Source: Pseudomonas sp. 31-12
GTDB lineage: Bacteria; Pseudomonadota; Gammaproteobacteria; Pseudomonadales; Pseudomonadaceae
NCBI RefSeq assembly: GCF_003151075.1
Contig: NZ_CP029482.1
Coordinates: forward strand, 2,604,001-2,668,000
Reading direction: 5' to 3'
Length of the DNA stretch: 64,000 nucleotides
Below the pieces are notes generated by a model, which saw only the letters and a list, made by a program, of their open reading frames with translations, did no database searches and was not told the origin of the DNA. The translations under genes and the position numbers were made by a program. This document shows positions 1-64,000 of the stretch, piece after piece; position 1 is the first letter of the stretch; every line of letters begins with the position of its first letter.

Positions 1-89
1 CGGGGGTATTGACCATCCTGCCGGGCATGCTGGTGATCTGGTTTGTTCGCAACCACGTGGCCAAGGGCTTTGCCCTGGGCCGGGTCTGA
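1..89 (+). CDS. ABC transporter permease, C-terminal end (partial)
   Basis: Only the last 28 or so codons are present, ending with a TGA. They encode a hydrophobic helix followed by a basic tail ending in ALGRV, the usual end of MalG/GlpQ-type carbohydrate permeases, where the final segment follows the last membrane helix. The next genes are a DUF2160 membrane protein and a large solute-binding protein, the arrangement known for glycerol ABC importers (Rhizobium glpSTPQUV), so this is probably the second permease of that system. The rest of the gene lies outside the window. Family assignment rests mainly on context. Confidence 0.75.
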   Translation, partial: GVLTILPGMLVIWFVRNHVAKGFALGRV

Positions 90-96
90 GGAGCTG

Positions 97-372
97 ATGA
101 TGGAATGGATGAGCTGGACTGTCCCCACGGCGGCGTTCTTCATCGCCATTGGCCTGATCCTGGCGGGCATGACGACCTGGGAATTACGTTCGCCGAGTGT
201 CCCTCGGCGTGGTTTCTTGCCGATTGCCACCACCCGTGGCGATCGGCTGTTTATCGGTCTTCTCGGCAGCGCCTACCTGCATTTGCTGGTAATCGGCGTC
301 ACCGACTGGAGCATCTGGGTTGCGTTCGCGTTGTCCCTGGTGTGGCTGTTGGCTGTGATGCGTTGGGGCTAG
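97..372 (+). CDS. DUF2160 small integral membrane protein of a glycerol-type ABC transporter
   Basis: A 91-residue protein with three predicted membrane helices: residues about 8-25 (TAAFFIAIGLILAG), about 50-66 (LFIGLLGSAYLHLLVIG) and about 70-87 (IWVAFALSLVWLLAV). It starts 7 bases after the permease stop, at two adjacent ATGs. It has the size and position of DUF2160 proteins (GlpU in rhizobial glycerol uptake operons), whose role in transport is not established. It lies between permease and binding protein and is presumably co-transcribed with them. Confidence 0.8.
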   Translation: MMEWMSWTVPTAAFFIAIGLILAGMTTWELRSPSVPRRGFLPIATTRGDRLFIGLLGSAYLHLLVIGVTDWSIWVAFALSLVWLLAVMRWG

Positions 373-420
373 TCGAAATCGATCGGCAATGTTGCTCCGA
401 AAATCAAACAGGAGGTCTCT

Positions 421-2163
421 ATGTTCGACAAAAACAATAAGCTGCGACATAGCATTTCATTGGCAGCCATGCTGGCACTCAGCGGTCTGAGCGCTTCGGC
501 CTGGGCCGATGCCTACGAAGACGCCGCGAAGAAATGGATCGGCAGCGAATTCAAACCGTCCACCCTCACGCCCGAGCAGCAGCTCGAAGAGCTGAAGTGG
601 TTCATCAAGGCCGCGGAGCCTTTTCGCGGGATGAGCATCAAGGTGGTTTCGGAAACCATCGCGACCCACGAATATGAATCCAAAACCCTGGCCAAGGCCT
701 TCACCGAAATCACCGGGATCAAGCTGACCCACGACTTGCTGCAGGAAGGCGACGTGGTGGAAAAGCTGCAAACCCAGATGCAGTCGGACAAAAACATCTA
801 TGACGGTTGGGTCAACGACTCGGACCTGATCGGTACGCACTTTCGCTACGGCAAGACCGAATCGATCACCGACCTGATGGCCAACGAAGGCAAGAACTTC
901 ACTTCGCCGACCCTGGACCTCAAGGACTTTATCGGCATTTCGTTCACCACTGCACCGGACGGCAAGATCTATCAATTGCCTGACCAACAGTTCGCCAACC
1001 TGTACTGGTTCCGCGCCGACTGGTTCGAACGGCCGGAGCTCAAAGCCAAGTTCAAGGAAAAGTACGGCTACGAATTGGGTGTGCCGGTGAACTGGTCGGC
1101 CTATGAAGACATCGCCAAGTTCTTCAGCGAAGACGTCAAGGAGATCGACGGCAAACGTGTCTACGGGCACATGGACTACGGCAAGAAAGACCCGTCTCTC
1201 GGCTGGCGCTTCACCGATGCCTGGTTCTCCATGGCCGGTGCCGGCGACAAAGGCATTCCCAATGGCTTGCCGGTGGACGAGTGGGGCATCCGCGTCGAGG
1301 ATTGCCACCCGGTCGGTTCCAGCGTGACCCGTGGCGGCGACACCAACGGCCCGGCGGCGGTCTATGCGACGCAGAAATACGTCGACTGGCTCAAGGCCTA
1401 CGCACCACCGGAAGCGGCAGGCATGACCTTCTCCGAATCCGGCCCGGTGCCGTCCCAAGGCAACATCGCCCAACAGATCTTCTGGTACACCGCGTTCACC
1501 GCCGACATGACCAAACCGGGCCTGCCGGTAATGAACGCCGACGGCACGCCGAAATGGCGGATGGCGCCATCTCCACGCGGACCGTATTGGGAGGAGGGCA
1601 TGAAGCTGGGGTATCAGGATGTGGGTTCCTGGACGTTCATGAAATCCACGCCTGAGAAGCAGAAACTGGCGGCCTGGCTCTATGCGCAATTCGTGACCTC
1701 GAAAACTGTGTCGCTGAAGAAAACCATCGTCGGCCTGACGCCGATTCGTGAGTCGGACATCAACTCGCAAGCCATGACCGACCTGGCACCGAAACTCGGC
1801 GGCCTGGTCGAGTTCTATCGCAGTCCGGCCCGCGTGCAATGGACCCCGACCGGGACCAACGTGCCGGACTATCCACGCTTGGCACAACTGTGGTGGAGCC
1901 ACATCGCGGAAGCGGCCAGTGGCGAGAAGACTCCGCAACAGGCGCTGGATGGCCTGGCCAAGGATCAGGACGCGATCATGGCGCGTCTGGAACGCTCGAA
2001 GGCGCAAGCCACCTGCGCACCGAAAATGAACCCGGAGCGCGATGCTCAATACTGGTTCGATCAGCCGGGTGCTCCGAAGCCGAAACTGGCGAACGAGAAG
2101 CCTAAAGGTGAAACCGTGAGCTATGCCGAACTGCTGAAATCGTGGGAGGCGGCGCGCAAGTAA
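421..2163 (+). CDS. Periplasmic solute-binding protein of a glycerol/carbohydrate ABC transporter
   Basis: A 580-residue protein with a Sec signal peptide (basic start, hydrophobic core SLAAMLALSGLSAS, cleavage near AWA-DAY around residue 30). It is large for a family 1 binding protein; the extra C-terminal part contains two cysteines that could pair. It should capture the substrate in the periplasm and deliver it to the permease encoded just upstream. A strong ribosome-binding site (AGGAGG) precedes the ATG. Order and size match GlpV of glycerol transporters, but substrate cannot be read from the sequence; sugar alcohols or other polyols remain possible. A hairpin terminator follows the stop. 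Confidence 0.85.
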   Translation: MFDKNNKLRHSISLAAMLALSGLSASAWADAYEDAAKKWIGSEFKPSTLTPEQQLEELKWFIKAAEPFRGMSIKVVSETIATHEYESKTLAKAFTEITGIKLTHDLLQEGDVVEKLQTQMQSDKNIYDGWVNDSDLIGTHFRYGKTESITDLMANEGKNFTSPTLDLKDFIGISFTTAPDGKIYQLPDQQFANLYWFRADWFERPELKAKFKEKYGYELGVPVNWSAYEDIAKFFSEDVKEIDGKRVYGHMDYGKKDPSLGWRFTDAWFSMAGAGDKGIPNGLPVDEWGIRVEDCHPVGSSVTRGGDTNGPAAVYATQKYVDWLKAYAPPEAAGMTFSESGPVPSQGNIAQQIFWYTAFTADMTKPGLPVMNADGTPKWRMAPSPRGPYWEEGMKLGYQDVGSWTFMKSTPEKQKLAAWLYAQFVTSKTVSLKKTIVGLTPIRESDINSQAMTDLAPKLGGLVEFYRSPARVQWTPTGTNVPDYPRLAQLWWSHIAEAASGEKTPQQALDGLAKDQDAIMARLERSKAQATCAPKMNPERDAQYWFDQPGAPKPKLANEKPKGETVSYAELLKSWEAARK

Positions 2164-2181
2164 CAGACCATCTGCACTGTT

Positions 2182-2213
2182 GAACGGCACCTTCGGGTGC
2201 CGTTCTTGTTTAA
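2182..2213. terminator. Bidirectional intrinsic terminator
   Basis: A 10-bp GC-rich stem with a TTCG loop (GAACGGCACC-TTCG-GGTGCCGTTC) followed by TTGTTT. It sits between the convergent ends of the ABC transporter and the YcaO operon and can serve both. The same stem core recurs at 6468 and 9608. Confidence 0.85.
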
Positions 2214-3076
2214 CGCTCACTTTCACGTTTCAGCGACTGGCGCACGGCTTTCAGAATCGGGAGGTCGAAGGCATTGTGTCCGGCGAAGAGTAGCCGGCAC
2301 CGCAGCGGCTGGCGCTGCCGAAGCCACCGCACGCTGGACATGCCGAAGGTGTCTCTGATGCCTTGGATCACTTCAGTATGGGCATCAAGCGAAGGCGCTT
2401 CGTCCGTGCATGTGAAGAAGTACTGGTTTACGTGGTAATGCAATTCCAGGCGGATAGCGCGCACGGCTTCGTCGTCCACGAATTCTTCGAGTGCGCTCGG
2501 CTGCATCGATTGTCCGCTCAATTGCAAAGTCGCCCTTAACCAGTGGAGGGCCGCCTGACGCTGCTGGATTGCGCAGCCATTGTCCAGGAGTTGGTAGATC
2601 GCACCGGCACTGACGGCGCATGCCCCATGTGCCATGGCCGACAGGCCGTCATTCAAGGTTTGATCGTAGGCATTTACGTTGGCTGCAAACGGTACGAATA
2701 CTGAGACCAGTGTGGTTTTCAGAACGGCCTCTGGATAGCGTTGCTGGTATTGAATGGCCAGCCAGCTGCCCCATGAGACGCCGAGCATGCTGATTTTTTC
2801 GAACCCCAGATGCTGCCGCAGGGCGTCGATGTCTTCGACGCAAAGCCCGGTGTCGTTGTGTTGGCGTTCGCCGTGGGGAACGGAGCGGCCGCAGCCGCGC
2901 TGGTCGAACAGGATAATGTCGAAACAGCGTTCATCGAAGAACTCGAGATGACGGCTGTCGCTGCAACCCCCCGGTCCGCCATGCAGGAAAAATATCGGTT
3001 CGCCACCGGGTGTGCCGTGCCGCTCCCAATAGAGTTGGTGACCGTCGCCGGTCGAGTAGTAGCCACTGTTCACCAT
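2210..3076 (-). CDS. Proline iminopeptidase-like alpha/beta hydrolase, last gene of the YcaO operon
   Basis: A 288-residue alpha/beta-hydrolase of the prolyl aminopeptidase (S33) type. Visible are the oxyanion motif HGGPGG (32-37), DQRGCGRS (58-65), the nucleophile elbow GVSWGS with Ser101, a probable catalytic Asp242 in QGIRD and His267 in AGHNAF. The family is usually about 310-320 residues, so the cap region is short. It has no signal peptide, so it is cytoplasmic. Its ATG shares a base with the stop of the methyltransferase gene (TAATG), so translation is coupled. In the context of a peptide and a YcaO enzyme it may trim the N-terminus of a modified peptide or act as a non-hydrolytic alpha/beta protein (as BotH does in bottromycin biosynthesis). 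The function is inference. Confidence 0.8.
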   Translation of the reverse strand: MVNSGYYSTGDGHQLYWERHGTPGGEPIFFLHGGPGGCSDSRHLEFFDERCFDIILFDQRGCGRSVPHGERQHNDTGLCVEDIDALRQHLGFEKISMLGVSWGSWLAIQYQQRYPEAVLKTTLVSVFVPFAANVNAYDQTLNDGLSAMAHGACAVSAGAIYQLLDNGCAIQQRQAALHWLRATLQLSGQSMQPSALEEFVDDEAVRAIRLELHYHVNQYFFTCTDEAPSLDAHTEVIQGIRDTFGMSSVRWLRQRQPLRCRLLFAGHNAFDLPILKAVRQSLKRESER

Positions 3077-4020
3077 TAGGCGGGTGTCCTCAGCCTGTAG
3101 AATTGAAACAGTTCTGTGTGGCCGGGCCGGGCCGCTACGCTGGATATCAGTTCAAGCTTCAGCGCCTGCGCCATATAGGGCACGGCGATCAGTACCGGCG
3201 TATGGCCGAAAAGGAAAATCGTGCCACCCGGTTTAACGCCGGCTGCCATATCGAGGAGCGCTCGCTGCGCGTCCTTGCGCGTCATCACTTCGGCATTGAG
3301 GAAACGAATGATCAGCACATCGCATTGAATACCTGTTGTCGCGATGTGGTGGGCATCGGCCAGGTAGAACCGGGCGGCTGAAGTGCCATGATGCTTTTTG
3401 GCATAGTCAATCATCGACGCTGAGCGATCAGACCCCAGGCATTGGCGATCCGGGAGTTCGCCAGCGAGGTGCGCGATGAACTCGCCCGTCGAACACGCCG
3501 GGTCATGGATCACCGCGCCGGGTGATGACAGGTTTTTGAGCAGGCTTGTGCAATGCTGGCGAAAATGCCCTTCGTCAGCATCCAGCTGTGTGGCGAGCGA
3601 TTCATTGCATTGCCAATACTCGGGCGGGCAGACGCACTCTCGGCCGCTGTCATCCATGGCAGGAAACGGAAAACTCACTTCGCTGCCCGACTGCGTCAAT
3701 GCGTTATGGAACGCGGTTTCTTTCTCCTGCGCAGATACTGCACGGAAATAGATCACGGTGCCTTGATTGCCCCAATGCCATTGCACCAGCGGTCCGAGCA
3801 GCATCCAGGGTTGGAGCACGCTGCTGATGTGCCAGCCGACCGTCTCGCAGTATTGCAGGACTTTGCGGCCGACCCATTCGTTGCCGCCGACACGCAATAC
3901 AAACACATGATGCAGGCCTGAGCCGAAGGGTTCGATGAAACGATCGAGCTCGCCCGGCGATGCCTCGCGCCGGGGGAATGATTGAGCGAGGTGGTGTTCT
4001 CGACAAAGGGCAGGGGTCAT
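3076..4020 (-). CDS. Class I SAM-dependent methyltransferase with unassigned N-terminal half
   Basis: 314 residues. The C-terminal half is a Rossmann methyltransferase: SAM motif HDPACSTGEF (172-181), acidic second motif GSDRSASMIDYAKK (196-209), ADAHHI (221-226) and the late motif VKPGGTIFLFG (262-272). The first 160 residues match no family I recognise; they are rich in Trp and His, with several Cys. The start codon overlaps the YcaO stop in ATGA, so the two proteins are probably made in a fixed ratio. Likely to methylate a carboxylate, hydroxyl or amine of the product of the YcaO enzyme; the N-terminal part could bind the peptide. Target unknown. Confidence 0.8.
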   Translation of the reverse strand: MTPALCREHHLAQSFPRREASPGELDRFIEPFGSGLHHVFVLRVGGNEWVGRKVLQYCETVGWHISSVLQPWMLLGPLVQWHWGNQGTVIYFRAVSAQEKETAFHNALTQSGSEVSFPFPAMDDSGRECVCPPEYWQCNESLATQLDADEGHFRQHCTSLLKNLSSPGAVIHDPACSTGEFIAHLAGELPDRQCLGSDRSASMIDYAKKHHGTSAARFYLADAHHIATTGIQCDVLIIRFLNAEVMTRKDAQRALLDMAAGVKPGGTIFLFGHTPVLIAVPYMAQALKLELISSVAARPGHTELFQFYRLRTPA

Positions 4021-5252
4021 GCTGCTACTCCCTGATTCCTTTGCAGGCGCCGCCCTCGTGCCTGCGGTATCACCACATTGCCACTGGACACCACAAAAAA
4101 ACGCTCCAGCCCCGGAATGACGACGTTGACCAGCGTGGTCCCCAACGAGGTTTGATGGAGTTGGGTGACCCCCAGCGCGCGTCCATGCTGGTGGAGATCT
4201 TCTGCCAGCAAGTTGATTTGCTCGGCCAACGGGCGTTCATTGATTGTTTCGGGTAAGTCGACCGTGACTTGCTCGCACAAGGTAAGCAGTGGATACAGGT
4301 CGAATTGCAGGCAGCGGAGCAGGCGAGGAAATTTGCTCAAGTGCCGTTGCGCGTTACTCAGGTAGTGTTGCAGTCCTGGCTCCGAGGCCCCGTGATGGAG
4401 TTGGACGAGTTCGGTCAGCGCCCGCCAGGCGCCATGTCGGGCGCTGATCGAACTACCGCTGCCAAACACGCGAGGATGGGAGGCGGGTTCGGTTGAGAAC
4501 GCCAGAAAGGTGTGTGGCAGGAATTCAGTGCTGATGTCGATCAGGATGATTTCCGCTCCGATCTCCGCTTCGGCATCCGACCACAGTTGGCCCAATTGTT
4601 CGTGATCTGCCACGCGACCGACCCGGCGCAGCACAGGCCGGTTCTCGTAGTAAAAATGCTCCAGCAGAAACAACGAAACCGCATCGCGCTCGATGCATTC
4701 ATTTGCCGCATGCAAGACCGCTTCGTCGTAGCTCGCGCCAATGGCCGTTCCACTGTTAGAGGCATAGCGCCGTAATACGCCGTAGTTCGTAGAGTCTTGT
4801 TCCAGTGGCTGGCGTGAATAGTCGGGAGTGCATAATGCAACGGGGTAAGAGAATAAAGTTTTTTTGAATATGTCCGTGTAAGTTCTGCAGGCTGTCAAAG
4901 CATCGGGTTGGTCGGTGAGAGTAGAAAGAACCGTGTCATCGAAAAATAGTGGAGAGTCAGAAAAGTAATGCGGGGCAATACAGTGAATATCGCAGGCGCT
5001 GAAATGATCACTTAGATGGTGTTCCAGTGTTTCGTAAAGTGCACCCACCTGGGCGTGATGGAGGTAACCTTTTCCCGCTCCCCTGGCGATGCCCTGTTGA
5101 TTGCCAGCACTCGCCGAGACATGCACCGCGACAATTTTTTGCCCGAGTATGCGGGGTTCTGCGCGAAGCCCCAGGTTTTCCAGTTCGGCGTGAATCCTCT
5201 TTTCAGCCTGCGCAAGGGTGAGTTCTCGTTCTACACGTGTAAAGTTATCCAT
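4017..5252 (-). CDS. YcaO-domain enzyme (ATP-dependent peptide backbone modification)
   Basis: 411 residues from the ATG chosen because GGGAGGG lies 6 bases upstream; a longer frame would run into the small peptide gene. YcaO landmarks: GAGKG (58-62), ETLE (74-77), SNSGTAIGAS then EAVLHAANECIERDA (165-191), and ARHGAWRALTELVQ (271-284), which together carry the glutamates expected to bind Mg-ATP. YcaO enzymes activate peptide amides with ATP to form azolines, thioamides or amidines. The C-terminus ends in a basic tail and lacks the PxPxP ending of azoline cyclodehydratases. No E1-like/ocin-ThiF or TfuA partner is encoded nearby, so this is a stand-alone YcaO. The chemistry cannot be deduced from sequence alone. 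Confidence 0.9.
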   Translation of the reverse strand: MDNFTRVERELTLAQAEKRIHAELENLGLRAEPRILGQKIVAVHVSASAGNQQGIARGAGKGYLHHAQVGALYETLEHHLSDHFSACDIHCIAPHYFSDSPLFFDDTVLSTLTDQPDALTACRTYTDIFKKTLFSYPVALCTPDYSRQPLEQDSTNYGVLRRYASNSGTAIGASYDEAVLHAANECIERDAVSLFLLEHFYYENRPVLRRVGRVADHEQLGQLWSDAEAEIGAEIILIDISTEFLPHTFLAFSTEPASHPRVFGSGSSISARHGAWRALTELVQLHHGASEPGLQHYLSNAQRHLSKFPRLLRCLQFDLYPLLTLCEQVTVDLPETINERPLAEQINLLAEDLHQHGRALGVTQLHQTSLGTTLVNVVIPGLERFFVVSSGNVVIPQARGRRLQRNQGVAA

Positions 5253-5298
5253 CGTTCCCTCCCTTGAAAAAAACGGGGGGCATTTGCCCCCCGCTTTC

Positions 5299-5427
5299 TT
5301 AAACGGCTTCCAGTTCTGCTTGTTCATCCTCGGTCAGTTGCAGTTGTTCAATTTGCTCTGCTGTGGGGGTGTCCTGTTGTTCCAGGTCGATAACTTTGTT
5401 TGCGTTCCAGCTGACAAGGTAACCCAT
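5299..5427 (-). CDS. Putative RiPP precursor peptide (42 aa)
   Basis: A 42-codon gene starting at ATG with GAGAG about 8 bases upstream, 46 bases before the YcaO gene on the same strand. The peptide begins MGYLVSWNANKVIDLEQQ, and its second half is strongly acidic with repeated Glu/Gln (LTEDEQAELEAV at the end). It has no Cys, no double-glycine cleavage site and only a few Ser/Thr. The short hydrophobic-aromatic start after Met-Gly followed by an acidic amphipathic tail resembles the bottromycin precursor, where the core is N-terminal and a C-terminal follower guides the enzymes. Alternatively the whole peptide is a leader for a core I cannot recognise. Role as precursor is inferred from position, size and coupling to YcaO. 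Confidence 0.7.
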   Translation of the reverse strand: MGYLVSWNANKVIDLEQQDTPTAEQIEQLQLTEDEQAELEAV

Positions 5428-5482
5428 AGGTAAACTCTCTTTTTTGTTGGATAGTGGAGTGCTTAATCAAGCACGGAGCAAC

Positions 5483-5509
5483 TGTATAAGTTGAAAGTTG
5501 GTCGGTCAA
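5483..5509 (-). promoter_or_regulatory. Candidate sigma70 promoter of the peptide-YcaO operon
   Basis: On the minus strand TTGACC (-35, 5504-5509) and TATACA (-10, 5483-5488) are separated by 15 bases, slightly short of optimal. The predicted start lies about 50 bases before the peptide ATG. Just downstream the leader holds a 6-bp hairpin (GTGCTT-AATC-AAGCAC on the plus strand, 5459-5474) that could be an operator or RNA element. Prediction from sequence only. Confidence 0.4.
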
Positions 5510-5990
5510 AAGTGACGGGGAGTTACGGTGTCGTTATTTCTGGTGTGAGGAAATACATACACATTAATCCGCGATTGACGACTTTGATTCGTAAACAGGG
5601 GCGGACGCCGAATAAACGCCGCATTTGCTGCAGCGAAGGGGGAAATGGGATGTGGGAAAATTCAGATAGTTGGGTAGCCAAATTGCAATGATGAGTCTGT
5701 TTTCGTTCCTTTACAGATATGCGCGGAGATTTTTCCTACCGCGTTTGAAGTCTCCTCAGACGGCGACGCGTGTTTACCCCTCGAATTCAACCGGCAGAAG
5801 TCTTTGCTTTCTGCACAAATGAAAACGCCCCGAACAAGTCGGGGCGTTTGCTTGAGACCACCTTCAGTGCTTTTTCACTCAGTCTTGAGAGGTGCCGTTT
5901 TTGTTTGTGCCAGTTCCAGCGCTTTAGCGAGCAGGTCCGTCACTGCGGGCAACGATCCAATGAACGAGCAATTAAAATGGTGCAGACAAT
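5510..5990. other. Intergenic region upstream of the YcaO operon
   Basis: About 480 bases, more AT-rich than the neighbours, with no convincing gene. It contains a hairpin terminator (5824-5848). The minus-strand frame ending at 5883 reads LPAVTDLLAKALELAQ before a stop and could be a gene remnant, but it has no start. Confidence 0.5.
5824..5848 (-). terminator. Intrinsic terminator
   Basis: A perfect 10-bp stem AACGCCCCGA / TCGGGGCGTT with a 5-base loop, followed on the minus strand by TTTTCATTTG. It lies 145 bases past the XRE gene stop and probably ends that transcript. Confidence 0.75.
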
Positions 5991-6299
5991 TCAAGTCAGT
6001 GCAGCCAGTTGCGCTACTGTCTCCGGAAAACGCTCAACCAGGCGGATCAGTGTCGTGGCTTGGGCATTGGGAATTGCCCGTCCCTGCTCCCAATTCTCGA
6101 GGGTTCGGGTGTTGGTGCGCAGATACATGGCGAACACGGAACGGGAGAGGTTGAGCTGTTGGCGGATGGCTACCACTTCCTCGGCAGTGATGGGCACCAG
6201 CTTTGGCAACTGAACCTTGTGTGTTCGCAATGTGATCTTGCCTAGGCGCTCATCCGCCAGGGCTTCGAGGCCATCCATCAGTTCGGGCGTCAGAGCCAT
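5991..6299 (-). CDS. XRE-family helix-turn-helix protein, antitoxin-like, without visible toxin
   Basis: 102 residues starting MALTPELMDGLEAL. The C-terminal half is a Cro/C1-type HTH: AEEVVAIRQQLNLSRSVFAMYLR then NTRTLENWEQGRAIPNAQA and a closing helix TLIRLVERFPETV. The N-terminal part (GKITLRTHKVQLP) is typical of antitoxins and repressors in HigA/NadS-like two-gene systems. The ATG is chosen with GGGA 9 bases upstream. The usual small toxin gene directly upstream is absent: the upstream 450 bases encode no RelE, HigB or MqsR-like protein. It may be a solitary regulator left after toxin loss. Confidence 0.8.
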   Translation of the reverse strand: MALTPELMDGLEALADERLGKITLRTHKVQLPKLVPITAEEVVAIRQQLNLSRSVFAMYLRTNTRTLENWEQGRAIPNAQATTLIRLVERFPETVAQLAALT

Positions 6300-6467
6300 C
6301 CTTTTCGTTCCCGATTTCAACGGTAGACCCCGGTCGTAAAAACACCTGTAGGAGAAGTCGACCAGTACGGTGAGCGCATTCGATAAAGGGGAGGAATACC
6401 TGGCAGTGGGGCTGGTCTGAAAACGGTGTGTCAATCGATGTCTGAAAACCGCTATACCAAACGCAAA

Positions 6468-6493
6468 AACGGCACCCGAAGGTGCCGTTTTTT
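6468..6493. terminator. Orphan intrinsic terminator
   Basis: AACGGCACC-CGAA-GGTGCCGTT followed by TTTT. No gene ends nearby on either strand, which suggests the gene it served has decayed. Confidence 0.6.
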
Positions 6494-6508
6494 GTGCCTA
6501 ATAGTCCG

Positions 6509-6607
6509 CCATCGCGAGCAGGCTCACTCCTACAGTATTGCGAGGTGCCAGCAGGCTTCGTGTACACCGCTAAAGCTGTGGGAGCCGGGCTTGCCCGCGA
6601 TAGCGGT
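6509..6607. repeat. Degenerate inverted REP pair
   Basis: Two copies of the Pseudomonas REP consensus in opposite orientation: ATCGCGAGCAGGCTCACTCC (6511-6530) and GTGGGAGCCGGGCTTGCCCG (6578-6597). Both carry mismatches relative to the well-conserved copies elsewhere in the window, so this is an old insertion. Confidence 0.75.
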
Positions 6608-6739
6608 GGGGCAGTCGATAAAGATGCTGGATGGGCCGGCCCTTTGGCGGGCAAGCCTGAGCGGGCTTGGTATTTCCGTGCACCACAGTTCGTATTTCAA
6701 TGCTGTATGTTTAAGCGTTTAGGTGTATGAGCAGAACCG

Positions 6740-7028
6740 TCCCACAATGTTTTCAGGTTGTCCGTCGGACGTCCGTTCTCTAGCCTGTGCACGTCGTTGC
6801 CAAATCAGCGATCGGGATTGGAACCCCGCGACTCCACTGAAAGCAAAAGCACCTTTCATGACGTATGCTTGCGCACCTTGATGGTGTGCACTCCGTTATG
6901 GCGGCTGTGCGCGGGAGACTTCGAGTCTGTCGGGTTTTCGGTGGCCCGGGTTCCAACCTGCGTACAGCTGCCACCCCTTCGATTGGAACCGAATGGGCCA
7001 GCTCCATAGCCACACACCGGAGTTACTT
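6740..7028 (+). promoter_or_regulatory. Long structured leader upstream of the DUF6124 gene
   Basis: No protein is encoded. TTGGAACCC (6818-6826) and TTGGAACC (6983-6990) are both complementary to GGGTTCCAA (6948-6956), so one central segment can pair with either flank. GGTGGC (6940-6945) can also pair with GCCACC (6970-6975). From memory, such leader blocks recur upstream of DUF6124/DUF3077 genes in Pseudomonas. This would suit RNA-level control, but transcript boundaries are unknown. Confidence 0.4.
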
Positions 7029-7409
7029 ATGAAAAAGCCAACACCCAACCCTCCCGAAGCAGACGCCGTTGCGGACGCCGACTCAACATCCCCTTATGCT
7101 TCCGTTGACACCCGAAAACTCCACGAAGCCGCCGACCGCGCGCTCGACTACTACCTCAACCCCACCGCCCAAATCATGGCCGCGCCATACACCCCCAACG
7201 AAATGTTCTTCGTAAACCCCAAAGCAGACACAGAGTCGTTGCTGGCCAATGCCTGTGAATCCCTGGCATCGGCCACGGTCATGCTCGGTGACTTTGCTGC
7301 GCTGCTGGAAGGCACGCATCGCAGAACGCTGTTGGGGATCGCACAGGTGGTGATGTTGGGCGAACTGGCGGTGAACAAGGCGTTGGACAACGTCGACCCC
7401 GCTGGCTGA
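7029..7409 (+). CDS. DUF6124 family protein
   Basis: 126 residues, ATG preceded by CCGGAGTTACTT. The protein begins MKKPTPNPPEADAV, has a central segment LHEAADRALDYYLNP and an alanine-rich helical C-terminal half (LANACESLASATVMLGDFAALLEG). This layout is that of the Pseudomonas DUF6124 proteins, a genus-restricted family often present in several copies per genome; function unknown. No signal peptide or membrane helix. A terminator follows 24 bases after the stop. Confidence 0.8.
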   Translation: MKKPTPNPPEADAVADADSTSPYASVDTRKLHEAADRALDYYLNPTAQIMAAPYTPNEMFFVNPKADTESLLANACESLASATVMLGDFAALLEGTHRRTLLGIAQVVMLGELAVNKALDNVDPAG

Positions 7410-7433
7410 TCAGCGGGACTGAGCAGACACAAA

Positions 7434-7463
7434 AAAACGCGGCGCCAGAAGGTCCGCGTTTTT
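7434..7463 (+). terminator. Intrinsic terminator of the DUF6124 gene
   Basis: Stem AAAACGCGG / CCGCGTTTT with an 11-base loop and a T run. It may also stop transcription arriving on the other strand from the toxin/immunity genes. Confidence 0.8.
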
Positions 7464-7494
7464 ACTGAATGGCTGACAGTCGGTTTCGCTTCTG

Positions 7495-7692
7495 TCAGGC
7501 AAGTACCCCAAAGAGTGTTCCGCCGAGATAGGTCACGCAATAGCCTAGAAAAGAATAACCAAGCAATCGAGCGGAAATGATGACCCAGCGTCGTGCGGGT
7601 AATGGGAAACTAGCGATCTCGTTTATTGCGTCCGGATCACTTCCCGACAAAAAATCATGGTCCAGTAAAAGTATGGGCGAGATCAGGGAGGA
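7495..7692 (-). pseudogene. C-terminal remnant of a second immunity-protein copy
   Basis: Immediately after the immunity gene's TGA, and in the same frame, 65 sense codons follow before the next stop, with no good start codon. The translated segment aligns with the C-terminal half of the intact immunity protein: SDPDAINEIASFP...RRWVIIS against MDPDSIDEVEIFP...RPWVVIP, each followed by a hydrophobic helix. This suggests a tandem duplication whose second copy lost its 5' part. Alternatively the TGA is a premature stop in a longer three-helix protein. Confidence 0.65.
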
Positions 7693-8070
7693 TCATAGAT
7701 AACCCGTAACATTGATCCAGACAAGTATTAAAAAAAACCACAAGGCGCAAATTGTGTTGATGTGACCGGGAATGACCACCCAAGGGCGCAACGTTTTTGG
7801 AAAGATCTCTACCTCATCAATCGAGTCTGGATCCATATTGCGAAAGAATTTCAAGGTTAGTAGGGCATATATAATCTCCAGATTTCCTACTTTGAAGATG
7901 ATCGCAGTATTCTTGTCTCCTCGATGAGATGCGACGAAACGAGAGTTGGTGAAGTGGCTTTGAATCTCTTCTAGTTTGTGGGTTGCTACGTACGCTGAGA
8001 ATAAGTAGTTCACAAAAAACAATACGAAAAGTGGGACTCCGGATAAGCCAATTAATTGGTCAAAGGTCAT
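7693..8070 (-). CDS. Small membrane protein, putative immunity protein
   Basis: 125 residues with a hydrophobic N-terminus (LSGVPLFVLFFVNYLFSAYVA) and a C-terminal helix (INTICALWFFLILVWINV), and between them a polar region that would form a loop of about 70 residues. Its ATG overlaps the stop of the preceding toxin-like gene in ATGA. It is visibly more AT-rich than the neighbours, suggesting horizontal transfer. A small inner-membrane partner coupled to a protein with a hydrophobic C-terminal domain is the usual layout of pore-forming effector/immunity pairs. No named family recognised; the function is inferred from context. Confidence 0.6.
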   Translation of the reverse strand: MTFDQLIGLSGVPLFVLFFVNYLFSAYVATHKLEEIQSHFTNSRFVASHRGDKNTAIIFKVGNLEIIYALLTLKFFRNMDPDSIDEVEIFPKTLRPWVVIPGHINTICALWFFLILVWINVTGYL

Positions 8071-9407
8071 TGCTGGTTCACCTCGTACAGTTTTTCGCCG
8101 ATAAATTCTCCAGCTTGACCACCGCTATCTCCCATTTGTGCGGCAAGCATACCGCTCACAACTAACATGCACGCTAATCCTCCAGTACCAACTGTTCCCA
8201 CCCCAATCGCAGCACATGTCATTTGTGCAAAAACTGGCGCCAGTCGGCTAGCAATCATTCCGCCTGCAACGTTTCCAGATAGTTTCGAGCCCTCCACATA
8301 TTTTGCCTGACGACATTCCTCCTCGCGTCCGGTGCGACATGCCTCGTGAATCTTCATCGCCGCTGAACCAGCACCTAGACCAATCGCCACATAACCGCCC
8401 GCCTTTATGTATTTAGAGGCTCGCGCCACGCCTTCGATATGAGTTGCATAGCCCGGCAGTTGAGTCGGTACGCCAGCCTTGTTCCAGTTGTGCACGATTC
8501 TTCGCGTTGACAAACCTAGCGCCCGTTTAAGTTTCGGATGATCCGGAATACCCGTTGTCTTGCGAACCAAAGGCCCTAAATCGACATCCAGTTTCGTCAT
8601 CAGCCTTTTGCGTTTCGCAAAAAAATCCGGGGATTTCAGATGGCCATACTGGCGGTACTGCTCCATGTGTAACCGCTCCAGTTCTTTAAGTGTGTTTTTT
8701 AGCGTTTCCATATGCTGACCCACCATAAATGACGCTACACCCAACGCTCCGGAAGAAACTCCCAAAAACGGTTCAATCACTTCATGATGCTCAACCATGA
8801 ACGAAGCCTCTTCATCAGTCAGATCCTTCAGCGCTTCATTCACTTTTTCCGCAGCCGCCATCATCTGCGCCTCTTCGCGTCGGCACATGTAGTTGCGCGA
8901 GTCGCTAAAGATGACCATTTGCCCCGGTTTTACCTGTTCACCGAGATGGCGATTGAGCGAGCGGAACTCGCGGCGCAGCACATCGCTGGGTGTAACTTCG
9001 TACAGCGAGCGTTCCTGCGCTTCGAGGGTCATGGGTGTCTGGACGATGTGGAAGCCGGACTCTGCCGGTTTGGGCAGAGTGAAGGCGTGTTCTTCTACCA
9101 GATGGTGTGCGGGTGCTGGCTCGGGTTTGGGTTTGAAGGCGTTCCAGGAGGCACCGCCGCTATCACCAGTAACGCGCGGTTTCACCAGTGCCCAGTCACC
9201 GTTACTGACGGCATCGATGAGTTTTCGTTGGTTGACACCCTGCAGGTAATTGGAGCGATGGAGGCCTACCGCGTTTAGCAGATCGTCGAAGCCGGGCAGA
9301 TCGTCGGGGCGATTCAGAGACTGGCGGAACTCTTCCATGGCTTGGTAAGGGTCGAGTAGTTGGCTACGTTGGCCATTGAGTTCGCTTTTGGGGATGAGTC
9401 TAGTCAC
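8067..9407 (-). CDS. Putative antibacterial effector with LysM-like region and glycine-rich membrane-active C-terminus
   Basis: 446 residues from a GTG with GGGAC upstream. Residues about 119-167 resemble a divergent LysM domain (FHIVQTPMTLEA...LNRHLGEQVKPGQMVIF). Residues 170-290 are helical and charged. The C-terminal third carries two glycine/alanine-rich hydrophobic segments (about 336-350 and 393-424; GVGTVGTGGLACMLVVSGML) that could insert in membranes, with four cysteines between about 357 and 413. No signal peptide, PAAR, VgrG or Rhs part is present, so it would be an orphan cargo effector of a secretion system (type VI most likely). The coupled small membrane gene would protect the producer. 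Toxicity is inference. Confidence 0.55.
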   Translation of the reverse strand: MTRLIPKSELNGQRSQLLDPYQAMEEFRQSLNRPDDLPGFDDLLNAVGLHRSNYLQGVNQRKLIDAVSNGDWALVKPRVTGDSGGASWNAFKPKPEPAPAHHLVEEHAFTLPKPAESGFHIVQTPMTLEAQERSLYEVTPSDVLRREFRSLNRHLGEQVKPGQMVIFSDSRNYMCRREEAQMMAAAEKVNEALKDLTDEEASFMVEHHEVIEPFLGVSSGALGVASFMVGQHMETLKNTLKELERLHMEQYRQYGHLKSPDFFAKRKRLMTKLDVDLGPLVRKTTGIPDHPKLKRALGLSTRRIVHNWNKAGVPTQLPGYATHIEGVARASKYIKAGGYVAIGLGAGSAAMKIHEACRTGREEECRQAKYVEGSKLSGNVAGGMIASRLAPVFAQMTCAAIGVGTVGTGGLACMLVVSGMLAAQMGDSGGQAGEFIGEKLYEVNQQ

Positions 9408-9607
9408 GTTCGTGTCCCGATTCGTAAAACGGGGACTTTGGCGAGCAGCCTCAATTTTAAATGCCGGGTGATTCCGTTTTAGGTGTAGGGAAAGTCCGAT
9501 TTATCCCCAAAGAATTAGCTTTTCCAAAGGAACCGACAATCCCGCATGAGCTTTCAGGGATTGCAGAAGGAGGGCAGGGCAGCGGTAACAAATCCCACAA
9601 ATGCAAA

Positions 9608-9634
9608 AACGGCACCCGAAGGTGCCGTTCTTGT
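9608..9634 (-). terminator. Intrinsic terminator of the nuo operon
   Basis: AACGGCACC-CGAA-GGTGCCGTT with a TTTTTGC run on the minus strand, 25 bases after the nuoN stop. Confidence 0.85.
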
Positions 9635-9658
9635 TTGTAGCCAGATATCGCCGAGCGA

Positions 9659-11122
9659 TCAGCCCGCCAGACCCGACTGCTGAACCAGCGTCAGCAGCGG
9701 TTGTGGGTAGACGCCGAGGAAGAATGCCACCAGAGCGATGGCCAGCAGCATCACGCCGCCTGCACGTTGTTCCCAGTGCAGTTGCGCATCGTGGCGACGC
9801 AGGTTCGGCTCGATCAGGTACAAAGTGACCATGACGCGCAGGTAGTAGAAGACGCCGATGGCGCTGCCCAGTACCAGGGAACCGACCAGCCACCATTGGT
9901 GCGACTCGACACCGGTGGCGATGATGTAGAACTTGCCGATGAAGCCCGCGGTGAGCGGGATACCGGCCAGGGACAGCATCATCACGGTCAGGACGGCGGT
10001 CAGGTACGGACGACGCCAGAACAGGCCGCGGTATTCGTACAGGGCATCCGCGTCACGGCCGTTGTACGGCGAGGACATCAGCGTGATCACACCGAACGCG
10101 CCGAGGCTGGTGATCACGTAGGTGACCAGGTACACGCCGATGGCTTCCACGGCCAGACCCTTGCTCGCCACCAGGGCGATCAGCAGGTAGCCGAAGTGAG
10201 CGATGGACGAGTAACCCAGCAGACGCTTGAGGTTGCTCTGGGTCAGTGCCAGCAGGTTACCGAACAGGATCGACGCAATGGCGATGATGGTCAGCACGTC
10301 GCTCAGCACACCGCTGCTTGCTGCAGGCGAGATCTGGAACAGACGCACCATCACGGCAAACACGGCCACTTTCGAAGCAGTGGCCAGGAACGCCGCCACC
10401 GGTGCCGGAGCACCTTCGTAAACGTCCGGGGTCCAGAGGTGGAACGGTACCAGCGACAGTTTGAACGCCAGACCGATCAGCATCATGCCCAGGCCCAGTT
10501 GCGCCAGCGAGCTCGGCAAGCCGGTGGCGGCCAGCGCTTGGCCGATACCGACAAAGCTCAGGCTGCCGGAGTCGGCGTAGAGCAGGGCCATCCCGAACAG
10601 CAGGAACGCGGAACCGGCAGCCGACAGCACCATGTACTTGATACCGGCTTCCAGCGAACGCTTGTTGAAGAAGGCATAAGCCACCAGACCGTAGACCGGT
10701 ACCGAGAGCAGTTCCAGACCGATGAACAACCCGGCCAGGTGCTGCGCGCTGACCAGCACCAAGCCACCGGCGGCGGCCATCAGGATCAGCAGGTAAAGTT
10801 CTTCACGGTTGCCCGGGTAACCCGAACCGCCATCGCCGAGGTAGGCGTGGGCGAGGGTGACACAGGCGAGGGTGGCGACCAGGATCAGCGCCATGTACAA
10901 GCAGGCGAAGGTGTCGATCTGCAGCAACGGAGTCACGGCCAGAGGCGCGACTTTCAGGGCTGGCAGGATCGACAGCAACGCCAGGTTCAGACCTGCCACG
11001 GAAATCAGGAAGGTCTGCGAGTGGTTGCGGCGCCAGGCAATCGCCAGCATCACCACGATGATCGTGGCGCTGGTGATCAACAACGGCGCAAGCGCGATAA
11101 AGTGTTGAGTCGTGAATTCCAT
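9659..11122 (-). CDS. nuoN: NADH-quinone oxidoreductase subunit N
   Basis: 487-residue polytopic inner-membrane protein, one of three antiporter-like proton-pumping subunits of complex I. Conserved features include [25 protein letters not shown] and the broken-helix region [18 protein letters not shown], with the lysines and glutamate used for proton translocation. The start at MEFTTQHF is preferred over an in-frame codon 63 bases upstream that would run into nuoM. It is the last gene of the operon and is followed by a terminator. Confidence 0.97.
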
Positions 11123-11129
11123 AGCGCTC

Positions 11130-12662
11130 TTACCGGGCCGAAGCGAGTTGAGTGAAGGCGGTGCCGAGCCACTGCTGCACGCCATGCATCGTCGCGGCAG
11201 AGGTGTCGAGGAACGGTTGCGGGTACACGCCGATGTAAATCAGCAATGCCGCCAGACCGACCACCATGATCAGTTCGCGACCATCCATGCCATGCAACAC
11301 CGCGTCCGACTTGGACGGGCCGAAGTAGGCACGGTGGATCATGATCAGCGAGTAGACCGAACCGAACACCAGACCGGACGTCGCGATGATGGTGATCCAT
11401 GGGGCGGCCGGGAACGTGCCGATCAGAATCAGGAACTCACCGACGAAGTTACCGGTGCCCGGCAAGCCCAGGGACGCGGCGGCAAAGAACAGGCTGATGG
11501 CCGGCAGGTAAGCGATCTTCGACCACAGGCCACCCATTTCACGCATGTCGCGGGTGTGGGTGCGCTCGTACAGCTGACCGCTGAGGATAAAGAGTGCCGC
11601 GGCCGACAGACCGTGCGCCAGCATCTGCATCACTGCACCCTGCAGCGCCAGTTGGCTGCCGGAGTAGATGCCGATCAACACGAAACCCATGTGGGAAACG
11701 GAGGAGTAGGCGATCAGACGCTTGATGTCGGTTTGTGCAAAGGCCAGGAACGCACCGTAGAAGATCCCGATCAGACCCAGGGTCATGGCGATCGGCGCAA
11801 ACTCGGCCGAGGCATTCGGGAACAGCGGCAGGGCGAAACGCAGGAGGCCGTAAGCCGCCGTCTTCAACAAGATACCGGCCAGGTCGACCGAACCCGCTGT
11901 TGGCGCCTGGGCGTGAGCATCAGGCAGCCAGGAGTGGAACGGTACGACTGGCAGCTTCACCGCGAAGGCGATGAAGAAGCCGAGCATCAGGATGTACTCG
12001 GTAGTGAGCGACATCTTGGTTTTCAGCAGATCGGCGTAGTTGAACGTGATCACGCCGGTGCTGTTGAAGTTGACCAGCACCAGGCCCAGGATCGCCACCA
12101 ACATGATCAGGCCGGACGCCTGAGTGAAGATGAAGAACTTGGTCGCCGCGTAGATCCGGGTTTTCTTGCCGTCCGAAGAACTGTGACCCCAGAGCGCGAT
12201 GAGGAAGTACATCGGCACCAGCATCATTTCCCAGAAGAAGAAGAACATGAACAGGTCGAGGGCGAGGAACACGCCGACGACACCGCCCAGGATCCACATC
12301 AGGTTCAAGTGGAAGAAGCCAACGTGACGCTGGATCTCTTTCCACGAGCAGAGTACCGAGAGGATACCCAGCAGACCGGTCAACAGGATCATCAACAGCG
12401 ACAGGCCGTCGAGGGCCAGGTGCACGCTGATGCCGAAGCGCTCGATCCAGATGTGCTTGAACTCAAGCGCCCAGGTCGGATCGGCGCCAGGCGCCGGAGC
12501 AAATGAATAATCACCGTGGGCCCACAGCCAGAGGCCGAGCGCGAGTTCCAGGGTCATGGTCAACAGCGCAATCCAGCGGGGGAGGGTAGCGCCGAAGCGC
12601 TCACCCATCCAGCACAGCAGGCCGCCGATGAAGGGGATCAGGATTAGCCAAGGCAGAATCAT
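11130..12662 (-). CDS. nuoM: NADH-quinone oxidoreductase subunit M
   Basis: 510-residue antiporter-like membrane subunit of complex I. It has about 14 hydrophobic segments and the family motifs [16 protein letters not shown] (with the essential Glu) and [20 protein letters not shown] in the discontinuous helix. Length matches the E. coli subunit (509). Separated from nuoN by 7 bases and from nuoL by 39. Confidence 0.97.
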
Positions 12663-12701
12663 GACGGGCTCAATTCCTTTCGCAAGTTCGCAAGGTTCAT
12701 A

Positions 12702-14555
12702 TCAGACCGCTACCAGCACGATGGCGCCGATGACCAGCACGGAGCCGGCTGCCATCGATGCCGCGTACCAACGCAGTTGACCGGTTTCGGTACGGCTCAG
12801 GGCGGTGTGACCGCCTTTGGCCATACGCGGGATCAGACCGATGGTCTGGTCGAGCGGGTCTCTGCGCAGTGCGTGGCTGATCGCAAGGTATGGCTTGACG
12901 AACAGTTTGTCGTAGATCCAGTCGAAGCCCCAGGCAGCGAACCACCAGGCCGAAAGGAAGCGGCCGATGCCGCTGTTGGCGATTGCAGTGACGAAACGAC
13001 GCTTGCCGAGGAACAGCAGCGCGGCCAGCAGGATACCGGCCAGGGCGATGGCGCCCGAGGCGATTTCCAGACTGTGCTTGGCTTCGCCGCCGGCATGGCC
13101 GACGCTTTCCGGCAGCACACCGTGCAGTGGCGGAACGATCATGGCGCCGACGAAGGTCGACAGCACGATCAGCACCGACAGCGGCAACCAGTGAGCGATG
13201 CCGTGACCGGCGTGCGCTTCGGTCTTCGCTTCACCGTGGAACGCGATGAAGATCAGGCGGAAGGTGTACAGCGAAGTCATGAACGCGCCCACCAGACCTG
13301 CGTAAAGCAGACCGTGGTTGCCGCTGGCAAACGCTTCCCAAAGGATTTCGTCCTTGGAGTAGAAGCCTGCGGTCACCAGTGGCAGGGCCGACAGTGCCGC
13401 GCCGCCGACGATGAAGCTGGCGTAGGCCAGTGGCAGTTTCTTCCACAGGCCGCCCATCTTGAAGATGTTCTGCTCGTGGTGGCAGGCAACGATCACCGCA
13501 CCGGACGCAAGGAACAGCAGCGCCTTGAAGAAGGCGTGGGTCATCAGGTGGAAGATCGCGCCATCCCATGCGCCAACGCCCAGCGCCAGGAACATGTAGC
13601 CGATCTGGCTCATGGTCGAGTAGGCGAGGATACGTTTGATGTCGGTCTGAACCAGTGCGGCAAAACCGGCCAGCACCAGGGTCACACCGCCAACGACGCC
13701 AACGAGGTGCAGGATGTCCGGCGCCAGGGCAAACAGACCGTGGGTACGGGCGATCAGGTAGACACCGGCGGTTACCATCGTTGCGGCGTGAATCAGTGCC
13801 GAAACCGGAGTAGGACCGGCCATCGCGTCCGCCAGCCAGGTTTGCAGCGGCAGTTGCGCGGATTTACCGACAGCGCCGCCCAGCAGCATCAGGGTGGCCA
13901 TGACCATCCAGAAGTCGCCGGCCTGGAATTTCTGCGGTGCCAGCACCAGCAATTCCTGGATGTTCAGCGTGCCCAACTGTTGGAACAGGATGAACAGGCC
14001 GATCGCCATGAACACGTCACCGATACGGGTGACGATAAAGGCTTTCAGTGCCGCGTTACCGTTGTTGCGGTTGCTGTAGTAGAAACCGATCAACAGGTAC
14101 GAGCACAGGCCCACACCTTCCCAACCGAAGTACAGGAACAACAGGTTATCGCCCAGGACCAGGAACAGCATGCTGGCGATAAACAGGTTGGTGTAGGCGA
14201 AGAAGCGCGAGTAACCGGCTTCACCGCGCATGTACCAGGACGCGAACAGGTGGATCAGGAAGCCGACGCCGACGACCACACCGAGCATGGTCAGGGACAG
14301 ACCATCCAGGTACAGCGCGAAGTTAGGCGTGAAGCCTTCCACCGCCATCCACTGCCACAACACCTGGGTGTAGTGACCGCCTTCAGGTGGCGCGACGTTG
14401 AATTGCCAGATCACGTAAGCCGTGACGATCGCAGACAGGCCGATGGAACCGACGCCAATCAGCGCCGACAGGTTTTCCGAAAAGCGGCCGCGTGAGAACG
14501 ACAGCAGCAGGAAACCTATGAGAGGGAATACGAAAGTCAGATAGAGAAGATTCAT
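12702..14555 (-). CDS. nuoL: NADH-quinone oxidoreductase subunit L
   Basis: 617-residue membrane subunit at the far end of the complex I arm. The proton-channel motifs [19 protein letters not shown] and [25 protein letters not shown] are present. The C-terminal extension (residues about 500-617) is expected to carry the long lateral helix and anchoring segment. The gene overlaps nuoK by 4 bases. Confidence 0.97.
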
Positions 14556-14860
14556 CCGCGCATCTCGCTGGCAGCGTCGATATCGAGAGTGTGGAAGCGG
14601 CGATACAGCTGCAACAGAATCGCCAGGCCAATACTGGCCTCGGCGGCTGCCAGGCTGATCACCAGGATGAACATGATCTGTCCATCCGGCTGACCCCAGC
14701 GGCTACCGGCGACGATGAAGGCCAAGGCGGAGGCATTCATCATGATCTCCAGGCTCATCAGCACGAAGAGAATGTTGCGGCGGACCATCAGGCCGACCAG
14801 ACCGAGGCAGAACAGGATGCCGGCGACCGCCAGACCATGCTCCAAAGGGATAGCAGGCAT
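14552..14860 (-). CDS. nuoK: NADH-quinone oxidoreductase subunit K
   Basis: 102-residue three-helix membrane subunit starting MPAIPLEHG. Conserved glutamates lie in helices 2 and 3 ([12 protein letters not shown] and [14 protein letters not shown]), needed for coupling proton transfer. An ATG two codons upstream overlaps the nuoJ stop, but AAGGAG inside the nuoJ end is 8 bases from the chosen ATG and only 2 from the earlier one. Confidence 0.95.
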
Positions 14861-14862
14861 CG

Positions 14863-15366
14863 TCATTGCTCCTTGGCTTCGTTACGGCCCAAGTGGAACG
14901 CCGTGACGGCTGCGGCAAGCAGCAGCATCGAGGCGAGTTCGACCACCAGCAGGTAAGGACCGAACAGGCTGATGCCCACGGCCTTGGCGTCTACGGTGGT
15001 GTGGCCGATGGCCTCACCGCTGGAGTGGCTGAACAGCACGTACAGCAGTTCAACCAGCAGCAGGGTGCCGAGGGCGACCGGGCCGAGCCAGATGCCGGGC
15101 TTGAGCCAGACGCGCTCTTGCTGAACCGAGGCGGGACCGAGGTTCAGCATCATCACCACGAACACGAACAGCACCATGATGGCGCCAGCGTAGGCGATCA
15201 CTTCCAGAACACCGGCAAACGGTGCGCCGAGGGCGAAGAACGTCATGGCCACGGCGATCAGCGAAATGATCAGGTAGAGCAGGGCGTGCACAGGGTTGGT
15301 GTTGGTGATCACGCGAAGCGTGGACACCACAGCGATACCCGATGCGAAATAGAAAGCGAATTCCAT
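14863..15366 (-). CDS. nuoJ: NADH-quinone oxidoreductase subunit J
   Basis: 167-residue subunit with five hydrophobic segments. The conserved segment [27 protein letters not shown] contains helix 3, whose pi-bulge rearranges during complex I turnover. Length is normal (E. coli 184). The end of the gene contains the ribosome-binding site of nuoK. Confidence 0.96.
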
Positions 15367-15375
15367 CTTTCTTCC

Positions 15376-15921
15376 TTAAGGCAGCAAGCTCTTCACGTTG
15401 ATCGGCTGGGCTTCATTCTGCGCGGAGCCTTTCGGCTTCCCGGCAATCGCCATACCTGCAACACGATAGAAGTTGTAATCAGGGTTTTTGCCGGGGCCGG
15501 AGATCAACAGATCTTCTTTCTCGTAAACCAGGTCCTGACGTTTGAACTCGGCCATCTCGAAATCCGGTGTCAGCTGGATCGCGGTGGTCGGGCAGGCTTC
15601 CTCGCAGAGGCCGCAGAAAATGCAGCGCGAGAAGTTGATGCGGAAGAAGTCCGGGTACCAGCGACCGTCTTCGGTTTCAGCTTTCTGCAGCGAGATGCAG
15701 CCAACCGGGCACGCCACGGCGCACAGGTTGCAGGCAACACAACGCTCTTCGCCATCAGGGTCGCGGGTCAGGACGATACGCCCACGAAAGCGCGGCGGCA
15801 GGTACACGGCTTCTTCCGGGTACTGCAGCGTGTCGCGCTTGCGGAAGGCATGGCCGAAGATCATCACCAGGCTGCGAAGCTGGGTGAAGAAGCCATGCAC
15901 GATGTCAAATATGTACTTCAT
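15376..15921 (-). CDS. nuoI: NADH-quinone oxidoreductase subunit I
   Basis: 181-residue ferredoxin-like subunit carrying two [4Fe-4S] clusters (N6a/N6b). The cysteines are at 61, 64, 67 and 71 ([12 protein letters not shown]) and 100, 103, 106 and 110 ([12 protein letters not shown]). The N-terminal amphipathic stretch contacts the membrane arm. It passes electrons from NuoG towards NuoB. Confidence 0.97.
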
Positions 15922-15933
15922 GATTCTCTATCC

Positions 15934-16941
15934 TCACTGAGCCGCGACGGCGGGCGTGTTGAGCAACACGATCGCAGCGGTCACCAGCATGTTGACGAGG
16001 GTCAGCGGCAGGCAGAACTTCCAGCTGAAATCCATCACTTGGTCATACCGTGGGCGCGGGATCGAGGCGCGCAGCAGGATGAAGAACATGATGAAGAACG
16101 CGGTTTTCAGCGCGAACCAGATGAACGGGATCTGCGGCAGAATGCCGAACGGGCCGTGCCAGCCACCGAAGAACAAGGTCACCAGCAGCGCCGAAATCAA
16201 CACGATGCCGATGTACTCGCCGACGAAGAACATGCCCCATTTCATGCCGGCATATTCAATGTGGTAACCGTCGGCCAGTTCCTGCTCCGCTTCCGGCTGG
16301 TCGAACGGGTGACGGTGAGTCACGGCGACGCCGGCAATGAAGAAGGTCAGGAAACCGAAGATCTGCGGAATCACGAACCACAGGTTCTGCGCTTGATATT
16401 CAACGATGTCGCGCATGTTGAACGAGCCGACCTGGATCACGATGCCCATCAGCGACAGGCCCATGAACACTTCGTACGACACGGTTTGCGCCGAGGCCCG
16501 CAAGCTGCCCAGCAGGGCGAACTTGTTGTTGCTGGACCAGCCGGCGAACAGCACCGCGTAGACCGACAGACCAGCCATGGCGAAGAAGAACAGGATGCCG
16601 ATGTTGATGTCCGCTACACCCCAGGTCGGGGTGATCGGGATGATCGCGAAGGCAATCAGCAAGGCGCTCATGGCCACGACCGGCGCCAACGTGAAGATCA
16701 CCTTGTCGGCGAACGGCGGGGTCCAGTCTTCCTTGAAGAACATCTTGATCATGTCGGCCGCGATCTGGAACGCGCCGAACGGGCCGACGCGGTTCGGACC
16801 GTAACGGTCCTGCCAGAGGGCGAGCAGACGACGCTCGACCCAGCTCAGCAGCGCGCCGCACACCACCACGGCGAGCAGAATCACGATGGCTTTTAGGACC
16901 GCGATGATCACGTCAATCACTTCAGGCGTGAACCAGGTCAT
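15934..16941 (-). CDS. nuoH: NADH-quinone oxidoreductase subunit H
   Basis: 335-residue membrane subunit linking the peripheral and membrane arms and lining the quinone pocket. Seen are [20 protein letters not shown] near residue 45 and the acidic cytoplasmic loop containing [20 protein letters not shown]. Eight membrane helices are expected. It overlaps the nuoG stop by 4 bases. Confidence 0.97.
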
Positions 16942-19652
16942 TGAGCTGCCTCCTGCAGACCGTCAACGGATTTGCCAAAGATCGCGGGCGGAATGCCGGC
17001 GATACCGGCCGGCAATGCGACCAGGCCGGCACCCAGCTCTTCGTTGATGCGCAGCGGCAGACGCAAGGTCTGGCCAGCGACGTTCAAACTGAGCAAGGCG
17101 CCGTCATTGACACCCAGGCGATCGGCTTCGGATTTGGCCAGCGACACGTAAGCGGCCGGAATGCGTTCCTGAACCGGCGCGGCTTTGGAAGAGTTCTCTT
17201 CGCTGCCGAACAGGTGGAAGAACGGTACGACTTGCCAGGTGCCCGGTGCCGGGTTGAACGCACGCGGAACAGCAGCGAACCAGTTCAGCGAATCACCGGT
17301 GCTTTCGATCAGGCGGGTGCCCGGGTCGCCAGCGCGGATGTGACCACCGACTTCGTCCTGGAACTTGTTCCAGGCTTGCGGCGAGTTCCAGCCCGGAGAC
17401 CAGGCGAATGGCACTTGCTGACGCGGTTCGACCGAGCCCGAGTAACCTTCCATGGAGAACGAGAACGCAGTGTCGTTATCCTGGGAAGTACGCGGTTCGT
17501 GCACGCTGATGTCGGCGCGCATGGCGGTACGACCGGAGTAACGCAGCGGTTCGCGCGCCAGTTTCAGGCCTTTGATACGGAACGCGGCAGACGGTGCGGC
17601 ATCGACGATGCGCGCCAGTTGCGGCGTGCTGGCGGCGCAGGCAGCAGTGACGTGGTCCAGTTGGGTCCAGTCGATCGGCTGGTTCAACAGGGTTGCGCGC
17701 AGGGCATGCAGCCAGCGCCAGCCTTCGTGAACCAGGATGCTCGCGTCGAGGTAAGTCGGGTCGAAGACCTGGAAGAAACGCTGGGCGCGGCCTTCCTGGC
17801 TGACCAGCGTACCGTCGCCTTCAGCGAAGCTGGCGGCTGGCAGGACCAGGTGCGCGCGATCGCTGGTGGCGGTCTTCTGATGGTCCGCCACGATCACCAC
17901 TTTCGCGGCGTTCAGGGCAGCATCGACACGGGCTTTGTCGGTGCGGGTGTACAGATCGTTTTCCAGCACGACGATGGCGTCGGCTTTACCGTCGATCACC
18001 GCTTGCAGCGCTTCGTCGACCGAGTTGCCACCGAGCATGGCCAGGCCAAGGCTGTTGGCCTCTGGCACGATCAGGCTGATGGAACCGTTCTTCTCGCGCA
18101 GCTTCAAGGCTTTGGCGATGTTGGCGGCGGCTTCGATCAGCGCCTTGGAACCCAACGAGGTGCCGGCGATGATCAATGGACGCTTGGCCGCGAGCAGGGC
18201 GTCAGCAATGCGCTTGGCCAGCTCGAGGGCTTCAGTGTCGAGGCCTTCAACCGCTGGAGCGCTGGCGTCGAGGGCGTGAGCCACGGCGAAACCGATGCGG
18301 GCCAGGTCGTCCGGTGCTGCGTGAACGCATTCTTCAGCAATGTCGTCGAGCTTGGTTTCAGCCAGGCTGGCGATGAACAGCGGGTTCAGCGCGTGCTGAC
18401 CGATGTTTTTCACTGCAGCGTCGAGCCAAGGTTGAACGCGCATGGCATCGGCCATGTCTTCGGCTTTGCCCTTGACCGATTGACGCAGGGACAGCGCCAT
18501 ACGGGCAGCGGTCTGGGTCAGGTCTTCGCCAAGCACGAAGATCGCATCGTGATCTTCGATGTCGCGCATGTTCGGGATTGGCAGCGGGCTGTCTTTCAAC
18601 ACCTGCATGACCAGACGAATGCGTTCCAGCTCGGCGGCTTCGATACCGGAGTAGAAGTGCTCGGCGCCGACCAGTTCGCGCAACGCGTAGTTGCTTTCGA
18701 GGCTGGCACGGGGCGAACCGATACCGACGATGTTGCGACCGCGCAGCAGGTCAGCGGCTTTATCCAGTGCTTCGTCGAGGGTCAGCTTGGCGCCGTTGGC
18801 CAGCTTCGGCTGACGCGGGCGGTCTTCGCGGTTGACGTAGCCGTAGCCGAAACGGCCACGGTCGCACAGGAAGTACTGGTTTACCGAACCGTTGAAACGG
18901 TTTTCGATACGACGCAGTTCACCGTAGCGCTCGCCCGGAGAGATGTTGCAACCGCTGGAGCAGCCATGGCAGATGCTCGGCGAGAACTGCATGTCCCACT
19001 TGCGGTTGTAGCGCTCGGAGTGAGTCTTGTCGGTGAATACACCGGTCGGGCAGACCTCGGTAAGGTTGCCGGAGAACTCGCTTTCCAGGGTGCCGTCTTC
19101 AACGCGACCGAAGTACACGTTGTCGTGGGCGCCGAACACACCGAGGTCGGTGCCGCCGGCGTAATCCTTATAGAAGCGCACGCAGCGGTAGCAAGCGATG
19201 CAGCGGTTCATTTCGTGGGAAATGAACGGGCCCAGTTGCTGGTTCTGGTGAGTACGCTTGGTGAAGCGATAACGGCGCTCGTTGTGGCCGGTCATCACGG
19301 TCATGTCTTGCAGGTGGCAGTGACCGCCTTCTTCACAGACCGGGCAGTCGTGAGGGTGGTTGGTCATCAGCCATTCAACGACGCTGGCGCGAAACACTTT
19401 CGCTTCTTCGTCGTCGATGGAGATCCAGCTACCGTCGGTCGCTGGCGTCATGCACGACATGACGATCCGACCGCGTTTATCGTTTTCGTCGGTGTACTGC
19501 TTGACCGCGCACTGGCGGCAAGCGCCAACGCTGCCAAGGGCGGGGTGCCAGCAGAAATAAGGGATATCGAGGCCTAGCGACAGACATGCCTGTAACAGGT
19601 TGTCTGCCCCATCGACTTCGAGCTCTTTGCCGTCTACGTGGATAGTGGCCAT
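16938..19652 (-). CDS. nuoG: NADH-quinone oxidoreductase subunit G
   Basis: 904-residue iron-sulfur subunit. The N-terminal [2Fe-2S] site is [15 protein letters not shown] (from about residue 34). The unusual His-ligated [4Fe-4S] site is [12 protein letters not shown]. Two further Cys motifs follow: [17 protein letters not shown] and, for the N7-type cluster of some bacteria, [10 protein letters not shown]. The C-terminal part is a degenerate molybdopterin-oxidoreductase fold without cofactor. Length is close to E. coli NuoG (908). Confidence 0.97.
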
Positions 19653-19753
19653 GGTTCAAAGTTCTTCGTTGGCCCGGTGTCAGCGGGCGTGGCTAATGGA
19701 ATCTTGTTATTCGTCCGAATCCAAACAGCCCATAAAAGGCGTCATCGAACGAG

Positions 19754-19784
19754 AAGGCGAAGGGCACGGACCCTTCGCCTTTTT
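19754..19784 (+). terminator. Terminator-like hairpin between nuoF and nuoG, T run on the plus strand
   Basis: An 11-bp perfect stem AAGGCGAAGGG / CCCTTCGCCTT with a 6-base loop, followed by TTTAAGC on the plus strand. The T tract is antisense to nuo, so for nuo mRNA it is a stable hairpin rather than a terminator. It fills the 138-bp gap between nuoF and nuoG. Confidence 0.6.
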
Positions 19785-19790
19785 AAGCGT

Positions 19791-21146
19791 TTACGCGCCG
19801 ACTACGATCGGCCTTGCCAGAGGCGGGACGACGGCGCTGGTAGGCGCGATGCCGGCTTCGAACTCTGGACGGAAGTATTTGATTGCGCTGCCCAACGGCT
19901 CCACGGCGCCCGGTGCGTGAGCACAGAAGGTCTTGCCCGGGCCGAGGAAACCGACCAGACCCAGCAGGGTCTCGATATCGCCGGCTTGCCCTTCACCGTT
20001 CTCGATCGCGCGCAGCAGCTTGACGCTCCACGGCAGACCGTCACGGCACGGGGTGCAGAAACCGCACGACTCACGGGAGAAGAACTCTTCCATGTTGCGC
20101 AGCAGGGAAACCATGTTGACGCTGTCGTCCACCGCCATGGCCAGGCCGGTACCCATACGGGTGCCCACTTTGGCGATGCCGCCGGCGTACATTTGTGCGT
20201 CGAGGTGTTCAGGCAACAGGAAACCGGTACCGGCGCCGCCTGGCTGCCAGCACTTGAGCGTGTAACCGTCGCGCATGCCACCAGCGTAGTCTTCGAACAA
20301 CTCGCGACCGGTGACGCCGAATGGCAATTCCCACAGGCCCGGGTTCTTCACCTTGCCGGAGAAGCCCATGAGCTTGGTGCCCATGTCTTCGCTGCCTTCG
20401 CGGGCCAACGATTTGTACCAGTCCACGCCGTCGGCAATGATCGCCGGCACGTTGCACAGGGTTTCAACGTTGTTCACGCAAGTCGGCTTGCCCCACACGC
20501 CAACGGCGGCCGGGAAGGGCGGCTTGGAGCGCGGGTTGGCGCGGCGGCCTTCGAGGGAGTTGATCAGTGCGGTTTCTTCACCGCAGATGTAACGCCCGGC
20601 GCCGGTGTGGACAAACAGCTCGAAATCGAAGCCGCTGCCCAGGATGTTTTTACCCAGCAGGCCCGCTGCCTTGGCTTCTTCCACCGCACGGTTGAGGTGC
20701 TTGGCGGCGGTGGTGTATTCGCCACGCAGGAAGATGTAGCCACGGTAGGTTTTCAGCGCGCGAGCACTGATCAGCATGCCTTCGATCAGCAGATGGGGCA
20801 GTTGCTCCATCAGCATGCGGTCTTTCCAGGTGTTCGGTTCCATCTCGTCCGCGTTGCACAGCAGGTAGCGGATGTTGATGGATTCGTCTTTGGGCATCAG
20901 GCCCCACTTCACGCCAGTGGGGAAGCCTGCACCACCGCGACCTTTAAGGCCGGAGTCTTTCACGGTCTGGACGATGTCGTCCTGAGCCATGTCGGCGAAG
21001 GCTTTGCGCGCGGCGGCGTAACCGTTCTTGGCCTGGTACTCGTCAAGCCAGACAGCTTCGCCGTCGTCGCGCAGACGCCAGGTCAGCGGGTGAGTCTCGG
21101 CCGAACGCTTGATGCGGTTGGCAGGACCGAAGGAAGTCAGGGTCAT
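19791..21146 (-). CDS. nuoF: NADH-quinone oxidoreductase subunit F
   Basis: 451-residue NADH-binding flavoprotein. [10 protein letters not shown] and the following region form the FMN/NADH site. [14 protein letters not shown] and the C-terminal [12 protein letters not shown] supply ligands of [4Fe-4S] cluster N3. It oxidises NADH and passes electrons to NuoG. It overlaps nuoE by 4 bases. Confidence 0.97.
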
Positions 21147-21640
21147 ACGTAGCCCTCGAGCAATTTGGCAACGCCGGCAGGCTGCACATCACCGAAAGTG
21201 TCGTCGTCAATCATCAACGCCGGCGCCTTGTCACAGTTGCCGAGGCAGCAGACCGGCAGCAGGGTGAAACGACCGTCGGCGGTAGTCTGACCCAGGCCGA
21301 TGCCCAGATTGTTCTGGATTTCGCTGACTACCGATTCATGGCCGCCGATGTAGCAGACCATGCTGTCGCAGACGCGAATGATGTGGCGACCGACCGGCTG
21401 ACGGAAGATCTGGCTATAGAACGTCGCCACGCCTTCAACGTCGCTGGCCGGGATGCCGAGGATCTCGCCGATGGCGTAGAGCGCGCCGTCAGGCACCCAG
21501 CCACGTTCCTTCTGGACGATCTTCAGGGCTTCGATCGACGCCGCGCGCGGGTCTTCGTAGTGATGCAGCTCGTGCTCGATGGCCGAGCGCTCGGTTTCAC
21601 TCAAGGTGAAACGGTCTGTCTGGATAAGCGTGCTGTTCAT
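21143..21640 (-). CDS. nuoE: NADH-quinone oxidoreductase subunit E
   Basis: 165-residue thioredoxin-fold subunit with the [2Fe-2S] cluster N1a. The ligands are C-x4-C in VCDSMVC and C-x3-C in CLGNC. Length matches E. coli (166). It starts 2 bases after the nuoCD stop. Confidence 0.97.
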
Positions 21641-21642
21641 GC

Positions 21643-23433
<1,791 letters not shown>

Positions 23434-23499
23434 TTATCGCTTTCGGTCAACGTAAAGAATGAAGCCAGTGTCTCGTTCTATAAAAGAAGCAGATCTGGA

Positions 23500-24174
23500 T
23501 CAGACTTCGTCGGGGCTGCGCAGGTTGGTGACTGCGATTCGCTGTTCGCGGCGCTGTTCCTTTTGCGAAGGCATCTCGGCGCGGTACACGCCTTGATCAC
23601 CGACGACCCAGGAAAGCGGACGACGCTCCTGTCCAATCGACTCTTGCAAGAGCATCAAGCCTTGCAGGAAAGCTTCAGGACGGGGCGGGCAGCCAGGCAC
23701 GTAGACGTCCACGGGCAGGAACTTGTCCACCCCTTGAACGACAGAGTAGATGTCGTACATGCCACCGGAGTTGGCGCACGAACCCATGGAGATAACCCAT
23801 TTAGGTTCGAGCATTTGCTCGTAGAGACGCTGAATGATCGGCGCCATCTTGATGAAGCAGGTACCGGCGATAACCATGAAATCCGCCTGGCGCGGCGATG
23901 CCCGGATAACCTCGGCGCCAAAGCGCGCGATGTCGTGGGGCGCCGTGAAGGCGGTGGTCATTTCCACGTAGCAGCACGAAAGACCGAAGTTATACGGCCA
24001 CAGGGAGTTCTTGCGCCCCCAGTTGATCGTGCCGTTAAGCACGTCTTCGAGCTTGCCCATGAAGATGTTTTTGTGGACTTGATCTTCTAACGGATCGGAA
24101 ACGGTTTCCCGTTCGCCAATCGGATACTGCTCGTTAGGAGCATCGGGGTCGATCCTGGTGAGATTGTATTGCAT
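23500..24174 (-). CDS. nuoB: NADH-quinone oxidoreductase subunit B
   Basis: 224 residues from an ATG with GAGG 8 bases upstream; a TTG two codons earlier is less likely. It binds the terminal [4Fe-4S] cluster N2 through adjacent Cys67-Cys68 (GLSCCYVEM), Cys133 (GSCANSGG) and Cys162 (PGCPPRPEA), and hands electrons to the quinone. Confidence 0.97.
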
Positions 24175-24184
24175 TGCCAAAGCC

Positions 24185-24598
24185 TCATTGTTTCAGCTTC
24201 GCCTGCCGCTTGCGACGAGCTTCCGGAGCCCAGTCAAGGGCGCCCACTCGGAACAGGTAGACAAGACCTGCCAACAGAATTGCTATGAAAACGAGAGCTT
24301 CGACGAATCCGGTCCAGCCGCTTTCGCGGACGGACACAGACCAGGCAAAGAGAAAGAGGGCTTCGATATCGAAGATCACGAAGAGCATCGCGACCAGATA
24401 GAATTTGGCTGAGAGCCGCAAGCGGGCGCCACCTGTAGGTAGCATGCCGGACTCGAACGGTTCGTTTTTGCTGCGGCCCCAGGCTTTTGACCCGAGGAGG
24501 CTGGAGACGCCGAGCATGAAGGCGCAAAGGCCGACGACGCCCAGAAGGAAAATGGCAAAGCCCCAGTTGTGGGCCATGAGTCCTGTCGCTTCGGGCAT
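24185..24598 (-). CDS. nuoA: NADH-quinone oxidoreductase subunit A
   Basis: 137-residue three-helix membrane subunit, first gene of the operon. The start [11 protein letters not shown] is chosen because AAGGA lies 8-9 bases before this ATG; the frame also extends 25 codons upstream from a TTG, without family support. [13 protein letters not shown] and [14 protein letters not shown] are the conserved loop and helix of the family. Confidence 0.95.
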
Positions 24599-24806
24599 GC
24601 TGGTAATCCTTAACAGAGAGCAAAGGTCTCTGAGCTTGAAAAGAAACAAAGCAGTGACGATATGTCGCAGCAATCAATCCCGCTGATTTTATGGCACAAC
24701 ACGGTGCAAGTAAAATTCAGATAGCGAAATTATTTAATGGAATAAGGACATAGCGCACCTCCGAAGCCCCGCAGCCCATGCGTTGCGGGCATTAGCCGGG
24801 TTTTCA

Positions 24807-24870
24807 TCAATATTGTTTTGTAGGGAATGTAACGAACATAGTTGTAGCTAAATGATAATCAATATTGTTT
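24807..24870. promoter_or_regulatory. Spaced direct repeat upstream of nuoA
   Basis: TCAATATTGTTT occurs exactly twice, at 24807-24818 and 24859-24870. The repeat distance is 52 bases, almost five DNA turns, and each copy contains the palindrome CAATATTG. The second copy is preceded by AATGATAA, weakly like a Fur box. Position, 210-270 bases before nuoA, fits an activator or repressor site pair. No regulator can be named. Confidence 0.35.
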
Positions 24871-25026
24871 GGCTTGGTTTTTAAACTGTTTAACGGCTGG
24901 GTGACTGGGAAGTTGTCTTATATGGCTGTTACTACAAGTAGCGGAGATGGACGTTTTACCTCGGTTTTCTGCGCGCGGTACCGCTCTGGATCAATGTTTT
25001 TCGTAGGACTTGAAGGTGCATGCATT

Positions 25027-25122
25027 CCTGTGGGAGTCGGGCTTGCCCGCGATGGCGGCCTTTCAGTCGACATCTGCAGTGACTGACACACCGTCATCGC
25101 GAGCAAGCCCGCTCCCACAGGG
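25027..25122. repeat. Inverted REP pair
   Basis: CCTGTGGGAGTCGGGCTTGC and its near-complement GCAAGCCCGCTCCCACAGG flank about 35 bases. One mismatch (T for C after GGGAG) lies in the left arm. Confidence 0.85.
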
Positions 25123-25155
25123 TTATGTGGTGTTTGGTAAATCGCGGGCAAAAAA

Positions 25156-25178
25156 ACGCCCCGAACCAGTCGGGGCGT
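25156..25178 (-). terminator. Intrinsic terminator of aceA
   Basis: Stem ACGCCCCGA / TCGGGGCGT with a 5-base loop and a run of T on the minus strand, about 70 bases after the aceA stop. Confidence 0.8.
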
Positions 25179-25245
25179 CAGATGTGCGGCGTTGCGGTTA
25201 GCTTTCTATTCGGTCCGCAACGGCCGTTAGCTCAGGCGAAGCAGA

Positions 25246-26571
25246 TCAGTGGAACTGTTCTTCTTCAGTCGAACCGGTCAGCGCGGTCACCGAAGACGAG
25301 CCACCTTGAATCACGGTGGTCATGTCGTCGAAGTAGCCGGTGCCCACTTCCTGCTGGTGAGCCACGAAGGTGTAGCCCTTCGAAGCGTCAGCGAATTCCT
25401 GCTCTTGCAGCTTCACGTAGGCAGTCATGTCGTTGCGGGCGTAGTCGTGCGCCAGGTTGAACATGCTGTGCCACATGTTGTGAATGCCGGCCAGGGTGAT
25501 GAACTGGTGCTTGTAACCCATGGCGGACAGTTCGCGCTGGAACTTGGCGATGGTCGCGTCGTCCAGGTTTTTCTTCCAGTTGAAGGAAGGCGAGCAGTTG
25601 TACGACAGCAGTTGGTCCGGGTATTCCTTTTTGATCGCTTCAGCGAAGCGACGAGCCTCGTCCAGATCCGGCTTGGCGGTTTCGCACCAGATCAGGTCGG
25701 CGTACGGCGCGTAAGCCAGGCCGCGAGCGATCGCCTGGTCCAGGCCGGCGCGCACTTTGTAGAAGCCTTCCTGAGTGCGTTCGCCAGTCACGAACGGCTG
25801 GTCGTACGGGTCGCAATCAGAGGTCAGCAGGTCAGCTGCGTTAGCGTCGGTACGGGCCAGGATGATGGTCGGAGTACCGGCAACGTCAGCCGCCAGACGG
25901 GCAGCGGTCAGCTTCTGTACAGCTTCCTGGGTAGGAACCAGTACCTTGCCGCCCATGTGGCCGCATTTTTTCACGGAAGCCAGTTGGTCTTCGAAGTGAA
26001 CGCCGGCGGCGCCTGCTTCGATCATACTCTTCATCAGCTCGTAAGCGTTCAGAACGCCGCCGAAACCGGCCTCGGCGTCAGCAACGATGGGTGCGAAGTA
26101 GTCGATGTAGCCTTCGTCGCCCGGGCCTTTGCCGGCTTTCCACTGGATCTGGTCAGCACGACGGAACGAGTTGTTGATGCGCTTGACCACGGTTGGAACC
26201 GAGTCCACCGGGTACAGCGACTGGTCCGGGTACATCGATTCGGCGGAGTTGTTGTCCGCAGCCACTTGCCAGCCCGACAGGTAGATTGCCTGGATGCCGG
26301 CTTTGACTTGTTGTACAGCCTGGCCGCCGGTCAGGGCGCCCATGCAGTTGACGAAATCTTTATCAGGACGGAAGGATGGCTTGGCGCCCTGGGTCACCAG
26401 GTTCCACAGCTTCTCGGCGCCCAGTTTTGCAAAGGTGTGCTCAGGTTGAACCGAGCCACGCAGGCGGACGACGTCAGCAGCGGAGTAAGCGCGTGTCACG
26501 CCTTTCCAGCGTGGGTTTTCAGCCCAATCTTTTTCGAGGGCTGCAATTTGCTGTTCGCGTGTCAGTGCCAT
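25246..26571 (-). CDS. aceA: Isocitrate lyase
   Basis: 441 residues, the E. coli-type short isocitrate lyase, which splits isocitrate into glyoxylate and succinate at the entry of the glyoxylate shunt. The catalytic loop [14 protein letters not shown] holds the active-site Cys. [16 protein letters not shown] and [10 protein letters not shown] are also characteristic. From memory P. aeruginosa has a longer enzyme (about 531 residues), so this differs in isoform although it stands in the same place next to nuo. Monocistronic, with its own terminator. Confidence 0.96.
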
Positions 26572-27071
26572 GGAGATAAACCTCGTCGCATAGGTCTGGG
26601 GTGGAAAATTCCTGCTCCTGCCAACTACGCAAATTAAAGAAGCGTAAAAGGCTGCTCGCTGACCAGAAGCTTAGGTGGTCAAGTCGGATTCGGCGGGGTT
26701 GGCGACGGGATGAACGATGGGCTCGAGGGGAAGTGAGCAGGTAAGGGCGAACTGGCGAGCGGATTCGGGCGTCGTGGGCCTTTATACGAACTTCAGTGTG
26801 GAGCCGGGTTACCTAATTACGCTTCCGTCCCTCGGGACAACTTCGTTCCAGTCGGCAACCTCGTCAAACACACCTTGTGGGCGGTACAGACACGAAACGG
26901 CTCGCTGGGGTAGATGCGAGCGGCGCCTCGAAGGCCCTTGCCAGGGCCCCTGATTAGCGGGAGCGAGGCCATCATGCCTTTGCTTTTTTCGATCGTCAAA
27001 CGTTTTGTAGTGCTTTTTTTCAAGCACTACATCTTTGGTCTAATACGACTAATCAGTCAGTTTCCGGTGGT
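26572..27071. other. Gene-free region upstream of aceA
   Basis: 500 bases that should hold the aceA promoter. Two hairpins are seen: GGCCCT-TGCC-AGGGCC (26933-26948) and a 9-bp stem GTAGTGCTT / AAGCACTAC (27007-27030), the latter a possible end of the secretin-like gene transcript. Frames on both strands look like chance. Confidence 0.5.
27007..27030. terminator. Hairpin downstream of the secretin-like gene
   Basis: GTAGTGCTT and AAGCACTAC form a 9-bp stem around TTTTTC, followed on the minus strand by AAAACG and on the plus by ATCTTTGG. Weak T run, so termination is uncertain. Confidence 0.4.
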
Positions 27072-27833
27072 TTAGTCCAAAGTATCGACTTTCACCCGCA
27101 GGGTCATGTCATCCCGGCCTTGAGTCGAGTAGCTGCGGGTCAGACCCTGTTTGTCGGCTTGAGTCTGACGGTTCACGCCGGCCAGGGTGATCCACTCGCC
27201 CAAGCGTCCCGTGACAGTTGTGTCGGTACTTTGCACATTCACTACATCGGGACGTTCCTGGCTCATACGGTCACGGTTAGTACTGATCGACAAGTGAACG
27301 ATGTCGCCGGTGACGCTGGCGGTGACATAGAAACCCTGGGTGACGTTGCGGTATTCGGTCTGGCTGCGCAGATCGCCGTAGGAATCGGTCTGGCTGCTGG
27401 TGAGCGGCACGCTCTGGCCGACCTGAATCAGTGCCGGTGCGCCTTCGCTGGCCTGAATCTGCTGGATGCCGCCATCGCGGCTGTCGGTGCTGCGGTTGAT
27501 GATGCGCGTCTGGCTCGGCTTGGCGCCGTTGACTGAGTAACCCTGGTCGCCCTGGAAGTTGTTTTCGTTGGTGTCGACGGTGATGAGCAGGCGCTTGGCG
27601 GCAACGTCGAGTTGCGTAACAAGGGCCTTAAGTTCGTCGATCTTGCGCTGATCGGCATTAACGATCAGCTGGTTGCCGTAGGCGCTGACCTGGCCATCCT
27701 TGCCGATGAAATCCTGTGCCATCGGCAACATATCGGCACTGGTGCGGTAGTTCAGGGGCACGATCTCGGTGGCCGCCATGGCTGAAAAACTGCACGTCAG
27801 CAGCAGCGTGGTGAGCAGGGTGCGTAGGGACAT
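27072..27833 (-). CDS. Secretin-like periplasmic protein without full secretin barrel
   Basis: 253 residues with a signal peptide (SLRTLLTTLLLTCSFSAMA, cleavage before ATEIV). The N-terminal part TEIVPLNYRTSADMLPMAQ...NQLIVNADQRKIDELKALVTQLD is an N1 (NolW-like) secretin repeat. The rest has short beta-strand features like the secretin domain (VTGDIVHLSISTNRD; GRLGEWITLAGV) but is far shorter than a pore-forming secretin (usually over 350 residues). It is alone, with no type II/III or pilus genes around. Start chosen for GGAG 8 bases upstream. Role unknown; possibly periplasmic. Confidence 0.7.
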   Translation of the reverse strand: MSLRTLLTTLLLTCSFSAMAATEIVPLNYRTSADMLPMAQDFIGKDGQVSAYGNQLIVNADQRKIDELKALVTQLDVAAKRLLITVDTNENNFQGDQGYSVNGAKPSQTRIINRSTDSRDGGIQQIQASEGAPALIQVGQSVPLTSSQTDSYGDLRSQTEYRNVTQGFYVTASVTGDIVHLSISTNRDRMSQERPDVVNVQSTDTTVTGRLGEWITLAGVNRQTQADKQGLTRSYSTQGRDDMTLRVKVDTLD

Positions 27834-27913
27834 ATCCGTTATCTCCGACATCTTGAAGTGTTGATATTGCCAGTTTGTCGGCCCGGCGTGGGGCAAGTTG
27901 AATCGCAGACAGC

Positions 27914-27949
27914 AAAACGCCCCGGCATCGGTCGATGGCGGGGCGTTTT
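27914..27949 (-). terminator. Intrinsic terminator of the GNAT gene
   Basis: An 11-bp stem AAAACGCCCCG / CGGGGCGTTTT about 55 bases after the GNAT stop. Confidence 0.75.
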
Positions 27950-27969
27950 GTGGTGTTCTTGTGGGCCTT

Positions 27970-27999
27970 TGTGGCGAGGGAGCAAGCTCCCTCGCCACA
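27970..27999. repeat. Short palindromic repeat, GCGAGGGAGC type
   Basis: A 30-base perfect palindrome with 14-bp arms (TGTGGCGAGGGAGC) around AA. The same arm occurs in the larger repeats at 47305 and 61314, so this is one half of a second REP family. Confidence 0.8.
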
Positions 28000-28003
28000 G
28001 GTG

Positions 28004-28429
28004 TCAAGCGGAGTGCCGCACCATGTCCACATGCGGAATCCCGGCTTCCAGGAACTCCTCACTGACCAGGCTGAAACCCAAGCGCTCATAGAACGCCGTG
28101 GCCTGGACCTGTGCGCTCAGCATCTGCTGCTTCAGTCCACGCTTCTCGGCTTCACCGATCACCGCTTGCATCAGCGCATCGCCGACTTTCAGGCCGCGCC
28201 AGTCTTTAAGCACCGACACCCGGCCGACGTGACCATCGGGCAACAGGCGTGCGGTGCCGATCGGAAAGTCGCCTTCGAAGGCCAGGAAATGCACTGCCGT
28301 AGCGTCATCGGCATCCCATTCAAGCTCGGGTGGAACGGATTGCTCGGCAATAAACACCGTCTCACGAATGCGCCGGATCTCGGCGTTGTCCTTTTGCCAG
28401 TCTGCGACACGTACGTGAATTTTATTCAT
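28004..28429 (-). CDS. GNAT-family N-acetyltransferase
   Basis: 141 residues with the GNAT acetyl-CoA site VGRVSVLKDWRGLKVGDALM and the C-terminal FYERLGFSLVSEEFLEAGIPHVDM typical of the ElaA/YjcF subgroup. Substrate unknown. Its start overlaps the end of the roxA gene by 8 bases, so the two are translationally linked. Confidence 0.85.
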   Translation of the reverse strand: MNKIHVRVADWQKDNAEIRRIRETVFIAEQSVPPELEWDADDATAVHFLAFEGDFPIGTARLLPDGHVGRVSVLKDWRGLKVGDALMQAVIGEAEKRGLKQQMLSAQVQATAFYERLGFSLVSEEFLEAGIPHVDMVRHSA

Positions 28430-29591
28430 CAGCGAACCCCAGGCTCCCTTGCTTGATCAGTTCGCACAGCAGGCCGCGACCGTCTTCGTCGCTCAGCCAT
28501 TCGCCCAGGTTGTCGCTGTGCAGGGCGTCGGCAGCGCAGATCATTTTCAGCAGCTCGCGCAGCTTGCCTGGCAGATAACGGCTCTGGCCGCTGGCGAACA
28601 GCAGCAGGTCGTCATCGACTTCGGACCAGGCCAGGCGCGCGCTCGGGTTGCGGATCAACACAGCGCCTTGTTCGAGGCTGGCGAGGAAGTCTTCTTCTTC
28701 GATTTCTTCCGGGCCGGCAACCAGTTCCGGGTAGCGCGGCTCGGTCATGTACTGGCCGAACCAGGTCAGCAGCAGGCGCTCGTCGCTCATGTGCTCGGCC
28801 AGCAAGGCTTTCAGGCGATCAAGGGCGTCGTGCTGGATCTGATGCGGATCGACAGCAGGCACTGCGTCGGCGTCGGTGTAACGCTCTTCGTCGGTCAGGA
28901 ACTGGCTGAGGAAGTCGGTGAAGTGTGTTAGCACTTCCGAGGCGCTTGGGGCGCGGAAGCCGACCGAGTAGGTCAGGCAGTCATCGACGGCCACGCCGCA
29001 ATGGGCCAGGCGCGGCGGCAGGTAGAGCATGTCGCCCGGTTCCAGGATCCACTCATCGGTGGCTTCGAAATCAGCGAGGATGCGCAAGTCCGCGTGTTGC
29101 AGCAACTTGCTCTCGGAATCGCACATCTGGCCGATTTTCCAGTTGCGCTTACCGTGCCCCTGCAGCAGGAACACATCATAGTTATCGAAGTGCGGACCGA
29201 CGCTGCCACCCGGGGCGGCAAAGCTGATCATCACGTCGTCGACGCGCCAGCTCGGCAAGAAGCGGAAGTTCTCCAGCAGCTCAGCGACTTCCGGTACGAA
29301 TTGGTCAACCGCTTGAACCAGCAGGGTCCAGTCGCGTTCCGGCAGTTTGCTGAATTCATCTTCGGCGAAGGGGCCGCGGCGCAATTCCCAAGGACGCTCG
29401 CCGTTCTCGATCACCAGGCGCGACTCGACTTCTTCTTCCAGCGCCAGGCCGGCCAGTTCGTCGGCGTCGATCGGGCTTTCGAATTCAGGAATCGCCTGAC
29501 GGATCAGCAGGGGTTTTTTCTGCCAGTAGTCGCGCAGGAATTCGCGCGCCGTGATGCCGCCCAGAAGTTGAAGAGGAATGTCAGGATTCAT
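28422..29591 (-). CDS. roxA: Ribosomal protein uL16 arginine 3-hydroxylase (JmjC-type cupin)
   Basis: 389 residues, Fe(II)/2-oxoglutarate-dependent oxygenase of the YcfD/RoxA family, which hydroxylates an arginine of ribosomal protein L16. The iron ligands are visible in GPHFDNYDVF (HxD) and LPPRLAHCGVA (distal His). After the cupin a helical region and a winged-helix-like C-terminus follow, as in the family. Start at MNPDIPLQLLGG. In some species it is associated with purB, as here. Confidence 0.9.
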   Translation of the reverse strand: MNPDIPLQLLGGITAREFLRDYWQKKPLLIRQAIPEFESPIDADELAGLALEEEVESRLVIENGERPWELRRGPFAEDEFSKLPERDWTLLVQAVDQFVPEVAELLENFRFLPSWRVDDVMISFAAPGGSVGPHFDNYDVFLLQGHGKRNWKIGQMCDSESKLLQHADLRILADFEATDEWILEPGDMLYLPPRLAHCGVAVDDCLTYSVGFRAPSASEVLTHFTDFLSQFLTDEERYTDADAVPAVDPHQIQHDALDRLKALLAEHMSDERLLLTWFGQYMTEPRYPELVAGPEEIEEEDFLASLEQGAVLIRNPSARLAWSEVDDDLLLFASGQSRYLPGKLRELLKMICAADALHSDNLGEWLSDEDGRGLLCELIKQGSLGFADE

Positions 29592-29634
29592 GTGTAACCT
29601 ATTGAAAAAATGCACTTTTCAGACGGGAATAAAA

Positions 29635-29655
29635 ACGCCCGGCGCTGCCGGGCGT
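29635..29655 (-). terminator. Intrinsic terminator of the purB operon
   Basis: Stem ACGCCCGGC / GCCGGGCGT with a 3-base loop and a T run on the minus strand, 22 bases after purB. Confidence 0.8.
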
Positions 29656-29677
29656 CTCAAACGGGTAAAGCGGTCGA

Positions 29678-31135
<1,458 letters not shown>

Positions 31136-31174
31136 TTACGCGTTACAGATCTAAAGCGGTATTGCGGGCGCGGT

Positions 31175-31798
31175 TCAGCTGCTGCGCATCAGCGGGTAAA
31201 GCTCTTTGAGCAACTTGCGGCGGCTGATCACCAACTGCCAGCGATGACCGCCCAACTGCCGCCACAGACGCGCGGAACGAATCCCGGCCAGCAACAGGGC
31301 GCGGATCTTCGAGGCGTTGCTCGGTTGCTGCAGGTTGCGCATGTCGCCGTGGACCTGAATTCGTTGGCGCAAGGTGCTCAGGGTGTCCTGGTACAGCGCG
31401 CCGCAAGCAGCAATCACGTTTTCATGCGCCGGGCCGAAGTGCTCGACCTGGGATTGAATCTGCGGCAGACGCTTGCCGATCACATCAAGCATGTCATCGC
31501 GCTTGGCCAGTTGACGTTCAAGGCCCAGCATGGCCAGGGCGTAGCGCAGCGGTTCGCGCTGCAGGGTGCTCGGGTCGCGCTCCAGGGCGCCGATCAATGC
31601 GCGATAGCCTTCGCGCAGATTGATGTCGTCGCCGCCGTACACTTCCAGGGTGTCCTTGGGGTCGCGGATCAGCAGACTGCCGAGCATGCAGGTCAGGCCG
31701 GCTTCGGTGGTCTGGCCGGTCTTGGCAATCTTGTCGACGAGGACCGCGGCGAGAAACACGCCGCCCAGCGCCGTCAGTTGCTCCTGAGTGGGGTTCAT
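31175..31798 (-). CDS. hflD: High frequency lysogenization protein HflD
   Basis: 207-residue, mostly helical, membrane-associated protein of the HflD family, always found between mnmA and purB in gammaproteobacteria. In E. coli it binds phage lambda CII; its normal role is unclear. [17 protein letters not shown] and [21 protein letters not shown] are conserved. The ATG overlaps the mnmA stop by 4 bases. Confidence 0.93.
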
Positions 31799-32919
31799 GC
31801 CTTGCTGCTCCATGGCTCTGCGACTTCAATCACGCCGCCGCCCAGGCAGATTTCACCGTCATAGAACACCACCGACTGGCCCGGGGTGACCGCGCGTTGC
31901 GGGTCATCGAATGTGGCGCGGTAGCCGGTGGCGGTTTTTTCCAGCGTGCACGGTTGATCGCTTTGGCGATAACGAACCTTGGCGGTCAGCTTGCGCGGCT
32001 CGGTCAGATCGATCGGGTTGACCCAATAGATGTCCGAGGCGAGCAGGGCGCGGGAGAACAGGTAAGGGTGGTCGTTGCCCTGGCCGACGATCAGCTCGTT
32101 GTTTTCCAGGTCCTTGATCAGCACGTACCACGGCTCGTCGCCGGCGTCTTTCAAGCCGCCGATGCCCAGGCCCTGACGCTGGCCGATAGTGTGGTACATC
32201 AAGCCGTGGTGACGGCCGATGACTTCACCTTCGGTGGTCTTGATCTCGCCCGGTTGTGCCGGCAGGTATTGCTTGAGGAAGTCGCTGAAGCGGCGTTCGC
32301 CGATAAAGCAGATCCCGGTGGAGTCCTTTTTCTTCGCGGTCGCCAGGTCGTGTTTCTCGGCAATCGCGCGCACTTCGGGTTTTTCCAGTTCGCCGACCGG
32401 GAACAGGGTCTTGGCGATCTGTTCGCCGCCGACAGCGTGCAGGAAATAGCTCTGGTCCTTGTTCGGGTCCAGGCCCTTGAGCAGCTCGGTGCGACCATCG
32501 ATGTCGCGGCGGCGCACGTAGTGGCCGGTGGCGATCAGGTCGGCACCGAGCATCATGGCGTAGTCGAGGAACGCCTTGAACTTGATCTCGCGGTTGCACA
32601 GGATGTCCGGGTTCGGCGTGCGCCCGGCCTTGTATTCGGCCAGGAAATGCTCGAACACGTTGTCCCAGTACTCGGCGGCGAAGTTGGCGGTGTGCAGCTT
32701 GATGCCAATCTTGTCGCACACGGCCTGGGCGTCCGCCAGGTCGTCCATGGCGGTGCAGTATTCCGTTCCATCGTCTTCTTCCCAGTTCTTCATGAACAGG
32801 CCTTCCACCTCATAACCCTGCTCGATCAGCAGGAGAGCGGAAACGGAAGAGTCCACGCCGCCGGACATGCCGACAATGACGCGCTTCTTTTGTGTGTCAG
32901 AAGGGGCTGGATCACGCAT
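31795..32919 (-). CDS. mnmA: tRNA-specific 2-thiouridylase
   Basis: 374 residues. It thiolates U34 of tRNAs for Lys, Glu and Gln using sulfur delivered by TusE. The PP-loop [10 protein letters not shown] binds ATP; catalytic cysteines lie in [12 protein letters not shown] and [10 protein letters not shown]. The sulfur relay genes tusDCBE are in this same window at about 54-55 kb. Confidence 0.97.
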
Positions 32920-32978
32920 AGGGATTCAATGAGTGTCTTTAAAAAGGACGCGATTCTAACAGGCCGAAGCCCGCAAGG

Positions 32979-33425
32979 CTAAAGAGAAGGGCGGATCAGT
33001 TCGAGACCGAAGTGAAAGCCTCCCAGATAATCATCGATACAGCGGATGATCAGCTCACTGCGCCAGTTTGCGCGCTGTGCCAGCAATTCGTCACGCGTCA
33101 GCCATTTTGCGCCGATGATGCCGTCATCCATTTGATAGTCGGGGTGATGTTTGAGCGGTTTCGCGGTGAAACAGACCCGTTGGTAGGTCACGCCGTTGCT
33201 CGGGGCGGTATAGAGATAAATGCCCACCACGCCTGTCGGTTCGACGTCCCAGCCGGTTTCTTCCAGGGTTTCGCGCACGGCGGCTTCGATCAGGGTTTCG
33301 TCCGGGTCGAGGTGGCCGGCGGGTTGATTGAGCACCGTTCGTCCGTGCTTGGATTCTTCGACCATCAGGAAGCGGCCGTTGTCTTCGACGATGGTGGCGA
33401 CGGTGATGTGGGGTTTCCAGTCCAT
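32979..33425 (-). CDS. nudJ: NUDIX phosphatase NudJ
   Basis: 148 residues with a complete Nudix box GHLDPDETLIEAAVRETLEETGW (the core REtlEE binds Mg). The family NudJ/YmfB hydrolyses thiamine pyrophosphates and nucleoside tri/diphosphates. It stands directly upstream of mnmA, as in many gammaproteobacteria. Confidence 0.9.
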   Translation of the reverse strand: MDWKPHITVATIVEDNGRFLMVEESKHGRTVLNQPAGHLDPDETLIEAAVRETLEETGWDVEPTGVVGIYLYTAPSNGVTYQRVCFTAKPLKHHPDYQMDDGIIGAKWLTRDELLAQRANWRSELIIRCIDDYLGGFHFGLELIRPSL

Positions 33426-33459
33426 GAGGCATCCTCATATTCGAATAGTGAAACACGGA

Positions 33460-33556
33460 CCCTGTGGGAGCGGGCTTGCTCGGGAAAGCGGTGGGTCAGT
33501 CAATGGAAATGTTGAATGTTAAACCGTATTCGCGAGCAAGCCCGCTCCCACATGGG
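33460..33556. repeat. Inverted REP pair
   Basis: CCTGTGGGAGCGGGCTTGCT and AGCAAGCCCGCTCCCACA flank about 55 bases between nudJ and idh. Confidence 0.85.
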
Positions 33557-33580
33557 TTCTGTGGTGAGGTCAGAAACAGA

Positions 33581-33605
33581 AACCCCGGCACTAGGCCGGG
33601 GCTTC
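33581..33605 (-). terminator. Intrinsic terminator of idh
   Basis: Stem CCCCGGC / GCCGGGG with flanking AA/TT, 18 bases after the idh stop. Confidence 0.8.
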
Positions 33606-33622
33606 TTTGCATCCTTGCAACC

Positions 33623-36357
<2,735 letters not shown>

Positions 36358-37614
36358 ATGGGATACAAGAAGATTCAGGTTCCAGCAGTCGGCGACAAAA
36401 TCACCGTCAACGCGGACCATTCTCTCAATGTTCCTAACAACCCGATCATCCCCTTCATCGAAGGCGATGGTATCGGCGTTGATATCAGCCCGGTCATGAT
36501 CAAGGTTGTCGATGCTGCTGTTAAGAAGGCTTACGGCGGCGAGCGCAAAATTTCCTGGATGGAAGTCTACGCCGGGGAGAAAGCGACTCAGGTTTACGAT
36601 CAGGACACCTGGCTACCTCAGGAAACCCTGGACGCAGTTAAAGATTACGTGGTTTCCATCAAGGGCCCTCTGACCACCCCGGTCGGTGGCGGCATCCGTT
36701 CCCTGAACGTGGCCCTGCGTCAACAACTCGACCTGTATGTCTGCCTGCGCCCGGTGCGCTGGTTCGAAGGCGTGCCTAGCCCGGTCAAGAAGCCAGGCGA
36801 CGTCGACATGACGATCTTCCGTGAGAACTCGGAAGACATCTACGCCGGTATCGAGTGGAAGGCAGGTTCGCCGGAAGCGACCAAGGTCATCAAGTTCCTT
36901 AAAGATGAAATGGGCGTCACCAAGATCCGTTTCGACGAAAACTGCGGTATCGGCATCAAGCCGGTTTCGCTGCAAGGCACCAAGCGTCTGGCGCGAAAAG
37001 CGCTGCAGTATGTAGTCGACAACGACCGCGACTCGCTGACCATCGTGCACAAAGGCAACATCATGAAGTTCACCGAAGGTGCCTTCAAGGAATGGGCCTA
37101 CGAAGTGGCCGCTGAAGAATTCGGCGCGACCCTGCTCGACGGCGGTCCGTGGATGCAGTTCAAAAACCCGAAAACCGGCAAGAACGTTATCGTCAAGGAT
37201 GCCATCGCCGACGCCATGCTCCAGCAGATCCTGCTGCGCCCGGCCGAATACGATGTGATCGCGACCCTGAACCTGAACGGCGACTATCTCTCTGACGCCC
37301 TGGCGGCGGAAGTGGGTGGTATCGGTATCGCACCGGGTGCCAACCTGTCCGACACCATTGCCATGTTCGAAGCGACCCACGGTACTGCGCCGAAGTACGC
37401 CGGCAAGGACCAGGTCAACCCGGGCTCGCTGATCCTGTCCGCGGAGATGATGCTGCGCCACATGGGCTGGACCGAAGCGGCTGATCTGATCATCAAGGGC
37501 ACCAACGGCGCGATTTCCGCCAAGACCGTGACCTATGACTTCGAACGTCTGATGGAGGGCGCGAAACTGCTGTCTTCTTCGGCGTTTGGTGATGCGCTCA
37601 TCTCGCATATGTAA
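36358..37614 (+). CDS. icd: NADP-dependent isocitrate dehydrogenase, dimeric type
   Basis: 418 residues, close to E. coli Icd (416). The phosphorylatable serine loop [26 protein letters not shown] is intact, so control by the AceK kinase/phosphatase is possible. NADP-site residues lie in the segment [23 protein letters not shown] precedes the ATG by 6 bases. A terminator follows. Confidence 0.97.
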
Positions 37615-37627
37615 GCGAATCGGCATA

Positions 37628-37656
37628 AAAAAACCGCCCTCGGGCGGTTTTTTTTT
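37628..37656 (+). terminator. Intrinsic terminator of icd
   Basis: AACCGCCC-TC-GGGCGGTT followed by a long T run; also usable by cspD from the other strand. Confidence 0.9.
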
Positions 37657-37675
37657 GACTGGATGACGGGGAGCT

Positions 37676-37957
37676 TCAGCTCGACACTTTCTCCTGCTGG
37701 ATGGCAGGGGCAGCCTTTTCATTCTCGACAGGGGCGGTTGTAATGTTTACCGCGTGCAGCCCTTTGGGGCCCTGGATGATCTCGAAACTTACGATTTGCC
37801 CGGCCTTCAGTGTCCTGTACCCGTTCATATCGATGGCCGAGTAGTGGGCAAAGAAATCAATAAGACCACCGTCCTCGTCACGACCTTCTCTGGCATCGGT
37901 GTTAATGAAACCGAACCCCTTGGCATTGTTGAACCATTTCACCTTACCGACTGACAT
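37676..37957 (-). CDS. cspD: Cold-shock domain protein CspD
   Basis: 93 residues: a cold-shock domain with RNP1-like KGFGFI and RNP2-like FFAHYSAI motifs, then a short alanine-rich tail. Its place beside clpSA fits CspD, an inhibitor of DNA replication in E. coli. It carries a small acidic insertion (REGRDEDGGLID) before RNP2. The ATG at MSVGKVKWF is 9 bases from GAGG; two earlier in-frame ATGs are too close to it. Confidence 0.88.
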   Translation of the reverse strand: MSVGKVKWFNNAKGFGFINTDAREGRDEDGGLIDFFAHYSAIDMNGYRTLKAGQIVSFEIIQGPKGLHAVNITTAPVENEKAAPAIQQEKVSS

Positions 37958-38181
37958 ACCCATATCCCTCTGCAACAGACTCCATCACTGGAGTATCATC
38001 CAGTACATCCGCAGTCAGATCTTTAAATAAGATTGACTCCGCGGACCTTTTTTACCCACTGTGGGCTCTATTGGTTGTAACACCGTTTTGCCGATAGTCA
38101 AGGTGACCGGGCGGTCGGAGTTGAAATCGTCCATAGCCGCCCCCACCACTGTATTTGAACAACTGACGAACCTTTCTTTCC

Positions 38182-38565
38182 ATGCATGCAATCAGCCAGA
38201 TTCGACTAACATTCAATCAGGATCGCCCGGCTCTCCAAAAAGATCACCCGGAGCCCCACGACGACGATTCCGCAGGCATTGCTGTTCAGGAGGCAAAGCC
38301 TGCTTTACAGGCGCCGCCGATGTACAAGGTGGTTTTGTTCAACGATGACTACACACCGATGGATTTCGTCGTCGAAGTGCTCGAGGTGTTTTTTAACCTG
38401 AATCGGGAGCTGGCGACCAAGGTCATGCTGGCCGTCCACACAGAAGGACGGGCAGTATGTGGAGTGTTTACCCGCGACATCGCCGAGACTAAGGCCATGC
38501 AGGTCAACCAGTACGCCAGGGAAAGCCAGCATCCGCTACTCTGTGAAATCGAGAAGGACGGTTAA
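38182..38565 (+). CDS. clpS: ATP-dependent Clp protease adaptor ClpS
   Basis: 127 residues. It delivers N-end-rule substrates to ClpAP. The core [20 protein letters not shown] contains the residues that bind the N-terminal amino acid. The N-terminal 45 residues are a variable extension needed for ClpA handover. No good ribosome-binding site precedes the ATG. clpA follows after 30 bases. The Aat and Ate/Bpt transferases that create such N-termini are encoded 3-4 kb away. Confidence 0.96.
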
Positions 38566-38595
38566 TCGCCGACCACTTGGGTATGAGGTGAAGCT

Positions 38596-40866
38596 ATGTT
38601 AAACCGCGAGCTCGAAGTCACCCTCAATCTTGCCTTCAAGGAGGCTAGATCGAAGCGTCATGAATTCATGACCGTCGAACACCTCCTGCTGGCCCTATTG
38701 GACAATGAGGCTGCCGCCACCGTTTTGCGTGCCTGCGGCGCAAACCTCGACAAACTCAAGCACGATCTGCAGGAGTTCATCGACTCCACCACGCCATTGA
38801 TCCCTGTCCATGACGAGGATCGCGAAACCCAGCCAACCCTGGGCTTCCAGCGTGTACTGCAACGTGCTGTTTTCCACGTACAGAGCTCGGGCAAGCGCGA
38901 AGTGACTGGCGCTAACGTGCTGGTCGCCATCTTCAGTGAGCAAGAGAGTCAGGCAGTGTTCCTGCTGAAACAGCAGAGCGTTGCGCGCATTGATGTCGTC
39001 AACTACATCGCCCATGGCATTTCCAAAGTGCCTGGGCATGGCGATCACTCTGAAGGTGAGCAAGATATGCAGGACGACGAGGGCGGTGAGTCTTCTTCTT
39101 CAGGCAATCCTCTGGATGCTTATGCCAGCAACCTCAACGAACTCGCGCGCCAGGGTCGTATCGATCCGTTGGTCGGCCGTGAGCTGGAAGTCGAGCGCGT
39201 CGCGCAGATCCTGGCGCGTCGTCGCAAAAACAATCCGCTGCTGGTGGGCGAGGCGGGCGTGGGTAAAACCGCGATTGCCGAAGGCCTGGCCAAACGCATT
39301 GTCGACAACCAGGTGCCGGACTTGCTGGCCAACAGCGTGGTGTATTCCCTCGACTTGGGCGCCTTGCTGGCCGGGACCAAATACCGTGGCGATTTCGAGA
39401 AGCGCTTCAAGGCGCTGCTCAATGAGCTGAAAAAACGTCCGCAGGCGATCCTGTTCATCGACGAAATCCACACCATTATCGGTGCGGGTGCTGCGTCCGG
39501 TGGCGTCATGGATGCCTCGAACCTGCTCAAGCCGCTGCTGTCGTCGGGCGATATTCGTTGCATCGGATCGACCACGTTCCAGGAATTCCGCGGGATCTTC
39601 GAGAAGGACCGTGCCTTGGCCCGGCGCTTCCAGAAGGTCGACGTGTCGGAGCCTTCGGTGGAAGACACCATTGGCATCCTGCGCGGCCTGAAAGGTCGTT
39701 TCGAAGCGCACCACAACATCGAATACAGCGATGAAGCGTTGCGTGCCGCCGCTGAACTGGCGTCGCGCTACATCAATGACCGGCACATGCCGGACAAGGC
39801 CATCGACGTCATCGACGAGGCCGGCGCCTATCAGCGTCTGCAGCCAATCGAGAAACGCGTGAAACGCATCGAAGTTCCTCAGGTCGAGGACATCGTTGCG
39901 AAAATCGCGCGGATTCCACCTAAGCACGTCACCAGCTCCGACAAAGAGCTGCTGCGTAACCTTGAGCGTGACCTGAAGCTGACCGTATTTGGCCAGGATG
40001 CCGCGATCGACTCGCTGTCGACCGCGATCAAACTGTCCCGTGCCGGCCTCAAGTCGCCTGACAAGCCTGTCGGTTCGTTCCTGTTCGCCGGTCCTACCGG
40101 TGTCGGTAAAACCGAAGCGGCACGTCAGCTGGCCAAGGCGTTGGGCATCGAGCTGGTTCGTTTCGACATGTCCGAGTACATGGAGCGCCACACCGTATCG
40201 CGTCTGATCGGTGCGCCTCCAGGCTACGTCGGGTTCGATCAGGGCGGTCTGCTGACCGAAGCCATCACCAAGCAGCCTCACTGCGTGCTGTTGCTCGATG
40301 AGATCGAGAAGGCGCATCCGGAAGTCTTCAACCTGCTGCTGCAGGTCATGGACCACGGTACGCTGACCGATAACAACGGGCGCAAGGCGGATTTCCGTAA
40401 CGTGATCGTTATCATGACGACCAACGCCGGTGCCGAAACAGCTGCTCGCGCTTCGATCGGTTTCACCCATCAGGACCACTCGTCTGATGCGATGGAAGTG
40501 ATCAAGAAGAGCTTCACGCCGGAGTTCCGCAACCGTCTGGACACCATTATCCAGTTTGGTCGCCTCAGTCATGAGGTCATCAAAAGCGTGGTGGACAAGT
40601 TCCTTACTGAGCTTCAGGCGCAGCTGGAAGACAAGCGGGTGCAGCTGGAAGTGACCGACGCAGCGCGAAGCTGGCTGGCAGCCGGTGGCTACGACTCGGC
40701 GATGGGTGCTCGACCAATGGCGCGTTTGATCCAGGACAAGATCAAGCGTCCGCTGGCGGAAGAGATCCTCTTCGGCGAACTGGCCGACCATGGCGGCGTG
40801 GTGCACATCGACCTCAAGGACGGCGAGCTGACCTTCGAGTTCGAAACCACGGCTGAAATGGCCTGA
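38596..40866 (+). CDS. clpA: ATP-dependent Clp protease ATP-binding subunit ClpA
   Basis: 756-residue AAA+ unfoldase. It has a Clp N domain (about 1-145), an acidic linker (EGEQDMQDDEGGE), D1 with Walker A GEAGVGKT and Walker B ILFIDEIH, and D2 with Walker A GPTGVGKT and Walker B VLLLDEIEKAHP. Near the C-terminus RNRLDTIIQFGRL is sensor-type. It works with ClpP (not in this window) and ClpS. Confidence 0.97.
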   Translation: MLNRELEVTLNLAFKEARSKRHEFMTVEHLLLALLDNEAAATVLRACGANLDKLKHDLQEFIDSTTPLIPVHDEDRETQPTLGFQRVLQRAVFHVQSSGKREVTGANVLVAIFSEQESQAVFLLKQQSVARIDVVNYIAHGISKVPGHGDHSEGEQDMQDDEGGESSSSGNPLDAYASNLNELARQGRIDPLVGRELEVERVAQILARRRKNNPLLVGEAGVGKTAIAEGLAKRIVDNQVPDLLANSVVYSLDLGALLAGTKYRGDFEKRFKALLNELKKRPQAILFIDEIHTIIGAGAASGGVMDASNLLKPLLSSGDIRCIGSTTFQEFRGIFEKDRALARRFQKVDVSEPSVEDTIGILRGLKGRFEAHHNIEYSDEALRAAAELASRYINDRHMPDKAIDVIDEAGAYQRLQPIEKRVKRIEVPQVEDIVAKIARIPPKHVTSSDKELLRNLERDLKLTVFGQDAAIDSLSTAIKLSRAGLKSPDKPVGSFLFAGPTGVGKTEAARQLAKALGIELVRFDMSEYMERHTVSRLIGAPPGYVGFDQGGLLTEAITKQPHCVLLLDEIEKAHPEVFNLLLQVMDHGTLTDNNGRKADFRNVIVIMTTNAGAETAARASIGFTHQDHSSDAMEVIKKSFTPEFRNRLDTIIQFGRLSHEVIKSVVDKFLTELQAQLEDKRVQLEVTDAARSWLAAGGYDSAMGARPMARLIQDKIKRPLAEEILFGELADHGGVVHIDLKDGELTFEFETTAEMA

Positions 40867-40885
40867 CGTTAACCGCAACAAAGCA

Positions 40886-40909
40886 AAAGGCGCCGAGAGG
40901 CGCCTTTTT
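40886..40909 (+). terminator. Intrinsic terminator of clpSA
   Basis: AAAGGCGCC-GAGA-GGCGCCTTTTT, 20 bases after the clpA stop. Confidence 0.85.
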
Positions 40910-40932
40910 GCTGTCTGGGGTTTGTACACCGC

Positions 40933-41030
40933 ACCCTGTGGGAGCGAGCCTGCTCGCGATGAGGCCCGCACATTCAACATCAATGCAAGCTGATCCACCG
41001 CTATCGCGAGCAGGCTCGCTCCCACAGGGG
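40933..41030. repeat. Inverted REP pair
   Basis: ACCCTGTGGGAGCGAGCCTG and CAGGCTCGCTCCCACAGGG in opposite orientation, the GAGCC variant of the family. Confidence 0.85.
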
Positions 41031-41062
41031 GCAGAGTTGATCCATCAAATCGCAGACAAACA

Positions 41063-41090
41063 AAAACGCCCGGCATAAACCGGGCGTTTT
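41063..41090 (-). terminator. Intrinsic terminator of infA
   Basis: AAAACGCCCGG / CCGGGCGTTTT with a 6-base loop, 13 bases after the infA stop. Confidence 0.85.
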
Positions 41091-41102
41091 GTATTGACTT
41101 GA

Positions 41103-41321
41103 TTAGCGAGCGCGGTAAGTGATGCGCCCTTTGCTCAAGTCATAGGGCGTCAGCTCGACGCGCACTTTGTCACCGGTAAGAATACGAATGTAGTTCTTGC
41201 GCATCTTGCCGGAGATATGCGCGGTTACGACGTGCCCATTTTCCAACTCCACACGAAACATGGTGTTGGGCAGGGTGTCGACGACAGTGCCTTCCATTTC
41301 GAAGCTGTCTTCTTTCGACAT
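41103..41321 (-). CDS. infA: Translation initiation factor IF-1
   Basis: 72 residues, the standard length, an OB-fold protein that binds the ribosomal A site during initiation. [20 protein letters not shown] and [16 protein letters not shown] are characteristic. Confidence 0.98.
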
Positions 41322-41421
41322 GCAGTAAAGCCCTCGGTGTCCAATGAATGGCCCGGTGCAACTGCGCCAGGCAAAAGCGGCGTGCATTGTGCCCGAAAAA
41401 TGGGGTTTAAGCCAAGGGGTT

Positions 41422-42129
41422 CTAGTTCAGGATGACCCAGCGCTGATTAATCAGCAGTTCGATAGGCCGATATTGCGTCTTGTAGCTCATCTTTTTGCAG
41501 TTTTTGATCCAGTAGCCGAGGTAGACGGCTTCCAGCCCGAGGCGCTGGGCCTCGGCGATTTGCCAGAGGATCGCGTAGCGACCCAGGCTGCGGCGTTCTT
41601 CATCGGGTTCGTAGAAGGTGTAGACCGCCGATAGACCGTTCGGCAGCAAGTCGGTCACGGCCACCGCCAGCAGTCGGCCTTCGAGACGAAATTCGTAAAA
41701 ACGCGAGAACGGCAGGTCACGTACCAGGAACGTCGAAAACTGGTCGCGACTCGGTGGGTACATGTCGCCATCGGCGTGACGCTGTTCGATGTAGCGCTGA
41801 TAGAGATCGAAATACTCTTCGCTGAATGTCGGCCGGGCCGGGCGCACTTGCAGGTCGGCGTTGCGTTTGAAGATGCGTTTCTGCTGACGGTTGGGTGCAA
41901 ATTGCGCCACAGGGATGCGCGCCGGGACGCACGCATTGCAATTCTGGCAATGAGGCCGGTAGAGATGATCGCCGCTGCGACGAAAACCCATCTCAGACAG
42001 GTCTGCGTAGACATGCACATCCATGGGCTGACTAGGGTCGAGGAACAGCGTCGTGGCCTGCTCCTCGGGCAGATAACTGCAAGAGTGGGGCTGAGTGGCA
42101 TAAAACTTCAAACGCGCCAACTCGGTCAT
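41422..42129 (-). CDS. Aminoacyl-tRNA--protein transferase, Ate/Bpt type
   Basis: 235 residues of the bacterial Ate1-like/Bpt family, which attaches Leu (Bpt) or Arg to N-terminal Asp/Glu of proteins, making them ClpS/ClpAP substrates. The N-terminal region contains PHSCSYL and [13 protein letters not shown] with conserved cysteines. The ATG at [10 protein letters not shown] is 7 bases after GAGG; an upstream TTG is less likely. Transferred residue (Leu expected for bacteria) is inferred. Confidence 0.92.
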
Positions 42130-42186
42130 GATCAACCCTCGGGAATAAGCTTTGGATTAAGTGTAAGCCACGCGCGCAAAAGTCGC

Positions 42187-42867
42187 TCAGCAAACCCAGG
42201 TGGCGCGGCTGGGTTGATCCAGATGCTGCGCGAGGAAGTTGGCGAAATCGCGTCTAGGAATCGCTCGGGCGCCGAGACTGTGCAGATGGTCGGTCGGCAT
42301 CTGGCAGTCGATTAGCACAAAACCTGAATCTTTCAGATGTCGCACCAGAGTGGCAAAGCCATATTTCGAGGCATTATCAGCGCGGCTGAACATCGATTCG
42401 CCGAAGAACAGCTGACCCATCGCCAGGCCATAGAGCCCGCCGACCAGCACGCCATCATCCCAAACCTCCACGGAATGCGCGTAGCCACGCTTGTGCAGTT
42501 CGAGGTAAGCCGTCTGCATCGCGTCAGTGATCCAGGTGCCGTCGGCATACTCCCGGGGTGCGGCGCAGGCGCTGATCACCGAGGCAAAATCCTGATCAAA
42601 GGTCACTTGATAGCGTTGCTGGCGCAGCAATTTATTCAGGCTGCGCGAGACATGCAGTTCGTCGGGAAAAAGAACGGTGCGCGGATCGGGCGACCACCAA
42701 AGGATCGGCTGGCCTTCCGAGAACCATGGAAAGCAGCCGTGGCGATAAGCCTGAATCAGGCGATCGGCGGACAGATCGCCACCCGCGGCCAACAATCCGT
42801 TGGGGTCGCGCATGGCTTTTTCCAGCGGAGGGAAGCTCAGGGTGTTGCGTTGTAACCAAGTCAGCAT
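42187..42867 (-). CDS. aat: Leucyl/phenylalanyl-tRNA--protein transferase
   Basis: 226 residues. It adds Leu or Phe to proteins with N-terminal Lys/Arg, creating N-degrons read by ClpS. Conserved blocks: [46 protein letters not shown] and GESMFS. It is 57 bases upstream of the ate/bpt gene, on the same strand. Confidence 0.96.
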
Positions 42868-42931
42868 GGCATCCGGGCTTGCAGAAGGGGAGGGCGGTGG
42901 CGGGCTGGAGGGCCCGCCGTAAAGTGTGCCG

Positions 42932-44197
<1,266 letters not shown>

Positions 44198-46606
44198 TTG
44201 AAGAAATCCACCGCAGCACCTAAACCAGCCGTCGTTCCACTTTGGCGCCAGCATTTGCACTACCGGCTCAAGGAAGGTGCATTGATCGCCATCGGCGGCT
44301 TGTGCCTGTTCCTGATGATGGCCTTGTTGACCTATGGCAAGGACGATCCAGGCTGGAGCCATAACAGCAAGATCGACGACGTGCAGAACTTCGGCGGACC
44401 GGTCGGCTCCTACAGCGCCGACATCCTGTTCATGGTGCTGGGTTACTTCGCCTACATCTTCCCGCTGTTGCTGGCGATCAAGGCCTATCAGATCTTCCGT
44501 CAGCGCCACGAACAGTGGCAGTGGAGCGGCTGGCTGTTCTCCTGGCGCCTGATCGGCCTGGTGTTTCTGGTGCTGTCGGGCGCCGCTTTGGCGCATATCC
44601 ATTTCCATGCGGCCACCGGTCTGCCGGCCGGTGCTGGCGGCGCGTTGGGCGAAAGCCTTGGCGACCTGGCCAGGAACGCGCTGAACATCCAGGGCAGCAC
44701 GCTGTTGTTCATCGCACTGTTCCTGTTCGGCCTGACCGTATTCACCGACCTGTCGTGGTTCAAGGTGATGGACGTCACCGGCAAGATCACCCTCGACCTG
44801 TTCGAACTGTTCCAGGGCGCGGCCAATCGCTGGTGGGCCGCCCGTGTCGAGCGCAAACAGCTGGTTGCGCAGTTGCGTGAAGTCGACGATCGCGTGCATG
44901 ACGTGGTCGCCCCGACGGTGACCGACAAACGCGAGCAAGCCAAGGTCAAGGAACGCCTGATCGAACGTGAGCAGGCCCTGAGCAAGCACATGTCGGACCG
45001 CGAAAAGCAGGTGCCGCCTGTCATCGCACCTGCGCCGCCCAAGCCGGCAGCGCCGAGCAAGCGCGTAGAGAAAGAGAAGCAGGCGCCGTTGTTCGTTGAC
45101 AGCGCCGTCGAAGGCACCTTGCCGCCGATCTCGATTCTCGACCCGGCCGAAAAGAAACAACTCAATTATTCGCCAGAGTCGCTGGCCGCCGTCGGCCACT
45201 TGCTGGAAATCAAGCTCAAGGAATTCGGCGTCGAAGTCTCGGTGGATTCGATCCATCCGGGCCCGGTCATTACCCGTTACGAAATCCAGCCGGCCGCCGG
45301 CGTCAAAGTCAGCCGCATCTCCAACCTGGCGAAAGACTTGGCGCGATCCCTGGCCGTGACCAGCGTTCGTGTGGTGGAAGTGATTCCGGGCAAGACCACC
45401 GTCGGTATCGAGATTCCCAACGAGGACCGCCAGATCGTGCGTTTCTCCGAAGTGCTGTCGACGCCTGAGTACGACAACTTCAAGTCGCCGGTCACCCTGG
45501 CCCTGGGCCACGACATCGGCGGCAAGCCGGTCATCACCGACCTGGCGAAAATGCCGCACTTGCTGGTGGCCGGTACGACCGGTTCCGGTAAGTCGGTGGG
45601 TGTGAATGCGATGATCCTGTCGATCCTGTTCAAGTCCGGCCCGGAAGACGCCAAGCTGATCATGATCGACCCGAAAATGCTCGAGCTGTCGATCTACGAA
45701 GGCATTCCGCACCTGCTGTGCCCGGTCGTGACCGACATGAAGGACGCGGCCAACGCGCTGCGTTGGAGCGTGGCGGAGATGGAGCGTCGCTACAAACTGA
45801 TGGCGAAGATGGGCGTACGAAACCTGTCGGGCTTCAACGCCAAGGTCAAGGAAGCCCAGGACGCCGGCACGCCGCTGACCGACCCTTTGTACAAACGCGA
45901 AAGCATCCACGACGAAGCGCCGCTGCTGACCAAGCTGCCGACCATCGTCGTGGTGGTCGACGAATTCGCCGACATGATGATGATCGTCGGCAAGAAGGTT
46001 GAAGAACTGATCGCCCGTATCGCCCAGAAGGCCCGTGCGGCCGGTATCCACTTGATCCTCGCGACCCAGCGTCCGTCGGTGGACGTGATCACCGGTCTGA
46101 TCAAGGCCAACATCCCGACGCGTATGGCGTTCCAGGTGTCGAGCAAGATCGACTCCCGGACCATCATCGACCAGGGCGGCGCCGAGCAACTGCTGGGCCA
46201 CGGTGACATGCTCTACATGCCGCCGGGCACCAGCCTGCCGATTCGTGTCCATGGTGCGTTCGTGTCCGATGACGAGGTTCACCGGGTGGTTGAAGCCTGG
46301 AAACTGCGTGGCGCGCCGGAGTACAACGACGAAATCCTGGCCGGTGTTGAAGAGGCCGGTAGCGGTTTCGACGGCGGCAGTGGCGGTGGCGACGAAGACA
46401 GCGAATCCGATGCGCTTTATGACGAAGCGGTGCAGTTCGTCCTGGAAAGCCGTCGTGCGTCCATCTCTGCGGTTCAGCGCAAGCTGAAAATCGGCTACAA
46501 CCGCGCTGCGCGCATGATCGAAGCCATGGAAATGGCCGGGGTCGTGACGTCCATGAATACCAACGGTTCGCGTGAAGTCCTGGCGCCTGGCCCGGTACGC
46601 GACTGA
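44198..46606 (+). CDS. ftsK: DNA translocase FtsK
   Basis: 802 residues from a TTG start. Four N-terminal membrane helices (about 20-185) anchor it at the division septum. A short Pro/Lys-rich linker (about 265-300) precedes the motor with Walker A GTTGSGKS and Walker [12 protein letters not shown]. The C-terminal gamma winged helix ([32 protein letters not shown]) reads KOPS DNA. It pumps chromosome ends to dif for XerCD resolution. The linker is short compared with E. coli (1329 residues total). Confidence 0.96.
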
Positions 46607-46672
46607 TTTGATTTTGAAAGGATGGCGCAGAGATGCGCCACCCGAACTCCCACGAATGTTATGAGGACTCCC

Positions 46673-47296
46673 ATGCGTCTTATCCGCATGCTGTTGCTGC
46701 CGGTACTGGCTTTGACCACGCTCTCGGCCCACGCCGATGACAAGGACGTGGCGCGTCTGACCCAACTGCTCGAAAAATCCCAGACCCTGACTGCGCGTTT
46801 CTCTCAGCTGACGCTGGACGGCAGCGGCACCCAGTTGCAGGAAACCGCGGGTGAAATGTCCTTGCAGCGTCCTGGCTTGTTCTACTGGCACACCAACGCG
46901 CCAGCCGAACAGACGATGGTTTCCGACGGCAAGAAGGTAACGTTGTGGGATCCGGACCTGGAGCAGGCCACCATCAAGAACCTCGACCAGCGTCTGACCC
47001 AGACGCCGGCACTGTTGTTGTCCGGTGACGTGTCCAAGATCAGCCAGAGCTTCGACATCAGCGCCAAGGAAGCCGGCGGCGTGATCGATTTCACCTTGAA
47101 GCCGAAAACCAAGGACACCCTGTTCGACAGCTTGCGTCTGTCGTTCCGCAACGGCCTGGTCAATGACATGCAGATGATCGACAGCGTCGGTCAGCGCACC
47201 AACATCCTGTTCACCGGCGTGAAGGCCAACGAGCCGATCCCGGCCTCCAAGTTCAAGTTCGACATCCCTAAAGGCGCGGACGTCATCCAAGAGTAA
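46673..47296 (+). CDS. lolA: Outer-membrane lipoprotein carrier protein LolA
   Basis: 207 residues with a signal peptide ([21 protein letters not shown]). This periplasmic chaperone moves lipoproteins from LolCDE to Lol[35 protein letters not shown] and the C-terminal [20 protein letters not shown] match the family. It lies between ftsK and rarA, the standard order. Confidence 0.96.
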
Positions 47297-47304
47297 AACG
47301 CAAA

Positions 47305-47418
47305 ACCTGTGGGAGCGGGCTTGTGTGGCGAGGGAGCTTGCTCCCGCTGGGGCGCGAAGCGCCCCCCAAAATGGGACTGCTGCGCAGTCCAGCGGGAGCA
47401 AGCTCCCTCGCCACAGGA
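47305..47418. repeat. Large composite palindromic repeat between lolA and rarA
   Basis: Two perfect 27-base inverted arms (47324-47350 and 47389-47415; arm core GGCGAGGGAGCTTGCTCCCG) enclose two smaller hairpins, GGGGCGCGAAGCGCCCC and GGACTGCTGCGCAGTCC. An additional partial REP (CCTGTGGGAGCGGGCTTG) adjoins the left arm. This is a member of the second REP family, in the same compound form as at 61314. Confidence 0.85.
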
Positions 47419-47469
47419 TTTCGCCAGACTTGAGAACTGCGTAATAAAGCGAGGTTTCAACCGCACGTG

Positions 47470-48792
47470 ATGGACCTGTTTCGCAGCGCCCCGATAGCTC
47501 AACCATTGGCAGCACGCCTGCGCGCAGCCAATCTGGACGAGTACGTCGGTCAGGAACACCTGCTCGCTCGCGGCAAGCCTTTGCGCGAAGCGCTGGAGCA
47601 GGGTGCCTTGCACTCGATGATCTTCTGGGGGCCGCCGGGCGTGGGCAAGACCACCTTGGCGCGGTTGCTTGCGGAAGTCTCGGATGCGCACTTCGAAACG
47701 GTCTCGGCGGTGCTGGCCGGCGTTAAGGAAATCCGTCAGGCGGTGGAGATCGCCAAGCAGCAGGCCGGCCAGTACGGCAAGCGAACCATCCTGTTCGTCG
47801 ATGAGGTGCATCGCTTCAACAAGTCGCAGCAGGATGCATTCCTGCCGTACGTCGAAGACGGCACACTGATTTTCATCGGCGCGACCACGGAAAATCCCTC
47901 GTTCGAACTCAACAACGCGTTGCTCTCCCGGGCACGCGTCTACGTGCTCAAAAGCCTCGACGAATCGGCCCTGCGCAAACTGGTGAGTCGGGCGTTGACC
48001 GAAGAGCGTGGCTTGGGCAAGCGGCAACTGACCCTCAGCGATGAAGGCTTCCAGATGCTGTTGTCCGCCGCCGATGGTGATGGTCGGCGCCTGCTCAACC
48101 TGTTGGAAAACGCTTCCGACCTGGCCGAAGACAACAGCGAGATCGGTGTCGATCTGCTGCAAAGTCTGCTCGGGGATACCCGTCGGCGTTTCGACAAGGG
48201 CGGCGAAGCGTTCTACGACCAGATTTCCGCGCTGCATAAATCGGTGCGCGGCTCCAATCCCGACGGTGCGCTGTACTGGTTCGCGCGCATGATCGACGGC
48301 GGTTGCGATCCGCTGTACCTGGCCCGGCGCGTGGTGCGCATGGCCAGCGAAGATATCGGCAATGCCGACCCGCGTGCCCTGAGCCTGTGCCTGGCGGCGT
48401 GGGAAGTGCAGGAACGCCTCGGCAGCCCCGAAGGTGAATTGGCGGTGGCCCAGGCCATAACCTATCTGGCTTGCGCGCCGAAAAGCAACGCGGTGTACAT
48501 GGGCTTCAAGGCCGCCATGCGCAGCGCCACCGAACACGGTTCGCTTGAAGTGCCGCTGCACCTGCGCAACGCGCCGACCAAACTGATGAAGCAATTGGGT
48601 TACGGCGATGAATACCGTTATGCCCACGATGAGCCGGATGCTTATGCCGCCGGCGAAGACTATTTCCCGGAAGAACTCGAGCCGCAACCGTTCTATCAGC
48701 CCGTGCCCCGTGGCCTGGAGCTGAAAATCGGCGAAAAGCTCAATCACCTCGCACAACTTGACCGTCTAAGCCCCCGGCAGCGGAGAAAATAA
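47470..48792 (+). CDS. rarA: Replication-associated recombination protein A (MgsA/RarA)
   Basis: 440-residue AAA+ protein acting at stalled replication forks. Walker [14 protein letters not shown], Walker [21 protein letters not shown], sensor [22 protein letters not shown], then the tetramerisation domain (residues about 250-420). The ATG follows an in-frame GTG directly; neither has a strong ribosome-binding site. crcB starts right after its stop. Confidence 0.95.
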
Positions 48793-49167
48793 GTGATTCC
48801 TTTAGTCATTGCGGTCTCCGTCGGCGGTGTCGCCGGAACATTGTTGCGCTTTGCCACCGGTAATTGGGTCAACGCTAATTGGCCGCGGCACTTCTATACC
48901 GCAACGCTGGCCGTTAATATCGTCGGCTGTTTGCTGATCGGCGTTCTATACGGTCTGTTTTTGTTACGCCCGGAGGTGCCGATCGAGGTGCGCGCCGGGT
49001 TGATGGTCGGCTTCCTCGGGGGGCTGACGACTTTTTCATCCTTTTCACTGGATACGGTGCGCCTGCTCGAAACCGGGCAAATGCCGCTGGCCCTGGGCTA
49101 TGCTGCCATCAGCGTATTCGGCGGGCTGCTCGCCACCTGGGCTGGCCTGTCCTTGACCAAACTTTGA
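48793..49167 (+). CDS. crcB: Fluoride ion channel CrcB/FluC
   Basis: 124 residues, four membrane helices, starting at a GTG that directly follows the rarA stop. Family motifs: [23 protein letters not shown] and [15 protein letters not shown], with the Phe and Asn residues lining the fluoride path. It exports fluoride as a dual-topology dimer. No fluoride riboswitch is seen; expression depends on the rarA transcript. Confidence 0.95.
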
Positions 49168-49170
49168 TAA

Positions 49171-50463
<1,293 letters not shown>

Positions 50464-51858
50464 ATGGACTATCTGCCGCTGTTTCATAACCTTCGCGGCA
50501 GTCGTGTGTTGGTCGTCGGCGGCGGGGAGATTGCCTTGCGCAAATCCCGCCTGCTGGCCGAAGCCGGTGCGCTGCTGCGGGTGGTTGCACCTGAAATCGA
50601 ACCGCAACTGCGCGAGCTGGTTGTCGGCAGCGGTGGCGAGTGTCTGGTGCGTGGCTACGTCGAAGCGGACCTGGATGGTTGCGGGCTGATCATTGCCGCC
50701 ACCGATGACGAACCGCTGAACGCGCAAGTCTCCGCCGATGCCCATCGGCGTTGCGTGCCGGTCAACGTGGTGGATGCGCCGGCCTTGTGCAGCGTGATCT
50801 TCCCGGCGATCGTCGACCGTTCCCCCTTGATTATCGCGGTGTCTAGCGGCGGCGATGCTCCGGTGCTGGCGCGGCTGATCCGCGCCAAGCTGGAAACCTG
50901 GATTCCTTCCACCTACGGTCAACTGGCCGGTCTGGCGGCGCGTTTTCGCAGCCAGGTCAAACGCCTGTTCCCGGATGTGCAGCAGCGTCGGGCATTCTGG
51001 GAAGATGTGTTCCAGGGGCCGATTGCCGACCGCCAACTGGCCGGGCAAGGCACCGAAGCCGAGCGCTTGATGCTCGCCAAGATCAATGGCGAAGCGCCGG
51101 TCGCCACGGGTGAAGTGTATTTGGTCGGCGCAGGTCCAGGTGATCCGGACTTGCTGACCTTCCGTGCCTTGCGCCTGATGCAGCAAGCCGATGTGGTGCT
51201 CTACGACCGCCTGGTCGCCCCGGCGATTCTCGATTTGTGCCGTCGCGATGCCGAGCGGGTCTATGTTGGCAAGCGTCGCGCCGATCACGCCGTGCCTCAG
51301 GACCAGATCAATCAGCAATTGGTGGATCTGGCCAAGCAGGGCAAGCGGGTCGTGCGATTGAAGGGCGGTGATCCGTTCATCTTCGGTCGCGGCGGTGAAG
51401 AGATCGAAGAGCTGGCGGCCCATGGCATCCCGTTCCAGGTGGTGCCGGGTATCACGGCCGCCAGCGGTTGCGCGGCGTACGCCGGGATTCCGCTGACTCA
51501 CCGTGATTACGCGCAGTCGGTGCGATTTGTCACCGGGCATTTGAAGGACGGCTCCACCGATTTGCCGTGGGCCGACCTGGTCGCGCCGGCGCAAACCCTG
51601 GTGTTTTACATGGGGTTGGTGGGCTTGCCGATCATCTGCGAGCAGTTGATCAAGCACGGTCGCGGGGCGGACACCCCGGCGGCGTTGATCCAGCAGGGCA
51701 CCACGGTCAATCAGCGGGTGTTTACCGGCACGCTGGCTGATCTTCCTCGACTGGTGGCGGAGCATGAAGTGCATGCGCCCACGCTGGTGATTGTTGGGGA
51801 AGTGGTGCAACTGCGCGAGAAACTGGCGTGGTTTGAAGGGGCTCAGGCGCAAGTCTGA
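50464..51858 (+). CDS. cysG: Siroheme synthase (multifunctional)
   Basis: 464 residues with two parts. The first 200 residues are the precorrin-2 dehydrogenase/ferrochelatase ([21 protein letters not shown]). From about 215 to the end is uroporphyrinogen III methyltransferase ([66 protein letters not shown]). It makes siroheme for sulfite and nitrite reductases. Its ATG touches the serS stop. Confidence 0.97.
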
Positions 51859-51869
51859 ACACTGAGTCG

Positions 51870-51954
51870 CCCCAATCGCTAGCAGGCTAGCTCCCACAGG
51901 GGATTTGTGAACGACACAAATCCAGTGTGGGAGCTAGCCTGCTAGCGATTGGGG
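51870..51954. repeat. Long REP-derived hairpin downstream of cysG
   Basis: Perfect 29-base inverted arms (51870-51898 and 51926-51954) enclose another inverted pair GGATTTGTG / CACAAATCC, so nearly all 85 bases fold into one hairpin. The arm reads CGCTAGCAGGCTAGCTCCCA where the usual REP has GAGC and GCTC. It probably also ends both convergent transcripts. Confidence 0.85.
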
Positions 51955-51975
51955 TCCTCAAAAACGGTACAAACC

Positions 51976-52977
51976 TCAGGCCCTGCGCCATACCCCTTTC
52001 CCACTCAACCGCGCTCGATCATGAGCCGCGGTGAAATCCTGCGCCGGCCCCTTCGGCACAACCCCGGTCGGGTTGATGGTCTTGTGGCTGCCGTAGTAGT
52101 GATTTTTGATGTGCTGGAAATCCACCGTCTCGGCAATCCCCGGCCACTGATACATCTCCCGCAGCCAGTTCGACAGATTCGGATAATCGGCGATCCGCCG
52201 CAGGTTGCACTTGAAGTGGCCGTGGTACACCGCATCAAAGCGAATCAGCGTGGTGAACAGCCGAATATCAGCTTCGGTCAGGTATTCACCGGCCAGGTAA
52301 CGATTGGCATCCAACAGCTGCTCCAGTCGATCCAGTTCGGCAAACACATCATCGAACGCTTCTTCATACGCCTGCTGTGAGGTGGCAAACCCGGCGCGGT
52401 AAACGCCGTTGTTCACGGCCGGGTAAATCCGCTCGTTCAACGCATCGATCTCACCGCGCAGGGGCGCCGGATAGAAATCCAGGTCATTGCCGGTCAGGTC
52501 GTCAAAGGCGCCATTGAACATGCGGATGATCTCCGCCGATTCATTGTTGACGATGCGATTCTGCTGTTTGTCCCAGAGCACCGGCACGGTGACACGACCA
52601 GTGTAATCGGCGGTATCGGCGGTGTAGCGCTGGTGCATGAAATCGAAATGATCGAGCTTGTCGCCGGTCGATCCGAGGTTCTGGTCGAAGGTCCAGCCGT
52701 TTTCCAGCATCAGCCAGCTGACCACCGAGACGTCGATGAGGCTTTCGAGGCCTTTGAGTTTGCGCAAAATCAGCGTGCGATGCGCCCACGGACAGGCGAG
52801 GGACACGTAGAGATGATAACGACCGGCCTCGGCTGCAAAACCACCGACACCTGTGGGGCCGGGCTTGCCGTCGACGGTCAGCCAGTTGCGACGTTGCGCC
52901 TGTTCACGCTGGAACGCGCCGTCCTTGCTGCTTTCATACCACTGGTCCTGCCAGCGACCTTCAACTAACAAACCCAT
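51976..52977 (-). CDS. Glutathionyl-hydroquinone reductase
   Basis: 333 residues of the Xi-class glutathione transferase (YqjG/PcpF) family. It reduces glutathionyl-hydroquinones and S-conjugates with glutathione. The catalytic motif is SLACPWAHRTLI. Conserved are TGRVTVPVLWDKQ, NNESAEIIRMFN and the C-terminal RFDAVYHGHFKCNL and NPTGVVPKGP. The ATG at MGLLVEG is two codons inside a TTG-initiated frame. Confidence 0.95.
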   Translation of the reverse strand: MGLLVEGRWQDQWYESSKDGAFQREQAQRRNWLTVDGKPGPTGVGGFAAEAGRYHLYVSLACPWAHRTLILRKLKGLESLIDVSVVSWLMLENGWTFDQNLGSTGDKLDHFDFMHQRYTADTADYTGRVTVPVLWDKQQNRIVNNESAEIIRMFNGAFDDLTGNDLDFYPAPLRGEIDALNERIYPAVNNGVYRAGFATSQQAYEEAFDDVFAELDRLEQLLDANRYLAGEYLTEADIRLFTTLIRFDAVYHGHFKCNLRRIADYPNLSNWLREMYQWPGIAETVDFQHIKNHYYGSHKTINPTGVVPKGPAQDFTAAHDRARLSGKGVWRRA

Positions 52978-53067
52978 GTTCAAGACTCCTCAACCGATAA
53001 GCGTTGGAGAGGAGTCTATTCGCATAGGTTCGATAAAATAGCGCAAAGGTTCGGGGGTTATGATCGG

Positions 53068-54069
53068 TTAAATCGATCTGTCCCGAGCGTCCCAATACTG
53101 CTGGGCGGTTTTGAAGGCCTGTTCGCGTGTCTGACCGAGGCCGCGCAGCGCGAGGGCCATGGTCGAGATCAAGGCCATTTGCGGGTAGCTGTCGACCACA
53201 TCACCACGCCAGACGGCTTTCAAATGCTCGGGATCGAGCGCGGCGGGTTTGACGTGGCGCTGGCTCGACAACTGCGGCCATTCCTCGTCCCAGCTTTCGC
53301 CGCCGGTGGTGCCGTACAAGTGGCTGTCGGCGTCCGGGTTGATCTCGATTTCGCCACCGTCGCCCTTGACCACAATCGCCGTGTCGCCGAGCAAGCCGCT
53401 GGCATCGCGATGCACCGCCTGGTAACCGGGGTGGAAAATGCTTTGCAGGCCGCAACGAGCGCCCAACGGATTGAGGATCCGGGTGAGGGAATGGATCGGC
53501 GAGCGCAGGCCCAAAGTGTTGCGCAGGTCGATCATGCGCTGAAGTTGCGGCGCCCAGTCCACCAGCGGCATGAACGCCAGGCCACCGTTATCGAGTGCCG
53601 TGCCGACCTGCTGCCAGTCGCGGCACAACGGAATGTTCAACCCGTCCAGCAATTGCTCGCTGTACAGCCGACCGGCCGTGTGCGCGCCAGCGCCATGCAT
53701 GAAGATGCGCACACCGTTCTGCGCCAGGCATTTGGCCGCCAGCAAGTACCACGGCAGGTGACGCTTCTTGCCGGCATACGTCGGCCAGTCCAGGTCTACC
53801 GCCAGGGCTGGCGGGTTCAACCGTTCACGCAGGGCTTCGGTGAAGCCGGCCATTTCCTCGGCGCTTTCTTCCTTGTGCCGCAACAGCATCAAGAACGCAC
53901 CGAGCTGGGTGTCCTCGACCTTGTCGTCGAGCACCATGCCCATGGCTTCCCGCGCTTCAGCCCGGGTCAGGTCGCGGGCGCCACGCTTGCCCTTGCCGAG
54001 GATGCGCACGAACTGGGCAAACGGGTGTTCGGCGGGCGTTTCGAGAGTCAGCGCTGGAAAGTCGGTCAT
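53068..54069 (-). CDS. TrpD2/YbiB-type glycosyltransferase-fold protein
   Basis: 333 residues with an anthranilate phosphoribosyltransferase-like fold. The TrpD2/YbiB family binds nucleic acid and lacks known transferase activity. Seen are LTRAEAREAMGMVLDDKVEDTQLGAFLMLLRHKEES, RIFMHGAGAH and the GIQSVFHPGY-like LQSIFHPGYQAVHRDA. Its ATG overlaps the tusE stop by 4 bases, linking it to the sulfur relay operon. In E. coli ybiB is LexA-associated; no SOS box is visible here. Confidence 0.88.
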   Translation of the reverse strand: MTDFPALTLETPAEHPFAQFVRILGKGKRGARDLTRAEAREAMGMVLDDKVEDTQLGAFLMLLRHKEESAEEMAGFTEALRERLNPPALAVDLDWPTYAGKKRHLPWYLLAAKCLAQNGVRIFMHGAGAHTAGRLYSEQLLDGLNIPLCRDWQQVGTALDNGGLAFMPLVDWAPQLQRMIDLRNTLGLRSPIHSLTRILNPLGARCGLQSIFHPGYQAVHRDASGLLGDTAIVVKGDGGEIEINPDADSHLYGTTGGESWDEEWPQLSSQRHVKPAALDPEHLKAVWRGDVVDSYPQMALISTMALALRGLGQTREQAFKTAQQYWDARDRSI

Positions 54070-54401
54070 AAGCAATTCGTCGGTTTGGGCAGGCCCGCCA
54101 GTTTCGCGGCGAGTTTGGCAGGGGTGCCTTTGAACAGTTTATTCAGGTGCAGGCTGTTGCCTTTTTCCGGGCCGAGCTTCAACGCGGTGTACTTGATCAG
54201 CGGGCGGGTGGCCGGGGACAGCTGGAATTCGGCGTAGAAACTGCGCAGCAATTCGAGGATTTCCCAGTGGTCTGGACTCAGCTCGATGTCTTCGGCGGCG
54301 GCGAGGGCGGTGGCCACCTCGTTCGACCAGTCGCTCAGTTCGACCAGGAAACCGTCCTTGTCCAATTCGATGGCGCGAGCGCCGACGGTCATTGAATTCA
54401 T
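54066..54401 (-). CDS. tusE: Sulfurtransferase TusE
   Basis: 111 residues of the DsrC/TusE family. It takes persulfide sulfur from TusBCD and gives it to MnmA. SPDHWEILELLRSFYAEFQLSPATRPLIKY is the family core, and the penultimate Cys near the C-terminus (PTNCL) is the sulfur carrier. The ATG overlaps the tusB stop by 4 bases. Confidence 0.93.
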   Translation of the reverse strand: MNSMTVGARAIELDKDGFLVELSDWSNEVATALAAAEDIELSPDHWEILELLRSFYAEFQLSPATRPLIKYTALKLGPEKGNSLHLNKLFKGTPAKLAAKLAGLPKPTNCL

Positions 54402-54691
54402 AACCAGCTGTTGACCTTGTCGTAGTGAATCGACAGCTCGACGAAGGCTGGGTAATCAATGGCTTCGGCTGCGGCGGGAATCTCCAGCGCCCGGGCCTGG
54501 GCGTCTTCGGCCAGTACGAACAGTTTCAACGGGCGAGCAGTCAGCGCGTTGAACGGCGTGGTGCCCGGCTGCAACGCGTATACCGCGTCACCGGTCAGCA
54601 ACAGCGCGTCGTTCGTGCCGATCACGCGCAGGCAACTGGTCAGGCGGTCATCGCCGAACGGGGAATGAGACAACACATGCAAAGTCGACAT
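54398..54691 (-). CDS. tusB: Sulfurtransferase complex subunit TusB
   Basis: 97 residues, DsrH/TusB family. It forms the TusBCD hexamer that relays sulfur to TusE. MSTLHVLSHSPFGDDRLTSC at the start and the YDKVNSWL C-terminus are typical. The stop/start overlaps with both neighbours indicate translational coupling. Confidence 0.92.
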   Translation of the reverse strand: MSTLHVLSHSPFGDDRLTSCLRVIGTNDALLLTGDAVYALQPGTTPFNALTARPLKLFVLAEDAQARALEIPAAAEAIDYPAFVELSIHYDKVNSWL

Positions 54692-55053
54692 CAGAGGGTG
54701 ATCACCTGGTCGTAACGGTCAATAAGTGCAGTGATTTCCTGAGCGGCCAGCACTTGGGCTTCTTCAAGCGAGCGACCGTTGAGGTCCAGACCCCGTTCAG
54801 CAGCGCTGTCGCCACAGACAAACAGGTCTTCAACACCGAACATCGGCAGCGCTTGCAGGTTGGCGCTCAGGTCTTTCTGTTGCAGCGCCTTGGCGTTCTG
54901 TTTCGCAGCGAGCTGGAACACCCCGTCATCGAGAAACAACAAGCCGATGGGCAGGTCGAACGCGCCGCCGGCCAGCACGATGTCCAGTGCTTCCCGGGCG
55001 CTCGGTCCGGACCACGGGGCCTGACGGCTGATGATCAGCAGGGATTTAGCCAT
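54691..55053 (-). CDS. tusC: Sulfurtransferase complex subunit TusC
   Basis: 120 residues, DsrF/TusC family. Characteristic are SLLIISRQAPWSGPSAREALD and LFLDDGVFQL. Coupled to tusB through a TGATG overlap and separated from tusD by one base. Confidence 0.93.
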   Translation of the reverse strand: MAKSLLIISRQAPWSGPSAREALDIVLAGGAFDLPIGLLFLDDGVFQLAAKQNAKALQQKDLSANLQALPMFGVEDLFVCGDSAAERGLDLNGRSLEEAQVLAAQEITALIDRYDQVITL

Positions 55054-55054
55054 C

Positions 55055-55447
55055 TCAAGCGCCTCCGAAACAGATCAGGCGGTCAGCGTCTTGCACCGCG
55101 TCATGCAACTGGCCGAGGCCGGACAATTCCCACGGCGCGCCCACGGCAACGGCGTCACGCTGATAGCGTCCGGCTTCCTCTGCGTTCAACACACCACGGC
55201 GCAGGGCTGCGGCGATGCACACCACGCCGTCCAGCTGATGCTCGGTGACAAAGGCGCGCCATTGCTTGGGCAGGTCCTGCTCATCCTGCGGGGTGACTAC
55301 GCTGCCGGAGGCGTTGTAGACGCCGTCCTGATAGAAAAACAGCCGGACAATCTCATGCCCGCCGGCCAGTGCAGCCTCGGCAAACAGCAAGGCACGGCGC
55401 GAGGAGGGCGCATGGGCGGCGGAAAACAGCGCGATGGCGAACTTCAT
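55055..55447 (-). CDS. tusD: Sulfurtransferase complex subunit TusD
   Basis: 130 residues, DsrE/TusD family, first gene of the tus operon. The active cysteine is in LDGVVCIAAALRRGVL, corresponding to Cys78 of the E. coli protein. Start MKFAIALFSAAHAPSS was preferred over an earlier in-frame codon. Confidence 0.94.
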   Translation of the reverse strand: MKFAIALFSAAHAPSSRRALLFAEAALAGGHEIVRLFFYQDGVYNASGSVVTPQDEQDLPKQWRAFVTEHQLDGVVCIAAALRRGVLNAEEAGRYQRDAVAVGAPWELSGLGQLHDAVQDADRLICFGGA

Positions 55448-55532
55448 GACGGACTCGATCAGCAAAACTGTGGCCATGATAAAGCTTTATCGGCGGGGCG
55501 GCGAAGGGCGTTTACTCCTAGACCGAGTCGCG

Positions 55533-55630
55533 GCCATCGCGAGCAGGCTCGCTCCCACAAGGGATTTGTGTCGTACACGAAATCGAAATTCTCTACAAAA
55601 CCCTGTGGGAGCGAGCCTGCTCGCGATGGC
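55533..55630. repeat. Inverted REP pair
   Basis: Perfect 27-base inverted arms (core ATCGCGAGCAGGCTCGCTCC) at 55533-55559 and 55604-55630, 44 bases apart, between the tus operon and the DUF1275 gene. Confidence 0.9.
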
Positions 55631-55647
55631 TGACTCTCAGGCACCGC

Positions 55648-56352
55648 TCAACGCGGCATATACCCCAACTGCCACCGCCGCGGAATCTTCAGCGACAGCA
55701 ACCCGATCGCCCCCGCCAGCAACCCGCTGACAAACATCGCTTTAAGCCCAAGGTAATGTTCCAGCACTGCGCCGAGCACCGCACCGGCAAACATCCCGGT
55801 CCAGGGAATCAACTGAACCCGCCAGCCATTACGCCGCTCACCGAGCATCCACCGTCCCAGCCCACGGCCGAAGCGCGACAGGGCGCCGGTGACGTAGGTG
55901 AGGCCGACCGGCAGGCCATTCACTTCTTCCACCGCGGCATTGAGCATGCCCATGGCGATGATGGCTGCCAGCAGCGCCGGCAACTGTTCTTCATAAGGCC
56001 ATGCCGCGGTGCCGCAGAGCAGCATCGCGATGCACAGCAGCAAGGGCAGCGCCCGGCGACCAGCGAGGCGGCTGACGACAATGCCCAAGGCGTTACCGAC
56101 GACGAAGGTCGCCACAAGAATCAACAGACGCAGTGTCAGCCCGAGATCGCCGTCGCTGATGGCCACGGCGAGGCGGGTGGTGTTGCCGCTCATGAAGGAG
56201 ACAAAATCGCCGCTGGCCATGAAGCCGATGGCGTCGGTCATGCCGGCGAGTACCGAAAGGGCGGCCACCAGCACCATGCCGATGCGTCCGCGCCATTTCT
56301 GTATATGCAGGTGGCCCGGACTGGCGCGAGAAGTCGAAAGGGATGGCAACAT
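55648..56352 (-). CDS. DUF1275 (YoaK family) membrane protein
   Basis: 234 residues with six to seven hydrophobic segments. The family motif GMTDAIGFMASGDFVSFMSGNTTRLAV is complete. YoaK proteins are small inner-membrane proteins of unknown function, sometimes considered transporters. Monocistronic. Confidence 0.9.
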   Translation of the reverse strand: MLPSLSTSRASPGHLHIQKWRGRIGMVLVAALSVLAGMTDAIGFMASGDFVSFMSGNTTRLAVAISDGDLGLTLRLLILVATFVVGNALGIVVSRLAGRRALPLLLCIAMLLCGTAAWPYEEQLPALLAAIIAMGMLNAAVEEVNGLPVGLTYVTGALSRFGRGLGRWMLGERRNGWRVQLIPWTGMFAGAVLGAVLEHYLGLKAMFVSGLLAGAIGLLSLKIPRRWQLGYMPR

Positions 56353-56387
56353 CGGCGGAGGTCGTCCTCAGGCAGCGACCGTCACGG

Positions 56388-56717
56388 TCACTTGGTCAAA
56401 CCATATAACTCGCAATAGTCCAGCCAGTCCATACCAGCCATCTCGGCCACTTCCTTGTGCACTTCCCTACGCTGGGCCTCGTAGTCTTCAGGCGTCGCGG
56501 CAGTCAGTTGCAAGGTCAGCTCCCAGGCAAACAGACCCAGGCGCTCGGCCTCGGCTTCGAAGGCCTCATGCAGGCGCTCGTCGCGGTACTGCGCTGCGGT
56601 CTCGCCCTTGGCCTGAGCCAATAGCGGGTTGAGGTTGTCGAGTTCGACCCGCAGTTCAGGGCGCTCATCGAGAAACTTCTTCAGCGCCTGTTCGTGTTGC
56701 TGTTCGGTTGCCGCCAT
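56388..56717 (-). CDS. DUF6388 family protein
   Basis: 109 residues, soluble and acidic, predicted all-helical, ATG with AAGGA 7 bases upstream. The sequence (FLDERPELRVELDNLNPLLAQAKGET; DWLDYCELYGLTK) resembles the small Pseudomonas DUF6388 proteins, of unknown function. It starts 22 bases after the stop of the upstream HTH gene, and both may share a transcript. Confidence 0.65.
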   Translation of the reverse strand: MAATEQQHEQALKKFLDERPELRVELDNLNPLLAQAKGETAAQYRDERLHEAFEAEAERLGLFAWELTLQLTAATPEDYEAQRREVHKEVAEMAGMDWLDYCELYGLTK

Positions 56718-56738
56718 GGTCGTTCCTTGAGGCTGGGG

Positions 56739-56987
56739 TTACGAAGATTGCTTCTTGCTGGCTTTGGCCGCAGCGGCCAGGCACTCGAGGGCAAACTGCT
56801 CGGGGTAGGTCATCTGGATCGGCGTGGTTTCGCCTTTGACGGTGCGTTCGCCGTCGAGGATGTAACGAATCCGTTTGTCGGTGACCCCAATTCGCTTGGC
56901 GATCCAGGACGGTGTCTGACCAATCTGGCTGATCAGCTTGTCCGCGTATTCGGCGGTCGGTTTGTAATACTCGGCGTTGGGTGTCAT
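56739..56987 (-). CDS. Small helix-turn-helix protein
   Basis: 82 residues. The central segment ADKLISQIGQTPSWIAKRIGVTDKRIRYILDGER has the pattern of a helix-turn-helix with WIAKRIGV as scaffold helix and TDKRIRYIL as recognition helix. It ends in an Ala/Lys-rich tail. Possibly a small transcription regulator for its own operon with the DUF6388 gene. Start MTPNAEYYKP follows GGAAAGGTC. Confidence 0.65.
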   Translation of the reverse strand: MTPNAEYYKPTAEYADKLISQIGQTPSWIAKRIGVTDKRIRYILDGERTVKGETTPIQMTYPEQFALECLAAAAKASKKQSS

Positions 56988-57149
56988 GACCTTTCCAGAA
57001 AAATGAGCCCGGAAAAATGGGCGATGCAACGTTAATGGCGCGACAGGGTGCGCGAATCGTCACGCGGTGTCGCGGTATAAATGAAGTAAAGCAGAACGAT
57101 ACGCCGTGCCACGGTGATACAGTCCGCTTTTTCTTGATGAGCGAACACA

Positions 57150-57500
57150 ATGCGAATTCTGATGGTGGCGCTGGCCGCAACGTTGCTGGCGGGATGCGCC
57201 GGCTCGGTGATGAACGATGCCCGCACCAAAGCCCCGTACAAGACCCTGAACTCGGACAAACCGGAAAAAGTCGTTGCCCAGTGCGTGCAGTTTTCCTGGC
57301 AGGACGAGGCGGTGTTCGGTGTTGATGCCGGCGCTTATTTGCAGCCGGGTGAGAAGGGTGGCTCCACCGTCTACACGCGTTCGGCGGAGTCGTTTGTCGA
57401 CGTGACGACCGATGCTTCCGGTACCGTGCTGAGTTACTACGCGCAGCAGGATGACTTCGTGGCCAAGCGCCGCCTCGCGGCGCTCGCGACCTGCCTCTGA
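57150..57500 (+). CDS. Putative lipoprotein
   Basis: 116 residues with a lipoprotein signal (MRILMVALAATLLAGC, lipobox LAGC, Cys16 lipidated). Ala-Gly follow the Cys, so it should go to the outer membrane. The remainder (TLNSDKPEKVVAQCVQFSWQDEAVFG ... GGSTVYTRSAESFVDVT) looks like a small beta-rich domain with two further cysteines. No family recognised. Confidence 0.8.
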   Translation: MRILMVALAATLLAGCAGSVMNDARTKAPYKTLNSDKPEKVVAQCVQFSWQDEAVFGVDAGAYLQPGEKGGSTVYTRSAESFVDVTTDASGTVLSYYAQQDDFVAKRRLAALATCL

Positions 57501-57520
57501 TCTGAAGGCTGACGCAATTC

Positions 57521-57618
57521 CCCCTGTGGGAGCGGGCTTGCTCGCGAAGAGGCCGTGTCCGTCGACATAGATGTTGTCTGACACACTGCGTTCGCGAGCA
57601 AGCCCGCTCCCACAGGGG
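57521..57618. repeat. Inverted REP pair
   Basis: Perfect 28-base inverted arms (57521-57548 and 57591-57618; core GGGAGCGGGCTTGCTCGCGA), 42 bases apart. Confidence 0.9.
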
Positions 57619-57641
57619 TTTGGTGTGAAGCGCATAAAGGG

Positions 57642-58073
57642 TTACACGTCGTTGATCAGGCGCTTCTGGAAAAACAGGCGCTTGTGCCCCGGCGGATAGT
57701 CGACGATCTGCCCCAACTCGCTATAACCCAACTTCTTGTAGAACTCCGGCGCCTGGAAGTCGAAGGTGTCGAGCCATACCCCGACGCATGCCTTCTCCCG
57801 CGCAAGGTCTTCGGCCATTCGCATCAGCTTTGAGCCCAGGCCTTGTCCCCGGGCCTGCTCAGGCACTGATAGCAATTCGATAAACATCCATTGGTAAAAC
57901 ACTCGACCGTAGAGACCACCGAGGATCTCGCCGTTGTCGTCACGCACCAGCAAGGCAAATGTCTCCTGCGTCGAGACACCGGCCTTTGAGGCGTTATAGG
58001 CACGCAACGGCAGCAGGATCGCTTGCCGTTCTTCATCCGTGGGGTTCAGCGATTGTTCGATACGCAGGGTCAT
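57642..58073 (-). CDS. GNAT-family N-acetyltransferase
   Basis: 143 residues. The acetyl-CoA binding stretch is LLSVPEQARGQGLGSKLMRMAED; the C-terminal part FDFQAPEFYKKLGYSELGQIVDYPPGH is typical of small GNATs. Substrate unknown. Monocistronic. Confidence 0.88.
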   Translation of the reverse strand: MTLRIEQSLNPTDEERQAILLPLRAYNASKAGVSTQETFALLVRDDNGEILGGLYGRVFYQWMFIELLSVPEQARGQGLGSKLMRMAEDLAREKACVGVWLDTFDFQAPEFYKKLGYSELGQIVDYPPGHKRLFFQKRLINDV

Positions 58074-58225
58074 CCGCTACATCCTTATGGCTTTGGAAAA
58101 AAACAGGCCCAAGCCTATCGCGCCAAGCAGCCGTAGTTCCAGCGCTTCAGGTGGAACCCTCGCTCGCGCCTGGATGTCTAGCCTAAACAGCGTCATTCCT
58201 GAACGCGGCCAATGAGGATCACCCC

Positions 58226-58663
58226 GTGAATATTTTTGAAGCCCTGCGTGAAAGTCACGACCGCCAGCGCACCTACGCCAAAGCCCTCATCAAGACCAGC
58301 GGTGACACCCCGGAGCGGGTTGAGGCTTACAAACAGCTCAAGTCCGAACTCCAGGCCCACGAAACCGCTGAAGAACGCCACTTCTACATTCCGCTGATGG
58401 AGTTTGACAATGGCGTCGATCTCAGCCGCCACGCCATCTCCGAGCACCACGAGATGGACGAAATGATGGAAGAGCTGGATGAGACGGAAATGTCCAGCCC
58501 GTCCTGGCTGGCGACCGCCAAGAAGCTGTCCGTTAAGGTTCATCATCACTTGGAAGAGGAAGAGCAGAAATTCTTCCAGATGGCCGGCAAGCTGCTCGAC
58601 GACAAGCAGAAAGAGACCCTGGCTGGCCAATACGAAAAGGAATACAAGGCACAGCTTTCCTAA
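58226..58663 (+). CDS. Hemerythrin-domain protein
   Basis: 145 residues from a GTG with GAGG 9 bases upstream. A four-helix bundle with His/Glu ligands for a di-iron centre: ESHDRQR, QAHETAEERHFYIPL, ISEHHEMDEMMEEL and KVHHHLEEEEQKFF. Such proteins sense or store oxygen, iron or NO. The Glu-rich C-terminal half is unusually acidic. Confidence 0.88.
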   Translation: MNIFEALRESHDRQRTYAKALIKTSGDTPERVEAYKQLKSELQAHETAEERHFYIPLMEFDNGVDLSRHAISEHHEMDEMMEELDETEMSSPSWLATAKKLSVKVHHHLEEEEQKFFQMAGKLLDDKQKETLAGQYEKEYKAQLS

Positions 58664-58841
58664 GCGTCACCATGACCCCGATTGCTGCCTTTCGTTGTAA
58701 TCCTTTTGCTACACAGGGCGTAGGATTTGAATCAGGACACTGGTTATATATCCAGTATTTGCAGGTGATCAGCCAAAGCGGCCTCATCCGGGCCACAAAT
58801 GGGTCGATGGACAAAAAAACCAGCTCCGTTAGGTTGAAGGC

Positions 58842-58860
58842 CTCTCCTCAGGAAGGAGAG
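58842..58860 (+). promoter_or_regulatory. RsmA/CsrA-type hairpin in the leader of the chitin-degradation genes
   Basis: CTCTCCT-CAGGA-AGGAGAG: a 7-bp stem presents GGA in its loop, the arrangement bound by RsmA/CsrA. It lies 25 bases before the LPMO start, whose ribosome-binding site (CGGAG) supplies a second GGA. This would place the operon under Gac/Rsm control. Prediction only. Confidence 0.4.
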
Positions 58861-58885
58861 TTCTTAAATCAACGGAGTGAAAAAA

Positions 58886-59521
58886 ATGAACCAACCACAG
58901 ACTCAACCGCAACTTCGACACGGTCGTGTCACCTCTCCCTCCAGCCGCGGTGCGGTCGCCGTCGAGCTGGGGCTGCTGGGTAACTGGCAAGTCAACGAAA
59001 TGGAAGGCGGCAAGAACTTCCCATCGCTGACGGCGGGGCCATTTGCGGTGCCGTATCAAACCGACAGCGACAGCGTCACGCCCCCCGCAGATGGCAACAT
59101 CCTCAGCGGTGGCAAGACGGATGCCCGTGACTGCATCAACTTCACTAACGAAGAAATGAGCCTCAAGCTTGGCCGCCCGTTCACCTGGCCTTTGCTGAAC
59201 GTCGATCCGGGTCAGACCTTCAAGGTCACCTGGGAATACACCGCGCCCCACGTGACCCGCGGCTACAGCTGGTTCATCACCAAGGATGGCTGGAACCCGA
59301 AACAGCGCATCAACCGTGCGCAACTGGAGCCGAAATCGTTCTTCGACGACTTCTATACCCAGGTCCCGTACTTCAGCCATTCCGCTGAAATGAAGGCCAA
59401 GGTCAACCACGAAGTGAAACTGCCCGGCAACAAAAAAGGCCATCACGTCATCGTGCTGATGTGGATCGTGGCCAATACCGGCAACGCCTTCTACCAAGCG
59501 TTCGACGTGGACTTCAAGTAA
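58886..59521 (+). CDS. AA10 lytic polysaccharide monooxygenase (chitin-active), without signal peptide
   Basis: 211 residues. The AA10 copper site is present: His12 (start of HGRVTSPSSRG), His122 (TAPHVTRGYSW) and axial Phe210 (FDVDF). LPMOs oxidatively cut chitin and need the first His as the N-terminal residue, normally exposed by signal peptidase. Here 11 residues (MNQPQTQPQLR) precede it, and an in-frame stop lies just upstream, so no signal peptide exists. Trimming and export must use another route. The chitinase gene follows 40 bases later. Confidence 0.88.
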   Translation: MNQPQTQPQLRHGRVTSPSSRGAVAVELGLLGNWQVNEMEGGKNFPSLTAGPFAVPYQTDSDSVTPPADGNILSGGKTDARDCINFTNEEMSLKLGRPFTWPLLNVDPGQTFKVTWEYTAPHVTRGYSWFITKDGWNPKQRINRAQLEPKSFFDDFYTQVPYFSHSAEMKAKVNHEVKLPGNKKGHHVIVLMWIVANTGNAFYQAFDVDFK

Positions 59522-59561
59522 GCCTTTGGTGTTCAAACCCCACACGTTCAAGGAATAGAAC

Positions 59562-60623
59562 ATGTCAACTTTCGACTTTACGTCACTGAAATCGCCACTC
59601 GCCGACGCCGCTTCGTTGATGCCGAGCATTGCCGGCAAAAAGATCCTCATGGGCTTCTGGCACAACTGGCCCGCTGGCCCGAGCGACGGTTACCAGCGGG
59701 GCCAGTTCGGCAACATTTCGCTGCAGGATGTGCCCAAGGATTACAACGTGGTGGCCGTGGCCTTCATGAAGGGCAACGGCATCCCGACCTTCAAGCCATA
59801 CAACCTGTCCGACGCCGAGTTCCGTCGCCAGGTCGGTGTGCTGAATAGCCAGGGCAGGGCGGTGCTGATTTCCCTCGGTGGCGCCGACGCGCACATCGAG
59901 TTGCACAAAGGCAACGAACAACCGCTGGCCAACGAAATCATCCGTCTGGTGGAAACCTACGGCTTCGATGGGCTGGACATCGATCTTGAACAGAGCGCGA
60001 TTGATTTCGCCGACAACAAGAGCGTCCTGCCTGCCGCGCTGAAGCTGGTCAAGGACCATTACGCCGGTGAAGGCAAGCACTTCATCATCAGCATGGCCCC
60101 GGAGTTCCCATACCTGACCACTGCCGGCAAATATGTCGGTTACCTTCAGGCCCTGGAAGGCTACTACGACTTCATCGCCCCGCAGTATTACAACCAGGGC
60201 GGCGACGGAATCTGGGTGCCGGAAGCCAATAACGGCAATGGCGCGTGGATCGCGCAGAACAACGACGCGCTGAAAGAGGACTTCCTGTTTTACCTGACCG
60301 AAAGTCTGGTGAGTGGCACTCGTGGGTTCACGAAGATCCCAGCGGACAAATTCGTGATCGGCCTGCCCGCCAACGTCGATGCGGCGGCCACCGGCTACGT
60401 GATCAACCCGGCGGCAGTGGTGAATGCCTTCAAGCGTCTCGACGCCAAGGGGCTTGCGATCAAGGGCCTGATGACCTGGTCGGTGAATTGGGACAACGGG
60501 GTCAATAGGGACCGCGTGCCTTACAACTGGGAGTTCAGCCGTCGTTACGGGCCGATGATCAATGGCAAGCAGCTCTCTTCACAGGAAGACAGCGCGCTGC
60601 CTGACGTCGCCAGCCAGCTGTAA
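59562..60623 (+). CDS. GH18 chitinase, catalytic domain only
   Basis: 353-residue family 18 chitinase with the DxxDxDxE motif FDGLDIDLE (catalytic Glu143), the SLGG strand (104-107), and MAPEFPY and APQYYN lining the substrate cleft. It hydrolyses chitin via a substrate-assisted mechanism. It has no signal peptide and no chitin-binding or fibronectin domain, shorter than P. aeruginosa ChiC (about 480). P. aeruginosa ChiC also lacks a classical signal and is released with lysis-like secretion. It follows the LPMO gene and is probably co-transcribed; a terminator follows. Confidence 0.92.
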   Translation: MSTFDFTSLKSPLADAASLMPSIAGKKILMGFWHNWPAGPSDGYQRGQFGNISLQDVPKDYNVVAVAFMKGNGIPTFKPYNLSDAEFRRQVGVLNSQGRAVLISLGGADAHIELHKGNEQPLANEIIRLVETYGFDGLDIDLEQSAIDFADNKSVLPAALKLVKDHYAGEGKHFIISMAPEFPYLTTAGKYVGYLQALEGYYDFIAPQYYNQGGDGIWVPEANNGNGAWIAQNNDALKEDFLFYLTESLVSGTRGFTKIPADKFVIGLPANVDAAATGYVINPAAVVNAFKRLDAKGLAIKGLMTWSVNWDNGVNRDRVPYNWEFSRRYGPMINGKQLSSQEDSALPDVASQL

Positions 60624-60626
60624 AAG

Positions 60627-60653
60627 AAGCCCGGCAGAGATGCCGGGCTTTTT
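60627..60653 (+). terminator. Intrinsic terminator of the LPMO-chitinase operon
   Basis: AAGCCCGGCA-GAGA-TGCCGGGCTT followed by TTT, directly after the chitinase stop. Confidence 0.9.
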
Positions 60654-60703
60654 CGTTTTCGCCTACCATGTGGATCTTCTGACGAAAAAAAGGATGCGTT
60701 GTG

Positions 60704-61297
60704 ATGGCGAACACAGCCGAAAGGGTCAACATCATTGAGTCCCAGGTGTTGTCCCACGACTGGTACCTGCTGAAGAAAATCACCTTCGACTATCTGCGTA
60801 ACAATGGCGATTGGCAGCGCCAGACTCGCGAGGTGTACGACCGTGGCAATGGCGTGGCGATTCTGCTGTTCAATCGCGAGAAAAGAACCGTGGTGCTGAC
60901 GCGTCAGTTTCGGTTGCCGGTGTTCGTCAACGGCCATGATGGTTTGCTGATTGAAGTGGCGGCGGGGCTGCTCGAAGGCGCTGCACCTGAAGAGCGCATT
61001 CGCGCCGAAGCCGAAGAAGAAACCGGCTATCGCGTTCACCACGTGCAAAAGGTCTTCGAGGCCTACATGAGCCCAGGCTCGGTAACCGAAAAACTGCACT
61101 TCTTCATCGCCGAATATGACGCTGCGTCGAAAGTCAGCGAGGGCGGCGGGCTGGAAGAAGAGACCGAAGAACTGGAAGTGCTGGAGTGGACATTCGACGA
61201 AGCGCTCGAGGCGTTTTATCGCGGTGAGATCTGCGATGCGAAGACCATCATGTTGCTGCAGTTTGCGGCGATGAAAAATATCTTCGCAGAGTCCTGA
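60704..61297 (+). CDS. nudK: NUDIX hydrolase, GDP-mannose pyrophosphatase type
   Basis: 197 residues of the ADP-sugar/GDP-mannose pyrophosphatase group. The Nudix box region is AAGLLEGAAPEERIRAEAEEETGYRV; the usual Arg before the first Glu is replaced by Ala, while the EExG core is kept. YMSPGSVTEKLHFFIAEYD after the box is typical of NudK. The ATG is preceded in frame by a GTG; AGGA lies 9 bases before the ATG. Confidence 0.85.
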   Translation: MANTAERVNIIESQVLSHDWYLLKKITFDYLRNNGDWQRQTREVYDRGNGVAILLFNREKRTVVLTRQFRLPVFVNGHDGLLIEVAAGLLEGAAPEERIRAEAEEETGYRVHHVQKVFEAYMSPGSVTEKLHFFIAEYDAASKVSEGGGLEEETEELEVLEWTFDEALEAFYRGEICDAKTIMLLQFAAMKNIFAES

Positions 61298-61313
61298 ATT
61301 TGACTCAGTCCAG

Positions 61314-61426
61314 TGTGGCGAGCGAGCTTGCTCGCGCTGGGCTGCGAAGCGGCCCCAAAATATTGGCTTCATCGCAGATTTTTGCCAGCGCCGCGCACTG
61401 GAGCGGGAGCAAGCTCCCTCGCCACA
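61314..61426. repeat. Composite palindromic repeat between nudK and ogt
   Basis: Left arm TGTGGCGAGCGAGCTTGCTC and right arm GAGCAAGCTCCCTCGCCACA are imperfectly complementary and enclose secondary hairpins. It is the same family as the repeat at 47305, with one changed base in the left arm and an insertion beside the right. Confidence 0.75.
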
Positions 61427-61445
61427 GAGGTTCCGGGGGATCTGG

Positions 61446-61961
61446 TTAAAACAGATCGCCCGTTCGGCTAACCCCTGACCACTCGCAACCCTCCAGCGTC
61501 AACAACCGCTCCTTCGCCTCAAGCCCACCCGCAAACCCGGTTAACTTCCCCGACGCCCCAATCACCCGATGGCACGGCGCAATAATCGAAATCGGGTTCC
61601 TGCCATTCGCCGCGCCCACCGCCCGCACCGCACTCGGGTTGCCAATCTGTTCGGCGATTTCGCTGTAACTGCGCGTCTCGCCAAACGGAATGGTCAGCAG
61701 CGCCTGCCACACCTTCTTCTGAAAGTCCGTTCCGGCAAAATCCAGTTCCAGCTCGAAGCGATTCCGCGTGCCGGCGAAGTATTCCTGCAGCTGTTGAACG
61801 GCGCGCACGAGGATCGGATTGTCCGGGGCTTCGCTCATCGGCCCGAGCCGTACGCGGTTCGGCTTGTCGTTTTCCCAGAGGATGGCGGCCAGTCTTGAAT
61901 CTTTCGCAACCAGCTTCAGCTCGCCGACCGGAGACGCCAGGGTGGTGAAGGTGTAGGTCAT
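61446..61961 (-). CDS. ogt: Methylated-DNA--protein-cysteine methyltransferase
   Basis: 171 residues, one-domain Ogt. The acceptor cysteine is in IIAPCHRVIGASGKLTGFAGG. FQKKVWQALLTIPFGETRSYSEIA is the DNA-binding helix-turn-helix. It repairs O6-methylguanine by suicide transfer. Start MTYTFTTLASPVGELK gives the standard family length. Confidence 0.95.
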   Translation of the reverse strand: MTYTFTTLASPVGELKLVAKDSRLAAILWENDKPNRVRLGPMSEAPDNPILVRAVQQLQEYFAGTRNRFELELDFAGTDFQKKVWQALLTIPFGETRSYSEIAEQIGNPSAVRAVGAANGRNPISIIAPCHRVIGASGKLTGFAGGLEAKERLLTLEGCEWSGVSRTGDLF

Positions 61962-62110
61962 GCCGGCGAACTCCGCGCAAGGGCTGGACAGAGGCCAAGC
62001 ATACTGCCTCGACGGGGAGGCGCAATACGCAATCCCAGCCATACTTGCCTCTGCTTTGAAACGTTTCCTCCGTTTTTAAACAGAGCCAAAAAACAAAAAG
62101 AGACCGACTC

Positions 62111-63838
62111 ATGAAGTTCGAACCTTTTGCCAAATCGCTGATTGCGACCTCCTTGGCGCTCAGCTGCCTCAGTGCTTACGCGGCCTCGGTGGCCCCGGTA
62201 GCGGCCGAAAACGGCATGGTCGTCACGGCCCAGCATCTGGCCTCCCATGTGGGCGTCGACGTACTCAAGAACGGTGGCAACGCCGTCGATGCCGCAGTCG
62301 CGGTGGGTTATGCGCTGGCGGTGGTTTATCCCGCTGCGGGTAACCTGGGTGGTGGCGGTTTCATGACCGTTCAACTGGCGGACGGGCGCAAGACTTTCCT
62401 CGATTTTCGCGAAAAAGCCCCACTGGCTGCCACCGCCAACATGTACCTCGATAAAGAGGGTAATGTCGTGCCGGAGCTGAGCACCCGTGGCCACTTGGCG
62501 GTTGGCGTGCCCGGCACCGTATCCGGCATGGAACTGGCGCTGAAGAAATACGGCACCAAACCGCGCAAGGAAGTGATAGCCCCGGCGATCAAGCTCGCCG
62601 AAGACGGATTCGTGCTGGAGCAGGGCGATGTCGAATTGCTGGAATACGCCACCGACGTGTTCAAGAAGGACATCAAGGATTCCGGCGCGATCTTCTTGAG
62701 CAATGGCGAGCCGATGCAAGTCGGGCAAAAACTGGTACAGAAGGATCTGGCGAAAACCCTGCGGGAAATTTCCGAGAAGGGCGAAGACGGTTTCTACAAA
62801 GGCTGGGTGGCCGACGCTATCGTCACCTCCAGCCAGGCCAACAAGGGCATCATCACCCAGGCCGACCTCGACAAATACAAGACCCGTGAACTGGCGCCGA
62901 TCGAGTGCGACTACCGGGGTTATCACGTGGTCTCGGCACCGCCGCCCAGCTCCGGTGGTGTGGTGATCTGCGAGATCATGAACATCCTCGAAGGCTACCC
63001 GATGAAAGACCTGGGCTACCACTCGGCCCAAGGCATGCATTACCAGATCGAAGCGATGCGCCACGCCTATGTGGACCGCAACAGCTACCTCGGCGACCCG
63101 GACTTCGTGAAAAATCCGATCGCCCACCTGCTGGATAAAAACTACGCGACTAAAATCCGTGCCGCGATTGATCCCAAGAAGGCCGCCGTATCGAGCGAAC
63201 TCAAACCCGGCGTAGCGCCCCATGAAGGCAGCAACACCACGCATTACTCCATCGTCGATAAATGGGGCAACGCGGTATCGGTGACCTACACCCTCAACGA
63301 CTGGTTCGGCGCCGGTGTCATGGCCAGCAAAACCGGGGTCATCCTCAACGACGAAATGGACGACTTCACCTCGAAAATCGGCGTGCCCAACATGTACGGC
63401 CTGGTGCAAGGCGAAGCCAACGCCATCGCACCCGGCAAGGCACCGCTGTCGTCCATGAGCCCGACCATCGTCACCAAGGACGGCAAGGTTGTGATGGTCG
63501 TCGGCACCCCCGGCGGCAGTCGCATCATCACCGCGACCTTGCTGACGATCCTCAACGTGATCGACTACGGCATGAACATCCAGGAAGCGGTCGATGCGCC
63601 CCGTTTCCACCAGCAATGGCTGCCGGAAGAGACCAACCTGGAAACCTTCACCACCAGTCCGGACACGGTGAAGATGCTCGAAAGCTGGGGCCACAAGTTC
63701 GCCGGGCCGCAAGATGCCAACCATGTGGCAGCGATCCTGGTGGGCGCGCCTTCGCTGGAAGGCAAACCAGTGGGCAACAATCGCTTCTATGGGGCCAATG
63801 ACCCGCGCAGGAATACCGGATTGTCGCTCGGTTATTAA
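62111..63838 (+). CDS. ggt: Gamma-glutamyltranspeptidase
   Basis: 575 residues with a signal peptide (KSLIATSLALSCLSAYAAS), so periplasmic. The proenzyme cuts itself before Thr376 (SNTTHYSIVDKWGNAVSVTYTLN), giving large and small subunits; the free Thr is the nucleophile. SMSPTIV and GTPGGSRI in the small subunit bind the gamma-glutamyl group. It breaks down glutathione and gamma-glutamyl compounds. Length and processing site match E. coli Ggt (580). Confidence 0.96.
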   Translation: MKFEPFAKSLIATSLALSCLSAYAASVAPVAAENGMVVTAQHLASHVGVDVLKNGGNAVDAAVAVGYALAVVYPAAGNLGGGGFMTVQLADGRKTFLDFREKAPLAATANMYLDKEGNVVPELSTRGHLAVGVPGTVSGMELALKKYGTKPRKEVIAPAIKLAEDGFVLEQGDVELLEYATDVFKKDIKDSGAIFLSNGEPMQVGQKLVQKDLAKTLREISEKGEDGFYKGWVADAIVTSSQANKGIITQADLDKYKTRELAPIECDYRGYHVVSAPPPSSGGVVICEIMNILEGYPMKDLGYHSAQGMHYQIEAMRHAYVDRNSYLGDPDFVKNPIAHLLDKNYATKIRAAIDPKKAAVSSELKPGVAPHEGSNTTHYSIVDKWGNAVSVTYTLNDWFGAGVMASKTGVILNDEMDDFTSKIGVPNMYGLVQGEANAIAPGKAPLSSMSPTIVTKDGKVVMVVGTPGGSRIITATLLTILNVIDYGMNIQEAVDAPRFHQQWLPEETNLETFTTSPDTVKMLESWGHKFAGPQDANHVAAILVGAPSLEGKPVGNNRFYGANDPRRNTGLSLGY

Positions 63839-63853
63839 GGGTTGTTTTTCAAA

Positions 63854-63878
63854 GGGGACAGATCTATTTTCTGTCCCC
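63854..63878. repeat. GGGGACAGA hairpin between ggt and the isochorismatase gene
   Basis: GGGGACAGA-TCTATTT-TCTGTCCCC: a perfect 9-bp stem with an AT-rich loop, without a T run after it. From memory, such GGGGACAGA palindromes are dispersed in proteobacteria near REP-associated tyrosine transposase genes, so it may be a mobile palindrome that serves as a terminator. Confidence 0.6.
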
Positions 63879-63907
63879 TGATCCACCGACCTCTCAAGGA
63901 AGGAACC

Positions 63908-64000
63908 ATGACTACTGCACTGCTGATCATCGACGTCCAGCATGCCTTGTGCACTGGCGAGTACGAATGCTTTGAGATCAAGCGCGTCATCGAGAAAATC
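63908..64000 (+). CDS. Isochorismatase-like cysteine hydrolase, N-terminal part (partial)
   Basis: 31 codons up to the window edge. The start MTTALLIIDVQHALCTGEYE contains the strand LLIIDVQ with the catalytic Asp of the isochorismatase-like family (nicotinamidase-related amidases). AAGGAAGGAACC precedes the ATG. The rest, including the catalytic Cys, is outside the window. Confidence 0.8.
   Translation, partial: MTTALLIIDVQHALCTGEYECFEIKRVIEKI

Follow-up and report, generated by a model that had tools for sequence, protein, structure and literature searches.

A four-gene operon that very probably encodes a RiPP pathway lies on the minus strand of the window, the 64,000-nucleotide stretch of Pseudomonas sp. 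31-12 (contig NZ_CP029482.1) analysed here. An earlier note on this DNA had placed four minus-strand open reading frames there, separated in turn by a gap of 46 bases and overlaps of 4 bases and 1 base, and we find them at those positions. The features are as follows.

5481..5509, minus strand: weak promoter-like site ahead of the peptide gene, not above chance
5299..5427, minus strand: precursor peptide gene, 42 aa, MGYLVSWNANKVIDLEQQDTPTAEQIEQLQLTEDEQAELEAV, conserved adjoining YcaO
5386..5424, minus strand: proposed N-terminal core, codons 2-14, GYLVSWNANKVID, from alignment A3
5302..5346, minus strand: proposed C-terminal follower with a putative recognition role, codons 28-42, QLQLTEDEQAELEAV, from alignment A3
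5274..5293, minus strand: GC-rich hairpin between the peptide gene and YcaO, with a T-run after it in the window
4017..5252, minus strand: stand-alone YcaO, 411 aa, PF02624, with conserved residues in the 26-sequence alignment A1
3076..4020, minus strand: NAT-like SAM enzyme, 314 aa, probable 3-amino-3-carboxypropyl transferase
2210..3076, minus strand: prolyl-aminopeptidase-type serine hydrolase, 288 aa, below the TIGR01249 cut-off, identified by its Ser-Asp-His residues and fold

A Pfam scan of seven proteins, the operon's four and three from its flanks, matched the YcaO to PF02624 (E 4.6e-27), the SAM enzyme to Methyltransf_25 (1.4e-11) and the hydrolase to Abhydrolase_1 (2.7e-18). The 42-aa peptide had no significant match in that scan and none to NCBIfam models at E<=1; the protein database holds 64 relatives at E<=0.001. 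By tblastn, the peptide was found adjoining YcaO in 18 of the 22 orthologous Pseudomonas loci (the window counted), inspection of open reading frames recognised it in three more, and in the remaining locus, L060, a degenerate 25-aa reading frame stands in its place. An MG-peptide gene is also found near YcaO in all 29 loci of named genomes that combine YcaO with a NAT-like gene. The peptide gene shows the constraint of a coding sequence: its dN/dS is 0.17 over 17 rows, in which one contig appears twice (as L047 and L067). These three results bear out the earlier RiPP-like reading of the operon and show its small peptide to be conserved; a lack of such a gene at homologous YcaO loci, which the note had named as refuting evidence, was seen only at the decayed L060.

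The operon had also been described as running from one promoter to one terminator, and this did not hold. Promoter-like sites are at chance level (1 found, 5509-5481, against 1.5 expected), the hairpin at 2182-2205 scored as terminator-like on the plus strand only, and a terminator-like hairpin sits inside the operon, where it separates the peptide gene from YcaO. The fold of this internal hairpin is conserved (z < -2 in 24/26 loci), and a terminator-like T-run follows on its 3' side in only 8 of the 25 loci scanned.

Alignment A3 and residue counts show Gly2, Tyr3 and an NAN motif conserved in the proposed core, NAN strongly so within the close clade. In a hand-picked set, Gly2 is present in 36 of 37 peptides, and Tyr3 in 26/27 peptides encoded beside NAT-like genes versus 1/10 others, counts that are not independent because the peptides are related by descent. 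An r of 0.96 would also be expected under plain vertical descent inside Pseudomonas. The association of Tyr3 with NAT has exceptions: Tyr is at position 4 in the L085 peptide and in two of the three group B peptides, which have no NAT. By analogy with bottromycin, the N-terminal part is probably the core, and the acidic block at the C-terminus the follower.

In fact, the operon most resembles the follower-peptide, stand-alone-YcaO kind of pathway (bottromycin, streptamidine, spyrimidone). The earlier statement that it matches no azole, thioamide, lanthipeptide or thiopeptide cluster is consistent with our results, although it overlooked this kind. According to excerpts of PMC5103208, the bottromycin cluster of Streptomyces scabies (btm) combines an N-terminal core starting with Gly after Met, a C-terminal follower, stand-alone YcaO enzymes, an amidine for which the Gly amine is used, an O-methyltransferase and a hydrolase. 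The peptides here fit the pattern of an N-terminal Gly core before a follower; the core/follower split and the amidine are our proposals for the present operon. The btm cluster has a second YcaO gene and, further, an amidohydrolase, radical SAM methyltransferases, a P450 and an M17 peptidase, whereas the enzymes of the operon here are a single YcaO, the NAT-like one and the prolyl-aminopeptidase-type hydrolase; no second YcaO, amidohydrolase, radical SAM methyltransferase or P450 is found among its four genes. Streptamidine (ami), in the portions of PMC8442711 consulted, shares a stand-alone YcaO, a hydrolase, a core without a required Ser/Thr/Cys ring and an amidine on the N-terminal amine. 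It differs in its mid-precursor core, its iron-transporter and ABC genes and, in many clusters, a flavin dehydrogenase, and those portions mention no NAT-like enzyme, unlike the operon here (PMC8442711).

The excerpted account of spyrimidone likewise has a YcaO and a C-terminal follower removed by a hydrolase. Its pathway, which Pei et al. are said to have described in 2025, reportedly employs an RRE-YcaO-dehydrogenase complex to make an Asn pyrimidone. Could the YcaO here form a pyrimidone-like ring at the conserved Asn of NAN, with the alpha/beta hydrolase cutting off the follower and the NAT-like step being additional? Asn occurs within residues 2-14 of 25/27 NAT-positive peptides, NAN is conserved as described, the operon does encode a hydrolase, and passages of PMC13174530 have SpyE taking off C-terminal peptides to give peptide-nucleobase hybrids. 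However, the L082a and L092 cores have no Asn, the operon has no RRE gene and, by Pfam, no dehydrogenase of the sort that the spyrimidone pathway reportedly needs, and 6/22 loci have lost the hydrolase or carry a broken copy (tblastn; one, L059, next to a contig end). We consider this reading unlikely.

The N-terminal amidine, which we prefer, has a chance that we put a little short of even. It is favoured because Gly2 supplies an N-terminal amine; against it, the operon genes include no amidohydrolase, unlike bottromycin, in which the amidohydrolase BtmI is needed or helpful for macrocyclisation (excerpts of PMC5103208).

The second enzyme had been called a methyltransferase, a label that fits its fold; among solved proteins, by far the closest to it is isonocardicin synthase NAT (PDB 8zhu/8zhv), a 3-amino-3-carboxypropyl transferase, with which it agrees in sequence, predicted fold and motifs along almost its entire length. 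Identity is about 26% in the structural alignment, and the NAT-type SAM motif D..CSTG reads DPACSTG in 25/25 loci and DAACSTG in NAT. NAT acts on nocardicin G, a beta-lactam of non-ribosomal origin, whereas the gene here has a peptide gene and YcaO as neighbours. With the SAM enzyme alone as the query, a Pantoea plasmid again yielded an MGY peptide and YcaO; ten NAT loci were without YcaO by tblastn. A shared fold and sequence are not sufficient proof of aminocarboxypropyl transfer. Alternatively, the enzyme could be a true methyltransferase, for instance for Tyr O-methylation, with only its ancestry in common with NAT. Its Pfam methyltransferase domains agree with this, as do the second protein found by Foldseek (the tyrosine O-methyltransferase MfnG, 7ux8, TM 0.48) and the names of its relatives, which are mostly 'methyltransferase', 'isonocardicin synthase' standing on 9 among the 120 matches listed. 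We hold this explanation to be improbable, somewhat more so than the Asn-directed one. Transfer of an aminocarboxypropyl rather than a methyl group is likely, and Tyr3 is a reasonably probable acceptor.

For the YcaO, the nearest solved relative by profile is MJ1094, which is linked to McrA. Backbone thioamidation by a YcaO acting without TfuA, plus the NAT-like step, deserves mention. The McrA-thioamidation model matches at E 4.3e-13 and yet at only 49 bits against a cut-off of 365, and TfuA (PF07812) is absent from the whole genome, though dispensable for some thioamide YcaOs. An E. coli-type YcaO does thioamidate uL16, according to excerpts of PMC13063428. A Cys/Met-metabolism PLP enzyme encoded at the group B loci L037 and L062 could release sulfide, but its gene lies outside the window's operon, where no sulfur gene was seen. 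Overall, thioamidation appears quite improbable. Poorer still are the prospects of an azoline-type RiPP: Ser6 in the window's core and Cys in group B and Paraburkholderia cores could be cyclised, but 6/27 NAT-positive peptides have no Ser, Thr or Cys in residues 2-14, so that azolines are not the general product and were rejected as such, the YcaO ends in VVIPQARGR (alignment A1) rather than the PxPxP of azol(in)e RiPPs (TOMMs; PMC12338566), and no E1-like or ocin-ThiF partner occurs among the seven proteins scanned.

The hydrolase belongs to the prolyl-aminopeptidase type, from which it has diverged. Ser101, Asp242 and His267 are kept in 17/17 hydrolases, the predicted fold is alpha/beta hydrolase, and the close known systems are prolyl aminopeptidases (1qtr, 1wm1, 1azw, 5yhp), although its score against the equivalog TIGR01249 (149.3 bits) is below the cut-off of 259.75. 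Its fold matches name no bottromycin enzyme, which carries no weight either way. As an essential step it was rejected, given the losses in 6/22 loci. G029 and G016 retain only the hydrolase next to the SBP gene, where the peptide, NAT and YcaO gave no match; it may have an accessory function or confer immunity.

To bring these results together, we favour on balance a RiPP with an N-terminal core and aminocarboxypropyl transfer, leaving the YcaO product open. The 42-aa peptide would be made, possibly in excess of the enzymes owing to the hairpin after its gene, and host methionine aminopeptidase would remove Met1 to expose Gly2. Guided by the acidic C-terminal block, YcaO would use ATP to activate a backbone amide near the N-terminus, which the Gly amine would most likely attack to give an amidine, either N-terminal or macrocyclic (-18.01 Da). 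Tyr3 would receive, on its phenol oxygen, the 3-amino-3-carboxypropyl group of SAM (+101.05 Da) from the NAT-like enzyme. Trimming or release of the product would fall to the hydrolase, and in loci that lack it to peptidases of the host.

How is the operon inherited? A Paraburkholderia YcaO, searched against 369 genomes of the class, had a match at E<=1e-20 in no genome but that of the window. In G005 the SBP is 99% identical, yet the operon is absent at that place. A mobile cassette was considered for this reason and rejected: the locus is near nuoN in several lineages, and therefore vertical inheritance with loss fits equally.

TonB receptors adjoin the genes in eight distinct loci (L058, L059, L060, L061, L082, L085, L086, L090), a hint of an association. 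Against the PqqU model, receptors scored 84.5 and 86.7 bits, far below the cut-off of 1200. Homologues occur in 15 of the 28 genomes checked, some without YcaO (G001, G002, G004), and none is found in the window's genome at E<=1e-60; an obligate partnership was thus rejected. In five genomes with the receptor elsewhere, the 11-13.5 kb inspected held neither nuoN nor a TrhP-like gene.

Excerpts of a Pseudomonas pan-genome study name only microcin-B17-like and YcaO-TfuA clusters (PMC8719888). The titles, abstracts and passages searched gave no account of this operon or of an aminocarboxypropyl RiPP, and 'carboxypropyl' and 'isonocardicin' had zero mentions among the literature matches listed; subscription journals are mostly outside this material, which makes it weak evidence of novelty.

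Tentatively, we envision a new RiPP class with members in Pseudomonas, Paraburkholderia, a Mycobacterium and plasmids of Pantoea. Its peptide would be guided by a follower and have its N-terminal Gly-Tyr turned into an amidine with O-(3-amino-3-carboxypropyl)-tyrosine, SAM giving up its amino-acid side chain in a ribosomal pathway. Once released, the compound would be small, would resemble an amino acid and might bind metal; part of Pseudomonas would import it via the adjoining TonB receptor. In group B, which has no NAT, the same group may be attached to Cys by a PLP enzyme of the cystathionine-synthase type. The operon is tiny, a peptide and three enzymes, and easily tested in E. coli. Its YcaO family, with some cores devoid of Ser, Thr and Cys, bears on what stand-alone YcaO enzymes do. 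Should the NAT-like enzyme do what its relationship to NAT suggests, a second use of SAM, that of its aminocarboxypropyl arm, would be added to RiPP chemistry, and, if true, this would be a genetically encoded route for fitting tyrosine in a peptide with the head group of an amino acid.

Our genome comparisons point to the four minus-strand genes as a real RiPP-type operon with predicted modification chemistry, and a literature search found no description of it. An earlier note had already placed the four reading frames, the 46-base gap and the overlaps of 4 bases and 1 base as we find them:

5299-5427, minus strand: precursor peptide gene (42-aa product; open reading frame)
4017-5252, minus strand: YcaO (open reading frame; Pfam YcaO)
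3076-4020, minus strand: SAM enzyme (open reading frame; Pfam methyltransferase fold)
2210-3076, minus strand: hydrolase (open reading frame; Pfam alpha/beta hydrolase)
421-2163, plus strand, flanking: solute-binding protein, SBP (PF13416)
9659-11185: nuoN (labelled by eye)

As listed, the YcaO reading frame reaches further upstream, as far as 5327; its likely start is the ATG at 5252, which follows the sequence GGGAGGG. A Pfam search with the 42-aa peptide gave no significant match. Elsewhere on the minus strand (7693-9407), a 446-aa frame followed by a 125-aa frame, neither with a Pfam match above cut-off, has the look of a toxin-immunity pair.

We sought YcaO relatives in 398 Pseudomonas genomes (E<=1e-5) and found them in 51. 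The orthologous set comprises 22 of these, the window's genome included, with YcaO identity of at least 42%; the remaining long matches reach at most 34%, and genome G109 gives a single 80-residue match at 47%. By tblastn, the peptide gene adjoins YcaO in 18/22 orthologous loci, the SAM enzyme is present in 21 (missing in L060) and the hydrolase is full-length in 16, with a fragment in L057; tblastn found no hydrolase in L036, L043, L059, L060 and L061, of which L059 adjoins a contig end. Inspection of reading frames recovered the peptides of L058, L059 and L061. L060 keeps only a 25-aa remnant and is therefore regarded as a decayed locus. With a peptide conserved beside YcaO at a dN/dS of 0.17 (17 rows, two from the same contig), the RiPP assignment of the earlier note holds; its "methyltransferase" was probably a misnomer, the enzyme being like NAT (isonocardicin synthase, a 3-amino-3-carboxypropyl transferase).

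The SBP gene is kept in 16 other loci at 93-98% identity to the window's, whereas YcaO there is 50-76% identical, so the operon either evolves fast or is exchanged. Genome G005, with an SBP 99% identical, lacks the operon at that site. Two other Pseudomonas genomes carry the hydrolase gene alone beside the SBP gene (L140 5261-6109; L141 5564-6412). The lundensis and entomophila groups likewise have the operon genes near nuoN, along with a TonB receptor. Eight distinct loci have a TonB-dependent receptor adjoining the RiPP genes, arranged in two gene orders (L058 4643-6880; L061 5503-7602); the receptors are weakly similar to the PQQ receptor PqqU.

Scanning named genome contigs with a NAT alignment yielded 39 loci. 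YcaO is also present in 29 of them (26 Pseudomonas, two Paraburkholderia, one Mycobacterium), several being the same genomes as in the Pseudomonas search; tblastn found no YcaO in the other ten, several of which lie on short contigs. An MG peptide accompanies all 29, 20 by tblastn, 7 by inspection of reading frames and two, from P. lundensis, by our reading of the Pseudomonas loci. YcaO and NAT distances correlate (r 0.96, 25 loci, 0/2000 permutations), a value that vertical descent alone would also yield within Pseudomonas, and the two trees share most clades, L055 and L088 being unsure. In Mycobacterium montefiorense, the peptide (MGYLAVFNAADVDD...), YcaO (33%) and NAT-like enzyme are accompanied by a hydrolase of the prolyl-aminopeptidase type and an MFS transporter; the Paraburkholderia peptides, MGYVMCMYTSDY... 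and MGYLICMYSNDY..., come with NAT and a YcaO like that of the more distant group B. Searching plasmids with the NAT-like enzyme as sole query returned two records from Pantoea and one from Acinetobacter at 25.8%, counted as one case because their YcaO is identical. The Pantoea eucrina region is annotated with a 43-aa hypothetical protein, YcaO and "methyltransferase" in line; the peptide, MGYLNSGISNSNSENANKAV..., bears out the Tyr3 that we expected before this locus was found. The 100% identity of YcaO between two Pantoea plasmids and a plasmid record named Acinetobacter venetianus (CP010326.1, NZ_CP083450.1, CP060162.1) reflects either recent transfer or a mislabelled record.

NAT-like genes also occur in other surroundings. 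In three MAGs (L094, labelled by models; L095 and L097, by eye) one adjoins genes for a radical SAM/SPASM peptide-maturase-like protein and a Tet(M)-like ribosome-protection GTPase, in what looks like another RiPP-type cluster. In a Legionellaceae MAG (L101 859-4404) one adjoins lasso-peptide cyclase-like and PqqD-like genes; the cyclase-like protein scores 414.7 bits against NF033535 (cut-off 525), and a NAT-tailored lasso peptide is possible.

Across 25 aligned peptides both ends are conserved (MGY...NAN and LQLTxxExAELxAE) and the middle is variable, except in the Mycobacterium peptide, which has no such C-terminal block. The block runs to the stop codon, so no core lies beyond it. The earlier note missed the probable kinship with follower-peptide pathways, as it did the hairpin described below. 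Gly2 recurs in 36/37 distinct peptides of a hand-picked set spanning all YcaO groups, the exception being L060. Group B loci (L029, L037, L062) have MG peptides of their own, MGKYCCMYINEF and similar, as do those of the likewise distant group C (L032, L034, L038-L041; MG[SKR][KR]R[ST]EI), where an ABC transporter gene follows YcaO in all four Pfam-scanned loci (L038-L041). A Cys/Met-metabolism PLP gene is found in L037 (6129-7379; PF01053, by Pfam) and L062 (tblastn); these two loci lack NAT, the PLP enzyme is of cystathionine-synthase type and the peptides contain CC. Such enzymes can in principle put the same aminocarboxypropyl group on a thiol. Two MGY peptide genes occur in Pseudomonas weihenstephanensis (L082 6777 and 8213), one ahead of NAT and the other ahead of YcaO.

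Glu74, Glu77, Glu177, Arg189 and Gln284 of YcaO, which we take to be the known ATP/Mg site, are invariant among 26 aligned sequences. The one other YcaO of the genome, long and encoded elsewhere, is presumably E. coli-type, judged in part from its higher Pfam score. Seven scanned proteins contain no E1, ocin-ThiF, TfuA or dehydrogenase domain, and TfuA was not found in the whole genome. The YcaO C-terminus, VVIPQARGR, lacks the PxPxP that excerpts of PMC12338566 tie to azoline enzymes. Once Met1 is removed, the Gly2 amine is the nucleophile common to nearly all peptides, while residues 2-14 lack Ser, Thr and Cys altogether in 6/27 NAT-positive cores and Asn in 2/27. Bottromycin and streptamidine carry amidines on the N-terminal amine, according to parts of PMC5103208 and PMC8442711. 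For these reasons an amidine would, by analogy, be our first choice for the YcaO product; Asn chemistry comes second and thioamide formation third.

The gap between peptide gene and YcaO holds a GC-rich hairpin; in the window, a T-run comes after it on the strand of the operon. Folded up to the tblastn start of YcaO, the gap gives z < -2 in 24/26 loci, some of them near-identical; the exceptions are L044 (z -1.7, stem still clear) and L060 (z -0.3). Hairpin sequences are unlike between groups. In L045 and L048, GC-rich repeat-like inserts, which by eye look like REP elements, have enlarged the gap to 145 and 154 bases. Since the T-run that makes the hairpin terminator-like occurs in only 8/25 loci, the hairpin may equally well stabilise the 3' end of the peptide message or act as an attenuator. 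In either role it would favour the precursor over its enzymes.
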